This document shows positions 1 through 36,947 of a stretch of 36,947 bases of DNA, piece by piece. The DNA lies in contig JADGAL010000005.1 of the NCBI GenBank assembly GCA_015232025.1, positions 1 to 36,947 on the forward strand, in the 5' to 3' direction. How positions within the stretch are numbered: position 1 is the stretch's first letter; each line of letters begins with the position of its first letter. Both the position numbers and the translations under genes were made by a program. The notes below the pieces were generated by a model. The model saw only the letters and a list, made by a program, of their open reading frames with translations, had not been told where the DNA came from and did not search any database. This DNA is from Alphaproteobacteria bacterium (GTDB lineage: Bacteria > Pseudomonadota > Alphaproteobacteria > Rhodospirillales > Magnetospirillaceae).

Positions 1-88
1 GTGGCGCGCCGGCTGGGGATATGGCCCCTGGCCCGAGGCGCCGTGGGGCACGCCGTCCGGCGCGGTCAACACAGTGGAGGTGAATTGA
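1..88 (+). CDS. C-terminal end of a phage tail or baseplate protein (partial)
   Basis: The reading frame starting at base 2 is open from the window edge to a TGA at 86-88 and encodes 28 residues rich in Trp, Gly and Pro (it contains GWGYGPWPEAPWGT), ending in NTVEVN. The stop lies one base before the ATG of the next tail gene, so the two are tightly coupled. In P2-like phages this position would be held by a baseplate protein or a tail protein I homologue, but too little remains to assign a family. Confidence 0.6.
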   Translation, partial: WRAGWGYGPWPEAPWGTPSGAVNTVEVN

Positions 89-89
89 C

Positions 90-569
90 ATGTCGATCAT
101 GACCGACAGCGGACGGGTGGCGATGGCCATCGCCATCGCGGCGCGCCCGATGCATCTGGCCTGGGGACGCGGCCTGCCCGCCTGGGATGCCCAGCCCGAG
201 CCGCCCCCGGTTGCCGCCATCGCGCTGGTCGACGAGATCGGCCGGCGCCTGGTCGACGAGGTGGCGTTCGTGGTCGAGGCCGCCGATGGCGAGATCGCCA
301 TCCCGGCCGGCCGCTTCGCCCGCTCGGTCGCGCCGACTCGCAACCTGTATGTCCGGGTCGCGTTCGACTTCGCCGACGCCGCCGCCGAAGAGGTGCGCGA
401 GATCGGCCTGTTCGTCGACAGCGCCATGGTCGAGGGGCTGCCGCCGGGCCAGCGCTACTTCGCGCCGACCGATCTGTCCTCGCCGGGCGTGCTGTTCCAG
501 CTCGAACGGCTGCGCATCATCCGCAGCCCGGCGGTGCGGCAGAGCTTCGAGTTGTTGGTGACGATTTAG
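90..569 (+). CDS. Phage tail/baseplate protein, tail-fibre N-terminal-like
   Basis: A 159-residue protein starting at ATG 90 with a GGAGGTG ribosome site just upstream. It opens with MSIMTDSGRVAMAIAIAARP, which resembles the start of tail-fibre attachment proteins (typically LTxxGxxxIAxA). The central part has alternating hydrophobic beta-type stretches around YVRVAFDF and a REIGLFVD segment, a pattern known from phage fibre-connector proteins. It lies between a baseplate gene and the DUF4815 gene, which fits a role in joining the fibre to the baseplate. The family assignment is inference from pattern and position; that it is a structural phage gene is much safer. Confidence 0.6.
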   Translation: MSIMTDSGRVAMAIAIAARPMHLAWGRGLPAWDAQPEPPPVAAIALVDEIGRRLVDEVAFVVEAADGEIAIPAGRFARSVAPTRNLYVRVAFDFADAAAEEVREIGLFVDSAMVEGLPPGQRYFAPTDLSSPGVLFQLERLRIIRSPAVRQSFELLVTI

Positions 570-579
570 GAGATATGCG

Positions 580-3500
580 ATGCCGATCAGCGGGCATTAC
601 GACCACTTCAACAAGAACAAGCCGTACGACGCCATCCTGTATCGGGTCGATCGCGCGCTGCAAGGCGCCGAGTTGAACGAGATGCAGTCCCGTCACGCCG
701 CGCGGATCGCCGAATTGGGCGCCGTGTTGTTCAAGGACGGCGCGGTGATCCGCGGCTGCGAGGTGCGCATCGACGCCGAGACCGGCGAAACCTCCGTGAG
801 CGCAGGCACTCTTTGGGTACGGGGCGCGGTGCGTGGGGTCGCGGCCGGGTCGATGACCATCCCGGTGATAGGGCTGGCGGAAATCGGCGTGCATGTCGTC
901 GAGACGACGGTCACCGAACTCGAGGATCCGTCGCTGCTCGATCCGGCCGTCGAGACCCACAATTACCAGCAGCCGGGCGCCGCGCGCCGCGCCATCACGC
1001 TGGAGTGGGGCTGGCGGGCCGGCGTCCTGGGCGATGGCGCGGCCGGCGATTTCTACCGGGTGTTCAGCGCCACCAACGGCGTGCTCGACGCCATGGCGCC
1101 CCCACCCCAGCTTGACGGCGTACAGTTGGCGCTGGCGCGCTACGACCGGGCCTCGACCGGCGGCACCTACGTCGTCGAAGGCTTGGCCCCGCGCGCCCTC
1201 GACATCGTCGCGGGTCAGCAGGTCTTTTCGCTGCAAGAGGGCCGCGCCCATGTGGACGGCTATGAGATCGAGAAGCCGACCGCCACGCGCCTGACCTTCG
1301 ATGCCGACCCCGACCTGATGTTGATCGAAGCGGAGCCCCACACCTTCGCGCCCAACGGCTCGGGCGTCATGCGGATCGACGTGGTGCATGGGCCGCTGGC
1401 CGAGTTGGTCGAGGTCAAGGTGACCGCGCAACGCGTCGATGTGATGCTGGTGCATGGCGCCTATACCGGCGCGGTCGACCCACTGCCCGACGTGTCGGTG
1501 CTCCAGATCGTGTCGGTCGCCCAAGGCGCCACCAACTACGTGGTGGGCGGCGACTGCAAGCTGACCGGCAACGGCGTGGACTGGTCGCTGGCCGGGGCCG
1601 AGCCCGCGCCGGGATCGTCCTACACGGTGACCTACAAGTATTTCACCGATGGGACGGTGACGCTCGCCGACGACGCCGGCTTCACGGTGGGCGGCGCCGT
1701 CTCCGGTTCGCTGGTGATGGTCGATTATCGCCACAAGCTGCGCCGCTTCGATCGCCTCGTGATGGACCGCGACGGCCGCTGCCATCGCGTGCGTGGCGTC
1801 GGCGATCTGATCGGCCCGGCGGTGCCGGCGGCGCCGGCTGGCATGCTGCCGCTGGCGACCCTCGACCAGACCTGGTGGGCGATGCCGCGCGTCATCCTCG
1901 ACGCGCCGAAAGTGATGCCGGTCGGCGAGTTGCGGGCGCTGTCCAATCGCGTCGACGTCCTGTTCGACCTAGTGGCGATCGAGCGGCTGAAATCCGACGC
2001 CACGGCGCGCGAGCCGACCACAGCTAAAGGACTGTTCGTCGATCCGTTCCTGGATGACGACATGCGCGATGCCGGCGTGATCCAGGACGCGGCGATCGTG
2101 TCCGGCGAACTGACCCTGCCGATCGCGCCGATCTTCACCGACCCGCTGGCGGCCGGCGATCAGCACATGCTGACCTATGCCCTGGAGCCGGTCCTGTCGC
2201 AGGAACTCGTGACCGGCGGCATGAAGGTCAACCCGTACATGGCCTTCGCGCCGATCCCGCCCAAGCTGACCGTCACGCCACAAGTCGATCGCTGGACCGA
2301 GCGGCGCGATGTTTGGGGCGGGGACAGTGTGCGGTTCCTGCGCGTGGGTCATTTCGTCGACGGGGTCTCGCGGGTTGCGAACACCACGACGCTGGAAGAT
2401 CGGATCGAGACGGTCGAGCGATCCGAGACGGCGGCGCAGTTTCTGCGGCGGATTTCGCTGCACGTGAAGATCGAAAACCTGGGGCCGGGCGAGATCGTCG
2501 ACGCCATCCGCTTCGACGGCATCCAGGTGGGCGGCGGCATGGTGGCAAACGGCGCGGGGGTGGTCGAGTACGACTTCCAGATCCCGCCCGATGTTCCGAG
2601 CGGCGCCAAGCGGGTCGAGGCGGCCTGCCGCGCCACCGGCCTGGGGGTCGCCACCTTCGTCGGCGAAGGGCGCATCGCGACCGAGGTGCGCCGCCGCGTG
2701 GCCACGATCGAGGAGTTCCACGTCGATCCGGTGGCTCAGACCTTCATGCTGCCCGATGGCCGCCACATCGGCGGCGTCGACCTGTGGTTCCGGGCCAAGG
2801 GCGCCAGCCAGGTCGTGGTGCAAATCCGCGACGTGCTTTTGGGCCTACCGGCCGTGACGGTGCTGGCCGAGACCCGGCTGGTGCCCGCCGACATCCGCAC
2901 CGATGGCCAGCCCACGCGGGTTGCATGGCGGCCGGTGTGGCTGGAAGCCGGTCGCGAATTCGCCATCGTGGTGTTGTGCGACGATGCCGACGCCGAAGTG
3001 TCGATCGCCGAACTGGGCAAGTTCGACGAAACGCGGCAGCGGTGGGTCACCGTTCAGCCCTATCAGATCGGCGTGCTGCTGAGTTCCAGCAATAATTCGA
3101 CCTGGACGCCGCATCAGGCCGCCGACCTGACCTTCCGGCTGTTGGGCTGCCGGTTCACCGCGACCAGTCGCGCCGTGTCGCTGGGCGTGCTGGGGGCCGC
3201 CGATGTTTCCGACCTGGTGGCGCTGTTCAATTCCGAACGCCCCGACGCCGCCACCCGCATCGCCCTGCGCCTGACCGCGCCGGACGGGGCGATCTACAGT
3301 CTGGCGGACGGCCAGCCGATGAACCTGCCGCTCCGACTGACCGGCGATCTGACGGTGCAGGCCGTCCTCGAGGGCACCGATCTGCGCAGTCCGGTCCTGC
3401 ATCCCGGCATCCAGGCGATCTTCGGCGTGCTGTCGGACAGCGCGACCTATGTCAGCCGGGCCTTTCCCTGCGGCACGGCGGCCAAGGTCCGGGTGGTCTA

Positions 3501-3729
3501 CGAGGCCTTCAAGCCGGGCACCGCGACCGTCACGCCGGCCGTGCAGGCGGGCGACGGCGCATGGGTCGAGGTGCCGCTGACCGCCGGTCAGGCGGTGGGC
3601 GACGGCTGGGAGGAATTCAGCCATATCCTGCCGGCGCACACCGCCGCGCAAACGCGGCTGCGCCTGACGTTGGCCGGCTCGGCGGCGGCCCGGCCGCGCG
3701 TCCGCCGCCTGCGCTGCATCGTGACGTGA
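580..3729 (+). CDS. DUF4815-family phage tail protein
   Basis: A 1049-residue virion protein that begins MPISGHYDHFNKNKPYDAIL, a start I recognise as the DUF4815 phage family. The N-terminal 150 residues contain the conserved features of that family (YRVDRALQGAELNEMQ, then a NYQQPGAARR stretch). The rest is long, beta-rich and poor in Cys, as expected for a fibre or spike-like structural protein. The ATG at 580 follows an AGGAG site. It lies 10 bases after the preceding tail gene and 7 bases before the fibre gene, so the three are one transcription unit. The exact biochemical role of DUF4815 is not known; a baseplate or tail-fibre part is likely from its place in the gene order. Confidence 0.8.
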   Translation: MPISGHYDHFNKNKPYDAILYRVDRALQGAELNEMQSRHAARIAELGAVLFKDGAVIRGCEVRIDAETGETSVSAGTLWVRGAVRGVAAGSMTIPVIGLAEIGVHVVETTVTELEDPSLLDPAVETHNYQQPGAARRAITLEWGWRAGVLGDGAAGDFYRVFSATNGVLDAMAPPPQLDGVQLALARYDRASTGGTYVVEGLAPRALDIVAGQQVFSLQEGRAHVDGYEIEKPTATRLTFDADPDLMLIEAEPHTFAPNGSGVMRIDVVHGPLAELVEVKVTAQRVDVMLVHGAYTGAVDPLPDVSVLQIVSVAQGATNYVVGGDCKLTGNGVDWSLAGAEPAPGSSYTVTYKYFTDGTVTLADDAGFTVGGAVSGSLVMVDYRHKLRRFDRLVMDRDGRCHRVRGVGDLIGPAVPAAPAGMLPLATLDQTWWAMPRVILDAPKVMPVGELRALSNRVDVLFDLVAIERLKSDATAREPTTAKGLFVDPFLDDDMRDAGVIQDAAIVSGELTLPIAPIFTDPLAAGDQHMLTYALEPVLSQELVTGGMKVNPYMAFAPIPPKLTVTPQVDRWTERRDVWGGDSVRFLRVGHFVDGVSRVANTTTLEDRIETVERSETAAQFLRRISLHVKIENLGPGEIVDAIRFDGIQVGGGMVANGAGVVEYDFQIPPDVPSGAKRVEAACRATGLGVATFVGEGRIATEVRRRVATIEEFHVDPVAQTFMLPDGRHIGGVDLWFRAKGASQVVVQIRDVLLGLPAVTVLAETRLVPADIRTDGQPTRVAWRPVWLEAGREFAIVVLCDDADAEVSIAELGKFDETRQRWVTVQPYQIGVLLSSSNNSTWTPHQAADLTFRLLGCRFTATSRAVSLGVLGAADVSDLVALFNSERPDAATRIALRLTAPDGAIYSLADGQPMNLPLRLTGDLTVQAVLEGTDLRSPVLHPGIQAIFGVLSDSATYVSRAFPCGTAAKVRVVYEAFKPGTATVTPAVQAGDGAWVEVPLTAGQAVGDGWEEFSHILPAHTAAQTRLRLTLAGSAAARPRVRRLRCIVT

Positions 3730-3736
3730 GGAACCG

Positions 3737-4882
3737 ATGACGAACACCACAACGCATTTCGGCCTGCCGCTGCCCTCGCCGAACGCGGACAGCCAGCGTG
3801 ACGACGTCGCGCGGATCGCGGCGGCGATCGAGGGGTTCGACGCCCTGGCTGGTCGCGTCCGCGCGTTTGACACCGACGCGGCGCCGGGGTCATTGGCGGC
3901 GAAGCTCCAGTTCAGCGGGGCGACGGTCGCCATCCTGAACCTTGGCGGCGACGAGGTGATGCAAGTGGCGATCGACGCCGCCGACACGACGGCGCTCGAA
4001 ACCAATCTGATGGTGATCGCCATGTGGCAACTCATCGCTGCGGGCTGGGCGGCGCATGGCATGGTCGATGGTGTGGTGGACGAGTTCACCGATGCGACGG
4101 GGCTCGACGCCGGCTTGAGCGACGCCGTGCTGACCACCGGCTATGTGACATCGGCGCTGGTGGCGGACGCCACCGACGGCCGGGGCGCCTACACCTACGC
4201 GTCGTCGATCCACGAAGGGTACGTGCCGAACAGGGTCGTGGACGGGGTCACCGACGGGACATCCCGATGGATCGCCGCGGTCGCGGACGCGAGTGCGTGG
4301 TGGGCCGTCGATCTGGGAACGGCGAAGACGATCAGCGCGCTGCGGATGATCAGCACGCCGGCCGTTTACGGCGTCAAGGACTTTCGGCTCCAATGGTCCG
4401 CCAATTCGAGCAATGGCTCGGATGGCGCCTGGACGGACGTCTTCGCGGCGACGCATACCAGCGAAGCGGTTTGGGTGGACTACCCCATCCCGCTCACCGC
4501 CGCCCGCTGGTGGCGGGTCGCCCTGGACACCAAATGGGCGTACTTTTCGATCACGGAAGTCGAACTTCGGACGGCCGGGACGTTCACCGCGACGTCGGCC
4601 GCCTACGCCGCCGATGGCGTGCCGTCGTCGGCGCGTCTCGTGCTGCGGCACCAGCCGATCGGAGCGGTGGTGCTCGGCACGGACCTGATCGTCGAGGCCA
4701 GCCGCGACAACGGCGCCCATTGGACCGCCGCCACCCCCGTCAAACAAGCGACTGTCGCCGGGGTCGACATCCTGTCGGTGACCATTCCGCTGTCCGGTCA
4801 GCCGGTCGGCCAGTCCATGCGGTGGCGCGTGCGCACCACCGGGGCCGAGCAGCGGCTCCATGCCATCTCCATGCAATGGTGA
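3737..4882 (+). CDS. Putative tail fibre / receptor-binding protein with discoidin-like domain
   Basis: A 381-residue protein. Residues 1-120 look like a fibre N-terminus (TTTHFGLPLPSPNADSQRDDV, then IAAAIEGFDALAGRV). Residues about 150-279 resemble an F5/8 type C (discoidin) carbohydrate-binding domain: an N-terminal disordered-to-strand region with VPNRVVDGVTDGTSRWIA, the WWAVDLG core strand, a KDFRLQWS strand and a closing FSITEVELRT strand. The C-terminal 100 residues form another beta-rich module. A sugar-binding domain on a fibre fits recognition of surface polysaccharide on the host. Fibre identity comes from its position between DUF4815 and the small chaperone-like gene; the domain call is by eye. 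Confidence 0.65.
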   Translation: MTNTTTHFGLPLPSPNADSQRDDVARIAAAIEGFDALAGRVRAFDTDAAPGSLAAKLQFSGATVAILNLGGDEVMQVAIDAADTTALETNLMVIAMWQLIAAGWAAHGMVDGVVDEFTDATGLDAGLSDAVLTTGYVTSALVADATDGRGAYTYASSIHEGYVPNRVVDGVTDGTSRWIAAVADASAWWAVDLGTAKTISALRMISTPAVYGVKDFRLQWSANSSNGSDGAWTDVFAATHTSEAVWVDYPIPLTAARWWRVALDTKWAYFSITEVELRTAGTFTATSAAYAADGVPSSARLVLRHQPIGAVVLGTDLIVEASRDNGAHWTAATPVKQATVAGVDILSVTIPLSGQPVGQSMRWRVRTTGAEQRLHAISMQW

Positions 4883-4886
4883 CGAA

Positions 4887-5249
4887 ATGCCCCAGAGAGT
4901 GACCCCAGCCGGCTTGGCGCCGGCCAATTTCGCACCCGTCGCGCCCGATCCCGAGGCCATGCGCGCCGCGCTGGTCGCCCTCGTCAAAGCCGAGGCCGGG
5001 CGCCGCATTCTGGCCCAGGTGCCCAGCTGGAAGCAGTCGAACGCCACCGCCCGCGCCGTCGAGTTGACCCGGATTGGCATGCAGCGCGCGCTGACGCCAG
5101 ACGAGACCGCCGAGGTGGCGGCGATCGGCGGGCTGTGGGCGGCCGTCAAGGCGATCCGCGACGCCTCGGACGCCATCGAGACCGACATCATGACCACGCC
5201 GCCCGAGTCTCTGCCCACCTTCGACCTCACCGGCGGCTGGCCCGAATAA
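4887..5249 (+). CDS. Small phage protein, tail-fibre-assembly-like
   Basis: A 120-residue protein. I choose the ATG at 4887, 4 bases after the fibre stop, over an in-frame start at 4860 inside the fibre gene. The middle segment (WKQSNATARAVELTRIG, then an Ala-rich helix and LWAAVKAIRDASDAIE) is predicted helical. It resembles the short proteins that follow fibre genes in many prophages and carry a WRQxNxxARxxEL-type motif; these are usually annotated as tail assembly or fibre chaperones. It is the last gene before a strong terminator, so it closes the baseplate-fibre operon. The function is inferred from likeness and position. Confidence 0.6.
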   Translation: MPQRVTPAGLAPANFAPVAPDPEAMRAALVALVKAEAGRRILAQVPSWKQSNATARAVELTRIGMQRALTPDETAEVAAIGGLWAAVKAIRDASDAIETDIMTTPPESLPTFDLTGGWPE

Positions 5250-5275
5250 CGTCGGGGTCATCAATCACCATCCGC

Positions 5276-5299
5276 AGCCCGCCGATTGGCGGGCTTTTT
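5276..5299 (+). terminator. Rho-independent terminator between fibre and sheath operons
   Basis: AGCCCGCC and GGCGGGCT form a perfect 8-bp stem around a GATT loop, followed at once by a run of T. It lies 26 bases after the stop of the small fibre-associated gene and 33 bases before the sheath start. It therefore separates the baseplate/fibre and tail tube/sheath transcription units. Confidence 0.85.
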
Positions 5300-5331
5300 C
5301 GTGTCAGACCCCCAGCGAGGGAGCATCGGGA

Positions 5332-6945
5332 ATGCCCGAACAGTTTTTGCATGGCGTGGAAGTCGTCGAGATCGACGACGGCCCGCGCCCGATACGAACC
5401 GTCAAGTCGTCGATCATCGGCCTGGTGGGCACCGCGCCGCGCGGCCCGGTCAACACCCCCGTGCTGATCGCCGGCAGCCGCATCGAGGCGGTCAAGGCGT
5501 TCGGCGCGCCGGGCGGCGGCTACAGCATCCCCGAGGCGCTGGACGGCATGTTCGATCAGGCGGGCGCCATGGTCGTGGTGATCAACGTTGCCGATCCCAC
5601 CCACCTCGCGCACCTGACGACGGTGGCCGCCCAGCCCATGGCCTTCGACGCCGCCGGGCGGATCGACCTGGGACGCCGCGTCGTGTCGGCCGTCACGGTG
5701 CTCGGCCCGGTGATGGCCGACATCCGGTTGGACGCGGCGGGCACCATCACGCTGCCGGCCGCCGCCAACGTGGTCGAGGTCGGCAGTCTGAGCGGCGAGA
5801 CCGTCTTCGTCCTGGACACCGATTACACCGCCGCGGCCGGCGTGATCACCCGCCTGCCGGGTGGCGGCATCGCGGCGGGCGCCACCCTGCTGGTCAGCTA
5901 CACCATCGCCCTGACCGAGAACGTCGACTACGAGGTCGACGACTATGCCGGCGTGATCACCCGCAAGCCCGGCGGCGGCATCGTCGAGGGGGCCACGCTG
6001 GATGTCGGCTTCACCCATCTGGACCCCGCCAAGGTTCTGCTGGCCGACGTGATCGGCGGCGTCGACGAGGTCACCGGCGGCTACACCGGCCTGTACGGCC
6101 TGCTGGCCGCGCAATCGGTGGTCAAGGTGCAGCCGCGCATCCTGATCGCGCCGCGCTTCACCCATCAGCGGCCCGAGATCGACGGCCAAGTGCTGGCCAG
6201 TCCCGTGGTGGCTGAGATGCTGGGCATCGCCAACCGGCTGCGCGCGGTGATCATCGCCGATGGCCCCAACACCACCGACTCCGCCGCCATCGATTACCGC
6301 GAGGATTTCGGCTCGGCGCGGCTGTTCGTGGTCGACCCGTGGGTCAAGGTCTGGGACACCGCCACCAACGCCGCCATCGATCAGCCCGCCAGCGCGCGGG
6401 TGGCCGGCATGATCGCGCGCAGCGACAACGAGCGGGGCTTCTGGTGGAGCCCGTCCAACCTGGAGATGTTCGGCATCGTCGGCACCACGCGCCCGGTGGA
6501 TTTCGTGCTGGGCGACACCAACTGCCGCGCCAACTACCTCAACGAGAACGAGGTGGCGACCATCATCCAGGAAGACGGCTATCGACTCTGGGGCAACCGC
6601 ACCTGCTCGTCCGACCCGAAATGGGCCTTCCTGTCCGTGCGGCGCACCGCCGACATGATCAACGACAGCGTGATGCGCAGCCACATGTGGGCCGTCGATC
6701 GCAACATCGTCAAGACCTACATCACCGACGTGTCGGACGGCGTGAACGCCTATCTGCGGCACCTGACCGTGCTGGGCGCCCTGCTGGGCGGACGCTGCTG
6801 GGCGGACCCCGAGTTGAACACGCCGGATCAGATTTCCCAGGGCAAGGTCTATTTCGACTTCGACTTCACCCCGCCCTATCCGGCCGAGCACATCACCTTC
6901 CGCTCGCGCATGGTCAACGACTATCTCGAGGAGCTGTTCGCATGA
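5332..6945 (+). CDS. Contractile tail sheath protein (P2 FI type)
   Basis: A 537-residue protein, the usual size for tail sheath subunits that form the outer contractile tube. The N-terminus (FLHGVEVVEIDDGPRPIRTV then SSIIGLVGTAP) is the classic sheath start. The C-terminal half has the conserved sheath features: a FVVDPWVKVWD stretch, an ARVAGMIARSDNERGFWWSP segment and a final RMVNDYLEELFA. Residues about 163-228 contain a tandem pair of beta units (each with AGVITR.PGGGI), probably a surface insertion. An AGGGAG site precedes ATG 5332. The stop overlaps the tube start (ATGA), as expected for the FI-FII pair. Confidence 0.95.
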   Translation: MPEQFLHGVEVVEIDDGPRPIRTVKSSIIGLVGTAPRGPVNTPVLIAGSRIEAVKAFGAPGGGYSIPEALDGMFDQAGAMVVVINVADPTHLAHLTTVAAQPMAFDAAGRIDLGRRVVSAVTVLGPVMADIRLDAAGTITLPAAANVVEVGSLSGETVFVLDTDYTAAAGVITRLPGGGIAAGATLLVSYTIALTENVDYEVDDYAGVITRKPGGGIVEGATLDVGFTHLDPAKVLLADVIGGVDEVTGGYTGLYGLLAAQSVVKVQPRILIAPRFTHQRPEIDGQVLASPVVAEMLGIANRLRAVIIADGPNTTDSAAIDYREDFGSARLFVVDPWVKVWDTATNAAIDQPASARVAGMIARSDNERGFWWSPSNLEMFGIVGTTRPVDFVLGDTNCRANYLNENEVATIIQEDGYRLWGNRTCSSDPKWAFLSVRRTADMINDSVMRSHMWAVDRNIVKTYITDVSDGVNAYLRHLTVLGALLGGRCWADPELNTPDQISQGKVYFDFDFTPPYPAEHITFRSRMVNDYLEELFA

Positions 6946-7448
6946 GCATCCCCAAGGTGCTGAAGAACTTCAGCATGTTCGTCGACGGCTATGGCTTCGC
7001 CGGCCGGGTCGACGAGGTCGGGCCGCCCAAGCTGGCGATCAAGACCGAGGAGTTCCGGGGCGGCGGCATGGACGCGCCCGGCGAAATCGACATGGGCATG
7101 GAGAAGTTGGAGGCCAGCTTCACCGTGTCCGAGCACGATCCGGTGATCTATCGCCAGTTCGGCCTGCTCGACGGCAAACAGGTCAATCTCACCCTGCGCG
7201 GCGCGCAGCAGGGCGCCGATGGCGCGGTGGTGCCGATGGTCTGCACCTTGCGCGGCATGTACAAGGAACTGGACGCGGGCAACTGGAAGGCCGGCGACAA
7301 GGGCAGCCTGAAGGCCAGCATGAGTTGCCGCTACTACAAGCTGGAGATCGACGGCTCGGCCGTCATCGAAATCGATGTCGACAACATGACCCGCGTCATC
7401 AATGGCGCGGATCAGATGGCCGCGATCCGCGCGGCCCTTGGCATGTGA
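6942..7448 (+). CDS. Major tail tube protein (P2 FII type)
   Basis: A 168-residue protein that forms the inner tail tube. It starts at ATG 6942, overlapping the sheath stop by four bases. The sequence shows the FII pattern: an N-terminal VLKNFSMFVDGYGFAGRVDE, the KTEEFRGGGMDAPGEIDMG segment and a C-terminal SCRYYKLEIDG followed by an IEIDVDNM strand. In P2 the final helix and strands join neighbouring subunits of each hexameric ring. Size, order and overlap with the sheath all fit. The upstream in-frame start at 6339 lies deep within the sheath gene and is not used. Confidence 0.95.
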   Translation: MSIPKVLKNFSMFVDGYGFAGRVDEVGPPKLAIKTEEFRGGGMDAPGEIDMGMEKLEASFTVSEHDPVIYRQFGLLDGKQVNLTLRGAQQGADGAVVPMVCTLRGMYKELDAGNWKAGDKGSLKASMSCRYYKLEIDGSAVIEIDVDNMTRVINGADQMAAIRAALGM

Positions 7449-7458
7449 GGGCACCATC

Positions 7459-7728
7459 ATGAGCGCCACCGTCACCTTGGACTTTCCCGTGCTCTTCCAG
7501 GGCAACCGCCACGCCACCCTGACCGTGCGCCGCTGCAAGGTGCGCGACCGCATCGCCGCGACCAGGGGCGGCGGCGACGACGGCGAAAAGGAAGTCCGCC
7601 TGTTCGCCAATCTGTGCGAGGTCGACCCGGCCGTCATCATGGAGATGGACGAGGTCGACTACGCCAAGTTGCAGACCGCCTATCTGGGTTTTACCCGTGG
7701 CGACACGGCGAGCCCCGAAAAGCCGTGA
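7459..7728 (+). CDS. Tail assembly chaperone, short form (P2 gpE-like)
   Basis: An 89-residue protein that begins MSATVTLDFPVLFQGNRHATL, with the hydrophobic-strand start and the LTVRRCKVRDRIAA helix typical of the gpE/gp41-type tail chaperones. These proteins coat the tape measure before the tube polymerises. Start ATG 7459 lies ten bases after the tube stop, with a weak GAGGGC site. Its last 13 codons overlap a second frame (-1), which carries the E' extension; see the separate fused product. Position between tube and tape measure is the standard one for this family. Confidence 0.85.
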   Translation: MSATVTLDFPVLFQGNRHATLTVRRCKVRDRIAATRGGGDDGEKEVRLFANLCEVDPAVIMEMDEVDYAKLQTAYLGFTRGDTASPEKP

Positions 7729-7850
7729 TCGCGCTGTCGCTGCTGACCGGCTGGCCGCCGGACGTCATCCTCGACATGGAGGATGAGGCGTTCAGCGATT
7801 GGATGGCGGCGGCGCTGTCGGTTCACGAGGACATGGCGCGGGACCGCTGA
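7459..7850 (+). CDS. Tail assembly chaperone, -1 frameshift product (gpE+E'-like)
   Basis: Slipping by -1 at GGGTTTT (7686-7692) joins 78 codons of the first frame to 52 codons of the next, giving a 130-residue protein. The extension includes AVIALSLLTGWPPDVILDM and EDEAFSDWMAAAL. This matches the P2 GpE' domain pattern of a short helix, a WPP turn and a second helix. No good start codon or ribosome site is seen for independent translation of the second frame. Phages typically make the two forms in a fixed ratio, with the long form contacting the tape measure. The frameshift is inferred from the exact slippery heptamer in the right phase and the homologous extension; it has not been shown here. 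Confidence 0.75.
7686..7692 (+). promoter_or_regulatory. Programmed -1 ribosomal frameshift site (GGGTTTT)
   Basis: The heptamer reads G GGT TTT in the phase of the first chaperone frame. That is a canonical X XXY YYZ site where both tRNAs can re-pair one base back. It lies within the overlap of the two frames, 12 sense codons before the first-frame stop. GC-rich sequence just downstream could provide a stimulatory structure, but I did not resolve one. Confidence 0.75.
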
Positions 7851-8004
7851 AATCCCGCATCGCCAGCGACACCACCAGGACGGCGAGACCCGCGAACAGG
7901 GCGTGCGCCCACGACTGGGCGGCGGCATCGGCGAAGCCATCGCCGGCCGCCAACCGGACCAGCGTTTCCACCGCGAACCATCCCAGGAAGACGAGGTACT
8001 GCAT
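7792..8004 (-). CDS. Possible small antisense membrane protein (two TM segments)
   Basis: A 70-residue minus-strand frame fills the 152-base gap between the E' stop and the tape measure start, where the plus strand has no credible gene. It starts at an ATG sharing the CATG at 8002-8005 with the tape measure ATG. The protein has two hydrophobic stretches (around QYLVFLGWFAVETLV and HALFAGLAVLVVSLAM) and a polar tail rich in Pro. The first 50 codons end mostly in G or C, as in real genes here; the tail overlaps the chaperone gene. No clear ribosome site is seen. It may be a holin-like or exclusion protein, or a chance frame. Confidence 0.3.
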   Translation of the reverse strand: MQYLVFLGWFAVETLVRLAAGDGFADAAAQSWAHALFAGLAVLVVSLAMRDFSGPAPCPREPTAPPPSNR

Positions 8005-10531
8005 GTCCAAGTCCGTAATGCTGTCGGTGGTCATCGGCGCCGCCATTGGCGCCGCGTTCAAAAGTACGGTCGGTCAGGCCAATGCGCAACTGGGACGTTT
8101 GGGCGCGGTCATGGCGCAAGTCGAGGGGGAAGCCGCCCGGCTGTCGGCCTTCAAGCGTCATCAAGAGACCGTCAAGGCGGCCGGCAAGGAATGGCTGGCC
8201 GCGAAGCAGCGCCTCGAAACCCTCAAGCGCGAAATCCAGGCCACCGACCAACCCACCGAGCGGATGCGCCAAGCCATCTCGCGGGCGGCGGCGGCGGCCG
8301 ACAAGGCCCGACAGAGCTACGTCGATCAGAAGACCGCCCTGGGCGCGATGCGGGCCGAGTTGGAGCGGGCTGGGGTCTCGACCGGCAAGCTGGCCGACGA
8401 GGAGCAGCGGCTGGCCAGGACCGCGGAGGCGCTGAAACGCAAGTACGACGCGCTGGCGCAGACGAATGCGCGGATGGATGCCGTGAAGAGCCGGCGGGCC
8501 GATCTGCGCGGACAAGCGGTGGACGCCCTGGCCCTGGGGGCCGCGTTCGCCGCACCGGTCAAGGCGGCCATGGACTTGGAGACAGCCCAGGTCCGCCTGG
8601 GTACGGTCATCAACGCCACCACGCGGGTGGGCGAAACACAGGCCCAGGCTCAGGCCAGGGCTTTGGAGGCGTCGACACGGCACGCGGTCGCGTTCTCCAA
8701 CAATGGCCTGACCAACACCAACGAGATGCTGAACATCAAATACGCGATGAACAGCGCGGGCCTTGAAGCCTCCGCCGCCGACGCGGGTTCCGAGGTGGCG
8801 GCCAAGGTGGCCAAGGTCACAGCGGGCGATCCCGAGCGGGTGGGTGAAATCATGGCCCGCAGCTACAACAAGATGGGCCACCAGTTCGCCGGTACCGCCG
8901 ATGATAAGATGCGCAAGATCGGCGATCTACTGACCAAGGCTCAGTTCAAATACCAAATACGTGATTTCGGCCAACTCGGCGAAAGTATGAAGACTTCGAC
9001 ACCCGCCGTCCTGGCAAACAACGTGGCGATGGAGCAGCAGATCGTCCTGTTGGGCCGCCTGAATAGCTCCGGTTTGGAGGGCGGCGAAGCGGGCACCGCC
9101 TTGACGGCCACATTGCGCGGGTTGTCCAAGGCATCGAAGGAATTCAATTTCGATCTGGCCCACACAAAAGACGGCCAGTTGGACTTCATCGCCACCTTCG
9201 AAAATCTTGAAGCGGCCATCGGTGGGTTCGATGGTATGGACCAGAAGACGATCGACAAATTGCAAGATGTCTTCGGTGACGAGGGCGTCAAGAGCATCCA
9301 CCTCTTGGGTAAGGAAAGCGGCAAACTGCGGCAGGATATGAAAGAACTGGAAGGCTCGGTCGGTACCGTTGACAAGGCCTATGCAACCTTTCGGAAAAGC
9401 AGTCGGGGCCAGATGGATATCTTGGCCAACAGCGTCACCAACTTGGCCGCGTCCTTCGGCACCGTGCTGTTGCCCGGCATCAACGCCGTGGTGGCGCCCC
9501 TGGCGACCGTGGCGCGGTTCGCGGCCACCTTGGTCGAGACCTTTCCCACACTGACGACGGTGGTGATCGGCAGCGCGACGGGGTTGGTGGGGCTGAAGGT
9601 GGCGACGATCGCCTTGGGCTATGGCTGGACGTTCGTGGTGGGCGGCGCGCTGGCCCTGCGAAAGGCGGTGTTGGCGCTGGACATCGCCTATACCTTGGCC
9701 ACCGGCCGGACGGCCCTGTTCGCCACCGCCACGCAGACCGCCGCGGCGAAGACCGCGTTGCTGGGCGCCGGGGGGGTGGTCAAATCGGTCATCACCGGCG
9801 TCGTCTCGTTCGGCGCGTCCCTCTGGGGTCTGGCCACGAAGGCGCTCCCCCTCGTGGCGACCGGATGGCGGCTCTTGGGGCTGGCGTTCATGGCCAACCC
9901 CATCGGCTTTGTGATCGGCACCATCGCCATCGCGGCGGGCATTCTGATCGCCAATTGGGAGCATGTCGGGCCGTTCTTCGGCGATCTGTTCAACTATGTC
10001 GGAAATCTGTGGAGCGACTTCAAAGCGCTTTTCACCGGATCGTCCATCGTGGCGACCATCGGCGAGGCGTGGTCGGGCCTGGGCGGGTTTTTTGGCGACC
10101 TGTTCGGCGGGATCATGGCGCGGGCTGGCGATCTCATCAAGAACCTGACCAGCGCGCTGATCGAGCCGCTACGGTCGTTGAAGGGAATGCTGGGGTCCGC
10201 TTGGACCTCGGTGTTCGGCGAGGGCGACGAGCCAGCCAAGCCGGCGATCGGCTCGGCCCTGGCGGCCAACGACAACCGGCCGAAGCTCGGGGGCGCGGTG
10301 GCGACCTTCGGCGCCGGTTCCGGGGCGGCGGGAACGGTGGTGCCCCTGCGCCCATCGTCGACGCAGGGTCCGGCGGCGGGTGCGGCGGCCCCGATCACGG
10401 TCACCTCAACCATCACGATCCACGCCGCCGCGGGAATGGACGAGAAGGAAATCGCCAGATTGGTCAAGGTCGCGATGCAAGACGCCATGCGCGAGGCGGA
10501 CGCCAAGCGCCGGGCGGCCAACTACGATTAG
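8003..10531 (+). CDS. Tail tape measure protein
   Basis: An 842-residue protein that sets tail length and is threaded through the tube. I choose ATG 8003 (MSKSVMLSVVIGAAIGAAFK) with a GAGG site, because residues encoded further upstream look non-coding. Residues about 30-190 form a long Ala/Arg/Lys-rich helical coiled-coil region (QRLETLKREIQ, EEQRLARTAEALKRKYDALA). Then comes the conserved TP901-type core (FSNNGLTNTNEMLNIKYAMN and nearby). Hydrophobic segments lie at about residues 510-680, including VVIGSATGLVGLKVATIAL and MANPIGFVIGTIAIAAGILI. The C-terminus is low-complexity and then helical. The stretch about 8880-9420 has lower GC at third positions than the flanks, which suggests mosaic exchange. 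Confidence 0.93.
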   Translation: MSKSVMLSVVIGAAIGAAFKSTVGQANAQLGRLGAVMAQVEGEAARLSAFKRHQETVKAAGKEWLAAKQRLETLKREIQATDQPTERMRQAISRAAAAADKARQSYVDQKTALGAMRAELERAGVSTGKLADEEQRLARTAEALKRKYDALAQTNARMDAVKSRRADLRGQAVDALALGAAFAAPVKAAMDLETAQVRLGTVINATTRVGETQAQAQARALEASTRHAVAFSNNGLTNTNEMLNIKYAMNSAGLEASAADAGSEVAAKVAKVTAGDPERVGEIMARSYNKMGHQFAGTADDKMRKIGDLLTKAQFKYQIRDFGQLGESMKTSTPAVLANNVAMEQQIVLLGRLNSSGLEGGEAGTALTATLRGLSKASKEFNFDLAHTKDGQLDFIATFENLEAAIGGFDGMDQKTIDKLQDVFGDEGVKSIHLLGKESGKLRQDMKELEGSVGTVDKAYATFRKSSRGQMDILANSVTNLAASFGTVLLPGINAVVAPLATVARFAATLVETFPTLTTVVIGSATGLVGLKVATIALGYGWTFVVGGALALRKAVLALDIAYTLATGRTALFATATQTAAAKTALLGAGGVVKSVITGVVSFGASLWGLATKALPLVATGWRLLGLAFMANPIGFVIGTIAIAAGILIANWEHVGPFFGDLFNYVGNLWSDFKALFTGSSIVATIGEAWSGLGGFFGDLFGGIMARAGDLIKNLTSALIEPLRSLKGMLGSAWTSVFGEGDEPAKPAIGSALAANDNRPKLGGAVATFGAGSGAAGTVVPLRPSSTQGPAAGAAAPITVTSTITIHAAAGMDEKEIARLVKVAMQDAMREADAKRRAANYD

Positions 10532-10541
10532 GAGGGCAATC

Positions 10542-11270
10542 ATGCCGATCAAGCTGATGTTCAAGCAAGACGATCGCTCGGTTCGCATGGCGCTGAGCGA
10601 TTTGGAGGGGCAGGCGCGGTTCGCGGCGGCCTTGGCGCTGACCAGGGTGGCGAAAAAGGCCGAGTTGGCGGCGCAGGAGGAAATGCTGCGGGTGTTCGAT
10701 CGACCGACTCGCTTCACCATCCGCAGTCTGGCGATCCGACCCGCCACCAAGGCGGACCTCGTGTCCGAAGTGTTCTTCCGCCATTTCGCGGGCAAGGGCA
10801 CGCCGGCCGCGAAATACTTGTTCCCCGGCGTGTATGGCGGGCCGCGTCGCGTCAAACGGTTCGAACGGGCGTTCCGGCATCACGACATCTTGCCCGCCGG
10901 CATGATGGCCATGCCGGGCGAAGAGGCGACCATGGATCGCCACGGCAACATGAGCGCGGGACAGATCGTGAAGATACTGTCCTATTTGCGGGCCTCGCCG
11001 GACCCCACGCAAAATCGGGGCGAGGGTCCGGGCAAGGGCGTGCGCCGGAATGATCGTTACTTCGTCGGGGGCACGGGCCGCGCCAAGCACTTCCATCCCG
11101 GCATCTACATGGGCGGCAAGAAGGTGGTGCCGGTCATGTCGTTCGGCCGCGAGGCCCGCTACCAGCCGGTGTTCGCGTTCCATGACGTCGTCCGCCGGTC
11201 GGCGGACGACAATATGGAAAAGGAATTCGATGCGGCGATGCGTCACGCCATCGCGACGGCGAAACGCTGA
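10542..11270 (+). CDS. Phage minor tail protein, GPZ-like
   Basis: A 242-residue basic protein starting at ATG 10542 after a strong GGAGG site, ten bases past the tape measure stop. The N-terminal helical region (FAAALALTRVAKKAELAAQEEM) and the C-terminal VFAFHDVVRRSADDNMEKEF then Ala-rich helix resemble prophage minor tail protein Z-type proteins (Z of lambda). Such proteins act at the tail terminus or in tube completion. The middle has repeated Gly/Arg/His patches (GVYGGPRRVKRFERAF; MDRHGNMSAGQIVKILSYL) seen in many prophage proteins at this position. The family call is by pattern; a structural tail role is supported by place. It is the last tail gene before the accessory island. Confidence 0.6.
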   Translation: MPIKLMFKQDDRSVRMALSDLEGQARFAAALALTRVAKKAELAAQEEMLRVFDRPTRFTIRSLAIRPATKADLVSEVFFRHFAGKGTPAAKYLFPGVYGGPRRVKRFERAFRHHDILPAGMMAMPGEEATMDRHGNMSAGQIVKILSYLRASPDPTQNRGEGPGKGVRRNDRYFVGGTGRAKHFHPGIYMGGKKVVPVMSFGREARYQPVFAFHDVVRRSADDNMEKEFDAAMRHAIATAKR

Positions 11271-11301
11271 GAGAGGGAAGACCGGGCGTCGCGCCGGCTG
11301 G

Positions 11302-12036
11302 TTACTGTTGTTTGCACTTCAGGAGCCAACCATTGCTCAATCCTTGATGCGAAACCGTGTTGAAATTAAGTCCAGCATCCTCGAACAGGCGCTTCTTCAA
11401 CGGCTGCATCCGCTCCGTAAGGAGCTTGTCGCGGAGTGTCACGTGGGCGGAAATGGCTGCGTTGTCGGACATCCACATGAGGGCCATCGGCTTGACGAAA
11501 CCCACCGCGTCCCGCTCGATCCAGCGCACGCGGTAGGCCAGCGAGCCCGTGCTGGCGAATGCTCGTTCCAAGACTTCGATGCGATCACCGGCCGGCATTG
11601 TCTGAAGGCGTTGCAGTGCCTGTAGGGTCTCTTCATCTGACAATGATCTCGTCTCGATCACCGGGCCGAGAACTGCGGACTCCTTCAGCATGACGACATC
11701 GCCAGGCTGAAGCGTGTCTTCTGGATTGGCACCGATCTCACGCGTCACCGCCGCCGAGACCGCCGACCGCGCCTTTTCGTATTCGCAGAAACGGGCGAAC
11801 AAGTCGTCCTCGTCCTTCGCGGCGATCTGCGGATCGGCGGAAGCCGCAGGGGACGGCGGGGGCGGGGGCGGGGGTGGTAGCACGGCGATGAACAGGATGA
11901 GGGCGGTCAAGGCGCCGCCGCCGAATACCAAGACAGCCCGACCTCGTCGTGGCTGTCGAACCAAGGCCGGCTTGATCAGCCCCACCAGGAGCGCGATGAG
12001 GAGGGCCAGTGTCAGCAGGAAAAAGAAGAGGGCCAT
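11302..12036 (-). CDS. Two-TM, poly-proline membrane protein of unknown function (cargo/moron gene)
   Basis: A 244-residue protein on the strand opposite to the tail genes. Two hydrophobic helices lie at about residues 3-22 and 34-53, with a short basic loop between them. A run of eight prolines (54-61) follows, then a soluble domain of about 180 residues with several charged helices and a few Trp. I do not recognise that domain. Such N-termini (TM helix, GLIKP turn, basic loop, second TM helix) occur in many small bacterial membrane proteins. GC is lower than in the tail genes. It shares direction with the upstream ribbon-helix-helix gene and so may be controlled by it. Prophage genes of this kind often serve the lysogen, for example in superinfection exclusion; that is inference only. 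Confidence 0.7.
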   Translation of the reverse strand: MALFFFLLTLALLIALLVGLIKPALVRQPRRGRAVLVFGGGALTALILFIAVLPPPPPPPPSPAASADPQIAAKDEDDLFARFCEYEKARSAVSAAVTREIGANPEDTLQPGDVVMLKESAVLGPVIETRSLSDEETLQALQRLQTMPAGDRIEVLERAFASTGSLAYRVRWIERDAVGFVKPMALMWMSDNAAISAHVTLRDKLLTERMQPLKKRLFEDAGLNFNTVSHQGLSNGWLLKCKQQ

Positions 12037-12102
12037 GTGATATCCATCGCGGCAGGATCGCGATGATCACGATAGATCAAGTCAGGATGGGAGTCGATCC
12101 CG

Positions 12103-12261
12103 TCAGTGCGACCTTTCCAGGTAGCCCTTTTCGATCAGCCACGCCTTCAGGATGCGCTCCACCAAGGACGATACCGAGCGGTCATCGGCCTTCGCCGCGC
12201 GCTCCAGGGCGTCTTTCACCTCTGGTTCAACCCTGACACCCAGCGGGTTTGTCCTCGCCAT
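12103..12261 (-). CDS. Ribbon-helix-helix (Arc/CopG-type) DNA-binding regulator
   Basis: A 52-residue protein that I start at the ATG at complement 12261 (MARTNPLGVRVEPEVKDALE); a longer frame begins upstream but has a non-coding-like leader. The pattern is a short beta strand (PLGVRVEP) followed by two helices (EVKDALERAAKADD, SVSSLVERILKAWLIEKGY). This is the ribbon-helix-helix fold of Arc, CopG and antitoxin-type repressors, which bind DNA as dimers. It lies 66 bases upstream of the membrane protein gene on the same strand. Repeated GTAGGC motifs just upstream could be its operator. Whether the pair is a regulator with its target or a toxin-antitoxin-like pair cannot be told. Confidence 0.7.
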   Translation of the reverse strand: MARTNPLGVRVEPEVKDALERAAKADDRSVSSLVERILKAWLIEKGYLERSH

Positions 12262-12271
12262 GCTATCACCA

Positions 12272-12331
12272 TGCCTACGATTTTGGTTTGACGTGTAGGC
12301 GCAGTGTAGGCATGATGAACTCACTTCGCAA
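12272..12331 (-). promoter_or_regulatory. Probable leftward promoter with repeated operator motifs
   Basis: On the minus strand TTGCGA (12326-12331) and TACACT (12303-12308) are separated by 17 bases, a fair sigma70 spacing. The hexamer GCCTAC occurs twice in direct repeat, 11 bases apart on that strand, covering the -10 box. A third copy lies in inverted orientation nearer the regulator gene. Tandem repeats about one helical turn apart are typical ribbon-helix-helix operators, so autoregulation is likely. This is inferred from sequence only. Confidence 0.45.
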
Positions 12332-12340
12332 CAACGAAGC

Positions 12341-12374
12341 GGCCCGATCGGAGGCTGGTACTTCCGATCGGGCC
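12341..12374. repeat. Perfect 12-bp inverted repeat
   Basis: GGCCCGATCGGA and TCCGATCGGGCC flank a 10-base loop in the divergent region between the leftward regulator gene and the rightward 102-residue gene. No T-run follows on either strand, so it is a poor terminator. It may be an RNA hairpin in the 5' leader of the rightward pair or a binding site; the core CGATCG is itself palindromic. Confidence 0.6.
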
Positions 12375-12401
12375 TGACCCAGGGTGCAAGGATCTGACCA
12401 C

Positions 12402-12710
12402 ATGCCCCAGGCTGTTGAAGACCTTATCATCGCCGATGCCTGCGCGACAGGGTTGGCGTATGTCATCCGGGCGCTCGATCAGATCGACGTGCCCGACAGC
12501 AAGATGCGTCGCGTCTGCGACCTTCAGGAACGGTTGACACGGGAACTGATCGACCAGCGCGGCGGGGTGTCGCAGGCGACGGACAAACTGCGCCTGCTCG
12601 TGGCGCGGATGCGCGCGGCCGATCAGCACCAATGCGGGGCGGCGGAGGAGGAGTTGGACTATCTGCTGGCCGAGAGCGCCCTCCTCGACCTGCTGTCACC
12701 CATTCAGTGA
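12402..12710 (+). CDS. Unknown prophage protein, 102 residues
   Basis: A helical protein that starts MPQAVEDLIIADACATGLAY, chosen at ATG 12402. It is rich in Ala, Asp and Leu, has acidic and basic heptad-like helices (KMRRVCDLQERLTRELIDQR, ATDKLRLLVARMRAAD) and ends in an acidic helix. No domain is recognised. It lies 9 bases before the BRO-N gene and reads with it, so the two may act together. Codon use is close to that of the tail genes, so it is probably a real gene. Confidence 0.55.
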   Translation: MPQAVEDLIIADACATGLAYVIRALDQIDVPDSKMRRVCDLQERLTRELIDQRGGVSQATDKLRLLVARMRAADQHQCGAAEEELDYLLAESALLDLLSPIQ

Positions 12711-12719
12711 GGGCGGGCC

Positions 12720-13502
12720 ATGAGCGGTGTGATCCCCTTTCAGTTCGAGGGCGCGCGCTTGCGCGTGGTCGAAATCGACGGCGAGACGTGGTTCGTCGCC
12801 AAGGATGTCGCCACCATTCTTGGATACGAGAACACCAGGAAGGCGGTCTCCGACCATTGCAAATGCGCCCGGCCGGTAAGGGGGGTAACGGTTCGTTCCC
12901 CCCGGAGTAACGAACCGTTACCCCCTGACCTGGACCCTCAGACGACCATCATTCCCGAACGCGACCTGTACCGTCTCATCATGCGGTCAAGGTTGCCGGC
13001 GGCCGAGCGCTTCGAAAATTGGGTGGTGGGCGAGGTCTTGCCGGCGATCCGCAAGACCGGGCGCTATCAGGTGCCGGTCGAAGCCGACGCCAACGCGTCC
13101 GAAGAGGACGATCCCTTGGGCGCACAGGAAGAACTCGTCCGACTGTGGCTGGTGCTGATCCGCGAGGCGCGCGTCGTCGGCGGCAAGAGGGCGGCGGCGC
13201 GTCTATGGGCGCAATCACCGCTGCCGCCGCTGCTGGCGAGGGCGGGCGAGGGCGCCTCGCCCGGCGAGGGCGACATACCGGAAGTGTCCCAGGTGCGGGA
13301 GTTCCTGCTGGACCGCACCGAGGCCGAGCCCTCCGCCCGCATTCTGGGTGCGGAGTTGTTCACCGCCTATCAGGTCTGGTGCCGCGAAATCGAGGAGCGT
13401 CCGATCTCGCAGAACCGCTTCGGCCGGGTGCTGACGGCCCTCGGCCATCCGCGACAGGTGTGCGGGATCACCTTCTATCTCGGGCTGAAATTGGCGGGGT
13501 GA
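12720..13502 (+). CDS. BRO-N domain antirepressor-type protein
   Basis: A 260-residue protein. Residues about 8-115 form a BRO-N domain: IDGETWFVAKDVATILGYEN, KAVSDHCK, then IIPERDLYRLIMRSRLPAAE, ERFENWVVGEVLPAIRKTG. BRO-N proteins of prophages bind DNA and often act as antirepressors. Residues about 185-258 (VREFLLDRTE, AELFTAYQVWCREIEERPIS, FGRVLTALGHP) resemble the winged-helix module found at the C-terminus of phage/plasmid primases. The gene carries a perfect 17-bp inverted repeat at codons for residues 55-69. It follows the 102-residue gene by 9 bases. An early-type regulator within a late tail operon is unusual. Confidence 0.85.
   Translation: MSGVIPFQFEGARLRVVEIDGETWFVAKDVATILGYENTRKAVSDHCKCARPVRGVTVRSPRSNEPLPPDLDPQTTIIPERDLYRLIMRSRLPAAERFENWVVGEVLPAIRKTGRYQVPVEADANASEEDDPLGAQEELVRLWLVLIREARVVGGKRAAARLWAQSPLPPLLARAGEGASPGEGDIPEVSQVREFLLDRTEAEPSARILGAELFTAYQVWCREIEERPISQNRFGRVLTALGHPRQVCGITFYLGLKLAG
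12881..12925. repeat. 17-bp perfect inverted repeat inside the BRO-N gene
   Basis: The left arm (12881-12897) starts GGGGGTAACGG and the right arm (12909-12925) is its exact reverse complement, with an 11-base loop. It lies in the linker between two conserved parts of the BRO-N domain, where family members vary in length, so the repeat may be a tolerated insertion or a regulatory hairpin. Confidence 0.85.
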
Positions 13503-13543
13503 CGGCGTCGTTCGCATCACCCGACGCAAGGGAGGTGACGCGA

Positions 13544-13960
13544 ATGACCGAAATGATGATGGCCCTGGGCGGGTACCGCTTCGGCATCGGCACGGCGGCC
13601 TATCAGACGATGCGCCGGGCGGCCGAGTATCGCTGGTCCGAGCAGAAGCGGATCGGGCGGCGCTCGGCCATGCAGTATGTCGGGCCGGGCGTCGAGACGA
13701 TCGATTTCGATGGGGTGATCCACCCGCATTTCCGGGGCGGGCTGGGACAGATCGACGCGATGCGGCGCGAGGCGTCGTCGGGCGAGCCGCTGATGCTGGT
13801 GTCCGGGTCGGGCTATGGCTTGGGGCGGTGGGTGATCGTCTCGATCGAGCAGACCGACACGGTGTTCCTGCCAGGCGGCGCGCCGCGCAAGGTCGAGTTC
13901 CGCCTGTCCTTGCGCTCCTACGCCGACGACTTCGAGCAGGGCGGGGAGGGCCGGGTATGA
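13544..13960 (+). CDS. Phage tail protein U (P2 gpU-like)
   Basis: A 138-residue protein starting at ATG 13544 behind a strong GGAGG site; an upstream extension of the frame overlaps the BRO-N gene and is not used. The family pattern is clear: MMALGGYRFGIGTAAYQTM at the N-terminus, then WSEQKRIGRRSAMQYVGPG, a VIHPHFRGG segment and a C-terminal RKVEFRLSLRSYAD. In P2, gpU is needed for tail assembly and is thought to act at the tail end. It overlaps the gpX-like gene by four bases (ATGA) and starts the second tail block after the accessory island. Confidence 0.92.
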   Translation: MTEMMMALGGYRFGIGTAAYQTMRRAAEYRWSEQKRIGRRSAMQYVGPGVETIDFDGVIHPHFRGGLGQIDAMRREASSGEPLMLVSGSGYGLGRWVIVSIEQTDTVFLPGGAPRKVEFRLSLRSYADDFEQGGEGRV

Positions 13961-14166
13961 CGCGCTATCGCACCAAGGATGGCGACGTGCTGGACCGGCT
14001 GTGCTGGAAGCATTACGGCCGCCGGACGGGCGCGGTCGAGGCGGTTCTGGCCGCCAATCCCGGACTGGCCGACCTGATGACGCCGACCTTCGCGGCCGGC
14101 GTCATCATCGAACTGCCCGATCTGCCGCCCGCGCCGCGGCGTTCCGTCATCAGCCTGTGGGACTGA
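13957..14166 (+). CDS. Phage tail protein X (P2 gpX-like)
   Basis: A 69-residue protein with the LysM-like gpX pattern: YRTKDGDVLDRLCWKHYG, then AVEAVLAANPGLAD and a final VIIELPDLPPAP. In P2-type phages gpX is a small tail protein with a peptidoglycan-binding-like fold, probably near the baseplate hub. It starts at the ATG that overlaps the gpU stop and ends six bases before the gpD-like gene, giving the order U-X-D common in prophages. Confidence 0.92.
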   Translation: MTRYRTKDGDVLDRLCWKHYGRRTGAVEAVLAANPGLADLMTPTFAAGVIIELPDLPPAPRRSVISLWD

Positions 14167-14172
14167 CATCCG

Positions 14173-15159
14173 ATGAGACCCATCTTCACGGTCCTGGCCG
14201 ATGGCCGCGACGTGACGGCCGCCATCGCCGACCGCCTGGTGTCGCTGACCGTCACCGACGAAGCTGGATGGCAAAGCGACACGGTCGACATCCTGCTCGA
14301 CGATCGCGATGGCGCGCTGGCCGTGCCGGCGACCGGGGCCGAGTTGACCGTGTCGATCGGCTATGCGGCGACCGGGGCGATGGCCTTGGGCACCTATCGC
14401 GTCGACGAGGTCGAGATGTCCGGCCCGGAAATGCAGATGAGGATCCGGGCCAAGGCCTCGGACAGCCAGGACCGCGCCGCGCCGGGAAAGCTGAAGGGCA
14501 CTCAAAGCCGGTCCTGGCATGACACCACCATCGGCGCGATCGTCGAAGGCATCGCCGCCGAGCATGGGCTTGAGCCGGTGGTGGGCGGCGAGTTGGCGGG
14601 CGTCACCGTCCCGCACCTGGATCAAAACGAGGAAAGCGACATCAACCTGCTGCTGCGCTTGGCCCGCGACAATGGCGCGGTGGCGAAGGTCGCCAACGGC
14701 AAGCTGCTGTTCGCGGCGCGCGGCGAGGCGAAGACGGCCAGCGGCAAGGCCATGCCGGCCATCGCGCTGGCGCCCGGCGACGTCGACACTTGGCGCGTCA
14801 CCATGGCCGAGCGCGGCGCGGCGAAGACGGTGGTCGCGCAATGGCAGGACGAAAGCGGCGCCAAGCTGACGGCCGAAAAGGCCGGCGCGGGCGATCCGGT
14901 CCACACCATCCGCCACACCTATCCCTCGGCCGATCAGGCCCGCCGCGCCGCCAGCGCCAAGCTGGACCAGTATCAGCGCGGCAAGTCGACGCTGGAACTC
15001 AGCCTGTCCGGACGGCCGGACTTGGCCGCCGAATGTGCTTTGACGCTGAGCGGGTTTCGGGCCGGCGTGGATGGGGCGTGGGTGACCACCAAGGTCGAAC
15101 ACAAGCTCGAGGACGGCGGCTACACCTGTTCGGTGTCCGCCGAGGTGCCGACCGCCTGA
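14173..15159 (+). CDS. Phage late control gene D protein (baseplate hub)
   Basis: A 328-residue protein of the gpD/VgrG-like family, which forms the hub of the baseplate and joins it to the spike. Visible features: an N-terminal PIFTVLADGRDVTAAIADRL strand region, DRDGALAVPATGAELTVSIG, the SWHDTTIGAIVEGIAAEHGL helix, the PHLDQNEESDINLLLRLARD segment typical of the family, and a Gly/Ala-rich C-terminal half with AASAKLDQYQRG. It starts at ATG 14173, six bases after gpX. The length is close to that usual for the family. Confidence 0.92.
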   Translation: MRPIFTVLADGRDVTAAIADRLVSLTVTDEAGWQSDTVDILLDDRDGALAVPATGAELTVSIGYAATGAMALGTYRVDEVEMSGPEMQMRIRAKASDSQDRAAPGKLKGTQSRSWHDTTIGAIVEGIAAEHGLEPVVGGELAGVTVPHLDQNEESDINLLLRLARDNGAVAKVANGKLLFAARGEAKTASGKAMPAIALAPGDVDTWRVTMAERGAAKTVVAQWQDESGAKLTAEKAGAGDPVHTIRHTYPSADQARRAASAKLDQYQRGKSTLELSLSGRPDLAAECALTLSGFRAGVDGAWVTTKVEHKLEDGGYTCSVSAEVPTA

Positions 15160-15180
15160 CCCGACACACACTGGGGAACC

Positions 15181-15537
15181 ATGATGCCAGACAAATCCAT
15201 GCCGCCCGATCACCTCGCCACGATAGCCGCCGCCGCGATCTCGATCGGATGGGCGTTCATCGGGCGCCTGCTCTACGTCTTGAACTTGGTTCGCCTGGGC
15301 AAGCGCAAGTCCTTCATGTCCATGCAGACGGTCTGGGAACTGGGCGTCGCCATCGGCATGGGCGTGGTCGCGGGCGGCATCGCCGAATGGTTGGGGTTAG
15401 CGGGGTTGCCCTCCGCCGGCTTCATCTCCGCCACATCATACCTCGGGCCGCAGGTTATCGAACTGATGCTGGCCTGGGGTGCGCGGCGGGCCGGCGTCGA
15501 TCCGGACACGGGCGCGCAAGTCAACGAAGAGGAGTGA
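15181..15537 (+). CDS. Holin-like small membrane protein
   Basis: A 118-residue protein directly upstream of the endolysin. It has three hydrophobic stretches: about residues 11-33 (LATIAAAAISIGWAFIGRLL), 49-72 (VWELGVAIGMGVVAGGIAEW) and a weaker one at about 78-98. The tail is charged and ends in EEE. Size, membrane topology and position fit a phage holin, perhaps of the LydA or holin 3 superfamilies, but I could not fix the family. The gene starts at 15181, with a second Met directly after the first. Holins make the pores that release or activate the endolysin. Confidence 0.65.
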   Translation: MMPDKSMPPDHLATIAAAAISIGWAFIGRLLYVLNLVRLGKRKSFMSMQTVWELGVAIGMGVVAGGIAEWLGLAGLPSAGFISATSYLGPQVIELMLAWGARRAGVDPDTGAQVNEEE

Positions 15538-15539
15538 GC

Positions 15540-16172
15540 ATGCTGACCATTGACCTCATACGGACGGCGATCCCCAAGGCCACCAAAGCCAACATCGAGC
15601 GCTTCGCCCAGCCGCTGATCGACGCCTGCGCCCAGTTCGGCATCGACACCCCGATGCGGCAGGCGGCCTTTCTCGCGCAGGTCGCGCACGAGTCGGGACA
15701 CCTCGCGCACGTCGTCGAAAACCTGAACTATTCGGCGGCCGGCCTAGCCAGCGTCTTTCCCAAGAAGTTCCCGACCAAGGAAATCCAGGCGGCCTACGCG
15801 CGCCGGCCCGAAGCCATCGCGAACCGGGCCTACGCCAACCGCCTGGGCAATGGCGACGAGGACAGTGGCGACGGCAACCGTTTCAAGGGCCGCGGCTTGA
15901 TCCAAATCACCGGCCGCGAAAACTACCGCAGTTGCGGTCAGGCCCTTGGTCTCGATCTGCTGGCCGGGCCTCAGTTGCTGGAAGTGCCGATCGTGGCCGC
16001 GCAGTCGGCCGGCTGGTTCTGGGACCTCCGCGCGCTGAACAGGGTCGCGGACAGCGGTGACGTAGCGGCCGTGACGCGCCGCGTCAATGGCGGCTCCAAC
16101 GGCTTGGCTGATCGCCAGGCGAATTACGCGCTGGCTCTGGCCGTGCTGACCGGCGCGGAACTGCCGGCTTGA
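15540..16172 (+). CDS. Endolysin, GH19 chitinase-like lysozyme
   Basis: A 210-residue protein of glycoside hydrolase family 19, which cuts peptidoglycan during lysis. The active-site helix QAAFLAQVAHESGHLAHVVE holds the likely catalytic Glu51 (in HES) and Glu60. Further family marks are NLNYSAAGLASVFPKKF, the GDGNRFKGRGLIQITGRENY loop, and a C-terminal RRVNGGSNGLADRQ segment. No signal peptide is seen, so it depends on the holin. It starts at ATG 15540, three bases after the holin stop. The length fits prophage GH19 endolysins. Confidence 0.93.
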   Translation: MLTIDLIRTAIPKATKANIERFAQPLIDACAQFGIDTPMRQAAFLAQVAHESGHLAHVVENLNYSAAGLASVFPKKFPTKEIQAAYARRPEAIANRAYANRLGNGDEDSGDGNRFKGRGLIQITGRENYRSCGQALGLDLLAGPQLLEVPIVAAQSAGWFWDLRALNRVADSGDVAAVTRRVNGGSNGLADRQANYALALAVLTGAELPA

Positions 16173-16185
16173 TCGAATGAAGTCC

Positions 16186-16209
16186 AGGCCTGGCCGCGCG
16201 GCCAGGCCT
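16186..16209. repeat. 24-bp perfect palindrome after the endolysin
   Basis: AGGCCTGGCCGC is followed directly by its reverse complement, so an RNA copy would form a very stable hairpin. There is no T-run, so it is not a classic terminator. It may limit readthrough or stabilise the 3' end of the holin-endolysin message before the lipoprotein and lipase genes. Confidence 0.7.
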
Positions 16210-16259
16210 ATCCATCCCCGCGCGGCACGGCTGCCGCTCCTCTCCCGAAAGGATCATTC

Positions 16260-16847
16260 ATGCGCAAGGCCATCGCCGCGATCTGCGGCTGCTTTCTCAT
16301 GCTCATCGCGCTGACCGCCTGCGATGCGTCCGACCGCGCCGCCGACGCGCTGGCCGGCCGGGCCGACACCCCGGCGCAGCGCGTCTATCGCGCGATCGGG
16401 CTGTTCGAGGCCACGGCGTCCTGGGCGGCCGACTATGCCGCGACCCCGGAGGCGGCACCGGACAATGTCGTCAACCTGAAGGCCATCGCCAGCACCGTTT
16501 GGCCGGCATTGACTACCGCGCGCGCTCAGGTCGCGTTTGGCGAAGCACCCGATCTGACCACGGCGGCGGCCGGCCTGCTCGCGTTCTCCGCCATCCTCGA
16601 TGCGCCCGGCTCGATCCAGGCGCCCGGTCTTCCCACCCTTCCGCCCGGCGGCGCCGTCGTGGCCGCGGTGATCAACCGGCTCTCCCAGGCGCTGGCGCGC
16701 TATGGCGCGGCGCGCGTCCAGATGGCCGGCTTGCGCCTGCGCCTCGCCGTGATGACGGACGCCGGCCGCGACCCGACGCCGGCCGAGATGGACGCGGCGG
16801 CGACCTCGGCCGAACACGCGCACCAGCGCCTTACCGGTGCGCGATGA
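16260..16847 (+). CDS. Prophage lipoprotein of unknown function
   Basis: A 195-residue protein with a lipoprotein signal: basic start MRKAIAAI, hydrophobic core and lipobox LTAC with Cys21. The mature part is Ala-rich and mostly helical (RVYRAIGLFEATASWAADYA, then VVAAVINRLSQALARYGAAR). It could be an outer-membrane spanin partner by position, but no inner-membrane spanin is seen and 175 mature residues would be long for an o-spanin. The start ATG 16260 follows a GAAAGGATC site. Its stop overlaps the lipase start (ATGA), so the two are translated together. Confidence 0.75.
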   Translation: MRKAIAAICGCFLMLIALTACDASDRAADALAGRADTPAQRVYRAIGLFEATASWAADYAATPEAAPDNVVNLKAIASTVWPALTTARAQVAFGEAPDLTTAAAGLLAFSAILDAPGSIQAPGLPTLPPGGAVVAAVINRLSQALARYGAARVQMAGLRLRLAVMTDAGRDPTPAEMDAAATSAEHAHQRLTGAR

Positions 16848-17503
16848 CCGCCGCCGTCAGCATCGCCGCGCCACCCTTGGTCGCCTGCGCCGCCGTGTGC
16901 CGGGCGGCCTACGATCCCGCCGTGCCGCCCGATCACCAAGCCGGCGGTGCCGAGGTCTATTTACGCCATACGGATGGCTGGATCGTGGTCGGCATGCGCG
17001 GAACCACTCCAGGCTGGGACATCGCCGCCGATATCCGGGCTTGGCCAGAGTATGCGCCGGAACTCGGATGCCGGGTTCATAGGGGCTTCTTGGCCGCCGC
17101 CCGCTCGGTCGCCTCGTTCGTGCTGCCGCTCCTGCGACACAGTCGGGTGGTCCTCACAGGTCACTCGAAAGGCGGCGCCGAAGCCACGATCCTTGCGGCC
17201 CTGGCATGCGCCTGGGGTTGGCCGCGACCGCCGGGCGCCCTGGTGACCTTCGGCGCGCCGAGGGCCGGCTTTTCAGGTTTGGCGCGGTGTCTGGCGGATG
17301 TGCCGGTGGCGCGCATCGTCCGGCCCGGCGACTTGGTGCCGTTGGTACCGCGCCTGCTGCCTTGGCGGCATCCGGCAGAGGCGATCGAAATGCCGGGTCC
17401 GCGCCGCTGGCCGATGGCCGCGCATTCCATGGCGGCCTACGAGGCCGACGTGATCGCCTGGGAACGTGAGCGCGAGCGGCGCGCTCGAAGTCTCGTTTCA
17501 TGA
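16844..17503 (+). CDS. Class 3 lipase-like alpha/beta hydrolase
   Basis: A 219-residue alpha/beta hydrolase of the lipase class 3 type. The oxyanion segment is VVGMRGTTPGWDIAADI (residues about 48-64) with the VHRGFLAAA helix after it. The nucleophile elbow GHSKGG gives Ser108, and likely partners are Asp163 (PGDLVPLVP) and His194 (AAHSMAAYE). No signal peptide is visible. It starts at ATG 16844, overlapping the lipoprotein stop. A lipid or ester hydrolase after the endolysin suggests a late role in breaking the envelope or, alternatively, a cargo gene for the lysogen. The substrate cannot be told. It is the last prophage gene before a strong terminator. Confidence 0.85.
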   Translation: MTAAVSIAAPPLVACAAVCRAAYDPAVPPDHQAGGAEVYLRHTDGWIVVGMRGTTPGWDIAADIRAWPEYAPELGCRVHRGFLAAARSVASFVLPLLRHSRVVLTGHSKGGAEATILAALACAWGWPRPPGALVTFGAPRAGFSGLARCLADVPVARIVRPGDLVPLVPRLLPWRHPAEAIEMPGPRRWPMAAHSMAAYEADVIAWERERERRARSLVS

Positions 17504-17506
17504 TCC

Positions 17507-17546
17507 AGCGCCCACTCCGGTTCCGGCCGGGGTGGGCGCTTTTTTT
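17507..17546 (+). terminator. Rho-independent terminator closing the late prophage operon
   Basis: AGCGCCCAC and GTGGGCGCT form the base of a long GC-rich hairpin, extended inward by CCGG/CCGG pairing, followed by seven T. It begins 4 bases after the lipase stop. Confidence 0.95.
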
Positions 17547-17565
17547 GTTTTCGGTGGCGCCATTT

Positions 17566-17634
17566 CGGTTTGCAGGGGTGGTTGCAACCCCTTGATTTTT
17601 CATGATGGGAACAAAGGTGGTAAGCTGCAAACCG
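17566..17634. repeat. Inverted repeat next to the attachment site
   Basis: CGGTTTGCAG (17566-17575) and CTGCAAACCG (17625-17634) are exact reverse complements, 49 bases apart. A smaller hairpin (GGGG-TGGTTGCA-ACCCC type) lies between them. They sit just inside the prophage end, 28 bases from the tRNA fragment, where arm-type integrase or excisionase sites would be expected. Confidence 0.5.
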
Positions 17635-17661
17635 TGTTTGATCGGAAGTGAAAGACAGCAA

Positions 17662-17707
17662 ACTCTTAATCAGCGGGCCGTAGGTTCGAGTCCTACTGCG
17701 CCCACCA
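17662..17707 (+). other. Attachment site: displaced 3' fragment of tRNA-Lys(CTT)
   Basis: The segment holds the anticodon loop CTCTTAA (anticodon CTT), the 3' anticodon stem, variable loop, full T arm (GTAGG, TTCGAGT loop, CCTAC), the 3' acceptor strand TGCGCCC, discriminator A and encoded CCA. The D arm, 5' acceptor strand and 5' anticodon stem are absent; the bases just before (AGACAGCAA) do not pair. This is the standard result of prophage integration into a tRNA 3' end. The intact tRNA should stand at the other prophage end, to the left. Confidence 0.85.
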
Positions 17708-17712
17708 AGTTT

Positions 17713-17754
17713 AGGCCCTGATTCCAAACCGGAATCAGGGCCTTTCCCTTTTTG
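17713..17754 (+). terminator. Host terminator of the original tRNA-Lys gene
   Basis: AGGCCCTGATTCC and GGAATCAGGGCCT form a perfect 13-bp stem around AAACC, followed by TTCCCTTTTT. It begins five bases after the CCA of the tRNA fragment and would have ended the tRNA transcript before the prophage came in. Confidence 0.9.
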
Positions 17755-17765
17755 TTCCAGACCGC

Positions 17766-17797
17766 CGGTTTTACAATTCCAAACGGGCGGTTTTACA
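17766..17797. repeat. Short direct repeat, CGGTTTTACA twice
   Basis: Two copies (17766-17775 and 17788-17797), 22 bases apart, each followed by a similar A/C-T-C-C end, lie in the otherwise gene-free 17755-17926 stretch. They may be a paired protein-binding site or a trace of a lost mobile element. Confidence 0.35.
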
Positions 17798-17926
17798 CTC
17801 CGTGTTCCCGATGTGTTCTCGCTCTGAAAAGGCCCCCGTTTCGTTTATTGCGAATGCGGCGGCCGATGCCATCTCATTCCCGAGACGACACCAGTCCGAG
17901 GAGAGAGGGATGAGTGGCCGCGCCAG

Positions 17927-18097
17927 CTATCGCACCCGGCGATGGGTTCCGACCCGGTGATGGGGGATTTCCCCACGATCGAGCACGTCGAGCGGCATGC
18001 GCAGGGACAGCGGGAACGCCCCCCGCGTCCGCGGCCAGCGCGGGTCGTAAGTGAAGGTCGGCCCGTCCTCGGACAGGGCGATGTCGCCGACGCTCAA
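17927..18097 (-). pseudogene. HipA N-terminal fragment (truncated)
   Basis: The frame opens with a TTG overlapping the HipB-like stop and runs for 56 codons to a TAG. Residues about 3-35 (VGDIALSEDGPTFTYDPRW, then RGAFPLSLRMPL) match the N-terminal HipA subdomain pattern. After that the sequence leaves the family and stops; the kinase core is missing. The usual first strand of HipA is also absent or very short. It may be the remains of a hipBA toxin-antitoxin pair cut off near the prophage junction. A separate small HipS-type protein is less likely, because no kinase partner follows. Confidence 0.65.
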
Positions 18098-18372
18098 GCC
18101 TCGCCTCCCGGATCGGGCAGGTCGGGATAGGCCTCGGCTCCGCCGGTCGGCGCGGCGGGGGCGGCCTCGCCGTCGGTCAGGCGCAGCCCGACCCCACGGG
18201 CGACGGCGAGCGCCTTGCCGAGTTGGCAGGTCGGCTTGCCGCCCTCCAGGTCGACGATGAAGCGCTCGCCGACGTTGACGGCGAGGGCGAGGTCGCGTTG
18301 GGTCAGGCCCAGCGCTTGGCGCCGGGCGCGGATCAGGTTGCCGAAGCGGCCGGGCGAGTCGACGATCTGCAA
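18094..18372 (-). CDS. HipB-like XRE-family DNA-binding protein
   Basis: A 92-residue helix-turn-helix protein. The first 65 residues (GRFGNLIRARRQALGLTQRD, LALAVNVGERFIVDLEGGKP, LGKALAVARGVGLRLTD) are a clear HipB pattern. The tail is rich in Ala, Pro and Gly. The start is TTG with AAGAAGGG upstream; no ATG fits. In intact systems HipB neutralises the HipA kinase and represses the operon. Here only a HipA fragment follows, overlapping by four bases, so the gene may now be an orphan regulator. A near-palindrome lies just upstream. Confidence 0.8.
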   Translation of the reverse strand: MQIVDSPGRFGNLIRARRQALGLTQRDLALAVNVGERFIVDLEGGKPTCQLGKALAVARGVGLRLTDGEAAPAAPTGGAEAYPDLPDPGGEA

Positions 18373-18386
18373 AATTCGGTCCCTTC

Positions 18387-18400
18387 TTACCGATCGGGAA
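18387..18400. promoter_or_regulatory. Possible operator of the HipB-like regulator
   Basis: TTACCGATCGGGAA is palindromic except for one mismatched pair and lies 15 bases upstream of the regulator start. Position and symmetry fit autoregulation by a dimeric XRE protein. It is a single site by eye, so the call is weak. Confidence 0.35.
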
Positions 18401-18580
18401 GACCTCGCCGGATGGGCCGATGGCCGGCCGTTCGGCGGCCTTGCCCGGGGCCCCTTGCGCTCCGATCCTGACCCGATCCATCAATCTTTCGGATCGCCCA
18501 TCGCGCATGGGATGGGCGGACGTGCAATTGGCCGGCCGCACCCCTTCTATCCCCAAGGAAACATCCGTCGCGAGGTGGGA

Positions 18581-19477
18581 ATGGAACGGGTCGCCTTCAT
18601 TGGCTTGGGCGCCATGGGAAAACCCATGGTCGCCAATCTCCTGGCGGCGGGCTGGCCGGTCAGCGTCCACAATCGCGGACCGGGAAAGGAAGGCGGGCTG
18701 GCCGGCCCCGAATTCAGGGTGTGCGATTCGCCCGCCGACGCGGTTCGCTGCGCGCGGATGGTCGTCACCATGGTTCCCGACGACGCCGCCGTCGAGGATG
18801 TCACCTTCCGCGCCGATGGCATCCTCGCGCATCTGGCGCCGGGGGGCGTTCACGTCTCGATGAGCACCATCGGCGTCGCCTGTTCCCATAGGCTGGCCGA
18901 GGCCCATGCGGCGGCCGGGCGGCGTTACGTCGCCGCCCCCGTGTTCGGCCGTCCCGACGCGGCGGCGGCGGGCGCGTTGTGGATCGTGGCGGGCGGCGCC
19001 CCCGATGCCGTCGAGTCCTGCCGGCCGCTGTTTGAGACCCTGGGTCAGGGCTGGTTCCATGTCGCCGAAGCCCCGGAAGGGGCCAACGTGGTCAAACTGG
19101 CCGGCAACTTCACCATCGCCGCCGTGCTGGAGACCTTGTCGGAAGCCTTCGCCCTGCTGCGGAAGTCGGGTCTCGATCCCAGGCAGTTCCTCGACATCGT
19201 CAACTCCACCATGTTCCGGTCGCCGATCTATCAAGCCTATGGGCTCATGGTCCTGGACGAGGCGTTCGAGCCGCCCGGTTTCAAGCTGAGGCTGGGGCTC
19301 AAGGACGTATCGCTGGTCCTCGCGGCGGGGTCGGACGCCAAGGTGCCGATGCCGACGGCCAGCCTTATCCGGGACAATCTCCTGTCCGGCGTGGCCAGGG
19401 GGATGGGCGAGGTCGATTGGTGCGCGCTGGGTCGCGTCATCGCCGACAACGCCGGGGTTCCGCCCGGCACGCGCTGA
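18581..19477 (+). CDS. NAD(P)-dependent beta-hydroxyacid dehydrogenase (3-hydroxyisobutyrate DH / GLYR type)
   Basis: A 298-residue cytoplasmic enzyme that reduces or oxidises a short beta-hydroxyacid or related aldehyde. The Rossmann start is VAFIGLGAMGKPMVANLLAA (residues 4-23). The catalytic lysine is Lys172 in NVVKLAGNF, with Asn176. The substrate loop reads AAPVFGRPDAAAAG in place of the common DAPVSGG. The all-helical C-terminal domain (LKDVSLVLAAG, VPMPTASLIRDNL) is complete. Start ATG 18581 follows GAGGTGGG. The variant loop, as in glyoxylate/succinic semialdehyde reductase relatives, leaves the substrate open. It stands alone between the hip remnant and the signalling cluster. Confidence 0.85.
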   Translation: MERVAFIGLGAMGKPMVANLLAAGWPVSVHNRGPGKEGGLAGPEFRVCDSPADAVRCARMVVTMVPDDAAVEDVTFRADGILAHLAPGGVHVSMSTIGVACSHRLAEAHAAAGRRYVAAPVFGRPDAAAAGALWIVAGGAPDAVESCRPLFETLGQGWFHVAEAPEGANVVKLAGNFTIAAVLETLSEAFALLRKSGLDPRQFLDIVNSTMFRSPIYQAYGLMVLDEAFEPPGFKLRLGLKDVSLVLAAGSDAKVPMPTASLIRDNLLSGVARGMGEVDWCALGRVIADNAGVPPGTR

Positions 19478-19561
19478 CGCCCCGTGGCGTCTCGAACTGG
19501 GTATTTCAAATAGCTGGAGTCTCCCCACCTATCCTTACGAAGGGCGCGTGGTGTCGGGCTG

Positions 19562-22417
19562 ATGGTGGAAGGATCGTACTCCGTTCTAGCCGATGGATTG
19601 GAGCGCAAACGCCTGCAACTGGCCATCGAGGCGGCCCAGTTGGGGACGTGGGAGTGCGACTTGGCGAAGGCGGTGATTACCGTCAGCGCCCGCGCGGCGG
19701 ACATCCTGGGGCTGCCGGGCCTTGGTGTGCTTAGCCTTGAGACTTGGCGGGATCTGCTCCATCCCGACGACAAGGACCGCGTCTATGCGTCCTTCATGGG
19801 GGCGGCGGCGGAAAGCGCGCGCTATCGCGAGCAATACCGCGTCCGCCTGCCGGACGGCGGGCTGCGCTGGGTGGCGGCCAGCGGCATGATCGTCCGCGAG
19901 GGTGGCGGTGGCGCGACCGCGATCGGCATCATCGAAGACATCACCGACCGCAAGCAGGCGGAAGAGGCGCTGATAACCAAATCGCAAGCGCTGGCCGAGT
20001 CGGAAGCGCAATACCGCATCATGGGCGATGCGATCCCCTATGGCGTCTGGCTGTGCGACGCCAATGGCGGCGCCCGCTATGTCAGCCCCTCGTTCCTGGA
20101 ACTGCTGGACATGACCCAGGAGGAGCAATCCGAGTTCGGCTGGACCAAGCGTTACGACCCCGACACCGTCAAGGCGATGCTGGACCGCTGGATGCACTGC
20201 ATCCGCACCGGCGAGTTGTGGGAGTACGAGCACCGCATCCTGGGACCGGACGACGAATATCGCACCGTGTTGAGCCGCGGTCGGCCGGTGCGCGACGAAC
20301 ATGGCGCGATCACCTCTTGGGTGGGGGTGAACCTCGACATCACCGACCGGAAACGGGCCGAGACCGACGCCGCGCGGAAGAAGGCGGAGCTGGAGGTCGC
20401 CCTGAACCAGGTCAGGGACCTCGACGAGGCGAAAAGCCGGTTCTTCGCCAATGTCAGCCATGAATTGCGGACGCCGCTCGCCCTCATCCTCGGCCCGGTC
20501 GACGATCTGTTGGCGAACGCCGATATGCCGTCGGAGTGGCGAAACGATTTGGACGTGGTGCGACGGAACGCCCAGACGCTGCTGGCTTATGTCACCGACC
20601 TGCTTGATCTGTCGCGGCTCGACGCGGGACCGATGCGGCCGGATTACCGCCAGGCCGACCTCGCCGATTCCGTGCGCCAGATCGCCGCGCATTTCCAATC
20701 GGCGGCGGCGCGGCGCGGGGTCGGGCTGCTTGTCGAGGCGCCCGAGCGGCTGGCGGCGCAGGTCGACCCGGCCAAGCTTGGCCGCGTGGTCTTCAACCTG
20801 ATGTCGAACGCCTTCAAGCATGTGCCCGACCGGGTCGGGCTGGTCGAGGTCAGGCTGACGGCGGCGGGAGAAAACGCCGTCATCGAAGTGGGCGACAATG
20901 GCCCCGGCGTGCCGGGGGACATGCGGGAAAGGATTTTTCAGCGCTTCGTCCAGGGCGACGAGCCGCAGCGCGGCGCCGGAACCGGCCTGGGCCTGGCGAT
21001 CGCCAACGAGTTCGTCGCGCGGCACGGCGGGACCGTCGTGGTGGGCGACGCTCCGGCGGGCGGCGCCCTGTTCCGGGTGGTCATTCCCTTGACGGCGCCC
21101 GAGGGAACGCCGGTCGGCCCGGCGGCTGGCGCGGGCCTCGGCGACCTGATCGTGGTTGCCGAGGGCGGGGACGCCATCCCCACCGACGACGACGCCGCCA
21201 TTCCCGACGAGGATCGCCCCCTGGTCCTGGTCGTCGAGGACAATCCCGATCTGCGGGCGTTCATCGCCAAGAATTTGAGTGGCGTCGCCCGCGTGGCCGT
21301 CGCCGAGGACGGGGTGGACGGACTGGCGGCGGCGGAAAGGCTGGTGCCGGATCTGGTTCTCACCGACATCATGATGCCCAGGATGAACGGTGACCAGATG
21401 GTCGCCGAGATGCGGGCGCGGGCCCATCTCGCCGAGATTCCGATCATGGTCCTGTCGGCACGCGCCGACCAGCCCCTCCGCACCCGACTGCTGAGCGGGC
21501 GGACGCAGGATTACCTGGTCAAGCCGTTCGCCGCCGACGAATTGCGGGCCCGCGTCGGCAACCTGCTGCAGGCCAAGCGCGCCAGGGATCTTCTGTGGGC
21601 CGAAGTCGAGGGCCGCCAACAAAATCTCGAGGAACTCGCCCGCCAGGTCGCGGCCGTCAACCGCACGCTCCGCCTGAACGCCGACGAGATGCGGGTGGCG
21701 AGAGACAGGGCGGAACAGGCGACCCTGGCCAAGTCGGCCTTCCTCAACATGGTCTCGCACGAGCTGCGAACCCCGTTGACCCAGCTTGAACTCCAACTGG
21801 CGTTGCTCGAGCGCCGGTTCCGAAAAGGCCTCGACGAGCGCCAAGACGAGATTTTCGCGGACCTCGCCACCGCCATGCGCCGGCTGACGCGGTTGGTCGG
21901 CTCGGTGTTGGAATACAGCCGGGTCGCCGGTGGGCGTCTGAGCGTTCGGGTCGAGCGCTTCGATCCCGCCCGGTTGGTGGTCGAGGCGTGCGCCGACGCG
22001 CGGGACGAGGCCAGGCGTCACGGCTTGGAACTCGCCTGCGCGGCCGAGGGCGATGTGCCGCCACTGGTCAGCGATCCGGCGCTGGTCAGGGTCGCCATCC
22101 GCAATCTTCTCGACAACGCGATCAAGTACACGCCGCAAGGCCGGGTGTCGGCGCGCGTCCTGGCGATGGGATGGCTGGTGCGGATCGAGGTTTCCGACAC
22201 CGGCATCGGCATCCCGTCCGATTGTCAGCAAAAGGTATTCGAGCCGTTCGAGCATATCGAGACCGTCGAACGGAAGCATGCGCCGGGGGTGGGCCTTGGA
22301 CTTGCCTTGGTCAAGGAGATCGTGACGACGCTGGGTGGCCGCGTTTCTCTGGTCTCGGCCCCCGGCCAAGGAAGCACCTTCACCGTTGAACTGCCATCCA
22401 TGGAGGGTATGCGATAG
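19562..22417 (+). CDS. Hybrid histidine kinase: PAS-PAS-kinase-receiver-kinase
   Basis: A 951-residue sensor without membrane segments. Order: PAS 1 (about 15-135, PAC end EDITDRKQAEEAL), PAS 2 (about 145-275, ending NLDITDRKRAE), a first HisKA with His300 (FFANVSHELRTPLALIL), a first ATPase (Asn416, DNGPGVP, GTGLGLAI), a receiver (about 553-670; Asp602 in LTDIMMP, acidic VVEDN, Lys654), a linker helix, a second HisKA with His733 (FLNMVSHELRTPLTQLE) and a second ATPase (Asn852, DTGIGIP, GVGLGLAL). Both kinase modules keep the key residues. A receiver between two kinases is unusual and suggests an internal relay. The stop overlaps the next gene by one base. Confidence 0.92.
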   Translation: MVEGSYSVLADGLERKRLQLAIEAAQLGTWECDLAKAVITVSARAADILGLPGLGVLSLETWRDLLHPDDKDRVYASFMGAAAESARYREQYRVRLPDGGLRWVAASGMIVREGGGGATAIGIIEDITDRKQAEEALITKSQALAESEAQYRIMGDAIPYGVWLCDANGGARYVSPSFLELLDMTQEEQSEFGWTKRYDPDTVKAMLDRWMHCIRTGELWEYEHRILGPDDEYRTVLSRGRPVRDEHGAITSWVGVNLDITDRKRAETDAARKKAELEVALNQVRDLDEAKSRFFANVSHELRTPLALILGPVDDLLANADMPSEWRNDLDVVRRNAQTLLAYVTDLLDLSRLDAGPMRPDYRQADLADSVRQIAAHFQSAAARRGVGLLVEAPERLAAQVDPAKLGRVVFNLMSNAFKHVPDRVGLVEVRLTAAGENAVIEVGDNGPGVPGDMRERIFQRFVQGDEPQRGAGTGLGLAIANEFVARHGGTVVVGDAPAGGALFRVVIPLTAPEGTPVGPAAGAGLGDLIVVAEGGDAIPTDDDAAIPDEDRPLVLVVEDNPDLRAFIAKNLSGVARVAVAEDGVDGLAAAERLVPDLVLTDIMMPRMNGDQMVAEMRARAHLAEIPIMVLSARADQPLRTRLLSGRTQDYLVKPFAADELRARVGNLLQAKRARDLLWAEVEGRQQNLEELARQVAAVNRTLRLNADEMRVARDRAEQATLAKSAFLNMVSHELRTPLTQLELQLALLERRFRKGLDERQDEIFADLATAMRRLTRLVGSVLEYSRVAGGRLSVRVERFDPARLVVEACADARDEARRHGLELACAAEGDVPPLVSDPALVRVAIRNLLDNAIKYTPQGRVSARVLAMGWLVRIEVSDTGIGIPSDCQQKVFEPFEHIETVERKHAPGVGLGLALVKEIVTTLGGRVSLVSAPGQGSTFTVELPSMEGMR

Positions 22418-22791
22418 TGGCGATGCTCATTGTCGTCGAGGACGATCATCTTATCCGAAAGAGCATCCAGATGCTTTTGGAACTGGAAGGGTATGAAATT
22501 CATGGCGCGGAAAATGGCCAAGAAGCATTGAAGCTGCTGAAGAGGTGCAAAATATCGAGCACGCCGTGCATGATTCTTCTCGATCTGATGATGCCGGTCA
22601 TGGACGGCGCCGAGTTTCGTCGCCGTCAACTTCAAGACCCCGAGATTTGCGATGTGCCCGTATGCATCATCACGGGCAAGGGGGATTTGCATGACGTCGC
22701 CGAGCTGAGACCGCTGAGCGTCATCCGCAAGCCGTTCAAGCCCGACGTCATTCTAACCCTGCTACGCGAACATTGTCCGCTTGAGCGATAG
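22417..22791 (+). CDS. Single-domain response regulator
   Basis: A 124-residue receiver with no output domain. It has the acidic pair in VVEDDHLIRKS, the phospho-acceptor Asp56 in ILLDLMMPVMDG, and Lys105 in RKPFKPD. The start is a GTG overlapping the kinase stop by one base; an ATG two codons later is possible. GC is visibly lower than in the kinases on either side. It may receive phosphate from the hybrid kinase upstream or the kinase downstream and pass it on, or act as a phosphate sink, as CheY-like or Sdr-type proteins do. Confidence 0.9.
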   Translation: MAMLIVVEDDHLIRKSIQMLLELEGYEIHGAENGQEALKLLKRCKISSTPCMILLDLMMPVMDGAEFRRRQLQDPEICDVPVCIITGKGDLHDVAELRPLSVIRKPFKPDVILTLLREHCPLER

Positions 22792-22811
22792 GAAATTGGG
22801 GGAGTTCACCG

Positions 22812-24809
22812 TTGGACCCGAATACTGGCCTGTTCGCCGATGGCGGCGAGATCGGCGGGCTGATGCGCTCATATGATTGGTCCACCAATCCGCTCGGCCC
22901 TTCAGCGGATTGGCCGCAGCCGTTGCGCACCCTGGTGGCTCTCATGCTGGGCTCGAATCAGCCGATGTTCATCGCCTGGGGGCCCGAGCGCATCATCCTA
23001 TACAACGACCGCTACGCCCCGCTGCTGGGCAACCGCCATCCCCGCGCCCTGGGGCGCCACTTCTATGATGTATGGTTCGACATTCGCCCGCAGATTCAGC
23101 CCATCATGGAGCGCGCCTACGCGGGCAAGTCGACGCACATGGACGACATCGCCTTTACCATGTGCCGCCACAGCTATCCCGAGGAGGCGCATTTCGCCTT
23201 CTCCTACACCCCGGTGCGCGACGAGGAGGGCCGGGTCGAGGGCGTGTTCTGCGCCTGCGCCGAAACCACCGGGAAGGTCATCGCCGAACGGGCGCAGACC
23301 TTTCGTCTCCATTTCGAGGAGCGGCTGCGCGATCTTGGCGACCCCACCGCGATCATCGCCGCCGCCGCCGAGATGTTGGGCCGCCATCTGGGGGTGTCGC
23401 AGGTCGGCTACGGCGACGTCGACGCCGGCGGGGAATGGATCACGGTTTCCGTCGACTGGAGCGATGGGCGCATCCCCACGATGGTCGGGCGCCATCGCCT
23501 GGCCGATTTTGGCCAGCCCCTGGTGGACGATCCGCGCGCGATTTCCGACATCACGCCGTCCGCGGTTCAGGCCTTCGCCTATATTCCAATCATCATGGAC
23601 CGCCGGCTGGTGAACGTGTTGGCCGTCCATCATCGCGAGCCCCGCTTCTGGACGGCGGCGGAACTCGCCTCGGCCAACGAGGCCGCCGAGTGGACATGGG
23701 CGGCGGTGGCGCGTGCGCGCGCCGGCGTCGCCTTGCGCGAAAGCGAGGCCCGCTTTCGTCATATGGCCGACCACGCTCCGGTCATGGTGTGGGTCACCGA
23801 TCCCGAAGGGCGCTGCACCTATGTCAGCCGTAGCTGGTACGACTTCACCGCCCAGGCGCCCGATGACGCGCTGGGTCTCGGCTGGCAGGACGCCCTGCAT
23901 CCCGATGATCGCGAGGGCGCCCTTCAGGCGTTCCAGACGGCCAACGCCACCCGCGCTCCCTACCGTTTCGAATACCGGCTGCGATGGCGTGGGGGTGGGT
24001 GGCGCTGGGTCATGGGCGCCGCCGCCCCACGCTTGGCCGATGACGGGTCGTTTCTTGGCCATGTCGGCTCGGTGATCGACATCACCGAGCGCAAAGAGGC
24101 CGAAATCGCCATGGCGCGGGCCGATCGGGCCAAATCCCGGTTCCTGGCCGTGGCGTCCCACGATCTGCGCCAGCCCATGCAGTCGCTGCTGCTGTTCAGG
24201 GAACTGCTCAGGCCCCACGTCGCCGAAAAGGGTCGGGACGCGTTCGAGCACCTTGGCCAAGGGCTCGACACCATGCGCGAGTTGCTGGACGGCTTGCTCG
24301 ACCTGTCGCGCCTGGAGTCCGATGTGGTCACACCCGACATCGAGGACTTCGCGATCCGCGAGGTGCTGGAGCCGATCGGCAACGCCTATGCCCAGGTCGC
24401 GGCGGCGAAGCGCTTGGAGCTTCACATCGCCGACTGCCCGGCGATCATCCGCAGCGACCGCGCCTTGCTGGGACGCATGCTGCGCAATCTTCTGGAAAAC
24501 GCCCTGCGCCACACCCACTCCGGTCGGGTCGCCATCCGGTGCCACAAGATGGCCGCGCATCTTCGCGTCGAAATTCACGACACCGGCGTGGGCATCCGGC
24601 GCGAGGATCTCGACGGCATTTGGGAAGAGTTCCGCCAAGTCGGCGATTCCGAACAAACCCGCGGCCAAGGGCTGGGCTTGGGGCTGGCCATCGTGCGGCG
24701 CCTGTCGCGGTTGCTGGGGCATTCCGTCACCGTGAGTTCGGTTCCGAACGTCGGATCGGTGTTCGCCATCGAAATGGCCCTTGGCGCCGACGCGCCGAAT
24801 TCCCCCTGA
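22812..24809 (+). CDS. Sensor histidine kinase with PAS and GAF-like domains
   Basis: A 665-residue soluble kinase. The start appears to be TTG 22812 after GGGGGAG; a later ATG at 22863 would remove 17 residues. Residues about 30-160 form a PAS-like domain of the type starting DWSTNPLGP and WPQPLRTLVALML. Residues about 165-300 are GAF-like (TAIIAAAAEMLGRHLGVSQV). A second PAS spans about 310-430. HisKA has His450 (FLAVASHDLRQPMQSLLLF) of the HDLRQP subtype, and the ATPase has Asn563 with DTGVGI and GLGLGLAIVRRL. The closeness to the receiver and hybrid kinase (21 bases) points to one signalling operon. The ligand is unknown. Confidence 0.9.
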   Translation: MDPNTGLFADGGEIGGLMRSYDWSTNPLGPSADWPQPLRTLVALMLGSNQPMFIAWGPERIILYNDRYAPLLGNRHPRALGRHFYDVWFDIRPQIQPIMERAYAGKSTHMDDIAFTMCRHSYPEEAHFAFSYTPVRDEEGRVEGVFCACAETTGKVIAERAQTFRLHFEERLRDLGDPTAIIAAAAEMLGRHLGVSQVGYGDVDAGGEWITVSVDWSDGRIPTMVGRHRLADFGQPLVDDPRAISDITPSAVQAFAYIPIIMDRRLVNVLAVHHREPRFWTAAELASANEAAEWTWAAVARARAGVALRESEARFRHMADHAPVMVWVTDPEGRCTYVSRSWYDFTAQAPDDALGLGWQDALHPDDREGALQAFQTANATRAPYRFEYRLRWRGGGWRWVMGAAAPRLADDGSFLGHVGSVIDITERKEAEIAMARADRAKSRFLAVASHDLRQPMQSLLLFRELLRPHVAEKGRDAFEHLGQGLDTMRELLDGLLDLSRLESDVVTPDIEDFAIREVLEPIGNAYAQVAAAKRLELHIADCPAIIRSDRALLGRMLRNLLENALRHTHSGRVAIRCHKMAAHLRVEIHDTGVGIRREDLDGIWEEFRQVGDSEQTRGQGLGLGLAIVRRLSRLLGHSVTVSSVPNVGSVFAIEMALGADAPNSP

Positions 24810-24819
24810 GCACGGTTCA

Positions 24820-24847
24820 TTGAGCGGCCGCGAAAACCGGGTATAGT
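24820..24847 (+). promoter_or_regulatory. Probable sigma70-type promoter of the DUF350 operon
   Basis: TTGAGC (24820-24825) and TATAGT (24842-24847) are 16 bases apart. They lie 31 bases upstream of the DUF350 start and just after the kinase gene stop, so the stress operon probably has its own promoter. Confidence 0.5.
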
Positions 24848-24877
24848 GACCGGCGGATTCGGTCGACAGGGGGGAAG

Positions 24878-25276
24878 ATGATCACGTTGGTGTCGTTCGG
24901 CACTTACCTGGCCTGGGTGGGCGCCGCTCTCGCCTGCTTTCTGGTCGGCATGGCCCTTTACATGCGCATCACGCCCTATGACGAGATCCGCCTGATCCGC
25001 GCCGGCAATCGCGCGGCGGCGGTGGCGCTGGGCGGCACCATGATCGGTTTGGCCTTGCCCATCGCCAGCGTGCTGATGCATGCCACCAGCCTGCTCGATC
25101 TGGTGATCTGGAGCGCCACCGGCGTGCTGGTTCAGGTGATCGGCTGGTGGATGGCGGCGCGTTTCCTGTCCGATCTGCGCATAGCGATCAACGAGGATCG
25201 CCTGTCGCACGGCATCACGCTGGCCGCCCTGTCGTTCGCGATCGGTCTGCTCAACGCCGGCGCGATGAGCACCTGA
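24878..25276 (+). CDS. DUF350 (UPF0719) family membrane protein, YjfL-like
   Basis: A 132-residue protein with four TM helices (about 5-27, 46-68, 73-95 and 110-130), the DUF350 layout. A polar first loop (MRITPYDEIRLIRAGN) and GGTMIGLALPIASVLMHA in helix two match the family. Its biochemical function is not known. In E. coli the homologue YjfL is encoded beside a PspA-like protein (YjfJ), a DUF1190 lipoprotein (YjfM) and a glutathionylspermidine-synthase-like protein (YjfC); all of these types follow here on the same strand. A GGGGAAG site precedes the ATG. Confidence 0.88.
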   Translation: MITLVSFGTYLAWVGAALACFLVGMALYMRITPYDEIRLIRAGNRAAAVALGGTMIGLALPIASVLMHATSLLDLVIWSATGVLVQVIGWWMAARFLSDLRIAINEDRLSHGITLAALSFAIGLLNAGAMST

Positions 25277-25300
25277 CAACTCTTCAACGGAGTGCCACCC

Positions 25301-26080
25301 ATGTCTTTCGGTTTTCTCAGCATCTTCGCGGGCATCAAGGGCAAGAAGATGATCCAGGAGGTCACCGCCCGGATCACGCAGATCGACCCCGACACCGCCG
25401 TCAAAGCCGATTTGGTCATGCTGGAGCAGGCGCTTGACAAGGCCAGCGCCCTGGTCGCCGAATTGCGCGCCAGCCTGAACAAGGAAATCCGCGAGGCCGA
25501 GGCGGCCGAGGCCAAGTTCGATCAGGCGCTGAAGGCGGCCGAGATCCTGGAGGGCAAGGCGGCCTCGGCCGATGCGGCGGCCAAGCCGGCCATCGAGGCC
25601 TCGCTGGCCCGGCTGGTCGCCCAGATCGAGGAGTTGGCCCGCATCCGCGACGCCGAGGCGCGCGACGTGACCGAGGCCGAGCAACTGCTGGCCGAGTCCG
25701 AGGCGGCGCATCGCGAAAAGGCCGCCAAGCTGACCATCGCCAAAGGCAGCCTCGACAACGCGGTGCGCGAGATGAAGCGCGCCACCATCGAGGCCGAGCG
25801 CGCCAAGGAGAAGGCCGACGCGGCGGCCCGCGTGGCCGGGTTGCGCGGCGACGACTCCGCTTCGGGCATCGACGTGGCGCTGAACGCCATGACCGCCAAG
25901 ACCCAGGCGTTGCGCCAAGAGGCCGAGGCGGCCCGCGTCAAGCGCGAGGCGCTGACCAGCCACCTGTCGGACAGCGGCGACGCCAACATCGACGCGGCGC
26001 TGGCCGAGGCCGGCAAGGGTGGCGGCGCGGATGCCGGCGACGTGGCGGGTCGGCTCGCCGCGCTGCGCGCCCGGCGCTGA
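25301..26080 (+). CDS. PspA/IM30-like coiled-coil protein (YjfJ type)
   Basis: A 259-residue protein that is almost all long charged coiled coil (about residues 20-225), rich in Ala, Glu, Lys and Arg. The N-terminus MSFGFLSIFAGIKGKKMIQE is amphipathic, as needed for membrane contact. The end (about residues 226-259) has IDAALAEAGKGGGADAGDV and RLAALRA, which resembles the C-terminus of E. coli YjfJ as I recall it. PspA-family proteins sense and mend inner-membrane stress. Start ATG 25301 lies 24 bases after the DUF350 stop. Its stop overlaps the lipoprotein start. Confidence 0.7.
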   Translation: MSFGFLSIFAGIKGKKMIQEVTARITQIDPDTAVKADLVMLEQALDKASALVAELRASLNKEIREAEAAEAKFDQALKAAEILEGKAASADAAAKPAIEASLARLVAQIEELARIRDAEARDVTEAEQLLAESEAAHREKAAKLTIAKGSLDNAVREMKRATIEAERAKEKADAAARVAGLRGDDSASGIDVALNAMTAKTQALRQEAEAARVKREALTSHLSDSGDANIDAALAEAGKGGGADAGDVAGRLAALRARR

Positions 26081-26628
26081 TGTCGAGGTCGAAGCTCCTT
26101 CTGCTCGGCGTTGGCGTCCTGGCCCTGACGGCGTGCGGCGACGACGAGCAGGCCGCCGACGCCACCTCGGTTCCCGGCGCCGCCGTGCAGGCCGTCTATC
26201 CGTCGCTCGACGCCTGTCTGGCCGAGGCGGCGGACATGGAGGCCGTGCGGCTGTGCCGCGAGGCCGCCCACGAGGCGCAAGCCAAGCTCGAGGCGCAGGC
26301 GCCCAAGACCGCCTCGGACTGCGCCAGCCAGTACGGCAAGGAGTGCGTTCAGCACACCAAGCGGGACGGCTCGTCCTGGTGGGGGCCGGCGGTCACCGGC
26401 TTCCTGATCGGCCAGTTGCTCGACGGCTCGCGCTATCGGGCGCCGGTCTGGACGGACGGCTCGGGCAATTACAACACCACGACCGCGAAGAGCGACGATC
26501 GGAAAAAGGACACCTCGGTCCGGTCCAGCGGTGGAACCACCCCGCCCAAGGTCACGCTGCCGACCACCACCGTGTCGCGCGGCGGGTTCGGCTCGACCGG
26601 CTCGAAATACACCAGCGCGGGAGGCTGA
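26080..26628 (+). CDS. DUF1190 (YgiB/YjfM)-type lipoprotein
   Basis: A 182-residue lipoprotein: signal MSRSKLLLLGVGVLALTAC with Cys19 in an LTAC lipobox. A Cys-containing acidic region follows (SLDACLAEAADMEAVRLCRE), then CASQYGKECVQHTK, SSWWGPAVTGFLIGQLL, and a long Ser/Thr/Gly tail with PVWTDGSGNYNTT and VSRGGFGST. This order (Cys pair, WWGP...FLIG, disordered tail with SRGGFG) is the DUF1190 pattern. It starts on the last base of the PspA-like stop codon. The protein probably sits at the outer or inner membrane facing the periplasm. Its function is unknown, but it travels with the next gene in many proteobacteria. Confidence 0.85.
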   Translation: MSRSKLLLLGVGVLALTACGDDEQAADATSVPGAAVQAVYPSLDACLAEAADMEAVRLCREAAHEAQAKLEAQAPKTASDCASQYGKECVQHTKRDGSSWWGPAVTGFLIGQLLDGSRYRAPVWTDGSGNYNTTTAKSDDRKKDTSVRSSGGTTPPKVTLPTTTVSRGGFGSTGSKYTSAGG

Positions 26629-26630
26629 GC

Positions 26631-27836
26631 GTGCAAAGCGATTTCGCGAAACAGCGTCGGCAAATCGCCCCGCGGCCCGATTGGGAGGCGGCGGTCAAGG
26701 CGTTGGGCTTCGACTTCGCCACCATCGACGGCCTGCCCTACTGGGACGAAGGCGTCTGCTGGCGGCTGACCGGCGCGCAGGTCGACGCGCTCGACGACGC
26801 GGCGGCCGAGTTGCACGCGATGTGCCTGGACGCCGTGCGCGACGTCATCGACACCCATCAACTGGGCCGCTTCGGCATCACCGGGGCGTGGGCCGAGGAA
26901 GTGCAAGAAAGCTGGCGGCGCGGCTTGGTGGCCGACCGGCCGGGCGGGCACGTCCATGGCCGCTTCGACCTGGCCTTCGACGGCGAGACCATCAAGCTGC
27001 TGGAATACAACGCCGACACGCCGACCAGCCTGTTCGAGGCGGGCATCGTCCAGTGGTACTGGAAAGAGGCGTGCCATCCCGGCGCCGACCAGTTCAACAG
27101 CCTGCACGAGAAGCTGGTGGCCCGCTGGGCCGACCTGCTGCCCGGCGCGCCGCGCGCCGCCGATGGCCAGCGCTGGCTGCACGGCATGGCCCAGGTGCCG
27201 CACCCCGAGGACGAGACCACGGTGCGCTACATGCTGGCCTGCGCCGAGGAGGCCGGCTGGCGCACCCATTTCCTAGGCGTCGCCGACATCGGCTGGGACG
27301 ACCTTCGGCGGCGCTTCGTCGATCTGGAGAACCAGCCGATCACCACCGCCTTCAAGCTGTATCCCTGGGAATGGCTGGCCAAGGAGGAGTTCTTCCAAAA
27401 CCTGCGCGTCGCGGCGACCCGCTGGATCGAGCCGGCCTGGAAATCGGTGCTCAGCAACAAGGCGCTGCTGGCCGTGTTGTGGGAGCTTCATCCCGAACAC
27501 CCGCTGCTGCTGCCCGCCAGCTTCGACCGCCGCGCCCTGTCGCCCGCCAAGGGCTTGGTGCGCAAACCGCTGCTCGGCCGCGAGGGCGCCAACATCGCCC
27601 TGTTCGACGCCGACGGCAAACAGGTGCTCGCCACCGATGGCCTTTACGGCGACGAGGGTTACGTCTGGCAGGAACGCGCCCCGATGGCCGCGTGGCGCGA
27701 CAAGAACGGCGACACCGGCACCGCCGTGTTCGGCGTGTGGGTGATCGGCAACGAAACGGCCGGCCTGGGCATCCGCGAGGACCAGGGATTGATCACCCGC
27801 GATTCCAGCCGCTTCGTGCCGCATTACTTCGAGTGA
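26631..27836 (+). CDS. Glutathionylspermidine synthase-like ATP-grasp protein (YjfC/YgiC type)
   Basis: A 401-residue ATP-grasp enzyme of the family related to the synthetase half of GspSA. I use GTG 26631, two bases after the lipoprotein stop. Family marks: PYWDEGVCWRLT, the KLLEYNADTPTSLFEAGIVQ core, FKLYPWEWL, KSVLSNKALLAVLW, VRKPLLGREGANIALFD and the end GIREDQGLITRDSSRFVPHY. The stand-alone YjfC/YgiC proteins lack the amidase domain and are thought to ligate a peptide or amine, but the true substrate is not settled. It ends the four-gene operon; the CRISPR leader follows without a clear terminator. Confidence 0.9.
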   Translation: MQSDFAKQRRQIAPRPDWEAAVKALGFDFATIDGLPYWDEGVCWRLTGAQVDALDDAAAELHAMCLDAVRDVIDTHQLGRFGITGAWAEEVQESWRRGLVADRPGGHVHGRFDLAFDGETIKLLEYNADTPTSLFEAGIVQWYWKEACHPGADQFNSLHEKLVARWADLLPGAPRAADGQRWLHGMAQVPHPEDETTVRYMLACAEEAGWRTHFLGVADIGWDDLRRRFVDLENQPITTAFKLYPWEWLAKEEFFQNLRVAATRWIEPAWKSVLSNKALLAVLWELHPEHPLLLPASFDRRALSPAKGLVRKPLLGREGANIALFDADGKQVLATDGLYGDEGYVWQERAPMAAWRDKNGDTGTAVFGVWVIGNETAGLGIREDQGLITRDSSRFVPHYFE

Positions 27837-28104
27837 CCGCATCCTTTCGACGAGAAGCCGATACCGGGTTCCCGGCGGGCGATATTCACGCTAGACTACA
27901 CCCGCCGCGCGCCTTCGAGCGGTCCGGTGCCGGGTGACCCCCCGGGGGGCGCTCGAAACGCTGTTTGACATTGTGAAGATTGAGTTTTTTGGCCCGTTGG
28001 CGGGCGGGACGCGGTGTTCCGGGCGCCTGGATCGGGGGGCACGGCGGGGGTGCTCGAAAATCGGGTTGTAAGTGGTTGGTGGAACGGGGTAATTTTGGGG
28101 GTCT
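27837..28104 (+). promoter_or_regulatory. CRISPR leader-like region
   Basis: This 268-base gene-free stretch precedes the first repeat. It holds an inverted repeat TTCGAGCG (27914-27921) / CGCTCGAA (27950-27957) around a C/G run, then TTTGACATTGTG at 27964-27975 and a T-run. An AT-richer last part contains TCGGGTTGTAAGTGG and GGGGTAATTTTGG. I recall similar GC-hairpin plus TTGACATTG arrangements between cas2 and arrays in proteobacteria. Here the upstream gene is unrelated to cas. A leader on this side agrees with decay of repeats at the other end. Confidence 0.55.
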
Positions 28105-30506
28105 CTTTCCCCGGCAGAAATGCCGGGGCCTCATTGAAGCATGTGCCTATGGAATGGCTTGTGCGGCTGTGAACGGAAGGCTTTCCCCGGCAGAAATGCC
28201 GGGGCCTCATTGAAGCACCGAATACTGGACGTGAAAGTTACGCGTGTTGTAGGACGCCTTTCCCCGGCAGAAATGCCGGGGCCTCATTGAAGCAGTCTCG
28301 GCGCCCGGCCGGTCTCATTCGCTCGCGCCCGGGCGCTATCCCCGGCAGTAATGCCGGGGCCTCATTGTAAGCGCAGCCAGGCGATCGACTGACAGCAACA
28401 TCCGCGCGCGCCTTTCCCCGGCAGTAATGCCGGGGCCTCATTGAAGCTATGGGGCCACCCGGCGCGGAAGTCCCTCTCTCACTGGCCTTTCCCCGGCAGT
28501 AATGCCGGGGCCTCATTGAAGCGGGATGTCGCGCGCCATGGCGGTAACCGCCGTTGCCCTTTCCCCGGCAGAAATGCCGGGGCCTCATTGAAGCCGGTCC
28601 ACTTCCGCCGCGAAGGGCTCCAGCACCTCCGCTTTCCCCGGCAGAAATGCCGGGGCCTCATTGAAGCTATGTTGGCGACCTCCCCCCCTGGGAGGAGGCG
28701 ATCGCTCTTTCCCCGGCAGAAGTGCCGGGGCCTCATTGAAGCTGCACCCATCGGGCGGTCTACGACTTCCCGCTTTCCGACGTTTCCCCGGTAGAAATGC
28801 CGGGGCCTCATTGAAGCTCATAGTGCTTGGCCCATCGATCGGCCCGGCTGATGGTCTTTCCCCGGGATTACGGTGACAGTGCATTTAATTGGGATGCGCG
28901 GATGCCGTCACCGTAACCTTCGGGAAATAAGTGCACTGTCACCGTAACTCACCGTAACTCCTGTCACCGTAACTCCAGCCCCGCCGCGCGCGCCTCCTTT
29001 CCCCGGCAGAAATGCCGGGGCCTCATTGAAGCGACTTGGCAATGCTGAGGCGCGCATGGCCGCTGATCCAGCTTTCCCCGGCAGAAATGCCGGGGCCTCA
29101 TTGAAGCAAGGTGCCCGCGACATGACGCACCCCCTGCAAAATCGCTTTCCCCGGCAGAAATGCCGGGGCCTCATTGAAGCGACCCGCTCATGACCCGACG
29201 ATTGTCGATGGTCCGTGCGGCTTTCCCCGGCAGAAATGCCGGGGCCTCATTGAAGCTCGTTCTCGCTGGCGCAGGCCAGGGCGGCGCGGAGGTGCTCTTT
29301 CCCCGGTAGAAATGCCGGGGCCTCATTGAAGCTTGGGCCGCCTGCGCGAGTTGCCGACGATCGAGCTGCCCTTCCCCGGCAGAAATGCCGGGGCCTCATT
29401 GAAGCTTCGGGGCAGTCGCCGCGCTTTTCGGGCGTGTCGATGCTTTCCCCGGCAGAAATGCCGGGGCCTCATTGAAGCGCGTAGGCCCCGGCGGACATCC
29501 CGCCCTTGGCCAGCTTTCCCCGGCAGAAATGCCGGGGCCTCATTGAAGCCCCTCAACCCTGATCATCCTGGACTTGGCGTCAACATCCGCTTTCCCCGGC
29601 AGAAATGCCGGGGCCTCATTGAAGCTCCGGCACGGTCACCGGGTTCGTCTACTACCTGACCGGCTTTCCCCGGCAGAAATGCCGGGGCCTCATTGAAGCG
29701 CCCGGCCGGAGGCTGTCGCCGACATCGTCGCCAGTCTTTCCCCGGCAGAAATGCCGGGGCCTCATTGAAGCCTCGCGAAGAGCTTGAAGGACATGGCCGG
29801 CGCCGCCTTTCCCCGGCAGAAATGCCGGGGCCTCATTGAAGCTGCGCGTTGATCGCCGCGATGATGTCCATGATCCATCTCCTTTCCCCGGCAGTAATGC
29901 CGGGGCCTCATTGAAGCCCCTACGGCTCGACGGTTTGGAACCTGAAAGAGCCGCTTTCCCCGGCAGAAATGCCGGGGCCTCATTGAAGCCGCAACTCGCC
30001 GATCGTCACGCCCATGCCTTGGGCGATGGCCTTTCCCCGGCAGAAATGCCGGGGCCTCATTGAAGCCTCGGGGCCAGCGCTGCCAACCACCATCGGACGT
30101 CGTTCTTTCCCCGGCAGAAATGCCGGGGCCTCATTGAAGCAGCTTCACGGCCATGGCCGCATCCTCCTAACGGTCGTACTTTCCCCGGCAGAAATGCCGG
30201 GGCCTCATTGAAGCCGGCCACGTTTCACCGGCCGCGAGTTGGTCCTCGAGTCCTTTCCCCGGCAGAAATGCCGGGGCCTCATTGAAGCAGGATCGCGTTG
30301 ACGTTCGACGACCAGTCGCCACCCGCTTTCCCCGGCAGAAATGCCGGGGCTTCATTGAAGCCAGCCCAGGTATCGCTCACGCACCTCCGGATGGGCCGTC
30401 CTTCCCTGGCCGAAATGCCAGGGCCTCATTGAAGCTTCTCCACCGGACCAATGCGCTTGTTGATCTTTGCAGATTTCCCCGGCAGATGCCGGGGCCTCAT
30501 TGAACC
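28105..30506 (+). CRISPR. CRISPR array, 32 repeat units, no cas genes in window
   Basis: The 36-bp repeat begins CTTTCCCCGGCAGAAATGCC and ends GGGGCCTCATTGAAGC. Repeat starts run from 28105, 28181, 28258 to 30326, 30400 and 30473. Spacers between intact units are 35-42 bp, all different. The unit at 28856 keeps only ten bases, where another element is inserted. The last two units (30400-30435 and 30473-30506) are degenerate, so the trailer is on the right and the leader on the left. The 3' end ATTGAAGC would give a Cas6-type 5' handle in crRNA read on the plus strand, as in type I or III systems. Repeats ending CCTCATTGAAGC remind me of type I-G (former I-U), but that is recollection. With no cas genes here, it is orphan or served in trans. 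Confidence 0.98.
28866..28976. mobile_element. REP/MITE-like palindromic element inserted in the CRISPR array
   Basis: Arms at about 28867-28893 (starting ATTACGGTGACAGTGCA) and 28921-28948 (complementary, ending GTGCACTGTCACCGTAAC) match at about 24 of 27 positions. Four copies of TCACCGTAAC lie at 28908, 28939, 28949 and 28964. I recall this GTGACAGTGCA-type palindrome from regions next to REP-associated tyrosine transposase genes in proteobacteria. No transposase gene is present, so it is a non-autonomous copy. It follows the first ten bases of a repeat (28856-28865); the rest of that repeat is missing. Confidence 0.7.
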
Positions 30507-30732
30507 ACCGCGCCCCGCCGCCAACTGCGATCGTCGTCATCCGCTTGATCGTCGCCAGCCGCGCTCACCCCCCAACCCCGCCCCACACCCAGCCTCACGC
30601 ACCGAACGGCGTACCAATCCTCGCCATGGTTCAATCCACCGCCACCATGGACCATTGACAGGGTTCTGATCCGGTGAGAGTGTTAAATATCAGGCGTGTA
30701 CATCGCCGTTGTGTAGTTTAAGGAGGCTGCTG
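30507..30732 (+). other. Gene-free stretch between CRISPR trailer and ABC importer
   Basis: No coding frame, tRNA or repeat is convincing here. The left part is C-rich; the right part holds TTGACA at 30655-30660 and an AT-rich TGTTAAATAT at 30681-30690, but their spacing (22) is poor for a sigma70 promoter. The importer promoter is probably in this region. Confidence 0.5.
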
Positions 30733-31713
30733 ATGTCCTTGGCCAATTTCCTGCGTCGCGCCGGTACGGCGGCGGTCGTCCTGATGGGGTTGTCCGCCAA
30801 TGCGGGCGCGGCCGACAAGGTCGACGAGGTGAAGATCGACTTCGCCTATTACAATCCGGTCAGTCTGGTGCTGAAGGACAAGGGCTGGCTGGAAGAGGAT
30901 CTGAAGGCCGATGGCATCACGGTGCGTTGGATTCATTCGCTGGGCTCGAACAAGGCGCTGGAATTCCTGAACGCCAAAAGCCTGGAATTCGGCTCGACGG
31001 CCGGGGCGGCGGCGCTGTTGGCGCGCATCAACGGCAATCCCGTGAAATCGATCTACGTCTATTCCAATCCGGAATGGACCGCGCTGGTCACCCAGAACGG
31101 CTCGGCGATCAAGACGGTGGCCGACCTTCGGGGCAAGCGGATCGCCGCCACCCGCGGCACCGATCCGCATATTTTCCTGATCCGCACCCTGGCCGAGAAC
31201 GGTCTGACCGAAAAGGACGTCAAGATCGTCCTGCTGCAACATCAAGATGGACGTCTGGCGCTGTCCACCGGCGATGTCGACGCGTGGGCCGGCCTCGATC
31301 CGCTGATGGCCCAGGCCGAGCTTCAGGAAAATGCCCGGCTGTTCTACCGCAAGGCCGAGATCAACAGTTGGGGCGTGTTGAATACCCGCGAGGACTTCGC
31401 CGCCGACCATCCCGCGCTGGTCGAGCGGGTGTTGAAGGTCTATGAGAAGGCCCGCGCCTTCGCCATCGCCAATCCGGCCGAATTGAAGGCGATCATCGCC
31501 CGGCACGCCAAGCTGGCCGACGACGTCGCGGCCCGCCAGCTTGAGCGCACCGACCTGTCGACCGCCGCGATCGGCGAGCGCCAGCGCAAGACCATCGAGG
31601 GCGCCGGCGTCGCCCTGCGACAGGCGGGCGTCATTCCGGCCGATGTCGACGTGGCGGCCGCCGCCGCCTCGCTGATCGATTCGTCCTTCGTCACCAAGCT
31701 TGGCATCAAGTGA
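30733..31713 (+). CDS. ABC transporter substrate-binding protein, SsuA/NrtA type
   Basis: A 326-residue periplasmic protein. I use ATG 30733 behind a strong AAGGAGG site; an upstream TTG is not needed. The signal peptide (basic FLRRAG, hydrophobic core, cut after AGA at about residue 27) is clear. The mature part has the SsuA/taurine-binding pattern: VKIDFAYYNPVSLVLKDKGW, FLNAKSLEFGSTAGAAALLA, VADLRGKRIAATRGTDPHIF, and a GDVDAWAGLDPLM hinge. Likely ligands are aliphatic sulfonates or similar small anions, but the specificity cannot be read. Its stop overlaps the permease start, forming the A-C-B importer operon. Confidence 0.88.
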   Translation: MSLANFLRRAGTAAVVLMGLSANAGAADKVDEVKIDFAYYNPVSLVLKDKGWLEEDLKADGITVRWIHSLGSNKALEFLNAKSLEFGSTAGAAALLARINGNPVKSIYVYSNPEWTALVTQNGSAIKTVADLRGKRIAATRGTDPHIFLIRTLAENGLTEKDVKIVLLQHQDGRLALSTGDVDAWAGLDPLMAQAELQENARLFYRKAEINSWGVLNTREDFAADHPALVERVLKVYEKARAFAIANPAELKAIIARHAKLADDVAARQLERTDLSTAAIGERQRKTIEGAGVALRQAGVIPADVDVAAAAASLIDSSFVTKLGIK

Positions 31714-32537
31714 GCACCGAAATCGCATCGGCGGCGGGGGTTCCGGATGCTCCCGCCGTCCGCGCCTCCCGCCCGGACGGCAAATGGCTGATCGGTTTCG
31801 CGCTGCCGGTGTTCCTGGCCCTGGCCTGGGAACTGGCGGTCGCCACCCAGATGGTCGGCGGCCGGCTGCTGCCGACGCCGTCGAAGGTGATCATGACGCT
31901 GGTCGGGCTGGCCCAAGGCGGCGAGTTGCTCGACCACGTTCTGGCCACCCTGCGGCGGGTGGCGCTGGGCTTCGTGTTCGGCGTGGCGGCCGGCACGTTG
32001 GTGGGCGCGGTCAGCGGCTATTGGACGATCGTGCGCCGCGTCATCGATCCCTCGTTGCAGGCGTTGCGCAACATTCCTTCGATCGCCTGGGTGCCGATGT
32101 TCATCCTGTGGTTCGGCATCTTCGAGACCTCGAAGGTGATCCTGATCGCGGTGGGGGTGTTCTTCCCGATCTATCTGGCCTTGTCGGGCGCCATCCTGGG
32201 GGTGGACCGCAAGCTGGTCGAGGTGGGACGCATCTTCCGCTTCAGCCATCGCGAGATGATCACCCGCATCCTGCTGCCGGCCACGCTGCCCAGCTATATC
32301 ATCGCGCTGCGCTCGGGGCTGGGGTTGGGCTGGATGTTCGTGGTGGCGGCCGAGTTCATGGGCGCCGAGCAGGGCTTGGGCTTTCTGCTGGTCGACGGAC
32401 AGCAGACCGGGCGCCCCGCCGTGATCCTTGCATCGATCACGTCTTTCGCCATTCTGGGCAAGCTGACCGATTGGCTGCTGGCCAGCCTGTCGGGCCGGTT
32501 CCTCAAATGGCAGGACGGCTTCAAGCCGGCGGAGTAG
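31710..32537 (+). CDS. ABC transporter permease, SsuC type
   Basis: A 275-residue inner-membrane permease starting at GTG 31710, within the stop of the binding-protein gene. It has about six hydrophobic segments: residues 28-46, 88-110, 117-137, 140-160, 208-228 and 241-260. The coupling loop to the ATPase is GAILGVDRKLVEVGRIFRFS, close to the EAA motif of the family. Family residues LPTPSKVI and RNIPSIAWVPMFILWFGI are present. It carries the substrate of the binding protein, using energy from the ATPase encoded 4 bases downstream. Confidence 0.9.
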   Translation: MSTEIASAAGVPDAPAVRASRPDGKWLIGFALPVFLALAWELAVATQMVGGRLLPTPSKVIMTLVGLAQGGELLDHVLATLRRVALGFVFGVAAGTLVGAVSGYWTIVRRVIDPSLQALRNIPSIAWVPMFILWFGIFETSKVILIAVGVFFPIYLALSGAILGVDRKLVEVGRIFRFSHREMITRILLPATLPSYIIALRSGLGLGWMFVVAAEFMGAEQGLGFLLVDGQQTGRPAVILASITSFAILGKLTDWLLASLSGRFLKWQDGFKPAE

Positions 32538-32541
32538 GCCC

Positions 32542-33312
32542 ATGCTCGACATCTCCGGCGTTTCCAAGCGCTACCCCAACGGGCTTCTGGCCTTGGCCGG
32601 GCTGAACCTCGCGGTCGCCCAGGGCGAGATCGTGGCGATCGTCGGCGGCTCGGGCTGCGGCAAGAGCACCGCCCTGCGCCTGGTGTCGGGGCTCGACATG
32701 CCGACGTTGGGCTCGGTGTCGCTGGACGGCACGCCGGTCACCGCGCCGCGCGAGGAGATCGGGCTGGTGTTCCAAGAGCCCCGCTTGATGCCCTGGCTGA
32801 CCATCGAACAGAACGTCGCCTTCGGCATCAGGCATCTGCCCGCCGCCGAGCAAGTAAGCCGCGTCTCCGAGGCGCTGGCCCGCGTCGGGCTCGATTCGCA
32901 CGCCGGACATTGGCCGCGCGAGCTGTCGGGCGGGCAGGCCCAGCGCGTGTCGCTGGCCCGCGCCCTGGTCGGCCGGCCCAAGGTGCTGCTGCTCGACGAG
33001 CCGTTCTCGGCGCTGGACGCGCTGACCCGCGGCGATCTTCAGGACCACCTGCTCGATCTGTGGGCCTATGACCGGCCGACCATGATCCTGGTGACCCACG
33101 ACATCGAGGAGGCCCTGTTCCTGGCCGACCGCATCGTGGTGATGCAACCCAATCCGGGGCGCGTCCGCACCGAGGTGGTGCCCCCCGTGGCCCGCCCGCG
33201 CGACCGTCTGAACGGCGAATTCCTAAACTGGAAGTACAAGCTGTTGCGCGAGTTGGACCACGCCAGCCGCCCGCCCAGCGGCGACGAGTCCTTCCCCGCC
33301 GCCGCCATCTGA
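32542..33312 (+). CDS. ABC transporter ATPase, SsuB type
   Basis: A 256-residue ATPase with all motifs intact: Walker A GGSGCGKST (residues 35-43), Q-loop Gln78, signature LSGGQ (128-132), Walker B VLLLDEP (148-154), D-loop SALD and switch His186 in LVTHD. Family marks FQEPRLMPWLTI and LADRIVVMQPNPGRV place it with the nitrate/sulfonate/taurine importers. It starts at ATG 32542, 4 bases after the permease stop. It completes the operon and is followed by an OsmC-like gene 24 bases on, perhaps cotranscribed. Confidence 0.93.
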   Translation: MLDISGVSKRYPNGLLALAGLNLAVAQGEIVAIVGGSGCGKSTALRLVSGLDMPTLGSVSLDGTPVTAPREEIGLVFQEPRLMPWLTIEQNVAFGIRHLPAAEQVSRVSEALARVGLDSHAGHWPRELSGGQAQRVSLARALVGRPKVLLLDEPFSALDALTRGDLQDHLLDLWAYDRPTMILVTHDIEEALFLADRIVVMQPNPGRVRTEVVPPVARPRDRLNGEFLNWKYKLLRELDHASRPPSGDESFPAAAI

Positions 33313-33336
33313 CCCACCATTCGACGGGAGTCGTCC

Positions 33337-33846
33337 ATGAACGCCGACGAACTGCGCGCCCTGCAAACGCCCCTCAAGGAACGCTACAAGGTCGATCCCG
33401 AGACGGCGGTCATCACCCTGAAGGCCAGGGGCGACCTGAACACCGAGGGCATCGCCTGCAAGGTCGACACCGGCCGCGCCCTGATCGAGGCCGGACTGCA
33501 CCCGGCGACCGGCGGCAGCGGCATGCAGGCCTGCTCGGGCGACATGCTGCTCGAGGCGCTGGTCGCCTGCGCCGGGGTCACCCTGAAGGCGGTCGCCACC
33601 GCGCTGGCCTTCGATCTCGCGGGCGGCACCGTCTCGGCCGAGGGCGACCTGGATTTCCGCGGCACGCTGGGCGTCGCCAAGGACGCGCCGGTCGGCTTCC
33701 GCGAAATCCGGCTGAATTTCTCGTTGAAGACCAGCGAGCCGCAAGACCGCATCGACAGCCTGACCAAGCTGACCGAGCGCTATTGCGTGGTGTTCCAGAC
33801 GCTCGCCAAACCGCCGGTGATGAGGCTGCACGTCGACGCGCTGTGA
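33337..33846 (+). CDS. OsmC-like family protein
   Basis: A 169-residue protein of the OsmC/Ohr fold. Cys66 (GMQACSGDMLLEALVACAG) lies on the central helix, with Cys78 on the same helix and Cys150 in ERYCVVFQTLAK on the second. OsmC and Ohr use two cysteines to reduce organic peroxides; Cys66 or Cys78 with Cys150 could serve, though the spacing should be checked against a structure. It follows SsuB by 24 bases, with a GGGAG site. OsmC-like genes occur beside sulfonate importers in other bacteria; the link to this one is inference. Its stop overlaps the next small gene. Confidence 0.85.
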   Translation: MNADELRALQTPLKERYKVDPETAVITLKARGDLNTEGIACKVDTGRALIEAGLHPATGGSGMQACSGDMLLEALVACAGVTLKAVATALAFDLAGGTVSAEGDLDFRGTLGVAKDAPVGFREIRLNFSLKTSEPQDRIDSLTKLTERYCVVFQTLAKPPVMRLHVDAL

Positions 33847-34088
33847 CGGCCGTCACAGCGCTGGTCGTTTTCCTCGATCATCTTCGGGCGATGGACCAAA
33901 GTGACGCCCAAACCGCCGCCGATCTCGTCGCCGCCCAGATGTTGCGGGGCGCCGACGCCGACGCGCCCCGCCACCTGCCGAAGGCGGCGCTGGCGTCTCT
34001 GATCCTGGTCGTCGCGGCGGCCGAGGCCATGGCCGATCAACTGGCCGACCTGGAGGCGTTTCTGGCGGGGCACGCCGAGCGGTCTTAG
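33843..34088 (+). CDS. Small hypothetical protein, 81 residues
   Basis: A GTG start at 33843 overlaps the OsmC-like stop. The predicted protein is mostly helical and Ala-rich (VTALVVFLDHLRAMDQSDAQ, ASLILVVAAAEAMADQLADL) and has no Cys. No family is recognised. Start overlap and codon use like its neighbours support a real gene. Its stop lies directly next to the FdhD stop on the other strand, with no base between, so transcription from both sides meets here. Confidence 0.55.
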   Translation: MTAVTALVVFLDHLRAMDQSDAQTAADLVAAQMLRGADADAPRHLPKAALASLILVVAAAEAMADQLADLEAFLAGHAERS

Positions 34089-34940
34089 TTAGCCGAGCAC
34101 CCGCCACGGGCAGGTGTAGACGGTGCCCCCGCCGTCCCGCACGAAGCCCAGCAGGGTGATGCGGCGTCGGGCGGCCAGTTCGATGGCCAGCGAGGTCGGG
34201 GCCGAGACGGCGGCGACGATCTGCAAGCCGGCCCGCGCCGCCTTGGCGACCATTTCGACGCTCAACCGGCTGGACAGCACGGCGCCGCAATCGCCCATCG
34301 CGACGCCGTCGAGCAGGCCGTGGCCGATCACCTTGTCGAGCGCGTTGTGGCGGCCCAAATCCTCGGCCGCCGCCAGAATCGCGCCGCCGGGGCCGAACAG
34401 GGCGCAGGCGTGGGCGCCGCCGGTGGCGCCGAAGATGGTCTGGCGCCGCTCCATCCCGGCCATCAGGGCGGCCAGCGTGGGGGCGTCGGCGGTCAGGCCG
34501 TCGCGCGTCTCGGGCAGGCCGTCGCCCAGCGCCAGGGCGGCGTCGCGCCCGCCGCAAACGCCGCAGGACGAGGTGACCACCACGTCGCGGCGCCTGACCT
34601 TGGCGCGGCCCGGCTCGCGCAGGACGATGCGCACCACGCCGGGGTCGTCGGGGCAAAAGGCGGCGTGGCGCAGATCGCCCAAGCCCTCGATCAGCCCCTC
34701 GGTGAAGACGAAGCCGATGGCCAGACGCAGCGCCTCGGCGCCGCCGCCCAGCAAGCCGTCTTCGGCGGTGTAGGCGGCCGCCGCGCGGCGCGGCTCGGTG
34801 GGCGTCCACATCAAGGTGTAGGCGCCAACCCCCTCGACGTCGATGGTCAGGGCGTCCTCGACGATCACCGCGCAATCCGAGCCGGCGGCGGACTCGTCCC
34901 CCAGCCGGAAGGCGGTGACCCGCGCATAGCCCTTGTCCAT
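34089..34940 (-). CDS. fdhD: Formate dehydrogenase accessory sulfurtransferase FdhD
   Basis: A 283-residue protein that passes sulfur to the molybdenum (or tungsten) cofactor of formate dehydrogenases. The N-terminus has VEDALTIDVEGVGAYTLMWT, where the usual FdhD start contains EExLTIxVNG. The conserved loop SSCGVCGG gives Cys126 and Cys129 (CxxC). The C-terminal half includes GGAHACALFGPGG, EDLGRHNALDKVIG and SSRLSVEMVAKAARAG, all FdhD hallmarks. Its ATG overlaps the MobB stop by one base. No formate dehydrogenase gene is in the window. Confidence 0.95.
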   Translation of the reverse strand: MDKGYARVTAFRLGDESAAGSDCAVIVEDALTIDVEGVGAYTLMWTPTEPRRAAAAYTAEDGLLGGGAEALRLAIGFVFTEGLIEGLGDLRHAAFCPDDPGVVRIVLREPGRAKVRRRDVVVTSSCGVCGGRDAALALGDGLPETRDGLTADAPTLAALMAGMERRQTIFGATGGAHACALFGPGGAILAAAEDLGRHNALDKVIGHGLLDGVAMGDCGAVLSSRLSVEMVAKAARAGLQIVAAVSAPTSLAIELAARRRITLLGFVRDGGGTVYTCPWRVLG

Positions 34941-35440
34941 CAGGCGCCCAAGCCGACCTGACGCAGGATGAAGGCGCAGATCGCCTCGTGATCGTCGAGC
35001 GGCAGCAGCGGCAGGGTAAGGCCATCGGGCGCCGCGTCGCTGGCCACCGCGACGATGTCGGGATCGTCGGGCCACAGCGCCGGCTTGCCCAGGGCGGGGC
35101 GGTGGATTTCGAGCTTGGGATGGCTGTGCCGCTTGAAGCCTTCGATCAGCAGCAGATCGACGGGGGTCATGCGGGCGATCAATTCCTCGACGCTGGGCTC
35201 GGCCTCGTCGCGTAGTTCGTGCATCAAGGCCCAGCGCTGGGTCGAGGCGACCATCACCTCGGTGGCGCCGGCCTCGCGGTGGCGGTACGAGTCCTTGCCC
35301 GGCTTGTCGACGTCGAACGCGTGATGGGCGTGCTTCATCGTCGAGGCCCGGATGCCGCGCCGCGCCAACAGGGGCAGCACGCCCAGCAGCAGCGTGGTCT
35401 TGCCGCTGCCGCTCCATCCCGCCAAGCCGAAAACCTTCAT
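34940..35440 (-). CDS. mobB: Molybdopterin-guanine dinucleotide biosynthesis protein MobB
   Basis: A 166-residue GTPase. I choose ATG at complement 35440 with a GGAGGGCG site; an upstream extension exists but looks non-coding. The P-loop is GWSGSGKT (residues 8-15), followed by LLLGVLPLLARRG and the family motif STMKHAHHAFDVDKPGKDSY, with HREAGA and LLLIEGFKRHSHPKLEI. MobB helps MobA to attach GMP to molybdopterin. Together with FdhD it forms a molybdoenzyme maturation pair, translated with a one-base overlap. Confidence 0.95.
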   Translation of the reverse strand: MKVFGLAGWSGSGKTTLLLGVLPLLARRGIRASTMKHAHHAFDVDKPGKDSYRHREAGATEVMVASTQRWALMHELRDEAEPSVEELIARMTPVDLLLIEGFKRHSHPKLEIHRPALGKPALWPDDPDIVAVASDAAPDGLTLPLLPLDDHEAICAFILRQVGLGA

Positions 35441-35464
35441 CACGCCCTCCATGCCGCGCGCCGC

Positions 35465-35486
35465 GCCCCGCATTATGAAGCGGGGC
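35465..35486 (-). repeat. Hairpin upstream of mobB
   Basis: GCCCCGC and GCGGGGC (7 bp) flank an 8-base loop, 25 bases before the mobB start on the minus strand. It has no T-run and does not look like a molybdenum-cofactor riboswitch, so it may be a weak end signal for the oxidoreductase gene or part of the mobB leader. Confidence 0.4.
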
Positions 35487-35522
35487 TCCCCACCTGGCAA
35501 CGATGGGCGACGCGGGTTGTGT

Positions 35523-36230
35523 TCAGCCTTCGAGGGGTGCGAAGGTCTCGTCGTACCGGGTCAGATCGGGCATCGGCAGCAGCGGCCGGGCGTCGAGGTC
35601 GCGCACCGCTTGTCGCAACTCGTCCAGCATGCCCGCGCGCCGGTCGGCGTCGACATAGGGGACGTGCCACGCCACGAAGGGCTGGTGGACCGCCAGCCCG
35701 ACATAGCCCAGCGTGCCCTGGAAGAAATGCCGCATCATGCCGAATTCCAATTCGCCATGCAGCGAGCCGGGGCCGAACATGTGGGGGCGGGCGCCCATGG
35801 ACATGGCGACGAAGGCGCGCTTGCCGGCCAGTCCGCCGGCCCCGTAGATGCGCTTGCCGCCATAGAAGGGACCGGACAGGAACACCCGGTCGATCCAGCC
35901 TTTCAGGATGGCCGGCACGCTGTACCAATGGACCGGGAAGGTGAAGGCCAGCAGATCGGCGCGCAGGATCTTGCCCACCTCGGCCTGGATGTCGGGCGAC
36001 AGCGTGCTGGTCTCGAAGCCGTGGCGCTGCTCCAGCGCGTAGATCAGATGGTCCGAGCGCCGCCGCTCGCGGAAATCGGCGGCCGAGGAGACTGGATCGA
36101 AATCCATGGCGTAAAGGTCCGAGACGGTCACCTCGGCGCCGCCGGCCGTCAGTTCGCCGGCCACCACGTCGCGCATCGCGGCGCAGAAGGAATCCGGCTC
36201 GGAATGCGCATGGACCAGATGAACGATCAT
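35523..36230 (-). CDS. Flavodoxin-fold NAD(P)H dehydrogenase (quinone) family protein
   Basis: A 235-residue flavoprotein of the NQO1/MdaB/KefF-related family. The N-terminal strand and flavin loop MIVHLVHAHSEPDSFCAAM is typical. The motif LAFTFPVHWYSVPAILKGWI then DRVFLSGPFYGG is diagnostic, as is KRAFVAMSMGA and the C-terminal FHxP-like VAWHVPYVDADRR. It reduces quinones or other electron acceptors with NAD(P)H via FMN or FAD. It is preceded by an 18-codon remnant of another gene whose ribosome site may now serve it. The next gene on this strand is mobB after an 82-base gap. Confidence 0.9.
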   Translation of the reverse strand: MIVHLVHAHSEPDSFCAAMRDVVAGELTAGGAEVTVSDLYAMDFDPVSSAADFRERRRSDHLIYALEQRHGFETSTLSPDIQAEVGKILRADLLAFTFPVHWYSVPAILKGWIDRVFLSGPFYGGKRIYGAGGLAGKRAFVAMSMGARPHMFGPGSLHGELEFGMMRHFFQGTLGYVGLAVHQPFVAWHVPYVDADRRAGMLDELRQAVRDLDARPLLPMPDLTRYDETFAPLEG

Positions 36231-36249
36231 GAACCCCCCCTCGCCGAGG

Positions 36250-36303
36250 GTCGCGGATCAGGGCCACCGCCTCGGCGGCGCCGACGATCTTGTCCTTGGG
36301 CAT
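36250..36303 (-). pseudogene. Remnant of a CoA-transferase gene start
   Basis: An ATG behind GAGGGAGGGGGC encodes MPKDKIVGAAEAVALIRD. This is the familiar N-terminus of acyl-CoA:acetate/3-ketoacid CoA-transferases (KIVSAAEAVALI then a DGDT-type turn). After 18 codons the family match stops; the frame runs on into sequence overlapping the oxidoreductase start and is not protein-like. The rest of the gene seems to have been deleted, with the oxidoreductase gene joined at the break. The assignment rests on a short stretch. Confidence 0.5.
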
Positions 36304-36484
36304 GCCCCCTCCCTCGTTCGGGACGAGGATACATCACGTTCCGAGCGGGAGGCCAAGAAAGTCGAGGATGCGGTCTCTCATCGCGCCACCACATGGGGAG
36401 GCGGACGCTTGCCTCGAAGGTACTCCCGAAGAGGGCAACCCTGGGGCGATCCCGGAGCGTTCATTCCAAAAGGAGGACGCGACC

Positions 36485-36947
36485 ATGCCGACAAGCCGTT
36501 TGGAAGGCGTGCTGGCCTCGATCGCGCGGCGGGTCATGCCGCGCGCCGAGGCCGATCCCCTGGCGCTGTGCGAGGCGCTGCTCAGTGGCCGCGGCGAGGC
36601 CTCGGGCGTCGCACTGGCGCGGGAGTTCTTCAAGCAATGGGCCAATCTGGGACCGCCCGAGCGGCGCGAGGTGCTGATCGGGATGGCCGAGCGCTTCGGC
36701 CCCGACCGGGCGCGGCTGGAACAGGCCATCGAGGCGTGGCGCGCCAAGCCCAATCCGATCAGCGAAAGCGCCCTGCACGACGCCGCCGAGCCGCGCCGCC
36801 AAGAGGTGCTGCGCCGCCTGAATTTGGCGCCCGGCGGCACCGGCGCGCTGGTCCGCATGCGCGAGGATGTGCTGCGCCATCTGGGCGGCGATCCCTGCCT
36901 CGACGCGCTGGACGCCGATTTCGCGCATCTGTTCTCGTCGTGGTTCA
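36485..36947 (+). CDS. Malonyl-CoA decarboxylase, N-terminal part (runs off the window)
   Basis: The first 154 codons of a protein that starts MPTSRLEGVLASIARRVMPR behind a strong AAAGGAGG site. The helical N-terminal domain of malonyl-CoA decarboxylase is visible: AREFFKQWANLGPPERREVL, a linker, then EVLRRLNLAPGGTGALVRMR and LDALDADFAHLFSSWF, which leads into the catalytic domain in this family. The enzyme turns malonyl-CoA into acetyl-CoA and CO2. In alphaproteobacteria it often sits with a malonate ligase gene and transporters; those would lie to the right. It faces away from the oxidoreductase and CoA-transferase remnant. Confidence 0.88.
   Translation, partial: MPTSRLEGVLASIARRVMPRAEADPLALCEALLSGRGEASGVALAREFFKQWANLGPPERREVLIGMAERFGPDRARLEQAIEAWRAKPNPISESALHDAAEPRRQEVLRRLNLAPGGTGALVRMREDVLRHLGGDPCLDALDADFAHLFSSWF

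Follow-up and report, generated by a model that had tools for sequence, protein, structure and literature searches.

A multicopy, Y1-linked TIR-dimer element within a type I-G CRISPR array of an alphaproteobacterium

The interrupted array and its element

The window, i.e., the whole stretch of 36,947 nucleotides that was analyzed, contains a long CRISPR array, the features of which are listed in Table 1. The array was assigned to type I-G because csb1/cas7g (TIGR02570) adjoins the same 36-nt repeat on contig C255, and both the repeat and a type I-G cas gene are therefore present in the genome. Its leader lies at the low-coordinate side, as judged from the leader sequence common to the arrays and from the decay of the repeats at the 3′-end. 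Ten repeats are followed by one truncated repeat with the element and then by 21 repeats, the first full one beginning at 28997. An Rfam search of the sequence matched the CRISPR repeats only and gave no match to the element. Just upstream of csb1/cas7g on C255 (L085, 74–281), this repeat also occurs in degenerate copies at irregular distances. At positions 580–6945 of the window, DUF4815, galactose-binding, and phage tail-sheath genes form a contractile-tail (phage-like) cluster on the contig of the array.

Table 1 Features of the array and the inserted element (window coordinates)
Feature	Position	Strand	Evidence
Type I-G CRISPR array	28105–30506	+	Repeat list; Rfam CRISPR-DR16; leader; csb1/cas7g (TIGR02570) on C255
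Last intact spacer 5′ of the element	28818–28855	+	Following repeat lacks the hairpin
Residual repeat, first 10 bases, CTTTCCCCGG, exact	28856–28865	+	Repeat comparison
Non-autonomous TIR-dimer element, MITE-like, ~110 bp	28866–28975	+	Copies in the same genome and in relatives
Left TIR arm, GATTACGGTGACAGTGCATTTAATT	28866–28890	+	Arm pairing and family arm consensus
Internal half-motif, GTCACCGTAAC	28907–28917	+	
Right TIR arm, AAATAAGTGCACTGTCACCGTAACTC	28925–28950	+	
Two tandem 5′-truncated right-end copies, ACCGTAACTC and CTGTCACCGTAACTC, both closing on the same copy-specific CTC	28951–28975	+	
21-nt remnant of the spacer right of the element	28976–28996	+	

The first-pass annotation had described a repeat reduced to its first 10 bases, with the other 26 lost, and both statements hold: the 10 bases are exact, and bases 11–36 are absent from 28866–28995, even with 10 differences allowed. 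It had also placed the insertion at the foot of the repeat hairpin. In the fold of the 36-nt repeat, the stem is formed by bases 5–12 and 17–24, and the break after base 10 thus falls inside the 5′ stem arm, of which six of the eight bases are left.

The element is a palindrome, as first described, and its inverted arms (28868–28890 and 28925–28947) are 91% complementary over 23 nt. The 82-nt core folds at −39.7 kcal/mol (z = −6.5), a value that none of 200 shuffled sequences equaled. Four copies of TCACCGTAAC had been noticed, and they start at 28908, 28939, 28949, and 28964; all are in the element and none is elsewhere in the window (0.01 expected).

The consequences for the array are probably local. 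The spacer on the 5′ side of the element has no downstream repeat hairpin, and the remnant on the other side has no upstream repeat. Neither should yield a normal crRNA through normal processing, which probably costs the array two crRNAs. Elsewhere, the array is intact in the repeat listing, and the remaining spacers should be unaffected.

The element family and its link to Y1 transposases

The element is multicopy. Its 17-nt end was found at 17 places of the genome with two or fewer mismatches, whereas the reversed control gave none. Of 99 related genomes, 21 contain relatives of the element, and at least 119 DNA stretches with such relatives were found in GTDB genomes. Most of these stretches come from alphaproteobacteria, and the matches listed include Bradyrhizobium, Mesorhizobium, Sphingomonadales, and Rhodospirillales as hosts. 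A search for copies on plasmids gave no match. The first-pass annotation had reasoned that a single-copy sequence without relatives would be just a diverged spacer; the element is multicopy and has relatives, and this reasoning does not apply to it. The dimeric TIR ends of the family are TTACGGTGACAGTGCAC...GTGCACTGTCACCGTAA, which the short forms of 53–105 bp have in common around unrelated cores. Such gene-less TIR dimers are dispersed over many genomes, and one MAG contains three identical 65-bp copies. These sequences are short, non-coding, and multicopy, with TIRs common to an autonomous element, and thus have the properties of MITEs. A clean empty site was not recovered in the genus of G005 or in Bradyrhizobium, where the flanks were too variable.

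Some loci contain additional sequences. In the genome of the window, a GmrSD_N/HNH gene on contig C467 (L089, 9186–10799) and an ORF without a Pfam match on C32 (L084, 142–591) lie between the same TIR ends, and elements of the family may carry passenger genes. At L143 (approximately 4894–4963), a second repeat that recurs in many Bradyrhizobium genomes directly adjoins the TIR dimer.

The link to Y1 transposases comes from the relatives. Inverted end copies bracket Y1 genes in loci of five genomes (G002, G005, G010, G012, and G014). When 80 GTDB loci were picked by the end motif alone, 17 encoded a Y1 of this clade, and TIRs were present on both sides of the gene in seven of the 17 under a strict rule. 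The NHVH, WQ, and Y[IV]xxNP motifs are found in all four reference Y1 proteins. The G005 protein matches Pfam Y1_Tnp and NCBIfam NF047646 (REP-associated tyrosine transposase), the latter at 81.4 bits, which narrowly passes the cut-off of 80 bits and assigns the enzyme to the RAYT family. In the genome of the window, a search with the Pfam profile and the protein of a relative found no Y1 gene in this MAG, which is 81% complete. A genome of the same genus (G001) contains a Y1 fragment near an end motif, 85% identical over amino acids 1–60. Because the family TIRs flank Y1 genes in relatives and no such gene was found in its own genome, the element is regarded as non-autonomous and would need the enzyme in trans.

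The initial designation as REP/MITE-like therefore stands in part. The sequence is a multicopy, MITE/REPIN-like palindrome with ends that bracket Y1/RAYT genes elsewhere, but it is not a REP as strictly defined, because the hairpin-foot tetranucleotide GTAG/GTGG is absent and because it ends in long TIRs (TTAC...GTAA) like those of TIRYTs. In the available part of the published account, Y1 genes with long TIRs in place of REPs are termed TIRYTs (PMC3733652). A Y1 gene between TIRs unrelated to REPs is found in the relatives and not in the genome of the window. Judged by sequence features, the family comes closest, among the known kinds, to the TIRYT/TIRtron group rather than to true REPs, and it probably corresponds to TnpA-Y1 subclass 2.1 of PMC6006769. 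As far as the available part of PMC3733652 describes them, TIRtrons share with the present family the Y1 gene between TIRs, gene-less TIRs that occur as singles, dimers, and groups, and the NHVH, WQ, and Y-NP motifs; GGTGACAG is one mismatch from GGGGWSAS, a motif of only some published TIRs. The TIR sequence and the host group are different, the likeness being drawn from the published description. That part of the account makes no mention of tandem truncated end copies, and the present family differs further in being found here in CRISPR arrays. The activity of TIRYTs on TIRs is described as still to be tested in the sources at hand. The REPINs and REPs with their RAYTs (PMC3116915) are similar in the short palindromic dimer, the Y1 acting in trans, and the low-copy transposase gene, whereas the present element has neither their tetranucleotide tag nor a REP hairpin.

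Array junctions and alternative explanations

Three of the nine element places in the genome of the window are at CRISPR arrays (P ~4e-4 against a 12% intergenic null and ~7e-3 when conditioned on the given copy), and one further element is at an array in G001. Across the family, none of 80 loci was at a CRISPR array. An apparent array in G020 was rejected, since its repeats lie within a coding-like region. The association is confined to this genus and is suggestive only, as some copies may be inherited and the null model is simple.

One of these elements, on contig C293, lies in flanks that match those of the window (95.6% over 367 nt and 97.5% over 163 nt), and its array has no spacer in common with that of the window. 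The simplest reading of C293 is therefore that it represents this locus from another strain, placed in the same MAG bin. Comparison of L027 (C293) with window positions 27738–30757 gives two versions of one locus in one MAG, i.e., strain heterogeneity of the bin together with fast spacer turnover. The C293 element is 95% identical to that of the window (longest exact match, 40 nt) and has the same orientation, but it follows repeat base 28, 4 nt past the repeat stem. The other copies in the genome are at most 86% identical to the window element over the aligned part. The loci on C32 and on contig C9 of G001 are orthologous (~95% over 5.8 kb). Their arrays end in the same element, with about one base difference beside the junction, behind 24 and 15 nt, respectively, of different truncated last spacers. 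Closely similar elements thus have different array-side junctions, at repeat base 10, repeat base 28, spacer base 24, and spacer base 15. Recombination between repeats cannot alter the piece from the last repeat to the element, and these junctions must therefore have been remade, either by new insertions, by local hops, or by deletions from the element end.

The junction differences could alternatively come from a separate insertion into each array (the two alleles of the window locus, C32, and G001), with the arrays of this genus as a hot spot. We consider this a possible but somewhat doubtful explanation. It agrees with the four distinct array-side junctions and with the over-representation at arrays within the genome. 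The similarity of the elements, however, points to inheritance: the window (contig C455) and C293 copies are as close to each other as their flanks and share their orientation, whereas other copies are more distant, and the C32 and G001 copies are nearly the same within a 95%-identical locus. The absence of arrays from the 80 family loci also speaks against this explanation.

It is very improbable that the element is a true REP/REPIN whose RAYT targets the repeat hairpin. The palindromic dimer and the score of related Y1 genes as REP-associated tyrosine transposases are in line with it, but the element has 20-bp TIR arms without the tetranucleotide foot, and only the window break is in a stem, the C293 break lying 4 nt beyond and the other two in spacers. 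Moreover, at 30 other short insertions, the flanks once joined were no more structured than controls (mean z, 0.08 ± 0.16), which speaks against the idea of the first-pass annotation that hairpin DNA is targeted. We also give little credence to placement for a function, such as splitting the array into two transcripts. A strong hairpin at a mid-array site would suit this purpose, and a transcription stop or start in mid-array had been suspected, but no terminator-like or sigma-70 promoter-like site was found at 28700–29150, and elsewhere the element lies at the distal end of an array, with little or nothing left for it to split. A diverged oversized spacer, a trailer sequence, or a chimeric contig is the least credible explanation: repeats and elements are difficult to assemble in a 499-contig MAG, but the element has relatives in many genomes, three contigs of this genome and one of another species join the family to the array type with distinct junctions, and 20-mers across either window junction are absent from the other loci of the genome that were examined.

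End copies, proposed mechanism, and implications

The ends of family elements carry tandem copies of their last 7–30 bases, which are shortened at the 5′ side and all stop at the same base. The shared stop takes in two or three nucleotides specific to each insertion. The dinucleotide after GTAA matches between adjacent end units in 134 of 164 cases, which are not fully independent because some of the listed arrays overlap, compared with 18% between arrays. Examples are found in the window (28951–28975), L033 (1504–1600), L161 (7533 onward), and L037 (1438–1651). Judged by this sequence pattern, the end copies may have been left by repeated nicking where Y1 cuts.

Here, we propose as the best explanation that a gene-less TIR dimer of the TIRYT type inserted into the type I-G array past the tenth repeat from the leader and that Y1 cutting has shaped the junctions, an explanation that we hold with considerable confidence. 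Against it stand the negative Y1 search in this MAG, the failure to recover a clean empty site, and the possibility of separate insertions. A Y1 enzyme acting in trans, now or formerly, would cut one strand at the fixed end of the element, and the same cutting would have brought the element into the array. Repeated cuts at one base, followed by repair, would produce the tandem truncated end copies as well as deletions from the element into the adjoining repeat and spacer. If one strand were cut at a constant position and the other broken at varying ones, repair would account for both the end-copy pattern and the end-anchored deletions. A more speculative and rather unlikely extension is that Y1 keeps nicking the resident element end at one base, with repair leaving end-anchored tandem duplications and deletions, such that an element in an array would act as a spacer eraser. 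If so, neighboring spacers would be trimmed without recombination between repeats.

IS608, a member of IS200/IS605, has subterminal hairpins and a fixed target tetranucleotide. The present family shares with it the Y1 HuH chemistry, in which target duplication is expected to be absent. No target-site duplication was evident at the array junctions, for which no clean empty site was recovered. The family differs from IS608 in that the four array junctions have no common target sequence.

In the available parts of the literature, mobile elements that interrupt CRISPR arrays are described as rare. The MITE HqIRS37 was found in a CRISPR locus of Haloquadratum walsbyi HBSQ001 (PMC3119063), and an early survey, as cited in PMC4390879, reported one IS (ISH4) and a 132-bp MITE from CRISPR loci of euryarchaea. 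As described there, these cases are archaeal and concern other elements, and HqIRS37 lies in a spacer, its locus having no cas genes, whereas here it is a repeat that is broken, within a long array of type I-G. The kind of element is already known; what is unusual is that it recurs at arrays within one genus and that the ends show the copy pattern described above.

Gene-less elements in CRISPR arrays have seldom been reported, and the published cases in the sources at hand are archaeal. Here, four arrays within a single bacterial genus contain or adjoin members of one family, and their junctions have been remade between strains and species. They thus offer a natural record of how a Y1 element remodels an array, and the end-copy pattern makes a direct, testable prediction of the position at which TIRYTs cut.
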